A DNA stretch of 64,000 nucleotides from Tractidigestivibacter scatoligenes (lineage in GTDB: Bacteria > Actinomycetota > Coriobacteriia > Coriobacteriales > Atopobiaceae): assembly GCF_001494635.1 (NCBI RefSeq), contig NZ_LOJF01000009.1, positions 310,001 through 374,000 on the forward strand, in the 5' to 3' direction. Under the pieces are notes generated by a model that was not told the origin of the DNA, did no database searches, and saw nothing but the letters and a program-made list of their open reading frames with translations. Shown in pieces: positions 1 through 64,000 of the stretch (positions are counted from its first letter, which is position 1; every line of letters starts with the position of its first letter). The position numbers and the translations under genes are program-made.

Positions 1-1
1 T

Positions 2-862
2 AGGATCCCCGCGAGCTTTGACCTTGCCATGACGAGCACCATCCCCGTGGGAGGTGGCCTCTCTTCGTCCGCGGCTGTCGAGGCAGCGCTGGGACGCGCG
101 ATGGAGGCTCTCTGGGAGGGACGCAGCTATGACGCGCTCGAGATGGCGCGCATGAGCCAGTTTGCCGAGAACGTCTACTTTGGCAAGCCGTGCGGCCTCA
201 TGGACCAGGCGTCCGTCTGCCTGGGCGGCCTCGCCTTCATCGACTTTGCCGTTCCCGAGGACCCTGTTGCCCGACGCCTGGAGTTCGACTTCGAGGACCA
301 CGGCTATGCGCTCTGCCTTGTGGACGTTGGCTCGAGCCACGCGGACCTCACCGACGCGTACGCCGCCATGCCCCAGGAGATGCAGGCAGTTGCCGCCGTG
401 TTTGGAAAGAAGCGCCTCTGCGAGGTTGACCAGGACGACTTCGACGCCCACGTCCCCGAGCTGCGGCGCGACCTTGGCGACCGCGCGGTGCTGCGCGCCA
501 TCCATTACTGGCGCGAGAACGAGCTGGTCGACAAGCGCTGGGCGGCACTCAATGCACCGGACATCGACGCCTTCCTCGCGTGCACGCGCACCTCGGGGGC
601 GAGCTCGGCAATGTTCCTCCAGAACGTCTCGTGCGGCGTGGAGAGCCAGCCTGCCATGGTGGCTCTTGGGCTTGCCGAGCGCGTTCTCGACGGACGCGGC
701 GCCACGAGGATCCACGGCGGCGGCTTTGGTGGCACCATCCAGTGCTTTGTCCCGCTCGACCTGGTTGAGGAGTTCTCCGACCGCATGGACGCATGGCTTG
801 GCGCTGGCTCCTGCAGGCGCTACCGCATCTCTGACAGGGGGGCGTACGCGGAATGGGAGTAG
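2..862 (+). CDS. galK: Galactokinase, 5'-truncated by the window edge
   Basis: Carries the C-terminal two thirds of galactokinase, which phosphorylates galactose to galactose-1-phosphate in the Leloir pathway. The frame is open from base 2, so the ATG at 29 is internal and the true start lies upstream of the window. Visible GHMP-kinase motifs are the ATP-binding loop PVGGGLSSSAAVE near the beginning and the glycine-rich C-terminal motif HGGGFGGTIQ. About 286 residues are visible against roughly 390-430 expected, so the substrate-recognition N-terminus is missing. The stop codon overlaps the start of galT by 10 bp, indicating translational coupling. Confidence 0.93.
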   Translation, partial: RIPASFDLAMTSTIPVGGGLSSSAAVEAALGRAMEALWEGRSYDALEMARMSQFAENVYFGKPCGLMDQASVCLGGLAFIDFAVPEDPVARRLEFDFEDHGYALCLVDVGSSHADLTDAYAAMPQEMQAVAAVFGKKRLCEVDQDDFDAHVPELRRDLGDRAVLRAIHYWRENELVDKRWAALNAPDIDAFLACTRTSGASSAMFLQNVSCGVESQPAMVALGLAERVLDGRGATRIHGGGFGGTIQCFVPLDLVEEFSDRMDAWLGAGSCRRYRISDRGAYAEWE

Positions 863-2481
863 AAAGCGCACATACACCCATTGACGGCGCAACCCTTGTT
901 GCCGCTGCTATGGGGATTGTTGACTATGCCGCCAACCATGGGCTCATTGGCTGGGCGGACCGTGTCTGGGGCGCGAATGCCGTGCTTGAGGCCGTGGGCG
1001 CAACCGGCCCCGGACCTAGCGACGCGTGGGTGCTTGCCGAGGGACCGGACTCCCCCGCCGTCACGAAGGGCGCAACGGCCACGGCGCCGGATGACCTTCT
1101 CGCCACGCTCGCCGAGGTCGCGGTGGACAACGGCTGCACCGCAGACACAGCGAGCGGCCGCGACCGCATAGCCATGCGCGTCATGGGGCTACTCATGCCC
1201 AAGCCCTCCGAGGTCGAGGCAACGTTCAGGGATCTTCTCGCACAGAGCGGCCCCAAGGCAGCGACCGACTGGTTTTATCGTATCTGCTGCGACGCCGGCT
1301 ACGTGCGCCGTACCGCCATTGCCCGGAACGTCTGCTGGAACACGCAGACAAGCTGGGGGTCGCTTGAGATAACCATCAACCTCTCCAAGCCAGAGAAGGA
1401 CCCGCGTGAGATTGCCGCGGCAGGCAAGGCGCCCGCAGGCGAGAAGTACCCCGCCTGCCAGCTCTGCATTGAGAACGAGGGCTACTCAGGGCGCGCCGCC
1501 ACAGACCCCATGGGTGCGCATCCCGCCAGGCAGAACCTGCGAATCATCCCCATCTCCCTTGGCGGCGAGCGCTGGGGCCTGCAGTATAGTCCATACGCGT
1601 ACTTCAACGAGCACTGCATTGCTATGAGCGCACGTCACCGCCCCATGCACGTGGACCGTGCCTCGCTCTCGTGTCTCTTCGACTTTGTGGACCTGCTGCC
1701 CCACTACTTCATTGGCTCTAACGCAGACCTGCCCGTGGTTGGCGGTTCGATCCTCTCGCACGACCACTTCCAGGGAGGCGCGCACGTCTTTCCCATGATG
1801 CGTGCGGCCACTGCCGAGAGGTTCTCGCTGCCGGACTTCCCAGAGGTCTCCGGCGAGGTGCTGCACTGGCCGCTCTCGGTCCTGCGCCTCTCCTCCCAAA
1901 GCCGAGACCAGCTGCTTGACGCCTGCGACCACGTGGTTGCGGCGTGGCGCGGCTGGAGCGACGAGTCTGTGGGCGTTATCGCGCACGACGCTGACGGCAC
2001 GCCGCACAACACGGTAACCCCCATTGTGCGGCGCGTGGATGCACAGGGCAACGTGGGAGGCACCACGTACGAAGCCTATCTCGCACTTCGCTGCAACGTC
2101 ACAAGCGCCGAGCATCCGCTGGGCGTCTTCCACCCGCACGAGGAATGGCACCACATCAAGCGCGAGAACATCGGCCTCATCGAGGTCATGGGGCTTGCCA
2201 TCCTGCCTCCGCGCCTGGTGGGAGAGCTTGGCCGCGTTGAGGAGCTGCTTGTTGCTGGAGCGACCAGGGAGGAGATGGCGGCAGACCCGCTGGCCTCATC
2301 GCACGCCGACTGGGCGGCGCAGCTTGCCGAGGAGAACCCTGGGCTTACCACAGCAAACGTGCACCAGGTGGTTCGCGACGGTGTGGGCCTGGTCTTCTCG
2401 CACGTGCTTGAGGACGCCGGCGTCTTCAAGTGGGACGAGGCCGGTCGAGCAGCGCAGAAGCGCTTTGTAGCATCGCTGTAG
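853..2481 (+). CDS. galT: UDP-glucose--hexose-1-phosphate uridylyltransferase, type 2
   Basis: Exchanges UMP between UDP-glucose and galactose-1-phosphate, the second Leloir step. The 542-residue protein is the long, Firmicutes/Actinobacteria-style GalT (family 2), not the short E. coli type. Supporting motifs are the histidine pair in LSHDHFQGG near residue 302, taken to be the uridylylation site, then HNTVTPIVRR near 385 and HPHEEWHHIKREN near 430. The ATG at 853 lies inside the last codons of galK, so the two genes form a coupled operon. A hairpin terminator follows the stop. Confidence 0.93.
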   Translation: MGVESAHTPIDGATLVAAAMGIVDYAANHGLIGWADRVWGANAVLEAVGATGPGPSDAWVLAEGPDSPAVTKGATATAPDDLLATLAEVAVDNGCTADTASGRDRIAMRVMGLLMPKPSEVEATFRDLLAQSGPKAATDWFYRICCDAGYVRRTAIARNVCWNTQTSWGSLEITINLSKPEKDPREIAAAGKAPAGEKYPACQLCIENEGYSGRAATDPMGAHPARQNLRIIPISLGGERWGLQYSPYAYFNEHCIAMSARHRPMHVDRASLSCLFDFVDLLPHYFIGSNADLPVVGGSILSHDHFQGGAHVFPMMRAATAERFSLPDFPEVSGEVLHWPLSVLRLSSQSRDQLLDACDHVVAAWRGWSDESVGVIAHDADGTPHNTVTPIVRRVDAQGNVGGTTYEAYLALRCNVTSAEHPLGVFHPHEEWHHIKRENIGLIEVMGLAILPPRLVGELGRVEELLVAGATREEMAADPLASSHADWAAQLAEENPGLTTANVHQVVRDGVGLVFSHVLEDAGVFKWDEAGRAAQKRFVASL

Positions 2482-2505
2482 CGACGAACGGCGACGAACG
2501 GTTGA

Positions 2506-2540
2506 GGCCATCCCGGCAACGCTGGGATGGCCATTTCGTT
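2506..2540 (+). terminator. Rho-independent terminator of galKT
   Basis: Perfect 9-bp stem GGCCATCCC/GGGATGGCC with a 9-nt loop, followed by ATTTCGTT, 25 bp after the galT stop. Confidence 0.75.
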
Positions 2541-2588
2541 AGCAGGAGACGCGCACGTATCCCCTTTTCGAAAACCTGCGGCTTAATT

Positions 2589-2622
2589 GCTGTTATTTTA
2601 AAGTACTGTTGAGAATAACAGC
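2589..2622. repeat. Short inverted repeat upstream of the ydcF-like gene
   Basis: Arms GCTGTTATT (2589-2597) and AATAACAGC (2614-2622) pair perfectly around a 16-nt loop that itself contains CTGTTGAGAA. The same GCTGTTGAGAA word forms the arms of the 70-bp stem-loops at 32862 and 55663. The repeat sits where the 5' end of the following gene appears damaged. Confidence 0.7.
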
Positions 2623-2731
2623 AGGTAAACGCCTTGAGTGCCATTTGGGAGCTGCTACTAAACCGCACGTTTCTACGTGTTGAGGGTTCCCGAGAGGCGA
2701 GGAATCGCGCTACGGCTTTGAGCAGGCGGAC

Positions 2732-3403
2732 GTGATGGCGCTCTTTGGCGGCTCCATCCTCGCCGGCGGAGACGTGCTGGCAGACGCGATGCGCGCCGGC
2801 GTCGCGCGCACGTACGTAATTGTTGGCGGCGCTGGACACACAACGGAGACGTTCAGGGCAAGGGTGCGCGAGCTATGCCCGGAACTGCAGTTTGCAGACG
2901 ATGCCACGGAGGCACAGATAATCTCGTCATACCTATCCCACGTGCACGGCCTTGAGGCGGACTTTCTGGAGGCTCGTTCGACCAACTGCGGAAACAACAT
3001 CACCTACCTGCGGGACCTCCTCACCGAGAAGGGCGTTTCCTGCAAGAGCCTGATCCTCTCGCAGGACGCCACCATGCAGCGACGCATGGTCGCCGAGGTA
3101 GAGAAGGAGATGCCCGGCGTGCTGCCCATCGCATTTGTTACCCACGCGGTGCACGTGGTTGTGCGCGACGGCGAGCTGGCATTTGATTACTCCCCGCCCG
3201 GCATGTGGAACATGCGCTGCTACCTGACCCTGCTCATGGGCGAGATTCCCCGCCTCGCCGACGACGAGAACGGCTATGGGCCGCGTGGCCAGGGCTTTCT
3301 TGCGCATGTGGACATTCCCAACGAGGTGGGGGCAGCGTGGGAGCACCTTCTCGCGCGCTACCCCTGGTCGATGAGAAAGGCCGACCCCCGCTTTGCGGGT
3401 TAG
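2732..3403 (+). CDS. YdcF/SanA-family (DUF218) protein, 5' end probably frameshifted
   Basis: Similar to E. coli YdcF, which has a Rossmann-like DUF218 fold and an undefined role. Shared features in order are the nucleotide-fold motif VGGAGHTTE, STNCGNN, the SQDATMQRRM segment, and a C-terminal ENGYGPRGQGF block. Only a GTG at 2732 without a Shine-Dalgarno sequence is available in this frame, and it begins inside the conserved ADVMALFGGSI strand. About 32 residues that the family has upstream are encoded in another frame (2619-2700, including NALSAIWELLLN). One lost base near 2695-2703 would join the two pieces. It is therefore either a recent pseudogene or a sequence error. It is monocistronic and convergent with valS. 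Confidence 0.7.
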   Translation: MMALFGGSILAGGDVLADAMRAGVARTYVIVGGAGHTTETFRARVRELCPELQFADDATEAQIISSYLSHVHGLEADFLEARSTNCGNNITYLRDLLTEKGVSCKSLILSQDATMQRRMVAEVEKEMPGVLPIAFVTHAVHVVVRDGELAFDYSPPGMWNMRCYLTLLMGEIPRLADDENGYGPRGQGFLAHVDIPNEVGAAWEHLLARYPWSMRKADPRFAG

Positions 3404-3429
3404 CAGGGCTGGTGCGGCCCCCTCTTTCC

Positions 3430-3537
3430 TGCAGAATCCGATTTGTTTAGCCACCTCTAACCAATCGGAATTTGCAGATTAAAAGCTCGCCTTGTAAATT
3501 TCCATTGGTTAGCGCCGCCAACCGATTGGAATTTGTA
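3430..3537. repeat. Four alternating copies of a ~20-bp unit forming two hairpins
   Basis: The unit, roughly TAACCAATCGGAATTTGCA, occurs inverted at 3431-3450, direct at 3459-3477, inverted at 3493-3511 and direct at 3520-3537, with a few substitutions each. Neighbouring copies can fold into two stem-loops with short loops. The array fills the gap between the convergent ydcF-like and valS genes, which have no other signal there except the valS terminator. Confidence 0.7.
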
Positions 3538-3543
3538 AGTCGA

Positions 3544-3580
3544 GAAAAAGGGCCCGCGGCGGCACAACCGCCACGGGCCC
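3544..3580 (-). terminator. Terminator of valS
   Basis: GC-rich stem (3550-3562 with 3568-3580, one mismatch) followed on the minus strand by TTTTT, 33 bp past the valS stop. Confidence 0.85.
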
Positions 3581-3613
3581 AGCAAACATCGGGGACGAGA
3601 GAACCGTGCCACC

Positions 3614-6301
<2,688 letters not shown>

Positions 6302-6379
6302 GATACGGTCCTCTCGAACACAGCCATGTGGGGCGCAGGCGGCGCCCAGATTGCAGCTTCCCAGCTTAGCACAGGTGCA

Positions 6380-6410
6380 ATGAGACAAAGGGAGTCTCCC
6401 TTTGTCTCAT
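6380..6410. repeat. Palindromic ATGAGACAAAGGGA repeat, copy 1
   Basis: Palindrome of 14-bp arms ATGAGACAAAGGGA around a 3-bp centre. Unlike the other six copies it lies between two divergent genes (valS and tcdA), so it cannot be a simple terminator here. Confidence 0.9.
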
Positions 6411-6467
6411 GCTTTCGACTATTATCGGGGCGATTGCAAGAGGACAAGCTAGAACGCGGAGAGACGC

Positions 6468-7232
6468 ATGGCAAACGTTGACGAGACACCCACGTCCAGG
6501 CTCGAGCTGGTCATGGGAAAGGACGCCGTGAGAAGGCTCGCAAACTCCTGCGTGGTGGTCCTTGGACTGGGCGGCGTGGGTTCCAACTGCGCCGAGGCCC
6601 TTGCGCGCGGTGGCGTGGGGTCGCTCGTCCTCGTAGACCGCGACGTAGTCGAGCCAAGCAACATCAACCGCCAGGCCGTGGCCTACACGAGTACCGTGGG
6701 CCAGCGCAAGACCGACGTTATGGCGCGCATTGTGGCAGACATCAACCCCTCAGCCAGCATCACACCCATCCACGTGTTTCTCACACGAGACAACATAGGC
6801 CAGATTCTGGGCGGGCTAGACCCGCGCCCGGACTTTGTGGTGGACGCGATCGACAACGTGACCGCCAAGCTCGTCGTAGCTCGCTGGTGCCAGGACGAGG
6901 GAATGCCCCTGGTCTCGAGCATGGGAGGCGCCAATAAGCTCCACCCCGAGCTCCTGCGCTTTGCTGACATCTCGCAGACGCATGGGTGCCCGCTCGCCCG
7001 CATCATCCGCAAGGAGTGCCGCAAGCGCGGCATCCGCGGACTGAGGGTGCTCTACTCGCCCGAGGAGCCAGTGCGCCCCCAAGCGCCCGATGGTGCTTCC
7101 GGCAAGGCGGCAACGCTGGGAACCATGTCCTACTTCCCGCCCATCATGGGTCAGATGATTGCCGGTGACGTGATCTTGTCGCTCACGGGGCTTGACGGCA
7201 GGATCACCACCAGCGGGGGGAACGCGCGATGA
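6468..7232 (+). CDS. tcdA: tRNA threonylcarbamoyladenosine dehydratase (ThiF/E1-like)
   Basis: ATP-dependent enzyme that cyclises t6A37 of ANN-decoding tRNAs to ct6A. The 254-residue protein has the E1-like adenylation core: GLGGVGSNCAEALARGG near residues 33-49, the DRDVVEPSNINRQ loop typical of TcdA/CsdL, and DAIDNVTAK. A C-terminal hydrophobic stretch, PPIMGQMIAGDVI, is also usual for TcdA. Its start has GGAGAG 6 nt upstream. It overlaps the next gene by ATGA, so the two are co-translated. The ThiF/MoeB alternative is less likely because no sulfur-carrier gene is adjacent. Confidence 0.88.
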   Translation: MANVDETPTSRLELVMGKDAVRRLANSCVVVLGLGGVGSNCAEALARGGVGSLVLVDRDVVEPSNINRQAVAYTSTVGQRKTDVMARIVADINPSASITPIHVFLTRDNIGQILGGLDPRPDFVVDAIDNVTAKLVVARWCQDEGMPLVSSMGGANKLHPELLRFADISQTHGCPLARIIRKECRKRGIRGLRVLYSPEEPVRPQAPDGASGKAATLGTMSYFPPIMGQMIAGDVILSLTGLDGRITTSGGNAR

Positions 7233-7990
7233 GGCTCTTCGACGCCCACGTGCACCTTGACTTCTACGCAAACGCACCGCAGGTGGCAGCGCAGGCACAG
7301 GAATTTGGGCTCTCGTTTCTCGCCTGCACGGTGACGCCAGCGGGCTATCTTTGCGCGGCGCAGGAGCTTGCCGACGCACCGGGGGTCCATCTTGCCGCTG
7401 GCGCCCATCCCTGGTGGATCGCAGACGGTCGCATTGCCGAGAAGGACGTTGACACGCTGGTCTCCATATTGCCTGAACTGCGCTTTGTTGGCGAGGTTGG
7501 CCTGGACTTCTCGCCAGCGCACGTGGGCGAGGGAACGCAACGCGCTCAGGTTTCGGCCTTCGAGCGCATCATGCGCATCTGCGCCGAGACGAGCGACCCC
7601 TCGTGCCCCAAGATCGTCTCCATACACTCCGTGCGCTCGACAGACGTGGTGCTCGACGTGTTGGAGCGCACGGGCGCCGTCAGGTCCTGCCGTTGTATAT
7701 TCCACTGGTTCTCCGGAAGGCCAGAGGAGCTGTGGCGCGCCGCCCGCATGGGGTGCCACTTCTCGTTTGGCGAGCACTCCCTTGCAACCAGGCGCGGGCG
7801 CGAGTACGTGCGCGAGGTGCCCTCAGAGCTGCTGCTCACCGAGACCGACCTCCCCGCAGGCGAGAAGGTCTTGGGCAGCGCAGAAGAGATCTCCTCGTCA
7901 CTCGAGCGGGCGATAGCGAAGGCGTCAGAGGTGCGCGGCGAGGACGTGGCTGCTCTGGCAGCCACGAATGCCGCCGCCCTTCTCGCATGA
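7229..7990 (+). CDS. TatD-family metal-dependent hydrolase
   Basis: Amidohydrolase-fold hydrolase related to TatD nucleases. Metal ligands are visible in order: DAHVHLD at the N-terminus, GAHPWW, GEVGLDF (bridging Glu), IHSVRS, FHWFSG and LTETDLP. At 253 residues it has normal family length. The ATG overlaps the tcdA stop (ATGA), with GGGGGGA upstream. Its TGA stop is supplied by the first, partial copy of the ATGAGACAAAGG repeat. Many TatD proteins are 3'-5' DNases, but the substrate here cannot be read from the sequence. Confidence 0.88.
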   Translation: MRLFDAHVHLDFYANAPQVAAQAQEFGLSFLACTVTPAGYLCAAQELADAPGVHLAAGAHPWWIADGRIAEKDVDTLVSILPELRFVGEVGLDFSPAHVGEGTQRAQVSAFERIMRICAETSDPSCPKIVSIHSVRSTDVVLDVLERTGAVRSCRCIFHWFSGRPEELWRAARMGCHFSFGEHSLATRRGREYVREVPSELLLTETDLPAGEKVLGSAEEISSSLERAIAKASEVRGEDVAALAATNAAALLA

Positions 7991-8029
7991 GACAAAGGCA
8001 TGAGACAAAGGGACTGTCCCTTTGTCTCT
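7987..8029. repeat. Palindromic ATGAGACAAAGGGA repeat, copy 2, with an extra half copy
   Basis: A half copy (7987-7998) is directly followed by a nearly full palindrome (8000-8029). The half copy supplies the TGA stop of the tatD-like gene. Confidence 0.9.
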
Positions 8030-8136
8030 TTGGCGGGGACGGGCGGGCGAACGCAGCGCGGCTTCCACGTCATGGTAGAGTCATGTTGTGCAGTTTTGTT
8101 TGCAGACACGGCCATCCTACAGGGAGCAGCCAGACG

Positions 8137-9261
8137 ATGATCTTACAGAGCGGAACACCTGTCGCGCAGAAAACGCAGAGGGGAACCATGCTGGCAACCT
8201 CGTCACGGGAGCTGCCACTTGACCTCAACGACGTTGTTCTCGTCTTTGCCTGCAACGAGCTCTTTGTTCCCTACCTCTCGGTGGCGCTCCAGTCCATCCT
8301 GGTGAACGTCTCCCCTAGCCGTCACTATGACATCGTGGTCCTCACGCGCGACATCACGCCCAAGAGCATGATCACGCTCACACAGCAGGCTTCCAAGCAC
8401 AATGTTGGCCTGGGCTTTCTGGACGTAGATGCCGCGCTGGGCGACATCAAGCTCCCCCATCATGGCCACTTTAGGCCCGAGACGTACTTCCGCCTTTTGG
8501 CCCCGACGCTTCTGGACAATGTAGACAAGGCCATCTACCTGGACTCTGACATTGTGGTGTGCTCGGACGTGGCGGAGCTCTTTGACACGGACGTCACGGG
8601 ATACCTCCTGGCGGCCACGCGTGACGCGGACACCATTGGCCAGATTGACGGCTATGATCCCACGGTCTACGCCTACCTCAAGGACCAGCTGGGCATGTCC
8701 GAGCCGCACGACTACTTCCAGGCAGGCGTGCTCCTCATGAATCTTGAGAAGTTCCGTCAGACCATCACGGCCGAGGAGCTGCTCGACATTGCTACGGAGC
8801 GCACATGGCGCTGGCTTGACCAGGACGTCCTTAACAAGGTGGTGGACGGTCACTACCGGCGGGTTCATATGAAGTGGAACTACCTTGTGGACTGGCAGTA
8901 CATGCGTCGCACCCACATAGTGGCGCAGGCTCCCAAGGACGTCCAAGACGAGTACGACGAGGCCAGGCGGGACTATCGCATTGTCCACTACGCCGGTCCC
9001 GACAACAGGCCGTGGCTCTACCCAGACTCCGATCTCGCCGGACTCTTCTGGCAGTACGCGGCAGGCTCTCCCTACCTCGAGTACCTGCGAGATCAACTTG
9101 AGAAATCCCGAAGGACCGTGGACGGCATGGCTCGACGCATCAAGGCCGTGGCAATCTATCGCGGAATCATGCACGCATTCGACTACACCTGCCCTGCCGG
9201 GACCAAGCGTCGCCAGAAGTTCATCGAGTACTACGAGCGCTTTGGCGGTTCGGTGGGCTAG
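8137..9261 (+). CDS. Glycosyltransferase family 8 protein
   Basis: GT-A-fold retaining glycosyltransferase of the GT8 family (RfaJ/general stress protein A type). VVLVFACNELFVPYLSVAL is the nucleotide-sugar-binding start of the fold, and the DxD metal motif is in YLDSDIVV. The acceptor-side motifs FQAGVLLMNL, WLDQDVLN and IVHYAGPDNRPW follow in canonical order. A C-terminal basic segment may bind membrane. Two starts are possible: ATG 8137 with GGGAG 10 nt upstream, or ATG 8188 directly behind GAGGGG. The donor and acceptor are unknown. It is monocistronic, before the convergent clpX. Confidence 0.88.
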   Translation: MILQSGTPVAQKTQRGTMLATSSRELPLDLNDVVLVFACNELFVPYLSVALQSILVNVSPSRHYDIVVLTRDITPKSMITLTQQASKHNVGLGFLDVDAALGDIKLPHHGHFRPETYFRLLAPTLLDNVDKAIYLDSDIVVCSDVAELFDTDVTGYLLAATRDADTIGQIDGYDPTVYAYLKDQLGMSEPHDYFQAGVLLMNLEKFRQTITAEELLDIATERTWRWLDQDVLNKVVDGHYRRVHMKWNYLVDWQYMRRTHIVAQAPKDVQDEYDEARRDYRIVHYAGPDNRPWLYPDSDLAGLFWQYAAGSPYLEYLRDQLEKSRRTVDGMARRIKAVAIYRGIMHAFDYTCPAGTKRRQKFIEYYERFGGSVG

Positions 9262-9303
9262 CGAAGGCTAGCGAAGGCATAGCAGCCAGGTCTCAACGAT
9301 CAG

Positions 9304-9341
9304 TAAGAAAACGGCCGCGCCCGGGTCTCCGGACGCGGCCG
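9304..9341 (-). terminator. Terminator of clpX
   Basis: Stem CGGCCGCG/CGCGGCCG (9312-9319 with 9334-9341), followed on the minus strand by TTTTCTT. Confidence 0.85.
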
Positions 9342-9368
9342 CAACGTTACGCTACCAGCTCAAGCGTG

Positions 9369-10694
<1,326 letters not shown>

Positions 10695-10697
10695 GCG

Positions 10698-11318
10698 CTA
10701 CTCCTGCTTACCCTGATCGTTGCGGTTGGTGATGACCTTGTCGACAAGGCCGTAGGCCTGCGCCTCGCTTGCGCGCATGTAGTTGTCGCGCTCGGTGTCG
10801 GCGTTGATCTTCTCGATGGGCTGACCAGTGGCGTCGGCAAGCATCTGGTTGAGGTGCTCACGGATCCACTTGGTCTCGTCGGCCACAATCTGGATGTCGG
10901 TCTGCTGACCCTGGACGCCAGAGCTGGGCTGGTGGATGAGGATCATCGAGTTGGGCAGCGCAAGGCGCTTGCCCTTGGTGCCGCTGGCGAGAATGGCTGC
11001 GCCCATGGAGGCAGCCATGCCCACGCAGATGGTGGAGACGTCGGGCTTGATGAAGTTCATCGTGTCAATGATGCCAAGGCCAGCGTATACGTCACCGCCA
11101 GGAGAGTCGATGTAGAGCGAGATGTCCTTGTCGGGGTCCTGGCTTTCCAGGTGGAGGAGCTGCGCGATCACGAGGTTGGCAGAATCGCGCGTAACTTCCT
11201 CGCCAAGAAAGACGATGCGGTCGTTGAGCAGGCGCGAGTAGATGTCGTAGCTGCGCTCGCCACGCGGGGTCTGCTCAACAACGTACGGGATGAGCGGGAT
11301 GTTCGTTGGGTTGTGCAT
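10698..11318 (-). CDS. clpP: ATP-dependent Clp protease proteolytic subunit ClpP
   Basis: Serine protease forming the tetradecameric chamber of ClpXP. Of 206 residues, the catalytic Ser is in GMAASMGA, His in [10 protein letters not shown] and Asp in NADTERDNY, all present. The start has GAAGGGAGC upstream. Actinobacteria often carry two clpP genes in tandem, but only one is here. It is preceded by tig and a hairpin without a U-tract, so partial read-through from tig is possible. Confidence 0.97.
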
Positions 11319-11356
11319 GATGCTCCCTTCAGGAATTGTTTGTGTTCCGTTCCAAT

Positions 11357-11388
11357 GTGCCCCGAATGGCTTGCGCCATCCGGGGCAC
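11357..11388 (-). terminator. Hairpin between tig and clpP
   Basis: Stem GTGCCCCG/CGGGGCAC with a further internal ATGG/CCAT pairing, but no T-run after it on the minus strand. It may be a weak or processing hairpin that tunes clpPX expression relative to tig. Confidence 0.5.
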
Positions 11389-11432
11389 GGCGTCAGTTCA
11401 CAGGGTCTGCACCATTGGTTCTGGTAGCGAGG

Positions 11433-12794
11433 CTACTCGGCGTCCTCGGTGGCGTCCTCGGACTTCTCGCCCTCGGACTCCTTGGCAGCCTCGGCGGCCT
11501 CGTCCACAATGGTCACCTGAGCATTCTCGACCAGCCAGTCGAGGGCCTTGGTGCGCTTGATGGAGTCGCGGATGGCCGGGAGACGGCCCTCGGAGCGCCA
11601 CTGCTCGATAGCCTTGTCCACGTCACCGACGTTGGCCTTCTCGAACTCGTTGCGGACGTCCTCCTCGGTGGCCTCAAGGCCAAGCTGGCGGGCGATGGCG
11701 TCGAGCGCCAGGGACTGGCGGGCGCGCTCCTCGGCCTGAGCGTGGAGGTCGGCGATGAAGGCGTCGGGAGAGATGTTGCGAGCCCTGAGGTACATGTCAA
11801 GGGAGATGCCAGAGCGCTGCATCTGGCCGAGAACCTCCTGGCCAAGCTCGTTGAAGACCTCCTCCTGGTAGTCAGAAGGAATCTCGTCAAGCTGCAGGCG
11901 CTCGCCCACTGCCTCGACGACACGGTCCTCCTTGAGGTTGGGAAGGTTGGCCTTCTTATCCTCGGCGATCTCGTCGCGCACGGCGCTCTTGAACTCGTCG
12001 ACGGTGTCGTAGCCAAAGCTCTTCTTGGCGAACTCGTCATCAAGCTCGGGCGTGGTGGGGCGCTGGATGCCCTTGACCGTAGCCTTGGCCTTGTAGGAGT
12101 GCTCGTGGCTCTCGTCGCCGTCCTCGTGCTTGATGGTCCAGGCAAGGTCCACAACGTCGCCAACCTTTGCGCCGGTGAGCGCCTGCTTGACCTCGTCGGG
12201 AACCTGGCCGTCAACGAGCGCGAGCGTCTGGCCCTCGCCGGCGAGCTTCTCGGCACCCTCGACGTTCTCGATGTCGGCCTTCACGACGTCGCCCTCCTGG
12301 GCGGCCTCACCCTCGGGGACGTCCTCATAGGAGGTGTGGTAGGTCATGTAGCGCTTGACCTGGGCCTCGACCTCGGCGTCGGTGACCTCCTCGGGAGGCA
12401 TGTTGATCTGAGGCGCATCGTAGGAGTCAAGCTCGGCCTCGGGGCGAACGCCAATGGTGACGTCGATGGTGTAATCCTGGCCCTCCTGGGCGAGGTCGGC
12501 GTCCTGGGCAAAGTCAGGACGGCCAACAGGGACGATGTTGAGCTCCTCGAGCATGAGGGGCTCCGCGGCGTTGAGGAGGTCGTTGGTGGCCTGGGCGAGC
12601 ACCGACTCCTTGCCCAGGATGCCGTCGATCACGGGACGGGGAGCGTGGCCACGACGGAAGCCCTGGAAGTTGTACTTGTGCGCGAAGTCCTTGTAGGTCT
12701 TCTTGACAGCCGCGTCGACGTCGGCGGCGGGAATGGTGAGCTTTGCGGCAACCTTGTTGTCTTTCGGCTCCTCAGCGGTGACGGTGATCTTCAA
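11433..12794 (-). CDS. tig: Trigger factor
   Basis: Ribosome-associated chaperone and peptidyl-prolyl isomerase. The N-terminal ribosome-binding domain carries the signature NFQGFRRGHAPRPV (about residues 40-55). It is followed by the FKBP-like domain around GDVVKADIENVEG and the long helical C-terminal chaperone domain. The tail is acidic (about 25 residues rich in Glu/Asp/Ala). The start is TTG at 12794, with GGAGGA 4 nt upstream, giving 453 residues. The longer reading frame upstream runs into tRNA-Leu sequence and is not coding. Confidence 0.95.
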   Translation of the reverse strand: MKITVTAEEPKDNKVAAKLTIPAADVDAAVKKTYKDFAHKYNFQGFRRGHAPRPVIDGILGKESVLAQATNDLLNAAEPLMLEELNIVPVGRPDFAQDADLAQEGQDYTIDVTIGVRPEAELDSYDAPQINMPPEEVTDAEVEAQVKRYMTYHTSYEDVPEGEAAQEGDVVKADIENVEGAEKLAGEGQTLALVDGQVPDEVKQALTGAKVGDVVDLAWTIKHEDGDESHEHSYKAKATVKGIQRPTTPELDDEFAKKSFGYDTVDEFKSAVRDEIAEDKKANLPNLKEDRVVEAVGERLQLDEIPSDYQEEVFNELGQEVLGQMQRSGISLDMYLRARNISPDAFIADLHAQAEERARQSLALDAIARQLGLEATEEDVRNEFEKANVGDVDKAIEQWRSEGRLPAIRDSIKRTKALDWLVENAQVTIVDEAAEAAKESEGEKSEDATEDAE

Positions 12795-12864
12795 CGTTCC
12801 TCCAGTGTCTCGTCCTCGGCGGGCGGGCGTCCGCCGTGGTTTCCTGCGCATGCGGCTCATGTGG

Positions 12865-12948
12865 TGCGGGCGAAAGGACTCGAACCTTCACGGGGTCTCC
12901 CCCACTGGAACCTAAATCCAGCGCGTCTACCAGTTCCGCCACGCCCGC
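12865..12948 (-). tRNA. tRNA-Leu (anticodon UAG)
   Basis: 84 nt with a long variable arm, acceptor stem GCGGGCG/CGCCCGC, anticodon loop TTTAGGT giving TAG, and T-loop GGTTCGAGTCC. CCA is not encoded. It lies about 70 bp upstream of tig on the same strand. Confidence 0.95.
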
Positions 12949-13071
12949 ATAGTCACACATAGCCTTGCCATAATAGCAAATGCACAGGTCTTGGCCTAGG
13001 AAACGAGAAAGAAATCGACACGAGCACACGTAGGCGGCGCCAATCACCGACTCCAGAGGGAACCCGACCTC

Positions 13072-13232
13072 GTCTCCGGAGGGCTTGGCTTGTTGCATCT
13101 TGCACCAAAATGACGCTTCCGGCGGCAATTTGTCTCCGGAGGGCTTGGCTTGTTGCATCTTGCACCAAAATGACGCTTCCGGCGACATTTTGCCGCCGGA
13201 AGGCGCGTTTTGGCAGCAACCACGTACGAAAG
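13072..13232. repeat. Tandem 60-bp-period palindromic repeats
   Basis: A 53-bp segment at 13072-13124 is repeated without change at 13132-13184 (offset exactly 60). A third, diverged unit continues to the carB terminator. Each unit has a hairpin core of the CCGGCG-N-CCGGAG type and a spacer related to TTTTGGTGCAAGATGCAACA. The 340-bp gap between tRNA-Leu and carB contains nothing else I can support; the open frames across it translate the repeat. Confidence 0.85.
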
Positions 13233-13233
13233 A

Positions 13234-13264
13234 GCCCTCCGGCGTCGCGGTGACGCCGGAGGGC
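13234..13264 (-). terminator. Terminator of carAB
   Basis: Perfect 13-bp stem GCCCTCCGGCGTC/GACGCCGGAGGGC with a 5-nt loop and TCTTTC on the minus strand, 26 bp past carB. Its stem is the last hairpin of the 60-bp array. Confidence 0.75.
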
Positions 13265-13290
13265 ACGTAAGCGCAACCGCACGAGAAGTG

Positions 13291-16200
13291 CTACAGGTCC
13301 TGCAGTGCGTAGACGTCGAGCGGGCCCTTGCGCAGCGCGGCGATTGCTTGGATGAGCGCCGTCGCGCCAGACATGGTCGTTGCCATGTCGACGCCGCGGT
13401 TCACCGCCTCGCTGCGGATCTTGGCGCCGTCGCCGCGCGAGCTCCCGCCGCGCGGGGTGTTGATGAGGAAAGCAATCTCGCCCGCAGCCATCATGTCAAG
13501 CACGTTGGGGCTGCCCTCGCTGATGGGCCGCACGACCTCGCACGGAATGCCGGCGGCGCGCAGCGTCTTTGCCGTGCCACGCGTGGCGACAAGGTCATAG
13601 CCCAGGTTGGTGAGCGAGAGCGCAACGGGCGCGATGGAGCGCTTGTCCCTGTCGCACACGGAGACAAACACCTTGCCCGACATGGGGATCTCGTAGTCAA
13701 TGGCCTCGCGCGTCTTGGCGTAAGCCTTGGGGAAGGTCGTGTCGATGCCCATGACCTCGCCGGTGGACTTCATCTCGGGCCCAAGGTGGACGTCGGCACC
13801 CGGGAAGCGGCTCCAGGGCATGACGGCCTCCTTCACGGCGTAATGCGAAGGCGTGCGGTCCTCGGGCGGAAGCCCCAGCTGGGCGATGGTCTCGCCGGAC
13901 ATGATGCGTGCGGCGCAGCGCGCAAGGGGCACGCCGGTGGCCTTGGACGAGAAGGGCACCGTGCGGCTGGCGCGCGGGTTCAGCTCGATGACCAGGACCT
14001 GCTCGTCCTTGACCGCAAACTGGATGTTAAGAAGGCCGTGGATGTCCACCGCAAGCGCAAGCTTGCGGGTAATCTCGCGCACGCGCTCCACGATGGAATC
14101 GGAGAGCGAGAAGGGCGGCCAGCAGCACGCGGAGTCGCCGGAGTGGATGCCGCACTCCTCGATGTGCTCGAGGACCGAGCCCACATAGCACTGCGTGCCG
14201 TCGCAGAGGGCGTCAACGTCCAACTCGATGGCGTCCTCGAGGAAGGAATCGAGGTAGACCGGGTGGTCGGGCGAGACGCGCGTTGCCTCGGCCATGTAGG
14301 TGCGCAGGTCGTCGTGGTCGTAGACAATAGCCATGCCACGACCGCCCAGTACGTAGCTCGGGCGCACAAGAAGCGGGTAGCCAATGCGACGCGCGACCTC
14401 GGTGGCGTCCTCCATGGTCTCTGCCGTCGAGGAGGGTGGGTAGGCGATTTCCAGCCGATCGAGCAGGCTTGCGAAGCGGTCGCGGTCCTCGGCCAGGTCG
14501 ATGGCCTCGGGCTGGGCGCCCATGATGGGGACGCCCGCGGCCTTGAGCCTGCCGGCAAGGTTGATGGGGGTCTGGCCGCCCAACGTCACGATGACGCCCA
14601 CGGGCTTCTCGACCTCGATGACGTTCATGACGTCCTCGAAGGTAAGCGGCTCGAAGTAGAGGCGGTCGGAGGTGTCGTAGTCGGTCGAGACGGTCTCGGG
14701 GTTGCAGTTGACCATGACCGTCTCGTAGCCCTTGGCCTCGAGCGCGTACGCGGCGTGGACGCAGCAGTAGTCAAACTCGATGCCCTGGCCAATGCGGTTG
14801 GGACCGGCCGAGAGGATAACCACACGGGGCTTCTCTGCCTCCGTGCGCTCGGTGGCGCCACCGTCCTCGTAGGTGAAGTAGTGGTAGCTCGTGCGGGCGG
14901 CAAACTCGCCGGCGCAGGTGTCGACGGTCTTCACGAGCGGACGAACGCCCACGACCTCGCGCACGGCACGCACAACCTCCTCGCTCGTCCCCGTGAGGTA
15001 GGCAATCTGGCGGTCAGAGAAGCCAAGCTCCTTGGCTGCCAGCATGTGGTCGTGGTCGAGGCCAATGAGCCCCAGCTCGGAGATCGTGCGCTCGGCGGTG
15101 ACGATGTCCGCGATGCGGTTAAGGAACCAGCGGTCGATGTGCGTGAGCTCGAAGACGCGCTCCACGCCCCAGCCACGGCGCAGCGCCTCTGCCACATAGA
15201 GGATGCGCTGAGGAGTGGGCGTGGTCACACGCTCCTCGAAGGCGTCCTCGTCAAAGTTGTCGTTGCCGTCGGCACCCAGGCCTGCGTGTCCCTGCTCGAG
15301 CGAGCGCATGGCCTTCTGCAGCGCCTCCTCGAAGGTGGAGCCAATGGCCATGACCTCGCCCACGGCCTTCATGCGCGTGGTGAGCGTGGAGTCCGCGCCC
15401 TTGAACTTCTCGAAAGCAAAGCGCGGAATCTTTACCACGCAGTAGTCAATCGAGGGCTCGAAGCAGGCCGGCGTGGCCTGCGTGATGTCGTTGGTAATCT
15501 CGTCCAGCGTGTAGCCAACGGCGAGAAGCGCCGCCTCCTTGGCAATGGGGAAGCCAGTGGCCTTGGATGCCAGGGCCGAGGAGCGGCTCACGCGCGGGTT
15601 CATCTCGATGACGATCACGCGACCGTCGTTGGGGTTCACTGCAAACTGCACGTTGGAGCCACCGCAGGCAACGCCCACGCGCTCGAGCACGGCCAGCGAG
15701 TAGTCGCGCAGGCGCTGCATCTCGAAGTCGTTGAGCGTCTGGCAGGGCGCCACGGTGATGGAATCGCCGGTGTGCACGCCCATGGGATCGAGGTTCTCGA
15801 TGGAGCACACCACGATGCCGTTGCCAGCGGAGTCGCGCATGACCTCCATCTCGATCTCTTTCCAGCCCTCGAGGCTCTGTTCGATGAGAACCTCGGAGTT
15901 GGCAGAGAGCGCCAGGCCCTCGCGGGCAATACGCACCAGGTCATCGTGGGTGTATGCCATGCCGCCGCCGGCACCACCCAGCGTGTAGGCGGGACGGATC
16001 ACCACGGGGTAGCCAATGTCTTCCGCCGCGTGTTCGCATTCCTCGAGCGTGTGCGCGGTCTCGGAGCGGGCGACCTCCAGGCCAATGTCACGCATGGCCT
16101 CGGCAAAGAGCTCGCGGTCCTCGCCGGTCTGGATCGACTCGATGTCGCAGCCAATGACCTCCACACCGTACTTGTCGAGCACGCCCTGCTCGGCAAGCGC

Positions 16201-16500
16201 CACGGCGCAGTTGAGGCCCGTTTGGCCGCCCATGTTGGGCAGCAGCGCGTCTGGGCGCTCCTTGGCGATGACCTTGGCGACCGAGGCGGCCGTGATGGGC
16301 TCAACGTAGGTGCGGTCGGCGGTCTCGGGGTCGGTCATGATGGTGGCGGGGTTGGAGTTGACGAGAATGACCTCGTAGCCCTCCTCGCGCAGCGCCTTGC
16401 ACGCCTGGGTACCGGAGTAGTCAAACTCGCAAGCCTGGCCAATGACGATGGGGCCAGAGCCAATGATGAGGATCTTCTTGATGTCGGTACGCTTAGGCAA
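13291..16500 (-). CDS. carB: Carbamoyl-phosphate synthase large subunit
   Basis: Makes carbamoyl phosphate from bicarbonate, 2 ATP and the ammonia channelled from CarA, for pyrimidines and arginine. The 1069 residues show the expected duplicated ATP-grasp architecture. [17 protein letters not shown] opens the first half and [16 protein letters not shown] the second. Paired [16 protein letters not shown] and [16 protein letters not shown] motifs are the ATP/metal sites, and a C-terminal allosteric MGS-like domain ends the protein. The start is TTG at 16500 with GGGGAGG upstream inside carA, immediately after the carA TAG. Confidence 0.97.
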
Positions 16501-17754
16501 CTAGAAGCGCCTCCCCTCGCGAACGTCGATGGCAAGGTAGTCCTCGCGTCCGTCCATGAGGCGCGAGAAGGACTCGAACATGTACGCCGAGTCGTTGGGG
16601 CCGGGCTTGGCCTCGGGGTGGTACTGCATCGAGAAGGCCGGCAGGTCGAGGAATTGGATGCCCTCGGGCGTGCCGTCGTTGAGGTTAACGTGCGTGAGAC
16701 GGATGCGGCCGTAGCGCTCGTTCATGGCGACGGGAGCAACGTGCATGCGGCTCCAGGTAAGGAGGCTCTCGGGATGCTCGGTGAGACCGCCGGAGAGCTC
16801 GGGGACAAGCGGACCAAAGGTAGAGAAGACCGGGCCGTAGTTGTGGTTTTGTGCCGTGATCTCAACCTTGCCGGTGAGAAGGTTCATCACGGGCTCGTTG
16901 CCGCCGTGGTGGCCGTAGGGGAGCTTCTCGACGCGGGCGCCCGCAGCCAGGGTGATCATCTGGTTGCCCAGGCAGATGCCAAAGACGGGGAGCTTGCCGA
17001 GAATGGCGCGCACGGTCTCGGGCACGGTGGGCACAGTGTCGGGGTCGCCAGGGCCGTTGGAGAAAAAGACGCCGTCGGGCTCCATGGCAATGATTTTCTC
17101 GGCAGGTGTGTCCCAGGGGACAACCGTGACCTCGATGCCCACCTCGGCCATGCGGCGCACGATGCCGGTCTTCTCGCCGCAGTCCACGGCAACCACGCGG
17201 TGGTGCACCTCGCCCTTAGGCCTCACGACGTGCGGCTCCTTGCAGGAGACGTCGGCGACGTAGTTGTGCTCCTCGATGTGCGGGGACTCGCGGACGCGGC
17301 GGACGAGGCTCTTGGGGTCGAGGTCCGTGGTCGAGATTGCCGCGCGCATGGCCCCGCCCTCGCGAATGGCCAGGGTGACCGCGCGGGTGTCCACGCCCTC
17401 GATGCCCACGACACCGCGGGACGCAAGGAAGTCCGGCAGGCTCACGACGCTCTGCCAGTTGCTTGGCGTGTAGCAGGCGTCATGGCACACAAAGCCCTTG
17501 AGATGCAGTGCGTCTGCCTGCATGTCCTTCTCGTTGACGCCGTAGTTACCCAGCTGAGGATAGGTGAAGGTGACAATCTGACCAGCATATGACGGGTCGC
17601 TCACGATCTCCTGGTAGCCCACCATGGACGTGTTGAACACAATCTCGCCGAAGGTCTCGCCCTCCGCGCCAACGCTTCGGCCCCTGAGGGCCGTACCGTC
17701 CTCAAGCGCCAGGAGGGCCTCCCGATGCCTGCCGCCATCGACCAAGAGGTTCAC
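16501..17754 (-). CDS. carA: Carbamoyl-phosphate synthase small (glutaminase) subunit
   Basis: Glutamine amidotransferase subunit delivering ammonia to CarB. Of 417 residues, the N-terminal half has the CarA-specific motif NTSMVGYQEIVSDPSYAGQIV. The C-terminal class I glutaminase has the nucleophile Cys in FGICLGNQM and His/Glu in QYHPEAKPGP. The start is GTG at 17754 with AAAGGA 10 nt upstream. It is translationally coupled to carB. Expression is probably set by the attenuator and PyrR-like element immediately upstream. Confidence 0.96.
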   Translation of the reverse strand: MNLLVDGGRHREALLALEDGTALRGRSVGAEGETFGEIVFNTSMVGYQEIVSDPSYAGQIVTFTYPQLGNYGVNEKDMQADALHLKGFVCHDACYTPSNWQSVVSLPDFLASRGVVGIEGVDTRAVTLAIREGGAMRAAISTTDLDPKSLVRRVRESPHIEEHNYVADVSCKEPHVVRPKGEVHHRVVAVDCGEKTGIVRRMAEVGIEVTVVPWDTPAEKIIAMEPDGVFFSNGPGDPDTVPTVPETVRAILGKLPVFGICLGNQMITLAAGARVEKLPYGHHGGNEPVMNLLTGKVEITAQNHNYGPVFSTFGPLVPELSGGLTEHPESLLTWSRMHVAPVAMNERYGRIRLTHVNLNDGTPEGIQFLDLPAFSMQYHPEAKPGPNDSAYMFESFSRLMDGREDYLAIDVREGRRF

Positions 17755-17797
17755 AGCAACACCGTCCTTTCTGCGTGCAGCGCCGCCGACGTGCCAT

Positions 17798-17832
17798 AAA
17801 AAAGGAGCCGCGCGCAGCGTGCGCGTGCTCCC
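17798..17832 (-). promoter_or_regulatory. Intrinsic terminator of the carAB leader (attenuator)
   Basis: On the minus strand, GGGAGC-rich and GCGC-rich arms pair around ACGCT and are followed by TTTTTT, 43 bp before the carA start and downstream of its promoter. A strong terminator between promoter and gene indicates transcription attenuation. Confidence 0.8.
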
Positions 17833-17864
17833 GAGAGGCTGGGCCGGATTCTGCGCTATGGACG

Positions 17865-17896
17865 CCTTCTCGGTATCTCGTACCGCTCGTTAAAGG
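17865..17896 (-). promoter_or_regulatory. PyrR-binding-like RNA element in the carAB leader
   Basis: On the minus strand the 5' flank CCTTTAAC, a stem-loop GGTA-CGAGA-TACC, and the 3' flank AGAAGG reproduce the layout of the PyrR anti-antiterminator (UUUAA, stem, purine-rich GAGA loop, AAGG). Known PyrR sites precede an attenuator in pyr and car leaders, as here. PyrR itself is not in the window. Confidence 0.6.
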
Positions 17897-17904
17897 TCGT
17901 TGCA

Positions 17905-17910
17905 AGTATA
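17905..17910 (-). promoter_or_regulatory. Probable -10 box of the carAB promoter
   Basis: TATACT on the minus strand, just upstream of the PyrR-like element. The -35 (GTCAAC, 17-bp spacing) is weak. Confidence 0.5.
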
Positions 17911-18060
17911 CGGGGCATGCATGTTTCGTTGACCGAATTCAACAAGTCTGCAACAATCCCCTATGGTTTGGCATGGATATGGATACTTGTGTGGATACCA
18001 AACATATTGTTTGGTGCCGTGGAACGGAGCCGCTGACCTTCTCGTCAAGGCGCTGATTCC

Positions 18061-18160
18061 GGACGTTTAAGCCCCCTTAAACGTCGAACTTTGGCGGCAT
18101 AAAATTGTTCCGCGGAATTTGGACGGTTAGGGCACCTTAAACGTCCAAGAGGCGCGGCAT
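18061..18160. repeat. Two palindromic units at 60-bp spacing
   Basis: GACGTTTAA-6nt-TTAAACGTC at 18062-18085 and an imperfect relative at 18121-18146 (ending TTAAACGTCC) are exactly 60 bp apart, each followed by a GCGGCAT word. The 17911-18200 interval between the car promoter and the gdhA terminator holds no gene that I can see. Nearby are GTTTGG/CCAAAC inverted words (about 17975-18015). Confidence 0.75.
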
Positions 18161-18199
18161 CAAAAAAGAATCGCGAGCGAGCCCCTTCTAAAGGTGAAA

Positions 18200-18240
18200 A
18201 CATAAAGGCCCTCCGGAGGCGTCACGCCGCCGGAGGGCCA
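18200..18240 (-). terminator. Terminator of gdhA
   Basis: Stem GGCCCTCCGG/CCGGAGGGCC (18207-18216 with 18230-18239), with TTTATGTTTT following on the minus strand. Confidence 0.8.
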
Positions 18241-18277
18241 GACCAATCACTTGCCGCGAAAAACGCAGATCAGCGGG

Positions 18278-19726
<1,449 letters not shown>

Positions 19727-19830
19727 CTAGAGACACGATAGAAATGCGCCAGTAACCGAACGCCGTTCATATACGGGCGAATGGTATTAAGGAGGGACAG
19801 CGAGCGGTTCCCGCCGAGGAGGATGACCCG

Positions 19831-19859
19831 TTGAAGCGCGACGAGAACTACCCTATACT
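19831..19859 (+). promoter_or_regulatory. Promoter of tRNA-Pro
   Basis: TTGAAG (19831-19836), a 17-bp spacer, and TATACT (19854-19859), 10 bp before the tRNA. Confidence 0.75.
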
Positions 19860-19869
19860 TCATAACGTT

Positions 19870-19946
19870 CGGGGCGTAGCGCAGCTTGGTAGCGCATCTG
19901 CTTTGGGAGCAGAGGGTCGCTGGTTCGAATCCAGTCGCCCCGACCA
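19870..19946 (+). tRNA. tRNA-Pro (anticodon UGG)
   Basis: 77 nt with encoded CCA, acceptor CGGGGCG/CGCCCCG, and anticodon loop TTTGGGA. Phage-derived genes begin shortly after its terminator, so this tRNA may have served as an integration site. Confidence 0.96.
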
Positions 19947-19958
19947 GATAATCGCAGG

Positions 19959-19994
19959 TGGGGCGGGGTAAAACCCGCCCCATTTTTGTTTTTC
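19959..19994 (+). terminator. Terminator of tRNA-Pro
   Basis: GGGGCGGG/CCCGCCCC stem with TAAAA-type loop, then ATTTTTGTTTTT. Confidence 0.9.
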
Positions 19995-20013
19995 CTATCG
20001 AGAGACACACCGA

Positions 20014-20214
20014 CTACCTGTCAGACGCTTTGACGCAGTTGTCCAGCTGCACGTGCGTTATGGAGTCGCGCAGGCGCCCGGTGTCCACGGGGCACTTGGC
20101 CTTCGCGTGGCCCTCGGCGGCCAGGCCAACCTGCTCCAGGCCGCGCGAGAGCCCCGGCGCGAGCGCCGAGAGCCACTCCTGGGTGTGGTCGCTAACGTCG
20201 ATGTTCCCCGCCAT
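20014..20214 (-). CDS. Truncated HK97-gp10-like phage tail-completion protein
   Basis: 66 residues. The stretch AAEGHAKAKCPVDTGRLRDSI matches the diagnostic AK-x-x-PVDTGxLRxSI segment of HK97 gp10 family proteins, which join phage head and tail. The C-terminal half of the family (ending in a EFGT-type motif) is missing, and the frame ends 20 bp from the tRNA-Pro terminator. I read it as a 3'-truncated remnant at the edge of a decayed prophage. GAGGTGAT upstream is a plausible ribosome site. Confidence 0.6.
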   Translation of the reverse strand: MAGNIDVSDHTQEWLSALAPGLSRGLEQVGLAAEGHAKAKCPVDTGRLRDSITHVQLDNCVKASDR

Positions 20215-20260
20215 GCTGCATCACCTCGCGGCCATGGTCGCGTCGCGGTCACGCGGCAAG

Positions 20261-20292
20261 GAAGAGGCCCCCGCCGTGGTGGCGGGGGCCTG
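20261..20292 (-). terminator. Terminator after the yjcQ-like gene
   Basis: Perfect 11-bp stem AGGCCCCCGCC/GGCGGGGGCCT followed by CTTCCTT on the minus strand, between the phage-type genes at 20318 and 20214. Confidence 0.75.
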
Positions 20293-20317
20293 AGCCATGC
20301 ATGGGTTTTGGGCTGGG

Positions 20318-20674
20318 CTACAGCATCGAGCCGAGCGCGGCCGCCGTGGCGGAGACCGCCGCCAACACCGACGCGCCAACGACCTCGCGCGCGGCGCTCC
20401 TTAGCGGCTCGCGGGTGGCCATGTACTCCAGGCCGTCCAGCGTGACCTCGGGCGACGACTGCGCCCACAGCACGCGCAGCGGCGCGCCGTCGATGTCCTC
20501 TGTGGTTATGAGGCCGTCCACCTTGCCGGCGCGCTGGAGCTTGCACGCAAGCACGTCGCGCTGCTCCTCGCTGACGCCCATGGCCTCCGGGCTCACCGCC
20601 GCCACGTCGAACGGACGCCCCTCGCAGGAGCGGATGGCGCCCAGGATGCGGGCTATGGTCTTGAAGTCGCTCAT
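20318..20674 (-). CDS. YjcQ-like phage-associated winged-helix protein
   Basis: 118 residues resembling the YjcQ family, small winged-helix proteins frequent in prophages and of unknown role: an N-terminal helix FKTIARILGAIRSCEG, then helices and a turn (GVSEEQRDVLACKLQRAGKVDGL), and the C-terminal TLDGLEYMATREPLRSAARE. A hydrophobic Ala-rich tail may be a membrane anchor. Its ATG overlaps the upstream stop (ATGA), so it is translated together with the small gene before it. Confidence 0.6.
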   Translation of the reverse strand: MSDFKTIARILGAIRSCEGRPFDVAAVSPEAMGVSEEQRDVLACKLQRAGKVDGLITTEDIDGAPLRVLWAQSSPEVTLDGLEYMATREPLRSAAREVVGASVLAAVSATAAALGSML

Positions 20675-20868
20675 GCGAACGTGACCTCCTTGCCGGTGAA
20701 GTCATGGATGCCATCGATGGCTATGCTGTTGTCCCCCATGTCCATCACTGGAATGGTCGCGTACTTGGTGCCATCAACGATAAGCTCGCGCCATCCGGTG
20801 CTAGGGAGGTCGTGGTCTAGCACCATCAGCGTCTTACCGTTGATTTCGATGCAATCCAGTATTCTCAT
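20671..20868 (-). CDS. Small protein, candidate immunity partner of the MuF-linked toxin domain
   Basis: 65 residues, acidic, predicted all-beta: RILDCIEINGKTLMVLDHDLP, an IVDGTKYATIPV strand pair, and IDGIHDFTGKEVTF at the end. I recall comparable small beta proteins next to phage/polymorphic toxin genes, but cannot name a family. It starts 35 bp inside the 3' end of the MuF-type gene and overlaps the yjcQ-like gene by ATGA, so its expression is tied to both. Immunity function is inference from position, size and acidity. Confidence 0.5.
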   Translation of the reverse strand: MRILDCIEINGKTLMVLDHDLPSTGWRELIVDGTKYATIPVMDMGDNSIAIDGIHDFTGKEVTFA

Positions 20869-21709
20869 CAACCCCAGACCCCCTTAGCTTGCCTAGGTAA
20901 TAGTCAATCGCTTTCTTTGTCTGCTCGTTCTCCTCTTTGGGGATATTGTACTGCTCCTCAGAATCCAAGAGGTACATCTGAGCATCGCGTTCCCGCAGGT
21001 TGCGCATGGTTTCCGCGTCAAACTCCGAGTAGTCGCCACGCTGTGACTGCCAGAAGTGAAAGACCTCCTCGAGAACCTCTGACGTTGTTGCATCGTTCCT
21101 CAGGATGATGGTGTCTCCTACTGCGGAGGCCCCAGCGCCCATCTTGTCCAGATGGTCCTCCCACTCCTTGTCTCCTCGTATTACCTTCCCGCCATGTCTC
21201 TCGACGTAGTTCTTCTGCGAGTTGTACAGGGCGTCGTTGACGACCTTCACTCTGCGGCGCGGCTTGTCCTGCTTCCTTGTAAGCTCTACGGCTTGCCTTA
21301 GCGCCTCCTGCTGCTCTGCCCTGGTCATCGACGGGAAGTCGCGGCCGGTCCTGCCGTCGGCGTTGAGCTGTGACACGATGCGCCTTCGCAGCTGCGTCTT
21401 GCTGACGCCTGCCCTCTGTGCGGCCCTCTCGGTCGCCGGCGTGTCCATGAACTCCTTCAGGCTCCGGCCGCTCGGCTTTGGCCTCTTGGAGTCGCGGCCC
21501 GCCTTCCAGTCCTCGTAGCTGGTCTCAAGCTTGGAATCGTTGCGGTCCTCGAAGGCGTCGTAGCCGGGCATGGAGGCAACCAGCGTGCAGCGGCAGTTCC
21601 ACACCTCCGAGGCCGGCCCCGTGGGGTCTCCCGGGTAGCGCAGGCCGTTGCTGAACCGGCCGTCGTCGCCCACAAGGAGGCACAGATTGCCTCTTCCCAG
21701 AAACCTCAC
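20834..21709 (-). CDS. 5'-truncated MuF-type phage head protein with a toxin-like C-terminal domain
   Basis: The first 50 residues carry the MuF/gpF head-morphogenesis C-terminal motif: DGRFSNGLRYPGDPTG followed by WNCRCTLV. The rest of the capsid-assembly domain is absent and the only start, GTG 21709, lies inside an inverted repeat, so the 5' end has been replaced. After a charged linker (residues 60-165) comes a separate C-terminal domain of about 120 residues. It contains EEVFHFWQ, resembling a zinc-protease HExxH with the first His changed to Glu, followed by helices rich in Glu/Arg. MuF proteins carrying C-terminal toxins are known in prophages; the activity here is not identified. Confidence 0.65.
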   Translation of the reverse strand: MRFLGRGNLCLLVGDDGRFSNGLRYPGDPTGPASEVWNCRCTLVASMPGYDAFEDRNDSKLETSYEDWKAGRDSKRPKPSGRSLKEFMDTPATERAAQRAGVSKTQLRRRIVSQLNADGRTGRDFPSMTRAEQQEALRQAVELTRKQDKPRRRVKVVNDALYNSQKNYVERHGGKVIRGDKEWEDHLDKMGAGASAVGDTIILRNDATTSEVLEEVFHFWQSQRGDYSEFDAETMRNLRERDAQMYLLDSEEQYNIPKEENEQTKKAIDYYLGKLRGSGVDENTGLHRNQR

Positions 21710-21796
21710 ACGTGTTGTTTCTTATTTGATTTTGTCAGCAGACTAACAGGGATTTTCTCGCAACAGATAAGAATAGAAACAACACGTGTGAGGTTT
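21701..21796. repeat. 96-bp inverted repeat with 22-bp perfect arms
   Basis: Arms 21701-21722 and 21775-21796 are perfect reverse complements (each containing CACACGTGTTGT) around a 52-bp AT-richer centre. The left arm contains the apparent start of the truncated MuF gene. Size and form suggest a miniature transposon-like element or a recombination-site remnant. Confidence 0.85.
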
Positions 21797-21835
21797 AGGC
21801 GAGGCCGCAGCAACACAAAAGGCGTCTTCGCTAAG

Positions 21836-21871
21836 AGAAAAAAGGGGCCAGGCGACAATTCGCCTGGCCCC
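21836..21871 (-). terminator. Terminator of hcp
   Basis: Perfect 11-bp stem GGGGCCAGGCG/CGCCTGGCCCC followed by a T-rich run on the minus strand. Confidence 0.9.
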
Positions 21872-21902
21872 TCTCGCCTAACGCCGCAACAGCTCACTCC
21901 CC

Positions 21903-23495
21903 CTATGCGAGAAGCGCGGTGAGGTCCTCCTCGGGCGTCGAGATGGGAGAAATGCCAAACTCGCGCACCAGAATGTCAAGGACGTTGGGGCTCACGAAGG
22001 CAGGGAGCGTAGGCCCAAGCTTGATGTCCTTGATGCCCAGGTAGAGAAGGGCAAGCAGGTCGGCAACAGCCTTCTGTTCGTACCAGGAGAGCACGATCGA
22101 AAGCGGCAGGTCGTTCACGCTACAGTCGAAGGCATCCGCGAGAGCCAGGGCAATCTCGACGGCGCTGTAGGCATCGTTGCACTGACCGATGTCGAGAAGC
22201 CTGGGGATACCGTCAATGTCGCCCAGGTCAAGGTCGTTGAAGCGGTACTTGCCGCACGCAAGGGTGAGGATGACCGTGTCATTGGGAGCCTGCTTGACGA
22301 GCTCAGTGTAGTAGTTACGGCCGGGCTTGGCGCCGTCGCAGCCGCCAACGAGGAAGAAGTGCTTGATCTTGCCAGCCTTGACGGCGTCGACAACCTTGTC
22401 GGCAACCGAGAGCACCGCCGCGCGAGCAAAGCCAGTCACGACCTTGGTGCCGCCGTTAATGCCCGTGAGCTGCACATCCTCGTCGTAGCCACCAAGCTCC
22501 TTGGCCTTCTCGATGACCGGGGTGAAGTCCTTCGAGCCATCGGCAGCCGCGGGGATGTGCACGAGCTCAGGATAGGAGACAACCTCAGTCGTGAAGACGC
22601 GATCTGCGTAGCTGGGGCGAGGAGGCATGAGGCAGTTCGTGGTGAACACAAAGGCAGCGGGGACGTTGGCGAACTCCTTCTGCTGATTCTGCCATGCGGT
22701 GCCAAAGTTGCCCTTGAGCTGCGGATAGCGCTTGAGCTCGGGATAGGCGTTGGCGGGCAGCATCTCGCCGTGCGTATAGACATTGACGCCTGTGCCCTCG
22801 GTCTGCTCGAGGAGCAGCTTGAGGTCGTGGAGGTCATGGCCGGACATGACGATGAAGGGGCCCTTCTCGATCTTGAGCGAGACCTCGGTGGGCTCGGGCA
22901 TGCCGTAGGCGCCAGTATTGGCTGCGTCGAGGAGGCCCATCACGTCGTGGCTGAGCTTGCCCACCTGCATGGAGACAGCGAGAAGCTTGTTGAGGTCGCT
23001 CTCGGTGGCAAGAGTGGCAAGGCAATCGACAAAGGCCTGCTGGGCCTCGTCACTCACGGAGCCGAGCATGCGGGCGTGGTACGCGTAGGCAGCCGCTCCA
23101 CGAAGCCCAAAGAGAATGAGCGACTTCAGCGAGCGCACATCCTCGTTGTCAGACCAAACGTGGCCGAGGAGCAGATCCTGGGCAGCCTCGATTCCAGCGG
23201 CGGCAGCGATGCGCTCCTTCTCGGCACGCACGTCCGCCGTGATGGCGTCGACGGTGTCCTTGGAGAAGTTGACGTTGGTGATGCAGGTGAAGAGCCCGCT
23301 AACGATGAGCTTGTCGGCAAGCTCGCTGCGAGTGCCGGCCTGCTTGCAGGTGCAGGCGAGACCCACGAGCGCACCCGTGAGCTCATCCTGTGCAAGCGCA
23401 ACGTCAAACGGCTTGCCGCAGACGCCGGCGCGCCCGGTGCATGCCGTGCACTTTGCGGTTTGCTCGCACTGGAAGCAGAACATCTTCTCGTCCAT
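21903..23495 (-). CDS. hcp: Hydroxylamine reductase / hybrid-cluster protein
   Basis: Iron-sulfur-oxo protein that reduces NO or hydroxylamine under anaerobic nitrosative stress. The 530 residues start with the cysteine cluster MFCFQCEQTAKCTACTGRAGVCGK binding the N-terminal cubane. Hybrid-cluster ligands lie in the later HGEMLPANAYPELK, TTNCLMPP, GGCDGAKPGR, CGKYRFN and SWYEQKAV segments. ATG 23495 is preferred over the adjacent TTG because of spacing from GAGGGA. It is monocistronic and divergent from a Crp/Fnr-type regulator, with a palindromic operator between them. Confidence 0.95.
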   Translation of the reverse strand: MDEKMFCFQCEQTAKCTACTGRAGVCGKPFDVALAQDELTGALVGLACTCKQAGTRSELADKLIVSGLFTCITNVNFSKDTVDAITADVRAEKERIAAAAGIEAAQDLLLGHVWSDNEDVRSLKSLILFGLRGAAAYAYHARMLGSVSDEAQQAFVDCLATLATESDLNKLLAVSMQVGKLSHDVMGLLDAANTGAYGMPEPTEVSLKIEKGPFIVMSGHDLHDLKLLLEQTEGTGVNVYTHGEMLPANAYPELKRYPQLKGNFGTAWQNQQKEFANVPAAFVFTTNCLMPPRPSYADRVFTTEVVSYPELVHIPAAADGSKDFTPVIEKAKELGGYDEDVQLTGINGGTKVVTGFARAAVLSVADKVVDAVKAGKIKHFFLVGGCDGAKPGRNYYTELVKQAPNDTVILTLACGKYRFNDLDLGDIDGIPRLLDIGQCNDAYSAVEIALALADAFDCSVNDLPLSIVLSWYEQKAVADLLALLYLGIKDIKLGPTLPAFVSPNVLDILVREFGISPISTPEEDLTALLA

Positions 23496-23559
23496 CAATT
23501 CCCTCTCTCTTTGGGTGGTTCGTTGTGTACTAGTCTGCTCGCGTCCGGAGATGTGCTAA

Positions 23560-23573
23560 GTTGTGTTCACAAC
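23560..23573. promoter_or_regulatory. Crp/Fnr-type operator between hcp and its regulator
   Basis: GTTGTG-TT-CACAAC, a 14-bp palindrome in the style of TTGTGA/TCACAA sites bound by HcpR/NnrR-type regulators. A TAGTAC -10-like box for hcp lies about 37 bp away on the minus strand, close to a class II activator arrangement. Confidence 0.7.
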
Positions 23574-23600
23574 ATTCCTCGATTTTTTTGGCGGTGCGAC

Positions 23601-24284
23601 ATGCGTGGTGTAGATGCCGAGTTCCTGTCCAAGACGCCCCTCTTTAGGGGCGTGACGCCTCAGGAGGTTAACGAGATGCTGGGGTGCCTTGCGGCACGGC
23701 CCAAGACGTACGAGAAGGGCGATTTGGTCTGGGTGGAGGGAAGCCCCGTCAAAAGCGTGGGCATCGTCCTTGAGGGCGGCGTGCGCGTGGAGGGCGCGGA
23801 CGTCTGGGGCAACGCCAGCGTCATGGGGAGCTTCTCGGCAGGCGAGCTCTTTGGGGAGGCATTCGCCGCCCTACAGGACGAACCGCTGCTCACCAACGTG
23901 GTTGCCACAAAGACGCCCACGCGGGTGCTCTTCGTCGATGTGACCCACATCATGCACAGCTGTCCTAGGGCCTGCGCCTACCACGCGCGGGTTGCCGAGA
24001 ACCTCCTGGCATCCGTTGCGCGCAAGAACGTGCGCCTTACCCGAAGGATTCGCGACGCTGCCCCAAAGTCAATCAAGGGTAAACTGCTCGCGTATCTCTC
24101 AACACAATCGAAGCTTGCGGGGTCGAGCGAGTTTGACATTCCGTTCACGCGCCAGCAGCTTGCCGACTACCTGGGAGTTGACAGGTGCGCGCTCTGCACT
24201 GTGATCGGCGAGCTTGAGCGAGAAGGTAAGCTCACGGCAAACCGCCGACGCTTCTCGCTTCCCGAAGTTGCCGCAAGGCGGTAG
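23601..24284 (+). CDS. Crp/Fnr-family transcriptional regulator (HcpR-like)
   Basis: 228 residues: a cyclic-nucleotide-binding-type sensor domain (residues 1-140; GDLVWVEGSPVKSVGIVLEGGVRV and GELFGEAFAAL), a dimer helix, and a C-terminal helix-turn-helix, FTRQQLADYLGVDRCALCTVI. No N-terminal Cys cluster of the Fnr type is present, so an Fe-S sensor like E. coli Fnr is unlikely. Family members near hcp often bind heme and sense NO. The ATG at 23601 has only weak ribosome-binding sequence. Divergence from hcp and the shared operator suggest that it controls hcp and itself. Confidence 0.85.
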   Translation: MRGVDAEFLSKTPLFRGVTPQEVNEMLGCLAARPKTYEKGDLVWVEGSPVKSVGIVLEGGVRVEGADVWGNASVMGSFSAGELFGEAFAALQDEPLLTNVVATKTPTRVLFVDVTHIMHSCPRACAYHARVAENLLASVARKNVRLTRRIRDAAPKSIKGKLLAYLSTQSKLAGSSEFDIPFTRQQLADYLGVDRCALCTVIGELEREGKLTANRRRFSLPEVAARR

Positions 24285-24300
24285 CGGGATCTCTCCCCTA

Positions 24301-24894
24301 TCAACGCAGCGCCGACGCGACCTCGCTCCTAAGACGCGGCAGCACCTCCGTCTCAAACCAGGGGTTCCGGCTCATCCAGAGCTGATTTCTGGGCGAGGGA
24401 TGCACGAGTGGGAAGAACTGTGGCAGGTAGTCGGCGTAGTTGCGAACCACGTCGGTGAGCTTTGTCGACGAGGAGAGCTCGAGGTAGCGCCGGGTGGCGT
24501 AGGAGCCCACCAGCACGGTGAGCCGCACCTGGGGCATCATGCCGAGAAGCACGGGGTGCCACTTCTCCGCAAACCCACGACGAGGCGGAAGGTCGCCGGA
24601 CTTGCCCTTGCCGGGGTAGTAGAAGTCCATGGGGAGAAGGGCGACGGCGGAGGGGTCGTAGAACGTGACGCGGTCGATGCCCAGCCAGCTGCGTAGACGG
24701 TCGCCGCTTTTGTCGTTCCAGGGGATGCGCGTCTCCTGCGCAACCCTGCCGGGAGCCTGGCCGATGATCACCAGCCGAGAAGTTGCAGACGCCGTGTAGA
24801 GGGGGTCAATCCCCTGCCGCGTGAACTCCCCGTTCTGCTCGTCTGCGCGAATCGCCTGGAAGACGCTATCGAAGTCTGCTTGAGTACCTGTCAT
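24301..24894 (-). CDS. Uracil-DNA-glycosylase superfamily protein
   Basis: 197 residues with the two superfamily motifs: LVIIGQAPG (residues about 40-48, the uracil-pocket/water-activating loop) and VHPSPRN near 170 (the DNA-intercalating HPSPxN loop). Family members of this length remove uracil or remain uncharacterised; I cannot assign a class. The start is ATG 24894 with CAGGAGG 7 nt upstream. It is convergent with the Crp/Fnr gene, 16 bp apart, with no distinct terminator visible between them. Confidence 0.85.
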   Translation of the reverse strand: MTGTQADFDSVFQAIRADEQNGEFTRQGIDPLYTASATSRLVIIGQAPGRVAQETRIPWNDKSGDRLRSWLGIDRVTFYDPSAVALLPMDFYYPGKGKSGDLPPRRGFAEKWHPVLLGMMPQVRLTVLVGSYATRRYLELSSSTKLTDVVRNYADYLPQFFPLVHPSPRNQLWMSRNPWFETEVLPRLRSEVASALR

Positions 24895-25054
24895 GGAAGG
24901 GCCTCCTGCCTCAATGTTGCTGGCTCCACTGTGGCACGCGCGGCAAGGCGTGTGTGTTGCAAATGCAACGAATAGAGAAGTGCTGTAGGTGACGCAAGCC
25001 TTTTGGCCCCGCTTCCCACCATCGTCCATCTTGTTGTATACTTCCCCATGCTTT

Positions 25055-25130
25055 GCGGCGGTAGTTCAATTGGTAGAGCGTCAGCCTTCCAAGCTGATTG
25101 TTGCGGGTTCGAGTCCCGTCCGCCGCTCCA
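25055..25130 (+). tRNA. tRNA-Gly (anticodon UCC)
   Basis: 76 nt with encoded CCA, acceptor GCGGCGG/CCGCCGC, and anticodon loop CTTCCAA. A TATACT -10 box lies at 25037-25042. Confidence 0.96.
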
Positions 25131-25140
25131 TGTAATTGCA

Positions 25141-25176
25141 GCCCAGGGTATTCGTAACCCTGGGCATTTTTTCTTT
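25141..25176 (+). terminator. Terminator of tRNA-Gly
   Basis: GCCCAGGGT/ACCCTGGGC stem followed by ATTTTTTCTTT. Confidence 0.9.
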
Positions 25177-25217
25177 CTATAGTAATAGGAATCGTTACTA
25201 AAAGAGCTTAGATATAA

Positions 25218-25250
25218 TAAAAAGGCCTCCGCGGGAGGTGCTTCCGCACC
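25218..25250 (-). terminator. Probable terminator of the orphan toxin-like gene
   Basis: GGTGC-TTCC-GCACC and CCTCC-GCG-GGAGG stems followed by TTTTT on the minus strand, 34 bp past the gene. Confidence 0.55.
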
Positions 25251-25283
25251 GTGCATTGGCCTTCATCTTTTTTATACCCAAAG

Positions 25284-25682
25284 TTATGAAGTCAAGTCAA
25301 TTATCTGACGTGACTTGCTCACAAACAACAGCCTTCGTACCCGTCCAACAAATGGTAAAAGGCGCCGCAGCTCATGTTCAACATCTGCGTCGCTTGCACC
25401 GCGCATGCGACTGGAATCGATAATTACGTTTGGTGATTGAGTGGCAGCACGTCTCAGCACTCTCTGGAGCGACCGAACATTTCCCGTCTCGGGACATTTC
25501 ATCTCCCAGAGAACCCCATCCATCTGGATGTCCGGAGTTCGCACCCGATTGCCGCCTATTCGCCGTACGAACGTAACCGAGCGTCCATCTGCAGCGAGAG
25601 CACGAGCCGTCCTTAGCTCATGCGGCCATACATCGCAGTTAGCCGGTATCGTTATGTTCCCAGAATTCTTCATGGACAGCAT
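25284..25682 (-). CDS. Orphan CdiA-CT-like nuclease-fold protein
   Basis: 132 residues. The middle (TPDIQMDGVLWEMKCPE) has the D-x(n)-E-x-K pattern of restriction-endonuclease-fold nucleases. The following helices and strands (RSLQRVLRRAATQSPNVIIDSSRM, then RRLLFVSKSRQIIDL) match, as I recall them, the C-terminal tRNase domain of some contact-dependent inhibition toxins. There is no delivery module and no obvious immunity gene. It stands alone between tRNA-Gly and the lipid kinase, with lower GC than its neighbours and no clear ribosome site, which suggests horizontal acquisition. Toxicity is inference. Confidence 0.65.
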   Translation of the reverse strand: MLSMKNSGNITIPANCDVWPHELRTARALAADGRSVTFVRRIGGNRVRTPDIQMDGVLWEMKCPETGNVRSLQRVLRRAATQSPNVIIDSSRMRGASDADVEHELRRLLPFVGRVRRLLFVSKSRQIIDLTS

Positions 25683-25834
25683 TCTACATAGAGAGTAATA
25701 ACCTGTGGTTCAGCAAGCTGCGGAATCAACCAGAGGACATCCTGGCGTAGACGTCCATCGCAATCGACCTCCTCATCCAGACTCCGCATCTCATACCCTA
25801 CAATGGGGCAGCAACGCGATTTGGGAGGTATTGG

Positions 25835-26764
25835 ATGGGCACGTCTCCGCTCGGCCGCACGTTTGTCATAGCAAACCCCGCCGCCAACCGAGGCGAGGGC
25901 GCAGAGGGCGCCGCATTTGTGCAGCGGTTCCTCGACTCCTATCGCGGCGCAACCACTGCGCACAAGCTCATTCTCACCAAGGCGGCGGGCGACGCACAGA
26001 ACCTCGCTCGCGAGGCCCAGGACTTTGACTCCGTCATCGCCCTTGGCGGCGATGGCGTCATCCACGAGGTAGTGAACGGCCTCATGGAGCGCGATGCAAA
26101 TGACCGGCCTCAGCTGGGCATCGTTCCCATGGGATCCGGCAACGACTTCGCAAGAACCCTAGGCATGGCAATCAACGACCCATCTCGAGCCCTTGCGCAA
26201 CTTGTTCGCGGCCGCGTGACGCCGCTTGAGGTTGGTCGCGTGAATGGCGTGTACTTCATGGAGACGCTCTCATTTGGCATGGACGCGGCAATCGCGCTTG
26301 ACACCGTAAAACGCCGCCAGGAAGAGACGACCTCTCAGCACGGCGAGGGACTCTTCATTACGTCTGGCATTCGCATCTTCTCCGAGGGTTCTAATGGCTG
26401 GCCATGCAGGGCACGCTTTGACGAGAGGCCCGAGGTCACTCTTCCTACGGTTATCTTTGCTGTGCAGGTTGGCCCCACCTATGGCGGAGGCTTTGCTATC
26501 TGCCCCGACGCCGATCCGTCCGACGGTCTTCTCGACGTATGCTACAACGTCAAGATTCCTAGCCGCCCATGGCTGCTCTCGCTTCTCGGCCTTGCGAGGT
26601 TTGGCCGTCACACGGGCTCGAGCTGCGTGAACCTGCTTAAGTTCACCCATGCGACCATGGACTTCGAGACGCAGCCTCCCTGCCAGGTCGACGGAGAGGA
26701 GCTCTGCGGAACGTACTTCGAGGTGGACGTGGTACCCAAGGCGCTCCGCGTCATCGTGCCGTAG
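25835..26764 (+). CDS. Diacylglycerol kinase-family lipid kinase
   Basis: 309 residues of the DagK/YegS/BmrU family: NPAANRGEG near the start, the ATP-binding GGDGVIHEVVNGL near 72, and PMGSGNDFARTLG near 105. The C-terminal beta-rich domain ends in the conserved QVDGEEL motif. It probably phosphorylates a lipid such as diacylglycerol at the membrane. ATG 25835 has GGGAGG 6 nt upstream. It is a single gene, convergent with ptsI, and a palindromic repeat and the ptsI terminator follow. Confidence 0.9.
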   Translation: MGTSPLGRTFVIANPAANRGEGAEGAAFVQRFLDSYRGATTAHKLILTKAAGDAQNLAREAQDFDSVIALGGDGVIHEVVNGLMERDANDRPQLGIVPMGSGNDFARTLGMAINDPSRALAQLVRGRVTPLEVGRVNGVYFMETLSFGMDAAIALDTVKRRQEETTSQHGEGLFITSGIRIFSEGSNGWPCRARFDERPEVTLPTVIFAVQVGPTYGGGFAICPDADPSDGLLDVCYNVKIPSRPWLLSLLGLARFGRHTGSSCVNLLKFTHATMDFETQPPCQVDGEELCGTYFEVDVVPKALRVIVP

Positions 26765-26768
26765 CGCA

Positions 26769-26799
26769 ATGAGACAAAGGGACAGTCCCTTTGTCTCAT
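26769..26799. repeat. Palindromic ATGAGACAAAGGGA repeat, copy 3
   Basis: Full palindrome between the convergent lipid kinase and ptsI genes. Here the kinase stop (TAG) precedes the repeat. Confidence 0.9.
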
Positions 26800-26830
26800 A
26801 AAAGGGCCCCGACGATGGTGCCGGGGCCCT
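26799..26830 (-). terminator. Terminator of ptsI
   Basis: GGGCCCCG/CGGGGCCC stem with TTTT on the minus strand. Confidence 0.8.
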
Positions 26831-26866
26831 TGGTTTCTAGCTTTTTCGCTAAGGCGCTGCGCTCTC

Positions 26867-28570
26867 CTACCTTGCGGCCGCCTGGAGCATGGCCTTGACC
26901 TCGGTTGCGGTCTTGAGAGCCATGACCTTCTCGGCCAGGGCGTCGGCCTCCTCCTTGGTCCAGAGGGAGAGAATCCTCCTCGTGCGCAGGATGGAGGGAG
27001 CGGAGACGGAGTACTCGTCCAGGCCAAAGGACATGAGAATGGGGATAAGCAGCGGGTCTGCCGCAGCCTCACCGCACATACCAACCATGATGCCAGCCTT
27101 GTTGCCCTCGCCGATGATGCGCTTGAGCGAGCGCAGGACCGCCGGCTGGTACACCTGGTAGAGATAACCAACGCGATCGTTGCCGCGGTCGGCGCACATG
27201 GTGTAGCCGATAAGGTCGTTGGTACCAATGGAGAAGAAGTCGCACTCGGCGGCGAGATCGTCGGCAATGAGCGAGGCGGCGGGCGTCTCGATCATGGTGC
27301 CAACCTCGATGTCCTTGTTGTACGCAACGCCACGCTCGTCGAGGTCATGCTTGCACTCCTCGATGAGGGCCTTGGCCTGGCGCACCTCGTCGATGGTGGT
27401 GACGAGCGGCAGCATGATCTTGATGTCACCAAAGGCAGAGGCGCGCAGCAGGGCGGTGAGCTGGACCTTGTACTGGTCGGGGTTGTTCAGGCAGTAGCGC
27501 ACGGCGCGGAAGCCCATGAAGGGGTTCTCCTCCTTCTGCAGGTGCAGATAGGGGATCTCCTTGTCGCCGCCCACATCCAGCGTACGGATGATGACCGGCT
27601 TGTCCTTCATGCGGAGAGCGACCTTCTGGTACGCGGCAAACTGCTCGTCCTCGCTGGGGAGCTCCTTGGCGTCCATGAACAGGAACTCGGAACGGAAGAG
27701 GCCAACGCCCTCGGCGTCGTGCTCGAGAGCCGCGTTGGCATCATCGGGGTTGCCGATGTTTGCAACCAGCAGCTTCTTGTCACCGTCACCGGTCACGGTT
27801 TCCTTGCCGCGGTAGGCCTCAAGGGCGGCCTTCTCCTCGGCGAACGCCTTAGCCTTGGCACGATAGTGCTCGAGGTCGTGGTCGGAAGGCTGGGAGATGA
27901 CCTTGCCGTTGGTGCCGTCGACAACAACCATGTCGCCGGTCTTGATGTTGACCGTGGCGTCCGCAACGGAGAGAACCGCGGGAATCTCGAGCGCGCGGGC
28001 GATGATGGCGGAGTGAGACGTGCGGCCACCGGTCTCGGTGACGATGCCCGCGACGTTCTCCTTGTCGATGTCGGCGGTCATGGACGGCGTGAGCTCGTGC
28101 ACCACGACGATGGAGTTCTCGGGCAGCGTGGAGAGGTCGACGACCTCCTTGCCCAGAAGGTCGGCGAGAAGGCCGGTCTTGACGTCTGCGACGTCAGCCG
28201 CGCGCTCGCGGAAGAGCTCGTCGTCCATGTTGGCGTACATGGTGTAGAAGGTGCCATAGGCCTCGCTCACGGCCTGCTCGGCGCACATGCCAGAGTCGAT
28301 GGAGCCCGTGACCATCTCACGGATGCCCTCGTCCTCGGCAAACTCGATATGAGCACCCATGATGGCAGCTGCGTCCTCGCCAACCGTCTGCTTCATGCGG
28401 TCGATCTGAGCGTTGGTCTGCTCGACGAACTTCTCGACAGCAGCAGCATAGCGAGCCTTCTCGGCCTCCGGATCCTCCGGCGCATGCGGCGTGAACGAGA
28501 GGTCAGGCTCGACGGCTACACGGGCCACGCCAATGCCGATGCCATCAGATGCGTTTACTCCCTCATACAT
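26867..28570 (-). CDS. ptsI: PTS phosphoenolpyruvate-protein phosphotransferase (Enzyme I)
   Basis: First common component of the sugar phosphotransferase system; it transfers phosphate from PEP to HPr. The 567 residues contain the phosphorylated His in GGRTSHSAIIARALEIPAV near residue 188, the PEP-binding barrel with FRSEFLFMD and GVMIETPAA-type loops, and the active Cys in VGMCGEAAAD near 500. ATG 28570 has GAGGGGGA 5 nt upstream. It follows fruK by 95 bp with a hairpin between, so co-transcription is likely. ptsH is not in the window. Confidence 0.96.
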   Translation of the reverse strand: MYEGVNASDGIGIGVARVAVEPDLSFTPHAPEDPEAEKARYAAAVEKFVEQTNAQIDRMKQTVGEDAAAIMGAHIEFAEDEGIREMVTGSIDSGMCAEQAVSEAYGTFYTMYANMDDELFRERAADVADVKTGLLADLLGKEVVDLSTLPENSIVVVHELTPSMTADIDKENVAGIVTETGGRTSHSAIIARALEIPAVLSVADATVNIKTGDMVVVDGTNGKVISQPSDHDLEHYRAKAKAFAEEKAALEAYRGKETVTGDGDKKLLVANIGNPDDANAALEHDAEGVGLFRSEFLFMDAKELPSEDEQFAAYQKVALRMKDKPVIIRTLDVGGDKEIPYLHLQKEENPFMGFRAVRYCLNNPDQYKVQLTALLRASAFGDIKIMLPLVTTIDEVRQAKALIEECKHDLDERGVAYNKDIEVGTMIETPAASLIADDLAAECDFFSIGTNDLIGYTMCADRGNDRVGYLYQVYQPAVLRSLKRIIGEGNKAGIMVGMCGEAAADPLLIPILMSFGLDEYSVSAPSILRTRRILSLWTKEEADALAEKVMALKTATEVKAMLQAAAR

Positions 28571-28620
28571 TGCAATCCCCCTCATAACCGGCCGCTGTGC
28601 GGCCACCTCCCAGAATGCCA

Positions 28621-28640
28621 AGCGCCCCGGGTGGGGCGCT
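28621..28640 (-). other. Intercistronic hairpin between fruK and ptsI
   Basis: AGCGCCCC-4nt-GGGGCGCT, a perfect 8-bp stem without a T-run after it. More likely an RNA-processing or stabilising hairpin than a terminator. Confidence 0.5.
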
Positions 28641-28665
28641 AAAGAGCCAAACACAGTTTAACGCG

Positions 28666-29703
28666 TTACTCGCCCTCGGGGGACTGCTTCTCCCCATCGT
28701 TTCCCTCGGCGGCAAGAGCCTGAGCCTCAGCGCGTGCCTTTTCGTTTTTGATATCGTCCGCGATACTTGCCGGCATCTCGCGACCCATCTTCTTGTAGAG
28801 GGCTGTAACCACGCGGTCGATGGTCGAGCGCTTGGCGATGCCCTTGCTGGCGGCGGTTGCCGTACCGCAGGCGGAAGCGTAGATGAGAGCGTTCTCGTAA
28901 TCCATGCCGCGCGTGACCTTGGCGAGGAAGCCAGCGACCATGGAGTCGCCGGCGCCCGTTGCATTCACAAGGCGCACGCGTGCCGTGGGCACCATGTGCT
29001 CGGTGCCGTACTCGTCGAGAAGGAGCGAGCCGTTGCCGCCGCAGGAGACAATGACGTTGCGGGCGCCGCCCTCCTGGAGCTTCTTGGCGTACGGGAGGCA
29101 GTCCTCGGGCGTCTCGGGCATGGGATCAGCCTTGAAGATGCGGCCGACCTCGTGGTTGTTGGGCTTGATGAGGAAGGGATGCGCCTTGATGGACTCCATG
29201 AGGAGCTGGCCGGGGGCATCGACCACAAACTGGATGCCACGGCCGGCAAGGCGGGCCATGATCTGGTTGTACATGTCCTCGGGCAGGGAGTTGGGGATGG
29301 AGCCCGTAAGGACGAGGGTGTCACCGGACTGCAGGACGTCCATGCGGCCGAGAAGCTCGTCGACCTTCTTCTGCGGAATCTTGGGACCCATGCCGTTGAC
29401 CATGGTCATAACGATGCCGTTGAGCTTGACGTTGATGCGCGTGTAGCCGCGATCCAGCTTCACAAAGTTGCTAGCGATACCAGCATCCTGAAGCTCGTTG
29501 ATGAGGTACTCGCCAGTGAAGCCCGCGACGATGCCCATGGCCACGTTGACTACATCGAGCTCGTTGAGAAGCGTGGAGATGTTGATACCGTTACCGCCGC
29601 AGTAGAGCTCCTCGCTCGAAGAACGGTTGGTATAGCCCATATCCAGAGTGAGGGGATGCATCACGTAGTCGAGCGCGGGGTTCAGGGTCATCGTGTAAAT
29701 CAA
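28666..29703 (-). CDS. fruK: 1-phosphofructokinase (PfkB family)
   Basis: Phosphorylates fructose-1-phosphate to fructose-1,6-bisphosphate after PTS uptake. The 345 residues show the PfkB/hexose-1-phosphate kinase features: MTLNPALDYVM at the start, GGNGINIS, TGSIPNSLPEDMY, and the signature NATGAGDSMVAGF with the catalytic Asp. A charged tail of about 35 residues extends past the usual end. TTG 29703 is chosen because GGAAGGAGC lies 6 nt upstream. It precedes ptsI. Tagatose-6-phosphate kinase is an alternative, since PfkB substrates overlap. Confidence 0.85.
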   Translation of the reverse strand: MIYTMTLNPALDYVMHPLTLDMGYTNRSSSEELYCGGNGINISTLLNELDVVNVAMGIVAGFTGEYLINELQDAGIASNFVKLDRGYTRINVKLNGIVMTMVNGMGPKIPQKKVDELLGRMDVLQSGDTLVLTGSIPNSLPEDMYNQIMARLAGRGIQFVVDAPGQLLMESIKAHPFLIKPNNHEVGRIFKADPMPETPEDCLPYAKKLQEGGARNVIVSCGGNGSLLLDEYGTEHMVPTARVRLVNATGAGDSMVAGFLAKVTRGMDYENALIYASACGTATAASKGIAKRSTIDRVVTALYKKMGREMPASIADDIKNEKARAEAQALAAEGNDGEKQSPEGE

Positions 29704-29928
29704 CACAAGCTCCTTCCAGCGGGTTCCCTCGGCAGGGTACAGTATGCCGCAATGGGAGAGGCAGGGGGCTGGAATCGTTCTCACCCCGCAAACCCCATGC
29801 GACTACTGCACCGACGTAGTTACCATTCAGTGTAACGTATCGAAACCTAACACCCGGGGAAAAACGAAACCATAGAGCGCGGCTTTTGGATTGGCCACAC
29901 CGCTTGGCGACGCGAGAGGCGGCATAAA

Positions 29929-29956
29929 GAAAAACCCGGAACCAGAGGTCCCGGGC
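29929..29956 (-). terminator. Terminator of the tRNA-His/tRNA-Lys transcript
   Basis: CCCGGGA/TTCCGGG stem followed by TTTTTCTTT on the minus strand, 14 bp after tRNA-Lys. Confidence 0.85.
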
Positions 29957-29969
29957 TGCATGTACATGG

Positions 29970-30042
29970 TGGGTCGTGAGGGGGTCGAACCCTCGACCTT
30001 GGGATTAAGAGTCCCCTGCTCTACCAACTGAGCTAACGACCC
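29970..30042 (-). tRNA. tRNA-Lys (anticodon CUU)
   Basis: 73 nt, acceptor GGGTCGT/ACGACCC, anticodon loop CTCTTAA; CCA is not encoded. It follows tRNA-His by 19 nt in one transcript. Confidence 0.95.
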
Positions 30043-30061
30043 ATATTCGGCTTTCAGATGG

Positions 30062-30135
30062 GGTGGGTGAAGGGGTTCGAACCCTCGACCTACGGAGCCA
30101 CGGTCCGTCGCTCTTCCAACTGAGCTACACCCACC
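30062..30135 (-). tRNA. tRNA-His (anticodon GUG)
   Basis: 74 nt including the His-specific extra 5' G paired with discriminator C, acceptor GTGGGTG/CACCCAC, anticodon loop CCGTGGC. Confidence 0.95.
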
Positions 30136-30164
30136 ATTTGGCCCACCTCGTGAAGCGCTCGTTT

Positions 30165-30192
30165 ATTATGACAAAGAATCAGACGGATGCAA
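30165..30192 (-). promoter_or_regulatory. Promoter of tRNA-His/tRNA-Lys
   Basis: On the minus strand TTGCAT (30187-30192), a 16-bp spacer, then CATAAT (30165-30170), about 30 bp before tRNA-His. Confidence 0.65.
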
Positions 30193-30250
30193 GCACTTTC
30201 TTGAAAAACTTTCGGAATAAATCTGAGCGGCGTCGAACGCGACGTAGAAC

Positions 30251-31093
30251 CTAGTCCTCCGCAGTGGCAAGGAACTCCCGAACGCGAGCGTCCGTGGGGT
30301 GGTCCATGACCTCCTCGGCAGGCCCCTCCTCCACGATACGCCCGTCGAGAAGGAATGCCACGCGGTCAGACACGTCGCGCGCAAAGCCCATCTCGTGGGT
30401 CACGATGCCAATTGCCATGCCATCAGCGGCAAGCTCGCGGATGATGCGTCTCATGTCCGCCGTGAGCCTGGGATCAAGCGCCGAGGTAGCCTCGTCGAAA
30501 TAGAGCACCTTGGGGTGCATGGCAAGCGCACGCGCGATGGCCACACGCTGCTGCTGGCCTCCTGAGAGCTGGTTGGGTACCTTCTCGGCATGCTCGGCAA
30601 GGCCCAAGCGCTCAAGGATCTGCTTGGCCTCTGCCTTGACCTTGTCGGGGTCTCTCCCCTGCACCGCTATGGGGGCGTCGCAGACGTTGCGCATAACGGT
30701 GAAGTGTGGGAAGAGGTTGTAGTTCTGGAACACGATGCCAAACTGCATGCGGGCTTTGGCGCTTGCCTCCTTGGAGTAGCTGGCCCTGCCGTTCTCGTCC
30801 TGCTCGGTCACGCGGAGGCTGCCGTAGTAGAGCTCGCCCGCGTCAAAGGTGTCGAGCAGCGTGAGGCACCGCAGCAGGGTCGACTTGCCGGCGCCCGAGG
30901 GGCCAATGACCGAGACGACCTCACCGCGCGCGATGGAGAGCGACACGTCGTGGAGCACCTCTCGGCCCGAGAAGGACTTGCGTGCGCCCTTCACGTAGAC
31001 GGCGGGCAGGCCCAGAATCTGCGAGACAGAGGCGTCGGGCACGGGAATCTGGTGACGAGACGCGCGGGCGTCGTGCTTCTCGGCGTTAGTCAT
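30251..31093 (-). CDS. Amino-acid ABC transporter ATP-binding protein
   Basis: ATPase of a polar amino-acid importer (GlnQ/HisP type), 280 residues. Walker A is GPSGAGKST near residue 66, the Q-loop is FQNYNLFPH, the signature is [15 protein letters not shown], Walker B is [12 protein letters not shown], and the H-loop is VTHEMGFA. It has an N-terminal extension of about 35 residues before the ABC core. Its ATG overlaps the end of the permease gene by 8 bp, and binding protein, permease and ATPase form one operon. Confidence 0.93.
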
Positions 31094-31739
31094 GGTAGTA
31101 GTCCAGCTTCTTTTCGATGCGCCTCATGATGTACTCGATGATGAGGCAGGTAACCCAGTAGATAAGCGCGGCCACGGCGAAGGCAGCCATGGTGCGCTGG
31201 CTCGTGACGATGGCGCGCGCCTGCGTGAACATCTCGAGAACGCCCAGCGAGAAGGCCAGCGAGGTGTCCTTGACGAGCGTGACCACCTCGTTGCCCATGG
31301 CGGGGAGCACGCGCTTGACCACCTGCGGCAGCACGATGCGCTGGAAGGTCTGGCGGCTGGAGTAGCCAAGGACCTCGGCGGCCTCGTACTGGCCACGCGG
31401 GATGGACTGGATGCCCGAGCGGTAGATCTCGGCGAAGTATGCCGCGTAGTTGATCACAAACGAGATGAGCACCGCAATCATGGGGAAGTCCGCCCCGGTC
31501 TTGAGGCCAAACACGTAGTACGGCATGAAGGAGACGGCAAACATCTGAAGCATCAGGGGCGTGCCGCGCAGCACCGAAATGAAGAGCTGCATGAGCAGTG
31601 AGAGCGGCTTGAACTTGGAGAGCCGTCCCAGCGCCACCAGCATGCCCAGGGGGATAGACCCCACGAGCGTCACCGCAAAAATGATCATCGATATGCGATA
31701 CCCCGAGAGGAGCATCCCCACCATCGTTCCAAAGTCCAC
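31086..31739 (-). CDS. Amino-acid ABC transporter permease
   Basis: 217-residue HisM/GlnP-type membrane protein with about five transmembrane segments, beginning MLLSGYRISMIIFAVTLVG. The polar-amino-acid permease signatures VLRGTPLMLQMF and the EAA loop AAEVLGYSSRQTFQRIVLPQ are present. The GTG at 31739 was chosen (GGGAG 8 nt upstream). The longer upstream frame lacks a good start. Confidence 0.92.
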   Translation of the reverse strand: MDFGTMVGMLLSGYRISMIIFAVTLVGSIPLGMLVALGRLSKFKPLSLLMQLFISVLRGTPLMLQMFAVSFMPYYVFGLKTGADFPMIAVLISFVINYAAYFAEIYRSGIQSIPRGQYEAAEVLGYSSRQTFQRIVLPQVVKRVLPAMGNEVVTLVKDTSLAFSLGVLEMFTQARAIVTSQRTMAAFAVAALIYWVTCLIIEYIMRRIEKKLDYYHD

Positions 31740-31801
31740 CTTACCAGCTCCCTTGTCGCACCGTTGCGTGCGCTGTTGTTGTCGTGATTGCGCAGTTGCG
31801 C

Positions 31802-32686
31802 CTACGCCTTGGGCAGGCACCAGAGGTCGTAGGAGACGCCCTGGTCAGCGTACTTCTCGCAGAGCTCCTTGACAGTGCCCTCGGAGTCGAGCACCTGGAG
31901 GTCCGCCTCGACGGTCTTGGCGAGCTGGGCGCCGTCGTCCGTATTCGCGAAGCCAACGCCAAAGTGCTCGGAGTTGAGGTTCTCGTCGAGGATGCGGAAC
32001 TCGGAGGTCTTGTCACCAATGTTGAAGACGGCCACGGGATAGTCGATGGCGATGGCATCCACCTGGCCGCTCTCGAGCATCATGAAGGCCGTGTTGTAGT
32101 TGTCGATGGTTTGGAGGTTGCCAAAGCTCTTGCCAAGCTCCTCCTGCGAGCCACCCTCCGAGAGTACGTCGAGCGCCGCGGAGTCCGCCTGGGTAATGAC
32201 GTTCTTACCAGCAAGGTCCGAGAGCTGCTGCACGTCGGAGGAAGCGGGCACAACAACAACCTGACGGTTCTCCATGTAGGGGTCGGTGAAGGCGTAGCCG
32301 TCTTCGCGGCCCTCAATGGTGAAGCCGTTCCAGATGCAGGTGATCTGGCCAGAGTTGAGCAGCGTGTCCTTGGCGTCCCACGAGATGGGCGTGGGCACGA
32401 GCGTCCAACCCTCGCGGTCGCAGACAGCTTGGGCAAGGTCGATGTCAAAGCCGGTGTAGGAACCGTCGTTGCCCACATAGCCGTAGGGCGGGAAGTCCTG
32501 GTCGAAGCCCAAGACAAAGTTGCCGTCGAAGGAGGTGGTGGAGGCCGAGGACGCATCGGCCGAGCTGGAAGTTGTGCTGGAACTGCTGGCGGTTGTGGAG
32601 GAACCGCAAGCGGCGAGGCCAAGAGCACCCGTGATTCCCAGGGCGGCGGTGATGAACTGGCGGCGGTTGAGCGTGGCGTTGAACAT
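31802..32686 (-). CDS. Amino-acid ABC transporter substrate-binding lipoprotein
   Basis: 294 residues. The N-terminus NRRQFITAALGITGALGLAACGSS combines a twin-arginine motif with a lipobox Cys near residue 27, so it is probably Tat-exported and lipid-anchored. The mature part is a family-3 solute-binding protein: DFPPYGYVGNDGSYTGFDIDLAQAV and the domain-hinge motif FTDPYMENRQVVVV. ATG 32686 has GGGAG 5 nt upstream. The ligand is probably a polar or cystine-like amino acid, not determinable from sequence. A plausible promoter (TTCTGT, 17 bp, TACTAA on minus) lies near 32730-32765. Confidence 0.92.
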   Translation of the reverse strand: MFNATLNRRQFITAALGITGALGLAACGSSTTASSSSTTSSSADASSASTTSFDGNFVLGFDQDFPPYGYVGNDGSYTGFDIDLAQAVCDREGWTLVPTPISWDAKDTLLNSGQITCIWNGFTIEGREDGYAFTDPYMENRQVVVVPASSDVQQLSDLAGKNVITQADSAALDVLSEGGSQEELGKSFGNLQTIDNYNTAFMMLESGQVDAIAIDYPVAVFNIGDKTSEFRILDENLNSEHFGVGFANTDDGAQLAKTVEADLQVLDSEGTVKELCEKYADQGVSYDLWCLPKA

Positions 32687-32861
32687 GGTTGCTCCCATCT
32701 GCGGTGAATGACGTGCAAAATAACGTGCGGCACTTTAGTACGATGGAGTACAGGTGTACAGAATAGCCGCGACTTGCCCCACGTTCAACACTTTCAGCTG
32801 CCATGCATCCTTCGCTTAACAATCGGGGCATGGCGTTGCCGGCGCTGTCACCGACGCAGTT

Positions 32862-32931
32862 GCTGTTGAGAAGATTTCGGACGAAATCTGCGGCGAGCGG
32901 GCCCCAAAGTGTCGAAATAATTCTCAACAGC
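32862..32931. repeat. 70-bp stem-loop A
   Basis: Perfect 11-bp arms GCTGTTGAGAA/TTCTCAACAGC around a 48-nt loop, which itself holds the hairpin GATTTCG-GA-CGAAATC. It is one of three large stem-loops in the 790-bp gap 32687-33476, which otherwise contains only a KpnI-like palindrome TGGGGTACCCCA (about 33072-33083) and no credible gene. Confidence 0.8.
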
Positions 32932-33176
32932 GCATGAAGAGGTGGCCACGCGCCGGACGAGGCGGGCAGACTTCCGGTTGGCAGCAGTTTTGATAAGACT
33001 CTTTATGTGCCTGCAGCGCGGTGGCAATTCTCTGACCTGCGATTTATCAGACTTCAAATCTGTTTGTACTTGGGGTACCCCAGAAAAACAGTTGCCCAAC
33101 CGTCGATTCCTGCCAAGGCTGATCTGGCGAGCATCCAGCCGGCGCCAAATATGATCTGTCCGAATCGCGTGCTGGC

Positions 33177-33246
33177 GCTGTCGGGCAGTTTCCGAACGGA
33201 GTTTCCCTTCAGCAAGACACGGAACATCCTATTTCTGCCCGACAGC
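33177..33246. repeat. 70-bp stem-loop B
   Basis: Perfect 12-bp arms GCTGTCGGGCAG/CTGCCCGACAGC around a 46-nt loop that contains TTCCG/CGGAA. The arms differ in sequence from stem-loop A, but the geometry is the same. Confidence 0.8.
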
Positions 33247-33304
33247 GACGGAGAGCAGAGAATGCCGCCGCGTACGGCAGGCACAGCGGTCCGACAGTTG
33301 TCCA

Positions 33305-33378
33305 AACTACGCACGGTGAGAGCCGGGCCGCGCAAAAGCCCAGCAATCCACAAACTTGAAACGCGACCGTGCGTAGTT
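33305..33378. repeat. 74-bp stem-loop C
   Basis: Perfect 13-bp arms AACTACGCACGGT/ACCGTGCGTAGTT around a 48-nt loop that contains a GCCGGGC/GCCCAGC pairing. It ends 98 bp before the Nudix gene. Confidence 0.8.
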
Positions 33379-33476
33379 CTGTAGTCGCAAATGGGTAGCA
33401 AGGCGCTGCTGCTGAACCTGAAGAAAAAACCAGCTATGGTAGGGAGCAGAGGAGACAGTCGGACCAGGAGGAACGC

Positions 33477-34106
33477 ATGAATAGCACGGCCCAGGGACTA
33501 GGCGAGAATGACGCAGGCCTTGACGAGGTTCGCAGGGCGCTCGAACCAGAGTCCTCGCTTCTTGAGCGTGTGACCGGGGACGAGCACGTCTGGCAAGGCA
33601 AGATCTTCTCCGTGGACCACCTCGAGGTAGAACTCGCGGACGGCTCACATGCGTGGCGCGAGGTCGTGCACCACCACGGCGGCGCGGGAGTCGTTGCCAT
33701 ACAAAGCGGCAAGGTGTGCCTGGTGCGTCAGTACCGGGTGGTCCTCGGTCGCGTGACGCTCGAGATTCCTGCTGGAAAGCTCGAGGCAGGCGAGCAGGGC
33801 GAGAGCTGCGCCGCACGCGAGCTTGCCGAGGAGACTGGCCTTCGTGCCGAGAAGCTCGTGCACCTGGCAACCGTGCTGGGGTCTCCCGGCTTCACGAACG
33901 AGCACACCGAGGTGTTTCTCGCCCAGGGACTCTCGCAGGGTACTGCCCGTCCCGACGAGGGCGAAGTCGTCCGCGTGGTTTGGATTCCGCTTGACGAGGT
34001 CCTGCGCGCAATCTCTGCAGGACTCATCCAAGACGGGAAGACCGTCGCGGGGGTTCTTGCTGCGCGAGCGCTTCTCAGCGATGAGCCAATGGGCGACTTG
34101 CGCTAG
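33477..34106 (+). CDS. Nudix hydrolase, ADP-ribose pyrophosphatase-like
   Basis: 209 residues. The complete Nudix box is GKLEAGEQGESCAARELAEETG at about residues 102-123. The preceding VCLVRQYR and the following SPGFTNEHTEVFLA are typical of NudF ADP-ribose pyrophosphatases, which hydrolyse ADP-ribose to AMP and ribose-5-phosphate. The start is strongly supported by AGGAGG 5-6 nt upstream of ATG 33477. It ends 23 bp before tRNA-Arg. Confidence 0.9.
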   Translation: MNSTAQGLGENDAGLDEVRRALEPESSLLERVTGDEHVWQGKIFSVDHLEVELADGSHAWREVVHHHGGAGVVAIQSGKVCLVRQYRVVLGRVTLEIPAGKLEAGEQGESCAARELAEETGLRAEKLVHLATVLGSPGFTNEHTEVFLAQGLSQGTARPDEGEVVRVVWIPLDEVLRAISAGLIQDGKTVAGVLAARALLSDEPMGDLR

Positions 34107-34129
34107 AATGACAGGGTCGCACAGGCGAT

Positions 34130-34206
34130 GCTCCCTTAACTCAGCTGGATAGAGTAGCGGACTTCTAATCCGAATGTCGAGGGTTCGAATCCCCCAGGGA
34201 GCACCA
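34130..34206 (+). tRNA. tRNA-Arg (anticodon UCU)
   Basis: 77 nt with encoded CCA, acceptor GCTCCCT/AGGGAGC, anticodon loop CTTCTAA. A TAGAAT -10-like box overlaps the Nudix stop codon. Confidence 0.95.
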
Positions 34207-34216
34207 GAAAAGACAA

Positions 34217-34254
34217 GCCCAGAGCACGAAAAGTGCCCTGGGCTTTTTTCTTTG
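34217..34254 (+). terminator. Terminator of tRNA-Arg
   Basis: GCCCAGAGCAC/GTGCCCTGGGC stem with one mismatch and a GAAAA loop, then TTTTTTCTTT. Confidence 0.9.
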
Positions 34255-34299
34255 AAGCGCCGTGACGGCCCCACCGCAGGAGTGCCGAGAAGCTCTCCC

Positions 34300-35772
34300 C
34301 TACTTCACGCCAGCCAAGTCGCCGCGGTTGAGTGCCTCCTCGTAGAGGTGCTTAAAGACCACGCTGCCATGCAGGCCGTCGTGCTCGAACTCGTTGGTGA
34401 CCCAGGCGTGGCTTGCACCCACCCGCGAGAGCGTGTCCAGCTGAAGGCCAGAGTCCACATACGTGTCGTCGAAGTAGACAGCCGCCTGGAGCGGGACCTC
34501 GTTTCTCGCAAGCTGCTCTTGGTCGTAGAGATGGCCAAACTCGGTGTCGGCCATGAGAATGTCCATCGCGGGGGCAAACGGCGTGAGCGAAGGATCGTCC
34601 TTGAACATCCAGGGGAACATCGCCTCGGCAAAGAGCATGAGGGGACGCGCGTCCTCGGAGAACTCCGGCCTGCTCGCCGCCTCGTGTGCCGCGGCCCAGT
34701 CTATGGGCGCGTTCAGCGTGCCGTCCGCATAGATGAACTCCTGGAGCGTCCAGTAGAGCGGGCTTGTATACGAGGAGGTCATCGACTGGACCTGATCGAG
34801 GAAGCCACCAAAGAGACGCACGTGGGAGGCGTCTCCACCGGCCGCGGCAAGAGCATCGTCGCAGGAACCGTCGCCATCGGCAAAGGCAACGTCGAAGAGG
34901 GCGTGCAGGCGCTCGGGCGCAGGCTTCATACCAAGGCCACCCCCCACGAGCTGAAGTCGCCTCACCGAGAAGGGAGAGCCATCGGGCAGGTTCACGTCAC
35001 CGGTGGCAAGGCGGTCTGCCACGAGAGAAACGCGCTTCTCGTCCTCGGGATAGCGCTCGTAGTAGGCGCGGGTCTTGGCCACCATGCGCGGGAAGGTGTG
35101 CGCATAGACCTCCGCCGCACTTGCTGGCACGTGGGGAATGCCGCCGCAGGTAAAGCTTGCCGCAACACCAGACGGGAAGGCAGAGAGGTTTGCCAAGGTG
35201 AGAAACCCGCCATAGCTTTGCCCCAAGGTAACCCACTTGCGACCGCCAAACTCGGTGAGGCGCAGGTACTCGAAGTCGCGGATGATCGAGTCTGCCAGGA
35301 AGCGCTTGAGGTAGTTGGCCTGGCGCCGCGCCGGATCCGCACCATGAGCGGCAGCCTCGGCACCCACGGCAGCGATGCGCGCGCCGTCCACGCGCGAGGA
35401 ACGTCCGCAGCCACGCTGGTCCGGAAGAATCACGCGAAAGTGGCGGAGCGCCTCCTCGATCCATCCGTCACTCTGGGGCGAGAGCGGTCGAGGGCACGCA
35501 CCTCCGGGCCCGCCCTGGAGAAACGCAATGAGCGGCAGGTCGCGGCCAACGTTCTCGGGCGAGCAGAGCACACGGTAGAAGAGCTTGATGCTCTTGCCCA
35601 CAAACGCAGGGTCGGGTTTCTCGGCAGCACCCTCCATGGCAAGCGCAGAGGGGTCATCCTGGTCCACGCCGGCAAGGGCAGCCGGGCTGGTGCCGCGCCA
35701 GTCTAGCGGCACGTCGATGGAGTGGTCCTCGGCGTAGATACCGGGAAGGTAGCAGCTGGAAAGCAGTGGCAT
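34300..35772 (-). CDS. Alpha/beta hydrolase, proline-iminopeptidase-like (S33)
   Basis: 490-residue alpha/beta hydrolase of the S33 peptidase type. The oxyanion loop is LQGGPGG near residue 85, DQRGCGRS follows, the nucleophile Ser lies in GQSYGG near 187, and the probable catalytic His is in EHDGLHG near 466. It is longer than classic proline iminopeptidases (about 310) because of a large cap insertion. It has no signal peptide, so it is cytoplasmic. ATG 35772 has GGGGGAG upstream and lies 14 bp after asd, making it the last gene of the hom-lysC-asd unit. Its link to amino-acid biosynthesis is positional only. Confidence 0.85.
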   Translation of the reverse strand: MPLLSSCYLPGIYAEDHSIDVPLDWRGTSPAALAGVDQDDPSALAMEGAAEKPDPAFVGKSIKLFYRVLCSPENVGRDLPLIAFLQGGPGGACPRPLSPQSDGWIEEALRHFRVILPDQRGCGRSSRVDGARIAAVGAEAAAHGADPARRQANYLKRFLADSIIRDFEYLRLTEFGGRKWVTLGQSYGGFLTLANLSAFPSGVAASFTCGGIPHVPASAAEVYAHTFPRMVAKTRAYYERYPEDEKRVSLVADRLATGDVNLPDGSPFSVRRLQLVGGGLGMKPAPERLHALFDVAFADGDGSCDDALAAAGGDASHVRLFGGFLDQVQSMTSSYTSPLYWTLQEFIYADGTLNAPIDWAAAHEAASRPEFSEDARPLMLFAEAMFPWMFKDDPSLTPFAPAMDILMADTEFGHLYDQEQLARNEVPLQAAVYFDDTYVDSGLQLDTLSRVGASHAWVTNEFEHDGLHGSVVFKHLYEEALNRGDLAGVK

Positions 35773-35786
35773 GGCACTCCCCCGCC

Positions 35787-36800
35787 CTAGAGCAGGTACT
35801 CTGCGATCTGGACGGCGTTGGTGGCGGCACCCTTGCGGATCTGGTCGCCGCAGCACCAGAACGTGAGCGAGTTGACATCATCCGGGGCCGAGAGGTCGCG
35901 GCGAATGCGGCCCACGTATACGAGATCCTGGTCAGAGGTGTCAAGCGGCATTGGGTAGCGCAGGTTGGCCGGGTCGTCCACAACCCTGACGCCGGGCGCA
36001 GCGGCAAGCGCCTCGCGCGCCTCGTCGGGCGAGATGGGACGGTCGAACTCTGCCGTGATGGACTCGGAGTGCGAGCGCATGACGGGGACGCGTACGCAGG
36101 TGCAGTTCACGCGGACCTCGGGAAGGTGCATGATCTTGCGACCCTCGTTCTGCATCTTCCACTCCTCCGAGGTGTAGCCCTCGTCCTTGAAGGAGCCAAT
36201 CTGCGGGATGAGGTTGGCGGCCAGCTGGTAGGCAAACGGACTGGTGTCGCCCATCTCGCCGCCGTTGGCAACGACCTTCATCTCTCGCTGCAGCTCGGTG
36301 AGTCCGGGCATGCCGGCACCAGAGGCAGCCTGGTAGGTGGAGACGATCAGGCGGCGCAGGCCGGCGAGCTTGTGGAGCGGCCAGGTGGGCACGAGTCCGA
36401 TGATCGTGGCGCAGTTGGGGTTCGCGATGATGTTGCGCGGGTGGTTGGCGATGTCTGCCGCGTTAATCTCGGGGATGACCAGCGGCACGTCGGGCTCCAG
36501 GCGGAAGGCGTGAGAGTTGTCCACGCACACGGCGCCGCGCTTTGCCGCCTCGGGGAGCAGCGCCTTTGCGGTTGCGTCCCCAGCAGCGCCCAAGACGATG
36601 TCTGCGCCCTCGAACGCCTCGGGCGTGGCCTCGACCACGGGCACGGCCTCACCGTTAAAGGAGACGGTCTTGCCAACAGAGCGGGCGCTCGCCAGTGGCA
36701 CGAGCTTGCCCACGGGGAAGTTCCTCTCCTCGAGGCACTGGATCATCTGCGTGCCAACGACGCCCGTGGCGCCGAGAATGGCGACAGTCTTGTCTGCCAT
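35787..36800 (-). CDS. asd: Aspartate-semialdehyde dehydrogenase
   Basis: Reduces aspartyl phosphate to aspartate semialdehyde with NADPH. The 337 residues include the Rossmann motif AILGATGVVGTQMI at the start, SARSVGK, the catalytic Cys in NPNCATI near 127, and the substrate-binding CVRVPVMRSHSE with active-site residues near 230. GAGGAA precedes ATG 36800. It lies between lysC (47 bp upstream) and the S33 peptidase gene. Confidence 0.96.
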   Translation of the reverse strand: MADKTVAILGATGVVGTQMIQCLEERNFPVGKLVPLASARSVGKTVSFNGEAVPVVEATPEAFEGADIVLGAAGDATAKALLPEAAKRGAVCVDNSHAFRLEPDVPLVIPEINAADIANHPRNIIANPNCATIIGLVPTWPLHKLAGLRRLIVSTYQAASGAGMPGLTELQREMKVVANGGEMGDTSPFAYQLAANLIPQIGSFKDEGYTSEEWKMQNEGRKIMHLPEVRVNCTCVRVPVMRSHSESITAEFDRPISPDEAREALAAAPGVRVVDDPANLRYPMPLDTSDQDLVYVGRIRRDLSAPDDVNSLTFWCCGDQIRKGAATNAVQIAEYLL

Positions 36801-36847
36801 GGTTTGGTTTCCTCTCTCTATGCCCGTGCGGGCGGGTGTTAGGGAAG

Positions 36848-38185
36848 CTAGGCCTTCTCGGCCGTGACCATCTCGTTGCGAACAAAGCGCTCGTAGATGA
36901 CCTTGATTGCGCGCTCGAAGTCGGTGTTGTCAACGCCCACGATGATGGAGATCTCCTCCGAACTCTGGGTGATCATGCGGATATTAATGCCAGCGTCACC
37001 AAGCGCGCCAAAGATCTTGCCCGAGGTGCCGGAGCGCCTGGACATGTTGCGGCCAACAACGGAGATGAGGGCCAGCTTGTCCACCATCACGATGTCGTCG
37101 GGCTTGATCTCGCGACGGATGTCGTTGACGATCGAGTAGATCTTGTCCTTTACGTCGGCCGCGGCCACCACGACGCCAAATGAGTCGACGCCCGTGGGGA
37201 TGTGCTCGATGGAGACGCCATAGCGCTCGAAGATCGAGAGCGCACGAGAGATGACGCCAACCTCGTTGGACATGTGGGCCTTCTTGACGTGCACGGCCAT
37301 GAAGTCCTTGCGGCCGGCAATGCCCGTGATCAGGTGCTCGTCGGCACCGGCCTCGGCGGTCTCGCGGATGGTTGTGCCCGCGTCCTGGGGACGGTTGGTG
37401 TTCATGATCTTGATGGGAATGTTGACCTCGCGCACCGGGAAGATGGCCTCCTCCTGGAGCACCGAGGCGCCCATGTAGGAGAGCTCGCGCATCTCATCAA
37501 AGGTAATGCGGCGGATGGAGCGAGGGTTCTCGACGATCCTGGGGTCTGCGGAGAGGAAGCCCGAGACGTCCGTCCAGTTCTCGTAGACGTCGGCGTCAAG
37601 GCAGCGCGCCGCGATGGCGCCCGTGATGTCGCCGCCGCCGCGCTGGAAGAGCTTAATGGCGCCGTCGACGGTGGCTCCGTAGAAGCCGGGAAGCACAAAG
37701 GCGCCGTTCCTGTGCGCAAAGTCCTTGAGACGCACGGCGGTGCGCTCCATGTCCACGTTGCCGTCGTGGTGGAACACGATCACGTCAGCCGCATCCACAA
37801 AGGGAAGGCCCAGGTACTCGGCCATGATGTTGGCGGTGAACCACTCGCCGCGCGAGACCACGTACTCGGGCGAGTGCTTCTTGATGTTGGCGGCGAAGGT
37901 CTCGAACTTCTCGGCCACGGGCCACTTGACGCCCAGCTCATCCGCGATGTCGACAAAGCGCTGCTCGATGTCGGCGAGAAGCGAGGTGCAGTCCACGTGG
38001 TACTCGATGTGCGCGTTCACCAGAAGGAGGAGGTCCGTGATCTTATTGTCCCCCGAGAAGCGCTTGCCCACGGCAGAGACCACCACAAAGCGGCGGTCGG
38101 GGTCCGCCTCGACGATGGACTTGACCTTGCGGAACTGGTCAGCGGTAGCGACGCTGGAGCCCCCGAACTTGCAGATCTTGATCAT
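36848..38185 (-). CDS. lysC: Aspartate kinase
   Basis: First step of the aspartate family pathway. The 445 residues begin with KFGGSSVATADQFRKV, the kinase N-terminal motif. GRGGGDITGA-type sequence (QRGGGDITGA near 190) and the FLSADPRIV segment follow. The C-terminal third contains two ACT domains (around 285-440), the usual feedback-control module. It sits between hom (11 bp upstream) and asd in one operon. Confidence 0.95.
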   Translation of the reverse strand: MIKICKFGGSSVATADQFRKVKSIVEADPDRRFVVVSAVGKRFSGDNKITDLLLLVNAHIEYHVDCTSLLADIEQRFVDIADELGVKWPVAEKFETFAANIKKHSPEYVVSRGEWFTANIMAEYLGLPFVDAADVIVFHHDGNVDMERTAVRLKDFAHRNGAFVLPGFYGATVDGAIKLFQRGGGDITGAIAARCLDADVYENWTDVSGFLSADPRIVENPRSIRRITFDEMRELSYMGASVLQEEAIFPVREVNIPIKIMNTNRPQDAGTTIRETAEAGADEHLITGIAGRKDFMAVHVKKAHMSNEVGVISRALSIFERYGVSIEHIPTGVDSFGVVVAAADVKDKIYSIVNDIRREIKPDDIVMVDKLALISVVGRNMSRRSGTSGKIFGALGDAGINIRMITQSSEEISIIVGVDNTDFERAIKVIYERFVRNEMVTAEKA

Positions 38186-38196
38186 GTGATCCTCTC

Positions 38197-39327
38197 CTAG
38201 CTGTTCGCGGACACGGCCGCCATAAACGTGGTTGGGTCAGACTTAAGGGCCTCGTCGAGAAGGGCGCGCGCCTGAGTTGCGGTGAGATCGTCCACGATGA
38301 CGGCACCGGGCTCGTAGAACGTGGCGCCAGGGATGGTGGCCTCGGTGCGGAAGACGTAGGGCCCATGGAGCATGGCGGGGTCATACGTGAGGCCGCGCGA
38401 GAAGTCATAGGTAGGCCGCCTGCCCGACACGCAGTCGAGAATGTCCTGGACGATGGCATTGCCCGTGGGAAGGCTTCCCGCGCCCTGGCCGTAGAACTTG
38501 AGCTCGCCAATGGAGGGCGCGTCGAGCGTCACGAGGTTGAAGTTGGTGGGCACATTGGCCTCGAGCGTCGAGGTGCTCACGGCCACCGGCTCGACCGAGA
38601 CGGCGTAGCGGCCGTCCGCCTGGACGCCGCGGCCGATGAGCTTGACCGTGAGGCCGCGGCTACCAAAGAGGCTGAGGTCGTACTTCGTGAGGTTCCTGAT
38701 ACCCGAGACGGGAAGATCCTGCGTGCAGGCGACGTCAAACGCCACGGAGGCCGAGATGATGGTCTTGTTGCGCACGTCAATGCCATCGATATCGGCGGTG
38801 GGGTCCCTCTCGGCAAAGCCCAGCTCCTGGGCCTTGCTCAGGACCTCGGCAAAGTCCGCGCCGTCCTTGAGCATGGAGTAGACAATGTAGTTGGTGGTCC
38901 CGTTCATGATGCCCGAGAAGGACTGGACGTCCTCGATGCGGCGCACCTTCTCAATGCTCGCGATCCAGGGGATGCCGCCGCCCACCGACGCCTCGATGAG
39001 AAGACTAACGCCTGCCTTTGAGGCGGCTTCAGCGAACTCGGCGAAGTGGGCCGCAACAACGGCCTTGTTCGACGTCACCACGTGCTTGCCGGCATTGAGT
39101 GCCTGCAAGATGAAGGTGTGGGCGGGCTCGATGCCACCCATGCACTCCACCACGAGCTCGATGGCAGGATCATCGACAATGTCCTGGTAGTTGGGGGTCA
39201 TGCGCGGGTCGGTGAGACGGTCGGGCAGCTCGAGGATGCGGGCTACCTCGACCTCGGGCACGCGCTCCTCGATGATCTGCGCAACGCCACGGCCAACGGT
39301 GCCGTACCCCAGGATGGCTATCTTCAT
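38197..39327 (-). CDS. hom: Homoserine dehydrogenase lacking the ACT domain
   Basis: Reduces aspartate semialdehyde to homoserine. The 376 residues have the NAD(P)-binding GYGTVGRGVAQII at the start and the catalytic region SGIMNGTTNYI, then GFAERDPTADIDGIDV. The usual C-terminal ACT domain of about 80 residues (full length about 430) is absent, so threonine feedback through that domain is not expected. The start ATG 39327 is the only one consistent with the fold. First gene of hom-lysC-asd-peptidase, divergent from thrCB. Confidence 0.93.
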   Translation of the reverse strand: MKIAILGYGTVGRGVAQIIEERVPEVEVARILELPDRLTDPRMTPNYQDIVDDPAIELVVECMGGIEPAHTFILQALNAGKHVVTSNKAVVAAHFAEFAEAASKAGVSLLIEASVGGGIPWIASIEKVRRIEDVQSFSGIMNGTTNYIVYSMLKDGADFAEVLSKAQELGFAERDPTADIDGIDVRNKTIISASVAFDVACTQDLPVSGIRNLTKYDLSLFGSRGLTVKLIGRGVQADGRYAVSVEPVAVSTSTLEANVPTNFNLVTLDAPSIGELKFYGQGAGSLPTGNAIVQDILDCVSGRRPTYDFSRGLTYDPAMLHGPYVFRTEATIPGATFYEPGAVIVDDLTATQARALLDEALKSDPTTFMAAVSANS

Positions 39328-39447
39328 CGGCTTCCAATCTCTTTCAACTGTGTGTCGGCGCTTGCCGTGCGACGCACTGCCATGCGCGGTACCAGCTATC
39401 ATACGTGCTGGACACGATACAAGGCCTAACGACGCAAGGAGCCGACC

Positions 39448-40932
39448 GTGGAAACGTTCTACCACAGCACCCGTTCGCGCGGGGAATTGGTAACAAGCAA
39501 GCAAGCAATTCTCGCCGGCCTAGCGCCTGACGGAGGCCTCTACGTCTCCGACGCGCTTGGTGCAGAGAAGCTCGACCTTGCCCAAGTGTGCGCCAGCAGC
39601 TTCACCCAGACTGCCGAGCGCGTGCTTGGAACGCTCCTGCATGACTACACGACCGAGGAGCTCGCCGGCTGCGTGAGCGCGGCCTACGGCGCCCAGTGGG
39701 ACACCCCGGCCGTGTGTCCCGTCACGCCTTTGGGCACAAACTGGCTCCTCGAGCTCTTCCATGGCCCCACCTGCGCCTTCAAGGACGTTGCCCTGCAGAT
39801 GCTGCCGCAGCTCATGGGCGTTGCGCGCGAGGGCGACGGCCATGACGTGATGATCGTGACGGCCACCTCGGGCGACACCGGAAAAGCGGCGCTCGATGGC
39901 TTCTCGGGCGTGCCCCACACGGGCGTCTGCGTCTTCTATCCCTGGGGCAAGGTCTCTGACATCCAGCGCCTCCAGATGGTCACGCAGATTGGTGGCAACG
40001 TTGCCGTATGCGCCATCCGCGGCAACTTCGACGACGCGCAGTCCGAGGTCAAGCGCATCTTCTCGGACCGCAGCCTCGCGGAGCGCCTCTCGGCGCGCAA
40101 CGTGGTGCTCTCGAGCGCCAACTCCATCAACGTTGGCCGCCTTGCGCCGCAGGTGACGTACTACTTCGATTCGTACGCGCAGCTCGTCCGCACAGGCGCC
40201 ATCGCGCAAGGCGACGAGGTCACCTATGTTGTCCCCACGGGCAACTTTGGCGACGTCTTGGCCGGCTACTACGCCAAGCGCATGGGGCTGCCCGTGCGCA
40301 GGCTAGTCGTGGCCTCAAACGCCAACGACGTCCTCACGGACTTCCTCACCACGGGCACGTACGACAAGCGCCGCCCGTTTGTGAAGACCATCTCGCCTTC
40401 CATGGACATTTTGGTCTCCTCCAACCTTGAGCGTCTGCTGTACTTCGCCTCAAACGGTGATGTCGAGCTTGTCTCGTCCCTCATGGCAGACCTTGCCGAG
40501 AAGGGCTCCTACACCGTGCCGCCCGCACTTCTCGCCAGCATCCAGGAGACCTTTGGCTGCGGGCGCGCGGACGACGAGATGGCGCGCGAGACCATCCGTG
40601 CAACGTGGGAGAATTGCCACAAGCTCATCGACCCGCACACAGCCGTGGCGAAGCACGTCATGGACGCGCTGCCGCAAGACGGCTCGGCGCGGGTGTGCCT
40701 CTCGACGGCAAGCCCCTACAAGTTCCCGGCAGACGTACTGGGGGCCCTGGGGCTGGACGCCTCGGGCATGAACGGCTTTGCAAGCATGGACTCGCTCGAG
40801 CACGTCACGGGCACAACGGCGCCCGTACAGCTCTCGAGCCTGCGCGACGCCGAGAGCCTTCACGACAACGTGTGCGATCGCGACAAGATGGGCGCCTTCG
40901 TTGAGTCCGCGTGCGCAAGGATCTTCCTGTGA
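39448..40932 (+). CDS. thrC: Threonine synthase
   Basis: PLP enzyme converting O-phosphohomoserine to threonine. The 494 residues are of the long threonine-synthase type, beginning FYHSTRSRGELVTSKQAILAGLAPDGGLYV. The PLP Lys is in FHGPTCAFKDVALQ near residue 111, with TATSGDTGKAA and PTGNFGDVLAGYYAKRMG as cofactor-phosphate loops. GTG 39448 has AAGGAG 7 nt upstream. Coupled to thrB by GTGA. Confidence 0.96.
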   Translation: METFYHSTRSRGELVTSKQAILAGLAPDGGLYVSDALGAEKLDLAQVCASSFTQTAERVLGTLLHDYTTEELAGCVSAAYGAQWDTPAVCPVTPLGTNWLLELFHGPTCAFKDVALQMLPQLMGVAREGDGHDVMIVTATSGDTGKAALDGFSGVPHTGVCVFYPWGKVSDIQRLQMVTQIGGNVAVCAIRGNFDDAQSEVKRIFSDRSLAERLSARNVVLSSANSINVGRLAPQVTYYFDSYAQLVRTGAIAQGDEVTYVVPTGNFGDVLAGYYAKRMGLPVRRLVVASNANDVLTDFLTTGTYDKRRPFVKTISPSMDILVSSNLERLLYFASNGDVELVSSLMADLAEKGSYTVPPALLASIQETFGCGRADDEMARETIRATWENCHKLIDPHTAVAKHVMDALPQDGSARVCLSTASPYKFPADVLGALGLDASGMNGFASMDSLEHVTGTTAPVQLSSLRDAESLHDNVCDRDKMGAFVESACARIFL

Positions 40933-41843
40933 GCGCGGCGGAGGGCGGACAGGCGGCCGTTGGCAGAACCGTGCGGGTAAGCGTGCCTGCGACCTCGGCA
41001 AACCTGGGCGTTGGCTTTGACGTCCTTGGCCTTGCGCTCGACCTTTCCGCCGAGTTTGCCTTCGAGCCGGCAGACACCCTGAAGATCGACGGGTGCGCGC
41101 CCGAGCTTGCGGGCGAGGACAACCTGGTGTGGACATCGTACCTCTGCGGCTGCAGGGAGTTTGGTCTTGAGGCCCAGCCGCTCCACATCACCGAGTCATG
41201 CACGATTCCAGCCTCCGGCGGTCTTGGGTCCAGCTCAACGTGCGTGGTGGCGGGCATTGCGGCGGCCCAGGCGCTAGCCGGGCTGCCTCTCGACCGAGAG
41301 CGCACGCTTTCTCTCGCCACCGCCATCGAGGGGCACCCCGACAACGTGGCCCCCGCCGTGATGGGTGGCCTCGTGAGCTCTTACGTCGAGGGGCCAACGA
41401 CGGTTACCACGCGGTGGGTGGTTGCCGACAACCTGCGCTTTGTTTGCATGGCTCCCCCCTACCGCGTCCTCACCCGCGACGCACGGCGCGCGCTTCCTGC
41501 CATGGTCCCCACAAGCACCGTCTCCTGGCAGGTGGGGCGCTGCCTCGCTATGGTGAGCGCCATGGCCAAGGGTGATGCCGATGCCATTCGCGCATGCTGC
41601 CACGACCGCATTCACGAGCCGTACCGCGCGCCCCTCATCCCCGACTACCAAATGCTGCATGACGTTGCCCACGAGAACGGCGCCTGCACGTTCCTCATCT
41701 CGGGCTCGGGTGCCACGATGATGGCGATTGCCGACGGCGATGAGCGCGCGGCAAGCGTTGCCCGCGCCGTGAGCGAGGCCATGCCCACGCTCTGGGTGCG
41801 CACGCTGCGCGCGAGCGAACACGGCACAACAGTCCGCCAATGA
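40929..41843 (+). CDS. thrB: Homoserine kinase
   Basis: GHMP kinase phosphorylating homoserine. Of 304 residues, the N-terminal VPATSANLGVGFDVLG and the ATP loop PASGGLGSSSTCVVAGIAAA near 90-110 are diagnostic, with GHPDNVAPAVMGG and the C-terminal LISGSGATMMAI following. GTG 40929 overlaps the thrC stop (GTGA), with AAGGA upstream; an earlier ATG in the same frame lies inside thrC and is rejected. The TGA stop is supplied by the palindromic repeat. Confidence 0.95.
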   Translation: MSAAEGGQAAVGRTVRVSVPATSANLGVGFDVLGLALDLSAEFAFEPADTLKIDGCAPELAGEDNLVWTSYLCGCREFGLEAQPLHITESCTIPASGGLGSSSTCVVAGIAAAQALAGLPLDRERTLSLATAIEGHPDNVAPAVMGGLVSSYVEGPTTVTTRWVVADNLRFVCMAPPYRVLTRDARRALPAMVPTSTVSWQVGRCLAMVSAMAKGDADAIRACCHDRIHEPYRAPLIPDYQMLHDVAHENGACTFLISGSGATMMAIADGDERAASVARAVSEAMPTLWVRTLRASEHGTTVRQ

Positions 41844-41870
41844 GACAAAGGGACAGTCCCTTTGTCTCAT
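41840..41870. repeat. Palindromic ATGAGACAAAGGGA repeat, copy 4
   Basis: Full palindrome whose TGA is the thrB stop codon; followed by TTTTTCTT, so it may also act as the thrCB terminator. Confidence 0.9.
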
Positions 41871-41889
41871 TTTTCTTAGTCTCGCTTCT

Positions 41890-42188
41890 GGAAGTCGCCG
41901 GAAGGCTGCTTTTGGCGCAGATTGCAACAATACGGCCCCTCCGGCGACAAAACGGCACCGGAGGGGCATTCTCGTCACTCTGATTGGAGAAAATCGAGTC
42001 TCGGGCGAGGATTTGACGCCTTAGCAGCGACTTTGTATGTGATAGCTGCGGAAACGTGCCTTTGGACGGCAAAGTGGCGCCGGAGCGATGGTTATCGACA
42101 GGATTACGTACGAGACACGCTTTCCGGCGCCAAAATGACGCCGGAGCAGCAACCTTGTACGTGATGGATGCTGAAACGTGCCTCCGGG
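41890..42188. repeat. Array of ~61-bp palindromic repeats between thrB and phoR
   Basis: GAAACGTGCC recurs at 42051-42060 and 42173-42182 (122 bp apart), with a related half unit in the middle. Each unit contains a CCGGCGC-type hairpin and a TTGTACGTGATG-like spacer. A 10-bp hairpin GCCCCTCCGG/CCGGAGGGGC lies at 41935-41967. The spacer TTTTGGCGCAGATTGCAACA (41910-41929) is a relative of the spacer in the 13.1-kb array. No gene is visible in this 345-bp gap. Confidence 0.75.
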
Positions 42189-42190
42189 CG

Positions 42191-43600
42191 TTACTGCGCC
42201 GGGAACGTCACCGTGATCTGGGTGCCCTTGCCGAGCTCGCTCTTGAGGTCGATTGTCGCATCGTGGAAGGCCGCGGCGTGCTTCACGATTGCAAGCCCAA
42301 GGCCGGTGCCGCCCTTCTCGCGGCTACGTCCCTTGTCAACGCGATAGAAGCGCTCGAAGACCTTGGCTTGGTCCTCCTGCGGAATGCCGATGCCCGTGTC
42401 GCTCACGCGCACGCAGGGCTGGCCGTTCTGCGGCAACACCCACACAAAGACACTTCCGCTGCGACGGTTGTACCTGATGGCGTTGGAGACAAGGTTGCCA
42501 ATCAGCTCGTCAAGCAGGCGTGGGTTGCCCTTAATGGTGGTGGACACGCCGTCAAGCTTGAGCTTTACGCCTGCGTCGCAAGCACGCTGCTCGTAGCGCT
42601 GGCAGACGTCCGAGGCAACCGAGAGCAGGTCAACGGGCTCGACGCTGCCAAAGAGCTGCCGATCCTGGGAGCGCTCCGTCTCATCCAACTTGGATAGCGT
42701 GAGAATGTCGCTTACCAAGGCCGAGAGACGCTGCGCGTCGTCGTAGATCCGGCTTGCAAAGTTGGGGATGTCCTCCGGGCGCACGATGCCATCGCGAATG
42801 AGCTCGGAGGCGCCGGAAATGGCAGCGATGGGCGTCTTGAGCTCGTGCGTGACGTTGGCGGTGAACTCGCGGCGCATGTCGTCGGCGCTCTGGACCTGGT
42901 CCATGCGCTCGACAAGGTCATGGTGCTGCTCGTTAAGGCGCGACACCATAGGCTCAAGCTCCACGTAGGGGGCCTGCGCGTTCTCTGCCTCGGGATCAAT
43001 CTCAAGAATAGGCTGCACCAGCCGGTTGGCAATGATGCGCGAGACAAACCACGCGACCACAACCAGACATCCAACGACGATGAGCATGATGAACAGGTCC
43101 TGGCCAACTATGCGCCCGACGCTGCTGCGGTCCAGCCCCAGACGCACAACATCACCTGAGGGAAGGCGGCGCGCGTGATAGAGGCTCACGTAGCCCAGCG
43201 TGTCAGAGTCGCGGTCAGACTCCCCTTCGCCGCTCCGGAGCGCCTCGGCAATCTCCGGCCGGTCGGCGTGGTTCTCGAGCGCGGCGGCATCCACCTGGGA
43301 GTCATAGAGCACGGTGCCGTCGGGCGCCACCAGCGTCGCGCGCTCCTCGCCAAAGTCGATTGAGGAGAGAAGGGCAATCTCCTCCTTGGCGGTTCCCCCA
43401 TCATCGATTGCCGTTGCAACGGTGTCGCACTCGCGCGCGAGCATCCCCTTGGCGTCGGCAAGGACGGACGACTGGTAAAACAGCGAGAGCGCAAGGAGCA
43501 ACACGACCGCCACAACCGAACACGAGACGGCAAACGACACAAAGACGCTCCTGCGAAGCGAATGGATCCCGCTCACGACTCCATTGGTTCCATCTGACAC
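42191..43600 (-). CDS. phoR: Phosphate-regulon-type sensor histidine kinase
   Basis: 469 residues: transmembrane segment 1 at about 20-42, an extracytoplasmic domain to about 155, transmembrane segment 2 near 168-188, the dimerisation/phosphoacceptor box FTANVTHELKTPIAA near 250, and N, G1 and G2 boxes (NLVSNAIRYNR, VSDTGIGIP, KGGTGLGLAIVKH). It begins 9 bp after phoP and closes the pst-pho operon, so it most likely senses phosphate status through the Pst system. The start (GTG 43600) has only a weak ribosome site. Confidence 0.92.
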   Translation of the reverse strand: MSDGTNGVVSGIHSLRRSVFVSFAVSCSVVAVVLLLALSLFYQSSVLADAKGMLARECDTVATAIDDGGTAKEEIALLSSIDFGEERATLVAPDGTVLYDSQVDAAALENHADRPEIAEALRSGEGESDRDSDTLGYVSLYHARRLPSGDVVRLGLDRSSVGRIVGQDLFIMLIVVGCLVVVAWFVSRIIANRLVQPILEIDPEAENAQAPYVELEPMVSRLNEQHHDLVERMDQVQSADDMRREFTANVTHELKTPIAAISGASELIRDGIVRPEDIPNFASRIYDDAQRLSALVSDILTLSKLDETERSQDRQLFGSVEPVDLLSVASDVCQRYEQRACDAGVKLKLDGVSTTIKGNPRLLDELIGNLVSNAIRYNRRSGSVFVWVLPQNGQPCVRVSDTGIGIPQEDQAKVFERFYRVDKGRSREKGGTGLGLAIVKHAAAFHDATIDLKSELGKGTQITVTFPAQ

Positions 43601-43609
43601 CGGCCTCGC

Positions 43610-44320
43610 CTACCCGCGCATGCGGTAGCCAACGCCGCGTACGGTCTCGATGAGATCCGAGGAATCCCCGAGCTTGGCACGAATCTGCTGCACATGCACG
43701 TCGACGGTGCGGGAGCCGCCGTCAAAGTCCCAGCCCCACACGCGCTGGAGCAGGGTCTCGCGCGAGAAGACCACGCCGGGACTCCTCATGAGGAACTCGA
43801 GAAGATCGAACTCGCGCATTGTGAGCGACAGGGGCTCGCCGTCGATGGTCGCCTCGCGGCGGTCTGGCCAGAGCGTGAGGTTCTCGACAGAGAGCGCTTT
43901 GCGCTCTGGCATGCTGTCGGATGACCTGCCAGCGCGCCTGAGAAGGGCACGGGTACGGCTCACCAGCTCCATCATGCCAAAGGGCTTCGAGAGGTAGTCG
44001 TCGGCACCACCGTCGAGGGCACGCACCTTGTCGAGCTCGGAGTCCTTCGCCGTGAGCATCATCACTGGCACGCGCGTGATGCCCGGAGTGTGGCGAATGC
44101 GTGCCAGGATGTCCAGGCCGTCCGCGTCAGGAAGCATGATGTCGAGAAGAACGGCGTCGGGCCTCCTCTCGGCGCACAGGCGCCTAAACTCGGAATCGTC
44201 ATCGCACCCAACCGCATCGAGCCCCGCCTGGCGCAGCGCGTAGACCGTGAGCTCGCGAATGTTCTTGTCGTCCTCGACGTAGTACACCACGCCCGAGACT
44301 GGTGCTGTCTTCTCTGGCAT
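43610..44320 (-). CDS. phoP: OmpR-family response regulator (phosphate regulon)
   Basis: 236 residues: a receiver domain with acidic pocket EDD, phospho-Asp in LLDIMLPDADG, MLTAKD and KPFG, then a winged-helix DNA-binding domain ending RTVDVHVQQIRAKLGD and VRGVGYRMRG. It sits between phoU and the sensor kinase, so it is the probable PhoP/PhoB that acts on the 11-bp-period repeats upstream of pstS. Confidence 0.93.
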   Translation of the reverse strand: MPEKTAPVSGVVYYVEDDKNIRELTVYALRQAGLDAVGCDDDSEFRRLCAERRPDAVLLDIMLPDADGLDILARIRHTPGITRVPVMMLTAKDSELDKVRALDGGADDYLSKPFGMMELVSRTRALLRRAGRSSDSMPERKALSVENLTLWPDRREATIDGEPLSLTMREFDLLEFLMRSPGVVFSRETLLQRVWGWDFDGGSRTVDVHVQQIRAKLGDSSDLIETVRGVGYRMRG

Positions 44321-44362
44321 CGCCTAAACCCATCCCTTCTCTTGCGCTGTCAAACTAAGAGC

Positions 44363-45052
44363 CTAGTCGTCGGTCGGGATGGGATCGACGCCCTTCTCGG
44401 TCACATGCTCGCCAGTCACGCGGAAGATGGCCCAGGAGGCAATGCGCTTGGCAAGGTCACCAATACGCTCGAAGTACTTGGCCACCATAAGGACCTCGGG
44501 GAGGTAGCGGGCAGAGGACTTACCCTCGCGAATCTGCACCACGAGCTTGTCCGTCACGTCGCCATAGATGAGGTTAACGGCTGCGTCGTCCTGAATGACC
44601 TCCTGAGCCGCGGAAACGTCGGAGTTGCAGAAGGCGTCGATGGCCTTCTCGACCATCTTTGCCGTGGCATCGGCCATCTGGGTGAACTCGCTGGTGAACT
44701 TGGACGTAGCCTTCTCGGGAACCTCTGACACCAGGAAGCTGGCGTCGCGCGTCATACCATCGATGTGCGAGAGGTCCGAGACAATCCTGAAGGAGCCGGT
44801 GACAAAGCGCATGTCATCGCCGATGAGCGGCTGCTGGAGGAGCAGCACGTCGAGGCAGGAGGACTCGATCGAGGAGCGCAGACGGTCCTCTGCCTTGCGC
44901 CCTCGGGCCAAGCCCTCCTGGGCACCCTTGTCGCCGGTGGTGGCGAGGCCGGTGGCGCGGATGTCGGCCGCGCACTTGTCCTTGAAGCGAACGAGCAGGT
45001 CCTCGATGTCCTTCAGCTGAGCGGTGAGCTTGGTGCGGGTCTGGATGGTCAT
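44363..45052 (-). CDS. phoU: Phosphate transport regulator PhoU
   Basis: 229-residue all-helical protein with the two PhoU three-helix repeats; the second contains AKYFERIGDLAKRIASWAIF, close to the family's metal-binding E-R-x-x-D motif. It restrains PhoR signalling when phosphate is abundant. Its ATG coincides with the end of the upstream pstB, so the genes are translationally coupled. Confidence 0.93.
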   Translation of the reverse strand: MTIQTRTKLTAQLKDIEDLLVRFKDKCAADIRATGLATTGDKGAQEGLARGRKAEDRLRSSIESSCLDVLLLQQPLIGDDMRFVTGSFRIVSDLSHIDGMTRDASFLVSEVPEKATSKFTSEFTQMADATAKMVEKAIDAFCNSDVSAAQEVIQDDAAVNLIYGDVTDKLVVQIREGKSSARYLPEVLMVAKYFERIGDLAKRIASWAIFRVTGEHVTEKGVDPIPTDD

Positions 45053-45858
45053 TAGCTGAACCTCCCTGAGAGGTATTCTTGCGTACGGGTCTCGCGCGGG
45101 TTGGAGAAGAGCTCTGCCGTAGGGGCCTCCTCGATGAGCTGGCCCAGGTAGAAGAAGGCGGTCTTGTCCGCCACGCGCGTCGCCTGCTGCATATTATGCG
45201 TCACGACAACCACGGTGTGGTCACGGGAGAGCTCCACCATGAGCTCCTCCACCATCGAAGTTGAGATGGGGTCGAGGGCGCTTGTGGGCTCGTCCATGAG
45301 CAGGACGTCCGGGCTCGTTGCCAGGGCGCGCGCGATGCACAGGCGCTGCTGCTGGCCGCCCGAGAGGCCAAGGCCGCTCTGATTGAGCTTGTCCTTGACC
45401 TCGTCCCAGAGCGCCGCCCTGGTGAGGCAGCGCTCCACGATCTGGTCACCCTCGTCGCGGGAGAGGCGCTTCATACGCGCCGGACCGTAAAGGATGTTCT
45501 CGCGAATGCTCATGGGGAACGGGTTGGGGTGCTGGAACACCATGCCAACGTGCACACGAAGGGCGTTGGCGTCGGTCTTGAAGATGTCCTGGCCCTTGAA
45601 CTCCACAACCCCCTCGGCGCGCACGCCCTCGACAAAGTCGCACATGCGGTTGAAGGTGCGCAGAAGGGTCGACTTGCCACAGCCCGAGGGGCCAATGAAG
45701 GCCGTGGCACGGTGCTCGGGGATGTCCAGCGAGATGTCCTTGAGCGCCTGGAAGTCCGTGTACCAGAGGTTGAAGTGCTTCACGGAGATGACGGGGGACA
45801 CGTCCGCCACGCTCCTGTGCTGCGTTTGCGTGAACTCTTTCTCCATCATCAGCTCCAT
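45052..45858 (-). CDS. pstB: Phosphate ABC transporter ATP-binding protein (second pstB)
   Basis: 268 residues of the PstB family: Walker A GPSGCGKST near 56, Q-loop FQHPNPFPMS, signature [15 protein letters not shown], Walker B VLLMDEPTSALDP, and the H-loop THNMQQA. It is one of two adjacent pstB genes and overlaps the upstream one by a single base (TAATG). Which ATG of a tight cluster (45858, 45849, 45846) is used is uncertain. Confidence 0.93.
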   Translation of the reverse strand: MELMMEKEFTQTQHRSVADVSPVISVKHFNLWYTDFQALKDISLDIPEHRATAFIGPSGCGKSTLLRTFNRMCDFVEGVRAEGVVEFKGQDIFKTDANALRVHVGMVFQHPNPFPMSIRENILYGPARMKRLSRDEGDQIVERCLTRAALWDEVKDKLNQSGLGLSGGQQQRLCIARALATSPDVLLMDEPTSALDPISTSMVEELMVELSRDHTVVVVTHNMQQATRVADKTAFFYLGQLIEEAPTAELFSNPRETRTQEYLSGRFS

Positions 45859-46643
45859 TAACCAAAGCGTCCGGACAGGTAGTCGGCAAGCCGCTGGTCA
45901 TTGGGCGCCGAGAAGATCTGCTTGGTCGTCCCCGTCTCGACCATGTTGCCCACGTAGAAGAAGGCGGTTCGGTCGGAGACGCGCGTGGCCTGCTCCATGT
46001 TGTGCGTCACGATGATGCAGCAGATGCCCGTCGAGGCGATGGACCTGATGGTCTCCTCGATGGAGTAGGTGGAGATGGGGTCAAGCGCCGAGCAGGGCTC
46101 GTCGAAGAGGACTACATCGGGCTTCATGGCAAGCGTGCGCGCAATGCACAGGCGCTGCTGCTGGCCGCCGGAGAGGCCAAAACCGCTCTGGTTGAGCTTG
46201 TCCTTTACCTCGTCCCAGAGGGCAGCCTGGCGGAGCGACGTCTCCACGAGCTCGTCCGCCTCTGCACGGTTCTTGATGCGACCGTGACGCTTGGGGGCAA
46301 AGAGGATGTTCTCGCGGATGGACTTCCTAAACGGCGTGGGCTGCTGGAACACCATTCCGATGGACTTGCGCAGCTCAAAGAGGTTCTCGTCGGGCGTGTT
46401 CACATCATGGTCGTGGTAGTGGATCTCGCCCTCGACCACGCAGCGGGGAATCTCTCGGTTCATGAGGTTCAGGCAGCGCAGGTACGTGGACTTGCCGCAT
46501 CCCGAGGGCCCAATGAGTGCTGTGACCGTACCGGCGTCAAAGGAGAGCGACGTGGGATGCAGGGCCTCGTGCATGTAGTCGTACTTGACCGTCACGTCCT
46601 TGGTGTAGAGGAGGGTGCTGCACTCGCCCGCAGTGGGTGTCAT
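45858..46643 (-). CDS. pstB: Phosphate ABC transporter ATP-binding protein (first pstB)
   Basis: 261 residues with Walker A GPSGCGKSTYLRCLN, signature [16 protein letters not shown] and Walker B VVLFDEPCSALDP, where Cys replaces the usual Thr after Pro. It is clearly diverged from the next pstB, so it is not a recent duplication; the two could form a heterodimer or serve different conditions. ATG 46643 has GGAGG 8 nt upstream and lies 14 bp after pstA. Confidence 0.92.
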   Translation of the reverse strand: MTPTAGECSTLLYTKDVTVKYDYMHEALHPTSLSFDAGTVTALIGPSGCGKSTYLRCLNLMNREIPRCVVEGEIHYHDHDVNTPDENLFELRKSIGMVFQQPTPFRKSIRENILFAPKRHGRIKNRAEADELVETSLRQAALWDEVKDKLNQSGFGLSGGQQQRLCIARTLAMKPDVVLFDEPCSALDPISTYSIEETIRSIASTGICCIIVTHNMEQATRVSDRTAFFYVGNMVETGTTKQIFSAPNDQRLADYLSGRFG

Positions 46644-46657
46644 CGTCTCGTCCTCCA

Positions 46658-47605
46658 TCATTCGCTCGTCATCTTCTTGGCAAGCGTCTTGCCCAGGACT
46701 CGGGCGAGGATGTTGAAGAGCAACACGCAGATGATAAGAACTGCTGCGGTGCCCCACACAATCTCGTCGTTGCCGGGGGTGGGCTCCATCTTGAGCTTCC
46801 AGATGTGGACGGCCAGGGTCTCGGCAGGCCTGAAGATGTTCCAGGGGTTACGCGGACTCGAGAGGTTGACGCTTGCGAAGTTGATGTTCACGGCGGCGGA
46901 GCCGGACGTGAAGATCAGGGCAGCTGCCTCGCCGAACACGCGGCCGGCGGAAATCACGATGCCCGTGACAATGGCGGGCATGGCTGCCGGAAGCAGCACG
47001 TGGCGCGTGGTCTCCCAGCGGGTGAGCCCCATGGCAAGTGCGGCGTCGCGCTGCGAGCGCGGGACGTCCTGCAGCGCCTGCTGGATCACGCGGACGAGGA
47101 TGGGGATGTTAAACATGGTGAGAGCCATGGCACCCGCGATGATCGAGATACCCCAGCCAAGCGTAACCACAAAGAAGAGCGAGCCGAACATGCCCACGAC
47201 AATGGAGGGAAGGCTCGAGAGGGTCTCGATTGCCGTGCTCGCAGCCTTGGTCACCCAGTTGTCAGGCGCATACTCCACGAGGAATATGGCCGCACCGAGC
47301 GAGATGGGCACGCTGATAAGCAGCGTGATGATGAGCATGTAGAACGAGTCGAAAATCTCCGATGAGATGCCCGGGTTCTCATCTGCCAAAGGAGACGTGG
47401 TGAGGAAGCCCGGCGTCAATGCCTTGCCCAGGCCCCTGATGAGAATAAACGCCACGATGGAGGCAAGGAGGAGAAGGACGAAGGCAACGATGACGGTAAG
47501 GATGCCCGTTGCCACGCGGTCCTGCCTACCAATCCTCTTGACGTGATCGTCAAGGTCGACGCCAAGGTCGTTGCCGACCTGCTTTGCGGTAGTCTCGCTA
47601 GTCAC
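46658..47605 (-). CDS. pstA: Phosphate ABC transporter permease PstA
   Basis: 315 residues with six predicted transmembrane segments, beginning ILTVIVAFVLLLLASIVAFI. It has the PstA permease signature around VVGMFGSLFFV and the EAA-type cytoplasmic loop AALAMGLTRWETTRHVLLPAAMPAI that contacts PstB. GTG 47605 overlaps the pstC stop; a TTG at 47629 is an alternative. Confidence 0.93.
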   Translation of the reverse strand: MTSETTAKQVGNDLGVDLDDHVKRIGRQDRVATGILTVIVAFVLLLLASIVAFILIRGLGKALTPGFLTTSPLADENPGISSEIFDSFYMLIITLLISVPISLGAAIFLVEYAPDNWVTKAASTAIETLSSLPSIVVGMFGSLFFVVTLGWGISIIAGAMALTMFNIPILVRVIQQALQDVPRSQRDAALAMGLTRWETTRHVLLPAAMPAIVTGIVISAGRVFGEAAALIFTSGSAAVNINFASVNLSSPRNPWNIFRPAETLAVHIWKLKMEPTPGNDEIVWGTAAVLIICVLLFNILARVLGKTLAKKMTSE

Positions 47606-48500
47606 GGTTCTTCGCCCCCTTTGCGCCAATGACGTGGATGATCAGGATGAAGACAAGCGACATGGCCATCAGCAAGAGGCCCAGCGCCCAGAGGGCGTGG
47701 TACTGGATGGAGCCCGTGGTTGCGTTCGAGAAGCCCGAGGTGAGAGCCGTGGTGAGCGTTGCCGCAGGAGAAAGGAGACCGGCGGGCATGACCTTCTCGA
47801 CGCCGCCGATGACCATCTGGACGGCAAGCGCCTCGCCAAACGCACGCGTCATGCCGAGGATGACGGCAGTCATGAGGGAGGGCATGGCGCTCCTGAGCAC
47901 CACGTGCCAGACCGTCTGCCAACGGGTGCATCCAAGGGCGTAGGAGCCCTCGCGGTACTCGTTGGGGACGGCGGCAAGGCCATCGATGGAGAGCGTGGTA
48001 ACCGTGGGGAGAATCATCACGGCCAGTACGATGCCGCCGGAGAGGATGCCCGCGCCGGTTCCCGCCGCATCGCCAAAGATTGCACGCATCGCCGCGTTGA
48101 CCACCGTAAGGCCGATGAGGCCGTAGACAACCGAGGGGATGCCCATCAGGAGCTCGACCAGCGGCTGGAAGACGCGGCGGCCAAACCCGGGCTGGACCTC
48201 GACGACAAAGATGGCACTACCGAGTGCGATGGGCAGCGTGAAGAGCGTTGCCAGGAGCATGACGCCAAAGGAAGTCACGATCAGCGGGAGCGCTCCATAG
48301 ACGCCATCGGAGGGGACCCAGCTGGTGCCCGAGATGAACGAGAAGAAGTTGATGCCGTCCACAAAGAAGGCGGATAGGCCCTGCTGGGCGACCATGAAGA
48401 TGAGCGTGATAACGACGAGAGCGACAAGGAGCACGCACGCGCCGGTGAGGGTGAGTCCCACCCCCTCGAGCTGCTTCTTCGGCATGAGGCGTTTAGCCAT
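47598..48500 (-). CDS. pstC: Phosphate ABC transporter permease PstC
   Basis: 300 residues, six transmembrane segments, with MGIPSVVYGLIGL and the EAA loop GSYALGCTRWQTVWHVVLRSAMPSL. ATG 48500 has AAAGG 6 nt upstream. It lies 75 bp after pstS and overlaps pstA by 8 bp. Confidence 0.94.
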   Translation of the reverse strand: MAKRLMPKKQLEGVGLTLTGACVLLVALVVITLIFMVAQQGLSAFFVDGINFFSFISGTSWVPSDGVYGALPLIVTSFGVMLLATLFTLPIALGSAIFVVEVQPGFGRRVFQPLVELLMGIPSVVYGLIGLTVVNAAMRAIFGDAAGTGAGILSGGIVLAVMILPTVTTLSIDGLAAVPNEYREGSYALGCTRWQTVWHVVLRSAMPSLMTAVILGMTRAFGEALAVQMVIGGVEKVMPAGLLSPAATLTTALTSGFSNATTGSIQYHALWALGLLLMAMSLVFILIIHVIGAKGAKNRD

Positions 48501-48575
48501 GAGTAGCCTTTCTACCTGTACAGACAAGGGGCATCCGCACCCAAACACGGACGCCCCCACGGTTTTGCTCGGAAG

Positions 48576-49508
48576 TTACGCGTTGGTGATGGTGCCCGAC
48601 GCGTCCTTCTTGACCTTCATGTCGTTGGCGGGGATGAAGCCTTGCTCCTCGACCATGCTGCCCTGGACCTCGTCGGACATCATGTAGTCGATGAAGGCCT
48701 GGGTGACCTCGTCGGCGTCCTTGGTGTACATGTGCTCGTACGCCCAGATCTTGAAGGAGCCGTTGCAGACGTTCTCTGCCCTGGCCTCGACGCCGTCGAC
48801 CTTCAGGGCCTTGAACTTGGTGTCGTCGAAGTAGGAGAAGGCCAGGTAGGAGATGGCACCCTCGGTCTGCTGGATCTTCTCGACAACGGTGCCCGAGGAG
48901 TCCTCCTCGGCAACGGGGGCAAAGTCGGCGGGAGCGGACTCGCCACCGAGGACGGCGGCCTCGAAGGTGGCACGGGTGCCGGAGCCAGCCTTGCGCTCGA
49001 TGACCTGAATCTTGCCAGCGGTGCCGCCGACCTCGGACCAGTCGGTGATCTTGCCGGTGAAGATGCCCTTGAGCTGGTCGGTGGTGAGGTCGTCAACGTC
49101 GACGTTGGAGTTCACGATGGGGCCCATGCCAACCACGCACACGGTGTTGTCGGTAAGAGCCTTGGCGTCGGAGGCATCGAGCTTCTCCTCGGCAAAGACG
49201 TCGGAGCGGCCGATCTGCGCCTTGCCGTCGCGGACGTCGGAAAGGCCCTGGCCAGAGCCGCCACCGGTGATGGCGATGGTCACGTCGGGGTTCTCGTCCT
49301 CGAACTTCTTGGCGGCGGCCTCAACCAGCGGCTGGAACGAGGTGGCGCCGGAGCAGTTCACGGTGCCGGAAAGGGCCTTGGCTGTGGAGTCGGAGCTCGT
49401 GTCGGAGCTGCTGGACCCGCCGCAGCCAACGAGGCCCAGGCCGGCGAGGACAACCGCAGTGCCGCCTGCAAGCGAGAGGAAAGAACGGCGAGAGAGACTA
49501 TCGGACAT
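48576..49508 (-). CDS. pstS: Phosphate-binding lipoprotein PstS
   Basis: 310 residues. The leader SRRSFLSLAGGTAVVLAGLGLVGCGG joins a twin-arginine-like motif to a lipobox Cys near 29. A Ser/Thr-rich linker follows, then the phosphate-binding fold with SGATSFQPLVEAAAKKF, ITGGGSGQGLSDVRDGKAQIGRSD, and the phosphate-contacting RKAGSGTRATFE. GAAGGAG precedes ATG 49508. First gene of the pst-pho operon. Confidence 0.95.
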   Translation of the reverse strand: MSDSLSRRSFLSLAGGTAVVLAGLGLVGCGGSSSSDTSSDSTAKALSGTVNCSGATSFQPLVEAAAKKFEDENPDVTIAITGGGSGQGLSDVRDGKAQIGRSDVFAEEKLDASDAKALTDNTVCVVGMGPIVNSNVDVDDLTTDQLKGIFTGKITDWSEVGGTAGKIQVIERKAGSGTRATFEAAVLGGESAPADFAPVAEEDSSGTVVEKIQQTEGAISYLAFSYFDDTKFKALKVDGVEARAENVCNGSFKIWAYEHMYTKDADEVTQAFIDYMMSDEVQGSMVEEQGFIPANDMKVKKDASGTITNA

Positions 49509-49637
49509 GTTTCTCCTTCCAGAGTGTGTGACCGCGCCGTCCCATTCCCCCGGCGGGCCTTGTCAACTTGCATGCTATGGGTTGGTCTGGCTCTCCCCTG
49601 CCTCGTTGGCAATGCATTACGACACCCTGACCGCACA

Positions 49638-49670
49638 TTACATTTGCCTTACATTTGGTGTGAGCATTTG
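49638..49670 (-). promoter_or_regulatory. Pho-box-like direct repeats upstream of pstS
   Basis: On the minus strand CAAATG occurs three times; two are exactly 11 bp apart in CAAATGTAA context and the third 13 bp further upstream. 11-bp direct repeats are the usual binding pattern of PhoB/PhoP-type regulators. The 320-bp gap 49509-49828 carries this and the marR promoter. Confidence 0.7.
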
Positions 49671-49782
49671 TAATGCCACAGTATCGCTGCAGGTAGACGG
49701 TACTGCATTTGTGTAAGGGCACCTTGGTTGGCACCGGTTCGGAGCGATTGTGTCTACCAGATATGGTAATTTGCTAAGTACC

Positions 49783-49811
49783 TTGACACTTTTTTGTTAG
49801 GTACCTAATCT
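49783..49811 (+). promoter_or_regulatory. marR-ABC promoter with overlapping palindromic operator
   Basis: TTGACA (49783-49788), a 17-bp spacer, and TAATCT (49806-49811). The perfect palindrome TTAGGTACCTAA (49797-49808) covers the spacer and -10 box, a position where a bound MarR dimer would block RNA polymerase. A related AAGTACCTT lies just upstream. Confidence 0.8.
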
Positions 49812-49828
49812 TCTCTCGTCAACATCAA

Positions 49829-50341
49829 GTGGTAAGAGATAAGGGAGAGATCGCTACGTCTGAAACACAGCAACCCGGGAGGTGCCGGCCGCCCAAGGAG
49901 CTCTCTGCCTCGGCGGAGTCTCGTATTATGAGGGACCTGGGCTACTTTGGGCACTTCCTGCACCTCCACGCCGGAGGGCGCAGCGGCAAGCAGCGCATGC
50001 TCGAGCGCATCCTGCGCGAGGGCGGCACCATAAGCCAGAGAGAGCTTCAGGACACCGTGCCCATAAGCTCTGCCGCAGTCTCCGAGGTTCTCGCCAAACT
50101 CGAGTCCGAGGGCCTCATCACCCGCACGCGTTCCGAGAGCGACAAGCGCCAGCTTGACGTCACCTTGACTGAGAACGGACAGGCCGAGGCTAAGGTATGT
50201 GCCGAGAAGCACGCAAAGTTCGAGGCGGAGGCGCTCTCGGTGCTCACCGAGGACGAGAAGGGCCAGCTCCTAGGCATGCTCGACCGCCTCATGGAGCATT
50301 GGCAGGACATCGAGGAGAAAGACAGGGCGGTGGAAAAGTGA
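49829..50341 (+). CDS. MarR-family transcriptional regulator
   Basis: Up to 170 residues with a winged helix-turn-helix: ILREGGTISQRELQDTVPISSAAVSEVLAKLESEGLI and the wing TRSESDKRQLDVTLTENG. A C-terminal helix completes the dimer interface. The GTG at 49829 leaves only about a 10-nt leader and has no ribosome site; ATG 49928, with GGAG upstream, would give a shorter but complete MarR core. Overlaps the first ABC gene by GTGA. Probably an autorepressor of the exporter operon. Confidence 0.85.
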   Translation: MVRDKGEIATSETQQPGRCRPPKELSASAESRIMRDLGYFGHFLHLHAGGRSGKQRMLERILREGGTISQRELQDTVPISSAAVSEVLAKLESEGLITRTRSESDKRQLDVTLTENGQAEAKVCAEKHAKFEAEALSVLTEDEKGQLLGMLDRLMEHWQDIEEKDRAVEK

Positions 50342-52212
50342 GCATACGCAAGAAGCTGAAAAAAACATTGAATGCAGGCGAGCAATCCTCGCTTCCCCAG
50401 TACGGGCTCAAGGAGATCATCTCGACGCTTGCTGGGTCGCTGAGGGAGTTTGGCAAGCCCGCCTGGGCGACGCCGTTTCTCGTCACCGGGGAGGTTGTGC
50501 TTGAGTGCGCAATCCCATTCGTGACAGCACAGCTCATCGATACCCTCGCACTTGGGGGCGGCGTCTCCGCAATCGCCGGGCACGCGGCAATTCTCATCAT
50601 CATGGCGCTCGCCTCGCTCGCCTTTGGAACCGCAGCCGGCGTCACCTGCTCGATTGCGGCCACTGGCCTTGCCAAGAACCTCAGGCACGACGTGTTCCAC
50701 AAGATCCAGGGGTTCTCGTTCTCCAACATTGACCGGTTCTCCACGAGCTCGCTCGTGACCCGACTCACGACCGACGTCACCAACGTCCAGCAGGCGTACA
50801 TGATGATCATCCGCATGGCGATCCGCTGTCCGCTCATGGCGATCTTCTCCATCGTGATGGCGTTCGTCTCGGGCGGCCCCATGGCCGTTATCTACGTGAT
50901 CGTTGCCTTTGTCCTCGGCTGGGGCATCTTCAAGATCGCGCTCACCGTGATGCCCATCTTCCGCCGCATCTTCAGAAAGTACGACCGTCTGAATGACTCT
51001 GTGGAAGAGAACGTCCAGGGCATTCGCGTGGTGAAGTCCTACGTCCGAGAGGACCACGAGAAGGAAAAGTTCAACGAGGCGTCCGGCACGCTCTACCACG
51101 ACTTTGTTCACGTCGAGCGCATCCTGGCATGGAACCAGCCCCTCATGACTCTGGCCATCGACGTCATCTACACCTTCGTCATCTTCTTTGGGTCCCAGGC
51201 AATCGTTTCCAGCCAGGGCCAGCTCATGGGCGTGGGGCAACTCTCCGCCCTCATCACGTATGGCTTCTCGATGCTCATCAGCCTCATGATGCTCTCGATG
51301 GTCTTCGTGATGATCACGATGGCAGACGAGTCTGCGCGACGCATCTGTCAGGTCCTGCGCGAGGAGCCCGACCTCAAGAACCCCAAGAACCCCGTCATGG
51401 AAGTCCCTGACGGCTCCATCGACTTCGACCACGTGAGCTTTGAGTACTCTGCCAGGGCCGATCGCATGGCACTCGATGACATTGACCTTCACATCAAGAG
51501 CGGTGAAGTCATCGGCATCATTGGCGGCACGGGTTCCTCAAAGTCGACGCTCGTGCAGCTCATCTGCCGCCTCTATGACGCAACCAGGGGGACCGTGCGC
51601 GTTGGTGGCCGAGACGTTCGCGACTACGACCTCGATACCCTCCGCAACCAGGTGGCGGTCGTACTCCAGCGAAACGTCCTCTTCTCGGGCACCATCAAGG
51701 ACAACCTCCGCTGGGGTAACCCCAACGCAACCGACGAGCAGATGCTCGAAGCCTGCAGGCTCGCACAGGCAGACGAGTTCATCCAGCAGTTCCCCAAGAA
51801 GTACAACACCTACATCGAGCAGGGCGGCACCAACGTCTCGGGCGGGCAGAAGCAGCGTCTCTGCATTGCGCGCGCCCTGCTCAAGAACCCCAAAATCCTG
51901 ATTCTCGACGACTCCACGAGCGCCGTGGACACCAAGACCGACCGCCTCATCCGCGAGGGATTCAAGAGCTTCATCCCCGAGACCACCAAGGTCATCATCG
52001 CCCAGCGCACCAGCTCGGTTGAGGACGCTGACCGCATCGTGGTCATGCGCGATGGGCACATCGACGCCGTGGGCACGCACGAAGAGCTGCTGCGAACCAA
52101 CGACATCTACCGCGAGACGTACACCACGCAGAACAAGCAGTCGCACGACGAGGCCATGGAGTCCATATCCAAGGGCGCCGTCAAGCCCCAGAAGGAGGCG
52201 AACAATGAGTAA
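50338..52212 (+). CDS. ABC exporter half-transporter 1 (degenerate catalytic site)
   Basis: 624 residues: a six-helix exporter membrane domain (about 40-330), then a nucleotide-binding domain with Walker A GGTGSSKST (Ser for the usual Gly), the signature VSGGQKQRLCIARALL, and Walker B ILILDDSTSAVD, where Asp replaces the catalytic Glu. It pairs with the next gene as an asymmetric heterodimer of the LmrCD/BmrCD/TM287-288 kind, exporting drugs, lipids or peptides. Overlaps marR by 4 bp and the next gene by 8 bp. Confidence 0.93.
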   Translation: MSIRKKLKKTLNAGEQSSLPQYGLKEIISTLAGSLREFGKPAWATPFLVTGEVVLECAIPFVTAQLIDTLALGGGVSAIAGHAAILIIMALASLAFGTAAGVTCSIAATGLAKNLRHDVFHKIQGFSFSNIDRFSTSSLVTRLTTDVTNVQQAYMMIIRMAIRCPLMAIFSIVMAFVSGGPMAVIYVIVAFVLGWGIFKIALTVMPIFRRIFRKYDRLNDSVEENVQGIRVVKSYVREDHEKEKFNEASGTLYHDFVHVERILAWNQPLMTLAIDVIYTFVIFFGSQAIVSSQGQLMGVGQLSALITYGFSMLISLMMLSMVFVMITMADESARRICQVLREEPDLKNPKNPVMEVPDGSIDFDHVSFEYSARADRMALDDIDLHIKSGEVIGIIGGTGSSKSTLVQLICRLYDATRGTVRVGGRDVRDYDLDTLRNQVAVVLQRNVLFSGTIKDNLRWGNPNATDEQMLEACRLAQADEFIQQFPKKYNTYIEQGGTNVSGGQKQRLCIARALLKNPKILILDDSTSAVDTKTDRLIREGFKSFIPETTKVIIAQRTSSVEDADRIVVMRDGHIDAVGTHEELLRTNDIYRETYTTQNKQSHDEAMESISKGAVKPQKEANNE

Positions 52213-54178
52213 AGAGAAAGACCAGGAAATGAAGTCTCCTTCTGAGCAGGCAACCGAGCCCAGGCGCACCGACGGCCCCGGCCGCGGCCACGGCGCCGCA
52301 AACCCCGGGGAGACGCTCAGGCGCACGCTGGCACTCACCTTCCACTACTACCCCGTTCACGTGACCGTGCAGGTGCTCTGCATTCTCACCGCCTCGATCC
52401 TCTCGTCACTGCCCTCTGTCTTCATGCAGCAGGCAATCGCGGTGGTGCAGGAGTTCGTGGGCACGGGAGACTGGGGGGCGGCGCAGGTCCAGATCACGCA
52501 CATCGTCTTGGGCCTCATTGGGTGCTATGTGGTTGCCCTGGGCGCGAACATCGCTCAGGCGCAGCTCACGGCCGTGATCTGCCAGGGCACCCTCATGAAG
52601 GTCCGCAACCAGATGTTCGACCACATGGAGGACCTGCCCATCCGCTACTTCGACACGCACAAGCACGGCGACATCATGTCGCACTACACCAACGACGTGG
52701 ATACCCTTCGCCAGCTCATTGGCGTTGCCGTGCCGAACCTCATCACCATGCTCACGGCGATGATCTCGGTTCTCGTCATCATGCTCTGGTACTCGGTGCC
52801 CCTGACGCTCGTGGTACTTGCGATGGTCGTCCTGATGGTCGTGATCACCCGTGTAATGGGTGGGCGTTCGGCTCACTTCTTCCTCGCCCAGCAGTGTGCG
52901 CTCGCTGCCGAGGAGGGCTTCGCCGAGGAAGCCATGAACGGCCAGAAGGTCATCAAGGTCTTCACGCACGAGGCTGCCACCGAGAAGGGCTTCGACGAGG
53001 TCAACGACGAGCTCTTCGATGCCTCCAAGCGAGCGAACATCTATGGCAACACGCTTGGCCCCATCCTCATGAACATGGGCAACCTCTCCTACGTGGTAGT
53101 TGCACTGGCTGGCTGCGCCATGCTCGCCGCGGGAACGCACAACCCCTCCATCGCGGGCGTCGCACTCTCCATCGACATCGTGGTGCCGTTCCTCAACCTC
53201 ACGAAGCGCTTCTCTGGCTCCATTGGCCAGGTCTCCCAGCAGATTAACTTCGTGGTTATGGGCCTTGCGGGCGCCGAGCGCATCTTCTCGCTCATCGACG
53301 AGAAGCCCGAGACGGACGAGGGCTACGTCACCCTGGTCAACGTGCGCAAGAACGCCGCAGGCGAGCTTGAGGAGTGCCCCGAGCGCACCGAGAGCTGGGC
53401 ATGGAAGCACCCCCACCACGACGGCACCGTCACCTACACACCGCTTGCCGGTGACATGCGCCTCTTTGACGTGGACTTTGGCTACACGCCCGACCACACC
53501 GTCCTCCATGGCATCTCGCTCTACGCCAAGCCTGGTCAGAAGGTGGCGTTTGTCGGAGCGACCGGCGCGGGCAAGACGACGATCACCAACCTTCTCAACC
53601 GCTTCTATGACATTGCCGACGGCAAGATTCGCTACGACGGCATCAACATCAACAAGATCAAGAAGGACGACCTGCGTCGCTCACTTGGCATGGTCCTTCA
53701 GGACACCAACCTCTTTACCGGCACCGTCATGGACAACATCCGGTACGGGCGTCTGGATGCCACCGACGAGGAGTGCATTGGCGCCGCAAAGCTCGCGGGC
53801 GCGGACAGCTTCATCCGACGCCTGCCGGAGGGCTACGACACGATGCTCACCGACAACGCGGCCCAGCTCTCGCAGGGTCAGCGTCAGCTCCTCTCCATTG
53901 CGCGCGCGGCAGTTGCGGATCCGCCGGTAATGATTCTGGACGAGGCAACGTCTTCCATCGACACGCGCACCGAACAGATTGTGCAGCGTGGCATGGATGC
54001 CCTCATGTACGGACGCACCACGTTTGTGATCGCGCACAGGCTCTCAACCGTGCGCAACTCCGACGTGATCATCGTGCTTGACCACGGCCACATCATCGAG
54101 CGCGGCACGCACGACGAGCTCATCGCAAAGCACGGCACGTACTACCAGCTCTACACGGGCGCTTTCGAGCTGGAGTAG
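52205..54178 (+). CDS. ABC exporter half-transporter 2
   Basis: 657 residues: a 35-residue charged N-terminal extension, a six-helix membrane domain, and a nucleotide-binding domain with Walker A GATGAGKTT, Walker B MILDEATSSID with intact Glu, H-loop AHRLSTV, but a deviating signature LSQGQRQ. An unusual insertion of about 60 residues (ECPERTESWAWKHPHH region) precedes the nucleotide-binding core. Complements the degenerate partner so that one composite ATP site is active. ATG 52205 has AAGGAGG upstream. Confidence 0.93.
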   Translation: MSKEKDQEMKSPSEQATEPRRTDGPGRGHGAANPGETLRRTLALTFHYYPVHVTVQVLCILTASILSSLPSVFMQQAIAVVQEFVGTGDWGAAQVQITHIVLGLIGCYVVALGANIAQAQLTAVICQGTLMKVRNQMFDHMEDLPIRYFDTHKHGDIMSHYTNDVDTLRQLIGVAVPNLITMLTAMISVLVIMLWYSVPLTLVVLAMVVLMVVITRVMGGRSAHFFLAQQCALAAEEGFAEEAMNGQKVIKVFTHEAATEKGFDEVNDELFDASKRANIYGNTLGPILMNMGNLSYVVVALAGCAMLAAGTHNPSIAGVALSIDIVVPFLNLTKRFSGSIGQVSQQINFVVMGLAGAERIFSLIDEKPETDEGYVTLVNVRKNAAGELEECPERTESWAWKHPHHDGTVTYTPLAGDMRLFDVDFGYTPDHTVLHGISLYAKPGQKVAFVGATGAGKTTITNLLNRFYDIADGKIRYDGININKIKKDDLRRSLGMVLQDTNLFTGTVMDNIRYGRLDATDEECIGAAKLAGADSFIRRLPEGYDTMLTDNAAQLSQGQRQLLSIARAAVADPPVMILDEATSSIDTRTEQIVQRGMDALMYGRTTFVIAHRLSTVRNSDVIIVLDHGHIIERGTHDELIAKHGTYYQLYTGAFELE

Positions 54179-54218
54179 GCGCTTACGACCCCAGGGTGCC
54201 GCGATTGCCTCGCCCCTT

Positions 54219-54250
54219 GCCCCTCCGACGCCTCACGGCGCCGGAGGGGC
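54219..54250 (+). terminator. Terminator of the marR-ABC operon
   Basis: GCCCCTCC-rich stem pairing with CCGGAGGGGC, followed by TCTTTGTT. Confidence 0.8.
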
Positions 54251-54407
54251 TCTTTGTTGTGGTGGAGCGGTTTGCGGAAACCCTCGCTGTGGCGCCACGG
54301 ACCACGCACGCGGCGCAACGCAGCCCCTACTGCCGATTTGCGAAGCCGGCGGCTCGCCGTTAGCATGGGCTCATCAGCGGTCTCGACGCATCCGGGAGCC
54401 ACATCAT

Positions 54408-55589
54408 ATGACCACCGCACTTCTCGGCATCATCTACCTGGCCTTTGTGAGCCTAGGCCTACCGGACGGTCTTCTTGGCGCAGCCTGGCCCACCATGCAC
54501 GTGAGCATTGGCGCCAACGTCTCGCTGGCGGGCGTCATATCAATGATCATCTGCCTGGGGACCATCGTCTCGAGCCTGCTGACCGTGCAGCTCGTGCGCC
54601 GGCTGGGGACGGGCAAGCTCACCGCGCTCTCGGTGGCGCTCACCGCGGTAGCCCTCTTTGGCTTCTCAGCCTCAGCTGAGTTCTGGCAGATCGCGCTTTG
54701 GGCTATTCCATATGGCCTGGGTGCTGGAGCGGTGGACGCATCGCTTAACGCCTACGTAGCAACGCACTACGCCGCACGCCACATGAATTGGCTTCACTGC
54801 TGCTGGGGACTCGGTGCCGCCGGCGGACCCATGATCATGTCGTGGCAGATGGGCAGCTCCGCCGGTTGGCCGGGAGGTTACCGCATCGTAGGCGCTCTCC
54901 AAGTGGCACTCGTGGTGGCAATCACCCTGAGCATCCCGTTGTGGCGTGACCAAAACGACGCGGCCGACCAAGACGGGAAGCACACCGTCCCCACGCGCCG
55001 CAAGCTTCTTGCCCTCCCCGGCGTGAAGCTCGCAATGGCAGGGTTTCTCTGCTACTGCGCACTCGAGTCGGCATGCGGGCTGTGGGCCTCGACGTTCCTT
55101 GTGCTAGGGCACGGCGTTTCCGCACAAGCGGCCGCCCTTCTCGCCAGCCTCTTCTATGCAGGCATAACGGTGGGGAGGTTTCTCTCGGGCGTGCTTACCC
55201 TGCGCCTTGATGGCAAGCAGCTCCTCAGGCTAGGCGAGACGATCATGGGCATTGGACTTGTCGTGCTCATGGTCTCACCGGGAGAGGCGAGCCTCGGCCT
55301 GGGCCTCGTACTTCTCGGCCTGGGCTGCGCCCCCATCTACCCGCAGATGATTCAGCTCACGCCTGTGCGCTTTGGCTCGCAGAACGCGCAGTCGCTCATG
55401 GGGCTGCAGATGGCCTGCGCCTACGTGGGCTCGATGGCGTTTCCGCCGCTCATGGGCATTATTGTTGAGAAGGTCTCGCCGATTCTCCTACCTGTGGTTG
55501 CAGCCGGGCTCCTGGCGCTCATGACCGTCTGCCTCACGTGCTGCGACCGTCGCGTTGAGGCGGCAAACGGTGGGGCGGTCCACCAGTGA
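54408..55589 (+). CDS. MFS transporter, FucP-like
   Basis: 393 residues with about 12 transmembrane segments; the first helix region LAFVSLGLPDGLLGAAWPTM and GLGAGAVDASLNAYVATHY are typical of the small sugar/fucose-permease-like MFS group. Motif A is weakly kept. ATG 54408 has GGGAG 9 nt upstream. Single gene; the substrate cannot be read from sequence. Confidence 0.85.
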   Translation: MTTALLGIIYLAFVSLGLPDGLLGAAWPTMHVSIGANVSLAGVISMIICLGTIVSSLLTVQLVRRLGTGKLTALSVALTAVALFGFSASAEFWQIALWAIPYGLGAGAVDASLNAYVATHYAARHMNWLHCCWGLGAAGGPMIMSWQMGSSAGWPGGYRIVGALQVALVVAITLSIPLWRDQNDAADQDGKHTVPTRRKLLALPGVKLAMAGFLCYCALESACGLWASTFLVLGHGVSAQAAALLASLFYAGITVGRFLSGVLTLRLDGKQLLRLGETIMGIGLVVLMVSPGEASLGLGLVLLGLGCAPIYPQMIQLTPVRFGSQNAQSLMGLQMACAYVGSMAFPPLMGIIVEKVSPILLPVVAAGLLALMTVCLTCCDRRVEAANGGAVHQ

Positions 55590-55662
55590 CGGGTCCTTCC
55601 TGCCTCACGGAATGGTCCCAGCCGGTCACGCGGTCAGTAGCGGTCAAAGCCAAGTAGCGTTG

Positions 55663-55733
55663 TGTTGCTGAGAAGGAAATCGACGTTTTGCTTGGCTCCA
55701 AAGGACTAAAACGTCCAAATTGTTCTCAACAGC
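55663..55733. repeat. 71-bp stem-loop D
   Basis: Arms GTTGCTGAGAA and TTCTCAACAGC (two mismatched positions) around a 48-nt loop containing GACGTTTT/AAAACGTC. Same arms as stem-loop A at 32862, 22.8 kb away, and the inner hairpin resembles the 18.06-kb palindromes. The rest of 55590-55818 shows only a plausible TATGGT -10 box before the next gene. Confidence 0.8.
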
Positions 55734-55818
55734 ACCTTCCGGACGGGCCGGCACCCTCCGCTGGGGTCAACTGCGCTATGGTGGTGGCCATTCGGCACCG
55801 CAAACCCAGGAGGAACCC

Positions 55819-56940
55819 ATGCGCTGGCCCATCACGCTCACAACGGCACACCTTGTCATGCGTCCCTGGCGCTTGGATGACGCGGAGGCGGTCTATCGCT
55901 ACGCGCGCGACCCCGAGGTTGGTCTTCGGGCAGGCTGGGCCCCACACGCGTCGCTCGAGGAGAGCAAGACGGTCCTAAAAGACATTCTCATGGCACCGGA
56001 TTCCTGGGCAATCACACTGCGTGAGCGAGAAGGAATGCTGGCGGACGAGGCCGTGGGCGCCATCGCCCTGCGCCACCAGGCCGCAAATGCCGCAGACCCC
56101 CTCCCCGTACACGAGGCCGAGATTGGCTACTGGATTGCCCGTCCCTGGTGGGGCCACGGCTACATGACGGAGGCCGTCCGAGAGGTGCTGCGCTACGCTT
56201 TCCTCGTGGAGAACCTCGCCGCCGTGCGCGCGAGCTACTTCGAGGGCAACGAGGGCAGCCGCCGCGTCCAGGAGAAGGCCGGACTGCGCCCGCACTACCA
56301 CATCGAGGGAGTCGTCGACCACCTCGGCGCCACCCACACGGAGCGCGTACAGAGCATCACGCGTCAGGAGTGGGAAACCTCACTCGCCGCAGATCCCACT
56401 GATGCCGGAACCATCGCACGCCAGCAGTCGGAGGCGGCCGGCATCATCGACCGCCTGCCGCTCATCGCGCTCGTGCGGTCCGGCGGGCAGACCGGCGCGG
56501 ACCGTGGCGGACTTGATGCCGCGCGCGAGCATAACGTGCCCATCTGCGGCTGGTGCCCGCCCGGGGGCCTTGCCGAGGACCTGCCCAAGCCGCCAGGCCT
56601 TCTCGCCCTGTACCCCGAGCTCCGCGAAGGACCCAGCCAAGGCTACGTCGAGCGGACGGCGTGGAACGTGCGCGACAGCCACGCAACGCTCATCGTCTCC
56701 CCCGGTGGGCTCGAGCCCAGAAGCGGAACGGAGATGACCGCCATCTTCGCCGAGCGCATGGGTCGTCCGGTGCTTGTTCTGGAGGGCTCCAACGTAAGCG
56801 AGGCCGCGACGGAGGCGCTGGCGTGGCTCCGTTCGCTGGGGGCAAACGCCCTGACGCTCAACGTTGCGGGCCCGCGCGAGTCAAAGATGCCCGGCGTCTA
56901 CGAGCTCACGCACGACATCGTGGCAAACGTCCTGGGATGA
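55819..56940 (+). CDS. GNAT acetyltransferase fused to a YpsA/MoCo-carrier-like domain
   Basis: 373 residues in two parts. Residues 1-180 are a RimJ/RimL-type N-acetyltransferase (IGYWIARPWWGHGYMTEAVREVLRY acetyl-CoA region, then SRRVQEKAGL). Residues 215-373 resemble the putative molybdenum-carrier/YpsA family of the SLOG superfamily: SGGQTGADRGGLDAA, WCPPGGLAEDLPKP, then SPGGLEPRSGTEMTAIFAE, i.e. a Rossmann-like nucleotide-binding site. A 30-residue linker joins them. ATG 55819 has AGGAGG. Both roles are open; the fusion suggests acetylation coupled to nucleotide or cofactor sensing. Its TGA lies in the palindromic repeat. Confidence 0.8.
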   Translation: MRWPITLTTAHLVMRPWRLDDAEAVYRYARDPEVGLRAGWAPHASLEESKTVLKDILMAPDSWAITLREREGMLADEAVGAIALRHQAANAADPLPVHEAEIGYWIARPWWGHGYMTEAVREVLRYAFLVENLAAVRASYFEGNEGSRRVQEKAGLRPHYHIEGVVDHLGATHTERVQSITRQEWETSLAADPTDAGTIARQQSEAAGIIDRLPLIALVRSGGQTGADRGGLDAAREHNVPICGWCPPGGLAEDLPKPPGLLALYPELREGPSQGYVERTAWNVRDSHATLIVSPGGLEPRSGTEMTAIFAERMGRPVLVLEGSNVSEAATEALAWLRSLGANALTLNVAGPRESKMPGVYELTHDIVANVLG

Positions 56941-56967
56941 GACAAAGGGAAACTCCCTTTGTCTCAT
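56937..56967. repeat. Palindromic ATGAGACAAAGGGA repeat, copy 5
   Basis: Shared by two convergent genes: its plus-strand TGA ends the GNAT fusion gene and its minus-strand TGA ends the alpha-galactosidase gene. Confidence 0.92.
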
Positions 56968-58550
56968 CCCAACGCGCGCGAGAAGAGAGCGCGTTGGTCG
57001 GTGTCCCAAAGCGACATGTCGTCCGAGGTGAAGAGCACACCCCCAAGCGTGGAGTCCGCCTCAAGGAGCTCTGAGCGCTGCTCGTCCGTAAGTCGCACGT
57101 CAGGTCGCAGGAAGAAGACGTCAGGGTCGCACCTAAACGCCCGTCCGTCCAGATGCGCACGTCCGCGTGTGTTTGCCAGGCTGTTCTTGGTGCTCACGCG
57201 CTCGCGACCGGTACCTCGCATGTAGGCTGGTCCGTCCCAGTCGAGTCCCACGTCACAGCCAATGCGACAGAACTCCGTCCTGCCAAGGGCAGATCCAACA
57301 GGAACGCCACAGAGGTCAAACCACGTGCCTGACACCGCGCTCTGGCGCAGGAGGTCAAGCGCATCTGCCATGAGCTGCCCGCGGTTCATCCCGCCATGCG
57401 GGACCATGCATGCCGCGTAGAGAAAGTCGCACTTGAGAAGCGAGAAGCCCCACTCTCCGGTGAGCGTTGCCATGACACGCGCCACGTAGTCGCGCACCTC
57501 GGGGTTACGCGTGTCGAGCGCAACGTGGCCAGACCAGTGAGAGCCAGTCACCACAAGCTCGCCCTTCTCGTCATGAAGAAGCCAGTCCGGATGCGCCGAG
57601 AAGAGCTGGGACTTTCGCTCGCACACGAAGGGCGCGACCCAGATGCCTGGCATGAGCCCACGCTCGCGCGCGGCAGCAGCCACCGGCGAGAGGCCATGCG
57701 GGAACTTCTCGCCATCTGGATGCAGCCAGTCGCCCACACGCGTGTAGCCGTCGTCCACCTGAAACGTGGGTCGGCGCTCCCCAAGCTCAAAGCTCCCCAG
57801 ACAGTCAGCAAGCGCATTCAGGTCATGCAGCAGGCACTGCTCCGAGATGTCCGTGTAGTGCCGATACCAGCTGGTATAGCCAACCAGCGGCGAGCAGGGC
57901 AACGCGCAAACGCCACAGAGCGCAAGCCAGCGCTCGACGGCCTCGCCGACGCTCCCGGCACACACGATGGCAAGCCCCAGAAGGCAGCGCCGCACGCCCG
58001 CCGCAACGGGGGCGGCCGGCGGCTCCTTGCTCACAAGGAGCGCCTCTGCGGGCAGGTCCTCGCGGATGAGCGTCATCCCCGTGTCCTCTCCAAGCGAGCC
58101 CACCAGGGCAACCTCGCCATCCCGCCGCAGGTAGCCATAGGTAAAGCCATGCTGGTGACCGGGTCTCTCGTCCTCCTCCACAAAGCGGTAGTCGCCCGAG
58201 GCGTCAAGCACCCAATGGCGTATGGCCACGCGTGGCACGGAGAAGTTGCGCATGCGGTCGCGCGGACTGCGCTCCACGGAGTCTGTCCAGGAGTTGTAGC
58301 CGTTCAGGTAGAGCGCCGTTGCCTCACCCAGCGCAGCGGGCAGCGTTGCCTCCACGGCGTCGATCACAACCTCACGCCGGGGCTCCGCGCACAGCCGCCA
58401 GCACTCCCCGTCGCGCACAAGTGAGATACCGAGCGTTGCCGCATCCGCACCCGTCACCAGGCCAGACGGCTGTACGTGGGCAACGCGCCCCTGGTCAGAC
58501 GCCACGTGCCAGCACACACAGAAGGTAGGTTCGCCGAGAAGCGCCGTCAC
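56964..58550 (-). CDS. Alpha-galactosidase-like glycoside hydrolase (GH36 type)
   Basis: 528 residues resembling GH36 alpha-galactosidases: GYNSWT near 85, the barrel start QVDDGYTRVGDW, GIWVAPFVC, the nucleophile Asp in LLKCDFLYAA near 371, and the acid/base Asp in RIGCDVGLDW near 433. It is shorter than 700-residue GH36 enzymes, lacking much of the N-terminal sandwich and C-terminal domain. No signal peptide: intracellular. GTG 58550 overlaps the transporter stop (GTGA), so uptake and hydrolysis are coupled. Likely substrates are melibiose-type galactosides. Confidence 0.87.
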   Translation of the reverse strand: MTALLGEPTFCVCWHVASDQGRVAHVQPSGLVTGADAATLGISLVRDGECWRLCAEPRREVVIDAVEATLPAALGEATALYLNGYNSWTDSVERSPRDRMRNFSVPRVAIRHWVLDASGDYRFVEEDERPGHQHGFTYGYLRRDGEVALVGSLGEDTGMTLIREDLPAEALLVSKEPPAAPVAAGVRRCLLGLAIVCAGSVGEAVERWLALCGVCALPCSPLVGYTSWYRHYTDISEQCLLHDLNALADCLGSFELGERRPTFQVDDGYTRVGDWLHPDGEKFPHGLSPVAAAARERGLMPGIWVAPFVCERKSQLFSAHPDWLLHDEKGELVVTGSHWSGHVALDTRNPEVRDYVARVMATLTGEWGFSLLKCDFLYAACMVPHGGMNRGQLMADALDLLRQSAVSGTWFDLCGVPVGSALGRTEFCRIGCDVGLDWDGPAYMRGTGRERVSTKNSLANTRGRAHLDGRAFRCDPDVFFLRPDVRLTDEQRSELLEADSTLGGVLFTSDDMSLWDTDQRALFSRALG

Positions 58551-59947
58551 GCCCTGTCGCCTCCCCTGGCCTCGCCAGAGGCGCCGCCGATGGTCCCAAG
58601 GACGCGCCGCTCGTTGTAGCGCGTGAAGACAAGGCCGCCTATGAGGCAGAACGCTGTGGCAACAATCGCGGTGGCCCGGTAGCCCATGCCGTTCTCGCCA
58701 AGAATGGAGATGGAGGTGAAGAGGATCATCGCAAGCGTCTGGCCCAAGGTCATCGAGAAGGTGCGAGCCGCGTAGAACATGCCCTCGCGCCTCTCGCCCG
58801 TCTCAACGGCGTCGCACTCCGCGATGTCGGCAAGCACCGCCTGGGGAAGGATGCCCAGGATGGCCATGGGCACGGCAGCGAGCACCGCCACGAGCATGCC
58901 CCACACCATGCCCGGGATGCCAAACATGCCGCACGCCGAGGTGACGGCAAACGCCGCGCAGAAGAAGAAAAAGCCAAACGCAACAATACGCTTCTTGCCG
59001 TGGCGCTTGGCCAGCATGTTCACGGGCGCGTAGAACAACAGCGAGATGAGCGTCATGGCGGCGAAGAACACAAACGAGAGCGAGTCCGGCAAACCCATGA
59101 GCTCGGTGATGTAGTAGGTCATGCCGGTCTGGAACATGGTGATGGCAACCCAGTAGAGCACGTCGGAGAGTTCGAAGACCTGGAAGTCATGGTTCTTGAA
59201 TGTCTTGGCAACGGACTGGAACATGGGAGTTGAGGAGGGCTCGGCCTTGGCGTAGAGGGTCTCGTCGATGCCAAAGGCGGGCACAAGCATGCAGGCAACG
59301 GCAACGGCGGCGAGCACGGCAACCGTAACCCTGAAGGCACCGGCAATCCCCATGGCAGGCTCGAGGTAGGCGGCGACCGTGGTCACGAGGTACGCAAGTG
59401 CCGTTCCCAGGAAGTAGGTGACCGAGATGTGCGTGGAGAGGTCGATTCTCAGCTCCTGCGTGCGTCCAAGCTCGGGAATGAGCGCGTTGAAGGGTGTGCA
59501 GTAGAGCGAGAGCGTGATGTAGAAGAGCATGAGACAGCAGAAGAGCAGCACGTTGTTCAGGGTCTGGCTTCCGGTTCCCGGCAGCACAAAGACGAGGACT
59601 GTCATCACACCAAAGGGAACGGCAGCGCCGCGCATGAACGGGATACGGCGCCCAAGAGGGCTCTTCAGCCTGTCAGACTGGGAGGCAATGAGGGGGTCGA
59701 TGAAGCCGTCGAGAAGCCTGCCACAACCTGTGATGATGCCAATCACCGTGAGTCCCGCGAACACGGCACCCTGGGTGATGAAGACGGCCATGCCACGCGA
59801 CAGCATGGTGTCGGAGGGCATGTAGAAGTAGACGAGCCAGTTGCTAACGATACCCGAGAGTATCGCCCATCCCAGCTGTCCTATCGCAAAGAGTCTGATG
59901 ACCCGCTTGTCCGCAAGCCTGGTCCCCGAAGCCTTCTCCCCTGCCAT
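58547..59947 (-). CDS. GPH-family sugar/cation symporter (MelB-like)
   Basis: 466 residues with about 12 transmembrane segments and the GPH signature GCGRLLDGFIDPLIASQSDRLKSPLGRRIPFM near residues 75-105. FYITLSLYCTPFNALIPEL matches the second conserved GPH block. ATG 59947 has GGGGAG 5 nt upstream. It is followed with overlap by the alpha-galactosidase gene, so a galactoside substrate is likely. Upstream lies a palindromic repeat and then a TetR gene on the same strand. Confidence 0.92.
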   Translation of the reverse strand: MAGEKASGTRLADKRVIRLFAIGQLGWAILSGIVSNWLVYFYMPSDTMLSRGMAVFITQGAVFAGLTVIGIITGCGRLLDGFIDPLIASQSDRLKSPLGRRIPFMRGAAVPFGVMTVLVFVLPGTGSQTLNNVLLFCCLMLFYITLSLYCTPFNALIPELGRTQELRIDLSTHISVTYFLGTALAYLVTTVAAYLEPAMGIAGAFRVTVAVLAAVAVACMLVPAFGIDETLYAKAEPSSTPMFQSVAKTFKNHDFQVFELSDVLYWVAITMFQTGMTYYITELMGLPDSLSFVFFAAMTLISLLFYAPVNMLAKRHGKKRIVAFGFFFFCAAFAVTSACGMFGIPGMVWGMLVAVLAAVPMAILGILPQAVLADIAECDAVETGERREGMFYAARTFSMTLGQTLAMILFTSISILGENGMGYRATAIVATAFCLIGGLVFTRYNERRVLGTIGGASGEARGGDRA

Positions 59948-59965
59948 CCCTACTCCCCTCTCGCC

Positions 59966-59996
59966 ATGAGACAAAGGGAAACTCCCTTTGTCTCAT
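59966..59996. repeat. Palindromic ATGAGACAAAGGGA repeat, copy 6
   Basis: Supplies the TGA stop of the tetR-like gene on the minus strand and lies 18 bp before the GPH start, so it separates two genes read in the same direction. Confidence 0.9.
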
Positions 59997-60667
59997 CTCA
60001 GCGCACGCACTGCCATGTCAACGATGCACTCAAGCTCTTGGGCCCCCGCGGAGAAGTCATCCGAGGGGATGACCTCGCCGCGCGCGAGCTTCTGCGCCAC
60101 GCCCATGAGCGCATGGGCAACGCTCCTGTAGAAGACCGGAAAGTCCACCTCGCGCGCAACGGAGCCATCCTGGAGTCCCAGCTGGTACGCGTCGGCAAAG
60201 ATGAGGTAGAACGAGTCCACCTCGCGCCCGTAGGCGACAACCGCGTCAAGCGGCGCCCCCTCGGTGACGAGAAGCCCGTCGAGGTCGTCGATGAAGAGCA
60301 CAAAGCCGGCGTTCTCCACGTAGCCCTCGGCATAGAGGCGGAGCATCCGCTCGAGTCTGTCCGCACCACTCATGCCGAGAAACGCGTCCGACTCGACAAG
60401 CGCCACAATGCGCTCGTTGAAGCGCCGCCACAGGAACGTGCCCGCAGCAAGCGCGAGGCGAGTCTTGGTCGAGAAACGCCGGTAGAGCGTGGCCACGCCA
60501 ACGCCCGCCGCCTCTGCGACGTCGGTCATGCGCACATCCGCGATGCGCCGCTTAAGGAAGAGGCCGGCCGCGCACTCGACGGCGCGGTCCATGCGCACGT
60601 CGCCCGTGAGGCTCCTCTCCTGCCACACCGCAGGTGCAAGACCCGCCGTTGAGTCACCCTGTGCCAT
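59993..60667 (-). CDS. TetR-family transcriptional regulator
   Basis: 224 residues with an N-terminal helix-turn-helix, IADVRMTDVAEAAGVGVATLYRRFSTKTRLALA at about 42-75, and a helical ligand-binding domain with no strong family match. Divergent from the GT-B-like gene at 60759; two 17-bp palindromes in the 91-bp gap are its probable operators, so it likely represses itself and that gene. Confidence 0.9.
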   Translation of the reverse strand: MAQGDSTAGLAPAVWQERSLTGDVRMDRAVECAAGLFLKRRIADVRMTDVAEAAGVGVATLYRRFSTKTRLALAAGTFLWRRFNERIVALVESDAFLGMSGADRLERMLRLYAEGYVENAGFVLFIDDLDGLLVTEGAPLDAVVAYGREVDSFYLIFADAYQLGLQDGSVAREVDFPVFYRSVAHALMGVAQKLARGEVIPSDDFSAGAQELECIVDMAVRALR

Positions 60668-60690
60668 CCTTGACGCTCCGTTCCCGTGGG

Positions 60691-60727
60691 TGATAGTCTT
60701 ACTATCAACTTGATAGCGAGGCTATCA
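60691..60727. promoter_or_regulatory. Twin TetR operators
   Basis: Two 17-bp palindromes, TGATAGTCTTACTATCA (60691-60707) and TGATAGCGAGGCTATCA (60711-60727), 20 bp centre to centre (two helical turns), in the divergent promoter region. Confidence 0.85.
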
Positions 60728-60758
60728 CCTCTGTCCACACAGGGTCAAGGAGGATTCG

Positions 60759-62306
60759 ATGGAAGCGTCGACAGACCAGGCGAGAAGCGCCTTTGGCAAC
60801 GAGCAGGACGATGCAACGTACCAGAAGGCGGTCCAATCGAAGGAGCGCTACCTTCGCCGCTTTGGCGACGACTCCAAGACCGTCTATCACCTCTCGGCAG
60901 CTCCCACGCCCGTAATCGGAGACATGCTTGGCGTGAGGAACCTCGTCATCTCGCCCGACGGCACGCCTCTCGACATCCGCGCAGACGCCGCACAGGCCCC
61001 CAAGCCACCTACCACCAATCGCACCGTAGAGGGCGCAAACGGTGCGCCGGTCATAGTGGGAAACATCCGCATGGGCTTTGGGCACTATCGCATCTCGATG
61101 GCCATGGCATCGGCAGCACATGCCATGGGCTACACGCCCTACTGGCTAGATCTGGCCTCCTTCAAGGACGCTACGGGGTCCAAGGTCATCCGCTACCAGA
61201 ACGACCTCTACTCCAAGGGGTCAAGAATCTCTCAGCGCGTGGGGGCCTTCAACAAGCTCGTGTGGGAGCCGCTCAACTCGGAGGGCTTCCGTAAGCTCTC
61301 GTACAACGCGGCGGACCAAAAGAACGCCGAGCTCTGCGTACCCCTCTTCCACGACATCGACAAGGACATCCCCTACGTGGGGACGCACGTCTGGCCCTCG
61401 CAGGCAGCAGTGCACGCAGGCATGACTCATGTGGTAAACGCCATCCCCGACAACTGGCCCATGGCGCTCCACCTTGCGGAGGGCTCAATCCACACCGTCC
61501 AGACGCCCAGCGCCTACTTGGGGTATCACCAGCTTCGCGGCATGGACCCTGCACGCCAGCTCAAACCCATGCCCGAGGGGTCCATCTACTACACCGGCCA
61601 CTACGTTGACCATGAACTTGTCTCCAACATCCCCAAAGACTGCGCGCGACGCAGAAACCGCGTCATGGGAGGCGAACCCGTGCGCTACCTGCTCTCCGTT
61701 GGCGGCGCAGGCGCGCAGCAGGAGCTCTTTGCGGCAATCGTGGAGCACCTCCTCCCCTATGTGAGGCGCGGAGAGGCCGTGGTCTTTGTCAACGTGGGAG
61801 ATCACAGGAAGGTGTGGGACGCACTGCTTAGGAGCGTGGACGGCCTTCGCAGCGAGGCACTCCCCCACTTCGAGGGTATCGACGAGGTCGCGCGGTTTGC
61901 AACGGCGGCACTCGACGGTGACGTGAGCGGCGTGCATGCCTTCTGCGACAAGGACATCTTCACGGCGGTCTACTCGTCCAACCTGCTCATGCGCTGCTCG
62001 GACGTGCTGGTTACCAAGCCGAGCGAGTTCTCGTTCTACCCCGTGCCCAAGCTCATGATTCACCGCGTGGGCGGCCACGAGGCCTGGGGCGCCATCCGCG
62101 CCGCGGAGGTTGGCGACGGCACCTACGAAATGGACGACACCGCAGAGGTGCTCTCGATGATCGACTCGTTCCAGCGCGAGCGCGGACTTCTCGGCTTCAT
62201 GTGCGACCGTATCGAGGACGCCGCCCAGGCCGGCATCTACGACGGCGCCTATCGCGTCATCGACCTTGCGGTTAACGGTGCGCCAACGCTTCCCGCAGTG
62301 CGCTAG
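60759..62306 (+). CDS. Uncharacterised protein, predicted GT-B-fold glycosyltransferase-like
   Basis: 515 residues without a signal peptide. NIRMGFGHYRISMAMASAAHAMG (about 107-130) looks like the Gly-rich N-terminal loop of MurG/MGDG-synthase-type GT-B enzymes. In the C-terminal half, RYLLSVGGAGAQQELFAAIVEHL and CSDVLVTKPSEFSFYPVPKLMIHRVGGHE resemble the nucleotide-sugar side of that fold. I do not recognise the family by name. AAGGAGG lies 5 nt before ATG 60759. Expression is probably controlled by the divergent TetR. A lipid or cell-envelope acceptor is conceivable but unproven. Confidence 0.75.
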   Translation: MEASTDQARSAFGNEQDDATYQKAVQSKERYLRRFGDDSKTVYHLSAAPTPVIGDMLGVRNLVISPDGTPLDIRADAAQAPKPPTTNRTVEGANGAPVIVGNIRMGFGHYRISMAMASAAHAMGYTPYWLDLASFKDATGSKVIRYQNDLYSKGSRISQRVGAFNKLVWEPLNSEGFRKLSYNAADQKNAELCVPLFHDIDKDIPYVGTHVWPSQAAVHAGMTHVVNAIPDNWPMALHLAEGSIHTVQTPSAYLGYHQLRGMDPARQLKPMPEGSIYYTGHYVDHELVSNIPKDCARRRNRVMGGEPVRYLLSVGGAGAQQELFAAIVEHLLPYVRRGEAVVFVNVGDHRKVWDALLRSVDGLRSEALPHFEGIDEVARFATAALDGDVSGVHAFCDKDIFTAVYSSNLLMRCSDVLVTKPSEFSFYPVPKLMIHRVGGHEAWGAIRAAEVGDGTYEMDDTAEVLSMIDSFQRERGLLGFMCDRIEDAAQAGIYDGAYRVIDLAVNGAPTLPAVR

Positions 62307-62314
62307 CACCCGCG

Positions 62315-62346
62315 ATGAGACAAAGGGAAAACTCCCTTTGTCTCAT
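62315..62346. repeat. Palindromic ATGAGACAAAGGGA repeat, copy 7
   Basis: 32-bp version with a 4-bp centre, between convergent genes; its minus-strand TGA is the stop codon of the UbiB-like gene. Confidence 0.9.
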
Positions 62347-64000
62347 CGCCTGCGGCGACGGTCGTCCTTGATGATGCTGCGGGCAACCCATATGCCCAGG
62401 ATGAGGGCAGCAAGGTAGCCAACGAAGCCGATGATGGGAATGCCAAAGATAACGGGCTGGATGCGTGCGTAGTAGACCACCGACGAGCCAATGAAGAGGC
62501 CTGCCACCATCACGCTCATCGAGAGCCTGTTGGCAATGTGGGCAAAGTCGTTGATGGGGTCCTCTGTTCCCGCCACGTCCAGGTTAAGCCGCAGCTGGCC
62601 GCGGGTGAGCATCTTCATGGCAAGGTCCGCCTGCGAGGCCGCGCCGAGAAGTCCATGCGCGGCGCGCGTTCCCTCGCGCGCGAAGCCCTTGACCTCGTGC
62701 TTGATGAGGTCCTCTGGCGTGGTGTGAGCCTTGATGTGGGCAGTGATGATCTCGATGATCGAGACACCAGGGAGAAACTCGTCGACCACGCCCTCGAGCG
62801 TCACGAGGGAGCGTGCCAGCATGGTGACCGTGCCGGGAAGCTCGACGCCGTTCTTTCTCGCCATAGAGATGAGAGAGTTCACGAAGGAGCCAACGTCAAG
62901 GTCTGAGAGGTCAGCCTCGCCGTAGTCGGCAATAATCATGTCGAGATCGTCCAGGAGGTGCGCGTGGTCGACGGCGGAAGTGTCGGATATCGAGAAGCGC
63001 AGGAGACCGTCGGCTAGCCCGGCAGAGTCCCTCAGTGCGACGGCCTTCACCATGTCCGACATGGCCTTGCGGTCATGCGAGGAGAGACGCCCCATGATTC
63101 CCAGGTCGATGTAGACGATCTGCCCGCCGCGGACGATGAGGTTGCCGGGATGGGGGTCCGCGTGGAAGAAGCCGTCATCGATCATCTGGCGCGTGTAGTT
63201 GTCGACGAGCTTGGTGCCTATCTCCTCGAGGTCGTAGCCGGCAGCGACCAGCTTTGCCGTCTTGTCGATGGGAATGCCCTCGATGTAGTCCATGACCACG
63301 ACGTGCTTGGTGCAGAGCTTGGGATAGGGCTTGGGGCAGTCGACAAACTTGCAGTCCGCGTTGTTGCGCCTAAACTCCTCGAGGTTTCTGGCTTCCACAA
63401 GGAAGTCTGTCTCGTCGCGGAAGGACTGCCAAAGCTCGTCCACTACCGACTGCATGTCCAGGAACTGGCTCCCCGACATGAAACGGTCCATGAACCCCAC
63501 GAGCGAGCGCATGATGGCGATGTCCTGCGCCATGGTCTCCTGGACGTGTGGTCGCTGCACCTTGATGGCGACCATCTCGCCCGTGACGAGACGTGCCTTG
63601 TGCACCTGGGCCACGGAGGCGGAGCCCAAAGGAACATCGTCGATGGCGTCGAAGATGTCCTCGATGGGAGTGTCGTACTCGTCTCGCAGCGCCTGGAGAA
63701 CCATGTCGCGGTCCATGGGCTCGACATCCGAGCGGAGCTTGGTAAGCTCTCGACAGAAACTCTCGGGCAGTATCTCCGAGCGCATGGAGAGAATCTGTCC
63801 CGCCTTCACGAAGGTGGGGCCAAGCTCCTCGAGCATGTGACGCAGACTCTTTGGCGTGAGGCCATGGAAGATGTCATAGCGACGCACAATCGAGAGAATC
63901 TCGCGCACACGCTTGAGCCGCGAGCTGCGCGACGACTCGTACCCGTCGGACGTCTTGCTGCGACCGCCAAACAAACCGATGGTCTGTGCGTCGTCGTCCT
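62343..64000 (-). CDS. UbiB/AarF (ABC1) family atypical kinase, 5' end beyond the window
   Basis: Protein-kinase-like ATPase of the UbiB family. In order it has the diagnostic KxGQ motif FVKAGQILSMRSEILP, the Ala-rich loop GSASVAQVHKA, VAIKVQRP (ATP Lys), ARNLEEF, HADPHPGNL and YIDLGIMGRL, then two C-terminal membrane helices (residues about 490-540) usual for the family. The family assists quinone or lipid metabolism. The frame is open to the window edge; TTG 63974 is the last start codon visible but has no ribosome site, so the true start is probably outside. Confidence 0.92.
   Translation of the reverse strand, partial: DDDAQTIGLFGGRSKTSDGYESSRSSRLKRVREILSIVRRYDIFHGLTPKSLRHMLEELGPTFVKAGQILSMRSEILPESFCRELTKLRSDVEPMDRDMVLQALRDEYDTPIEDIFDAIDDVPLGSASVAQVHKARLVTGEMVAIKVQRPHVQETMAQDIAIMRSLVGFMDRFMSGSQFLDMQSVVDELWQSFRDETDFLVEARNLEEFRRNNADCKFVDCPKPYPKLCTKHVVVMDYIEGIPIDKTAKLVAAGYDLEEIGTKLVDNYTRQMIDDGFFHADPHPGNLIVRGGQIVYIDLGIMGRLSSHDRKAMSDMVKAVALRDSAGLADGLLRFSISDTSAVDHAHLLDDLDMIIADYGEADLSDLDVGSFVNSLISMARKNGVELPGTVTMLARSLVTLEGVVDEFLPGVSIIEIITAHIKAHTTPEDLIKHEVKGFAREGTRAAHGLLGAASQADLAMKMLTRGQLRLNLDVAGTEDPINDFAHIANRLSMSVMVAGLFIGSSVVYYARIQPVIFGIPIIGFVGYLAALILGIWVARSIIKDDRRRRR

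Follow-up and report, generated by a model that had tools for sequence, protein, structure and literature searches.

Dispersed hairpin elements in Tractidigestivibacter and their association with genes for predicted Vsr-fold nucleases

Introduction

To our knowledge, the main example of dispersed palindromic repeats that have an enzyme of their own is the REP/RAYT system, in which the enzyme is an HUH transposase. The RAYT transposases are thought to spread REPINs in trans. A REPIN is a hairpin unit with conserved ends and a spacer constrained mainly in length, in which compensatory changes are common (PMC3116915), and the RAYT is a single-copy cognate enzyme that has co-evolved with its repeat (PMC8266576). 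Inverted repeats are also recognized by the AbiEi antitoxins, which bind such sequences in their own promoters (PMC7319586).

Here we describe hairpin elements in a stretch of 64,000 nucleotides of the Tractidigestivibacter scatoligenes genome (contig NZ_LOJF01000009.1, positions 310,001 to 374,000; hereafter the window). A preliminary description had pointed out a cluster of stem-loops with constant loop length and changing arms, and had proposed structured RNAs or single-strand recombination sites such as integron attC, with integron-integrase or IS200/IS605-type genes to be looked for elsewhere. The elements resemble the REPIN/RAYT system as dispersed intergenic hairpins of ~70-100 bp with a constrained spacer (PMC3116915, PMC2817692, PMC8266576), and also in their compensatory changes, in the presence of several families per genome, in slow turnover and in having one single-copy enzyme gene per family, flanked by its repeats. 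They differ in that the GTAG-type tag was not found in these elements, that the copies bracketing a gene are either direct or inverted, that the RAYTs of these genomes own other repeats, and that the partner protein has a Vsr/EDxHD-type predicted fold, is DUF559-like and carries an AbiEi-like half, instead of being an HUH Y1 transposase. Because the defining enzyme is absent from these pairs, they are not members of REP/RAYT. Among open-access papers, none joining DUF559 with inverted repeats was found.

Results

The gap under study is flanked by divergent genes, which start at ~32698 (minus strand) and ~33477 (plus strand). Three perfect inverted repeats lie there within 517 bp: repeat A at 32862-32872/32921-32931 (11-bp arms, loop of 48 nt), repeat B at 33176-33188/33235-33247 (13-bp arms, loop of 46 nt) and repeat C at 33305-33317/33366-33378 (13-bp arms, loop of 48 nt). 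The positions and loop lengths agree with those described before, but the arms are of 11, 13 and 13 bp and not of 11, 12 and 13 bp. To estimate how often such repeats arise by chance, the 64-kb window was shuffled 300 times with its dinucleotides preserved, and inverted repeats were counted if their arms had 11 bp or more and their loops 44-50 nt. The shuffled windows contained a mean of 0.17 such repeats per 64 kb, and three or more were observed in 0.3% of the shuffles; two within 517 bp occurred in none of the 300 shuffled windows. A chance origin of the A, B and C stem-loops was thereby rejected, and the reservation that random sequence might yield such repeats at this frequency does not hold.

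Element A (32861..32933, plus strand) is a 73-nt hairpin with A-type arms GCTGTTGAGAA/TTCTCAACAGC, and element B (33176..33248, plus strand) carries B-type arms CGCTGTCGGGCAG/CTGCCCGACAGCG. The arms of B had been regarded as unrelated to those of A, but the two elements align over all 73 nt (CTG-TTGAGAAG and CTG-TCGGGCAG, inner GGAC...GTC). As judged from the family alignment, in which the arms are CTGTTGAGAAG or CTGTCGGGCAG with inner GGAC...GTC, A and B belong to a single family that has two types of arm, the changes in the arms being compensated. Element C (33303..33381, plus strand), for which the lack of relationship to A was confirmed, belongs to a separate family with arms CTACGCACGGT in the alignment; it is a 79-nt hairpin (AACTACGCACGGT/ACCGTGCGTAGTT) with a conserved loop, AAAAGCCCAG...CACAAA. 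The copy at 55663 (element D, 55663..55735, plus strand), previously listed as a fourth repeat with arms akin to those of A, is a genuine solitary A-family member, but its outer arm is mismatched rather than perfect; the same site is filled in the closest species. Two further elements had escaped notice: M (32971..33116, plus strand), situated between A and B, with 146 bp, terminal inverted repeats CCGGTTGG.../...CCAACCG and an inner hairpin, and E (21700..21797, plus strand), a 98-nt hairpin with 22-bp arms AAACCTCACACGTGTTGTTTCT/AGAAACAACACGTGTGAGGTTT and a loop of 52. The observation of stem-loops is real and beyond chance, but their kind had been misread.

Eight Tractidigestivibacter species were sampled, including the window's own genome (G000, 2.47 Mb) and its closest relative (G002). 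With the A/B/C gap as a blastn query, 52 matches were obtained in G000. A genome-wide covariance-model search, as suggested beforehand, found dozens of copies in G000 (at least 20 of A/B, ~13 of C and ~13 of M), and the doubt whether any further copies exist was removed; as the raw match numbers include both strands of one palindrome, the counts given are of distinct places in the match lists. Several further families are represented by ~5-8 solitary copies each in G000. By covariance models, A, C and M copies are present across the eight species, save that A is missing from one. The order A-M-B-C is repeated at other loci, and M copies often face each other at short distance, head to head, without an intervening gene (L017, G000:C9:568095-568420; L022; L052; L115). 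As short non-coding palindromic modules, sometimes arranged in ordered composites (A-M-B-C), the elements are like MITE-like and modular repeats (RU, BOX), from which they differ in that their partner genes do not encode DDE transposases and in that target-site duplication was not found.

Copies are present or absent between species. At the same divergent gap, the eight species carry A-M-B-C, A-M-B, A-C, A-M, M-C or M alone. For nearly all solitary copies checked, the same site is filled in both G000 and G002. As the solitary copies are mostly common to these two genomes, turnover is slow, and movement is slow or past. Recent transposition, which would show as numerous unoccupied sites in G002, was rejected on the same observation. 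Neither target-site duplication nor a clean insertion junction was detected at the sites examined, where junctions are blurred by divergence.

The pairing of the arms was analyzed in the 20-bp stem of the A family. In the alignment, 84% of the cells were paired, versus 33-50% when the partners were slid, and 38 cells were changed on both sides versus 22.7 ± 3.8 in shuffles, a number that is not a probability because the sequences are related. At one orthologous site (L029 versus L208), A-type arms are found in G000 and B-type arms in G002, both sides having changed. The constant geometry with changing arms that had been reported is real, and the arm changes are compensated. A selection-free source of such changes could be gene conversion between copies or the correction of quasi-palindromes. 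Stability exceeded that of shuffles in 22 of 26 foldable repeat families (z < -2, median -5.9), versus 2 of 45 control segments. A common loop core across families (CCCAG/CGCAG beside AAAA) appeared suggestive by eye, but was not significant in an unbiased k-mer test; an EM motif result for this core is not claimed, because it is inflated by internal palindromes.

The covariation of the A stem, together with that of the inner hairpin of M, might be taken to mean that the stems belong to a transcribed non-coding or untranslated RNA. An RNA stem is expected to favour G-U (G-T) over A-C mismatches. The stems of 59 copies contained 60 G-T versus 60 A-C mismatches, and because the two are equally frequent, the stem constraint looks like that of DNA. 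No Rfam covariance model matched these elements at its gathering score. In addition, the promoter-like sequences on either side of the window elements face outward, so that neither gene's transcript would cover these elements. The structured-RNA reading proposed at first is unsupported by these data, and we consider it very improbable.

Partner genes were reached through facing copies of the same family, ~1.2-1.7 kb apart among the covariance-model matches, for which the intervening DNA was fetched. Pairs of A, C and M enclose three distinct but related proteins of ~340-450 aa. The nucA gene was found in G000 (G000:C1:1010485-1011579, bracketed by A copies), G002, G003 and G007, and nucC in the same four genomes (G000:C10:255232-256398, bracketed by C copies); nucM, bracketed by M copies, was not found in G000 and was seen only in three sister species (G005, G006 and G007). 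The bracketing copies are arranged head to head around the gene in all 11 of the nucA, nucC and nucM loci. A fourth paralog, nucE (G000:C10:184382-185506), is bracketed by E copies in direct orientation in G000, G002 and G003. The bracketing copies of A, C and M are in inverted orientation, those of E, G and J in direct orientation. Families A, C, M and E thus each bracket their own single-copy gene in several Tractidigestivibacter species, and three of the window's families (A, C and E) have the partner gene elsewhere in G000. No nuclease gene bracketed by B-type arms was identified. Families M, G and N are kept in G000, although the respective nuclease gene was not found in this genome. The largest number of M matches (51, both strands counted) was observed in G004 (3.1 Mb), in which no nucM and no A-family copy were found.

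At the nucA locus of G007, the arms contain GAGACG versus the usual GAGAAG. This variant is also present in solitary copies of G007 (L250 on both sides, L249 on the 3' side), and in no listed copy from other species. Two MFS transporter genes sit between one A and one C copy (L111, L112), indicating that ordinary genes, too, can be enclosed by a pair of elements.

One or two Y1-transposase genes exist in seven of the eight genomes, and the geometry of the window's elements is similar to that of REPs or REPINs of such resident (RAYT) transposases and of integron attC sites. Different palindromes, though, are found beside the Y1 genes (TGAGACAAAGGGAC... and CCCCGGCAAYGG...); TGAGACAAAGGGACWGTCCCTTTGTCTCA lies on the two sides of RAYT-1, and palindromes of the CCCCGGCAAYGGAATCCC type on those of RAYT-2. 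No pair of A, B, C, M or E was found to bracket RAYT-1 or RAYT-2 at the RAYT loci, and the gene bracketed by each of A, C, M and E is not of the Y1 kind. Because the RAYTs are flanked by other palindromes, REP/RAYT is considered to be present in these genomes but separate, and the elements are not the REPs of the resident RAYTs. The suggestion of IS200/IS605-type partners fails for the same Y1 genes, and that of attC sites finds neither an attC match in Rfam nor tyrosine recombinases among the partner genes. We give hardly any credence to an origin of the window's elements from RAYT or attC. The expected link to an enzyme does exist; the partner is a probable DNA-processing enzyme, of a class different from those proposed.

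The RAYT-1 palindrome TGAGACAAAGGGACWGTCCCTTTGTCTCA occurs in the window at 7989-8028, 56933-56971, 59966-59996 and 62312-62349, and on both sides of RAYT-1 (L089, G000:C12:89213-89542), apparently as an ordinary REP/RAYT pair. The arms of the RAYT-2 palindrome vary by species, CCCCGGCAAYGG... versus TTACCTGGCAAYGG... (L092, L094, L096, L098, L099), possibly reflecting co-divergence of REP and RAYT.

The architecture of the partner proteins was predicted from an AlphaFold2 model of nucC, based on 65 aligned relatives (mean pLDDT 91.7). For residues 244-362 the best match was I-Bth0305I, a homing endonuclease, by its catalytic domain (Z 7.7, rmsd 2.8 over 97), followed by the Vsr-like NGO0050 (Z 6.8), Vsr (Z 6.3) and TnsA (4.7). 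DUF559 was below the Pfam cut-off in nucC, the best value among the set of proteins being 6.4e-07, and weak matches to REase_MTES_1575 were also obtained. The Z values are middling, yet the top rows agree mutually and are consistent with these weak family matches. E247 and D292 are invariant in 65 of 65 sequences, in line with an active site of PD-(D/E)XK type. The C-terminal domain is thus predicted to adopt the Vsr/EDxHD-homing-endonuclease fold of PD-(D/E)XK type. Residues 11-239 resemble AbiEi weakly (6y8q, Z 4.6, rmsd 4.5), and an AbiEi match was obtained in PADLOC for nucA only (1e-07); the N-terminal half is probably DNA-binding. The proteins share the predicted C-terminal fold and the invariant acidic residues with I-Bth0305I and Vsr, but unlike the EDxHD homing endonucleases and Vsr they include an AbiEi-like half, their genes lie outside introns, and the bracketing hairpins have relatives throughout the genome.

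That the closest fold is the catalytic domain of a homing endonuclease would suit a role in homing, addiction or defence. The nuclease would then cut DNA that it selects itself, and the hairpins, bracketing and dispersed, would serve to mark or protect self DNA or would be left over from cassettes that recombination between the brackets had removed. One site agrees with such loss: G002 carries G-nucG-G in direct orientation (L302, G002:C25:348500-354000), and the orthologous site of G000 (L294, G000:C1:519500-524000) carries one G and no gene, the difference of the gene and one repeat being that expected of direct-repeat recombination. Recombination between the inverted brackets of A, C and M would, however, invert the gene and not delete it, and solitary copies far outnumber the nuclease genes, at sites that are mostly intergenic and varied. 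We regard this role as improbable.

The main rival is suggested by the other half of the protein. The N-terminal region weakly matches AbiEi of the AbiE type IV toxin-antitoxin system, and given that binding to inverted repeats of the own promoter is described for AbiEi (PMC7319586), the hairpins might be operators, by which the AbiEi-like half autoregulates the nuclease gene; the dispersed copies would form a regulon without mobility, and the nuclease half would act elsewhere, for example in defence. By eye, the window elements do sit between two divergent promoter-like sequences. In contrast to AbiE, a nuclease domain is fused on, and the repeats are found on both sides of the gene and genome-wide. 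Copies downstream of the gene, inverted or direct, do not suit an operator, nor does the coming and going of modules at one site across the eight species or the persistence of families where the nuclease gene is absent. Moreover, arm pairing is kept by compensation despite sequence drift, and a plain duplex operator needs none. Taken together, we think an operator role unlikely, although less so than the other alternatives.

A protein profile search gave 6-16 nuclease paralogs per Tractidigestivibacter genome; within Atopobiaceae, 51 of 61 genomes and 24 of 28 genera had matches. Bracketing was called when a common repeat with a score of at least 45 was present on both sides of the gene, the 95th percentile of cross-locus comparisons being 29. 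Within the genus, a repeat was detected on both sides of 34 of 70 paralogs versus 1 of 31 control genes, all controls being other genes of the window; the sole bracketed control gene lies between RAYT-1-type palindromes. About half of the paralogs are without detectable bracketing repeats. Outside the genus, bracketing was observed at 14 of 25 loci in other Atopobiaceae genera, 4 of 10 in a further set of Coriobacteriia and 10 of 19 in other classes of Actinomycetota, fractions that are not population estimates because only the best-scoring loci were examined.

The 50 bracketed Atopobiaceae loci were grouped by similarity into 29 repeat families. In 28 of 30 cases a nuclease and its nearest relative are bracketed by one and the same repeat family, and the identity of the nucleases is 81% within repeat families and 29% between them. 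Several independent tests speak for the partnership between hairpin families and genes of the Vsr fold. Nucleases of ~90% identity were also found with different bracketing families, J and K (L167, L171 and L172 versus L173), which makes these loci a candidate case of recently altered specificity.

Discussion

The stem-loops of the window are probably solitary REPIN-like DNA elements that are processed or spread by cognate nucleases of the Vsr fold. Each family (A/B, C, M, E and several others in the genus) has arms of its own and a nearly fixed length, and one single-copy gene, flanked by two of its copies, goes with it. The nuclease protein would recognize its own hairpin, extruded or single-stranded, and would nick or cut there, and copies would thereby spread slowly in trans between intergenic sites. 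In favour of this reading count the bracketing frequencies, the agreement between nuclease relatedness and repeat family, the stability of the folded repeats, the predicted fold with its invariant acidic residues, the compensated stems with their equal G-T and A-C mismatches, the differences in occupancy between species, the G site included, and the arm variant that the nucA locus and solitary copies of G007 have in common. Against it count the paralogs without detectable brackets, the slow or past movement, the failure to find target-site duplications or clean junctions at the sites examined, the families that persist in G000 where no nuclease gene of theirs was found, and the mixed orientation of the brackets. 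We infer recognition, cleavage and spread in trans by the nuclease protein, and by analogy the hairpin/nuclease pairs may work like REP/RAYT.

A broader proposal, on which we remain evenly divided, is that these pairs constitute an unrecognized parasitic or domesticated system, in which dozens of Actinomycetota proteins with a Vsr/homing-endonuclease fold each co-evolve with a hairpin population that they spread in trans, convergent with REPIN-RAYT but with an unrelated enzyme. Each enzyme brings its own candidate substrate, which opens the claim to direct test. The position that the HUH transposase holds in REP/RAYT is taken here by a non-homologous nuclease fold, and this recurs many times within a genome and across several classes of a phylum. 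Should cleavage and spread be confirmed, it would follow that quite different enzymes can maintain hairpin populations; many anonymous DUF559/AbiEi-like proteins would then have a role, and the Actinomycetota would offer dozens of natural enzyme-hairpin pairs of differing specificity.
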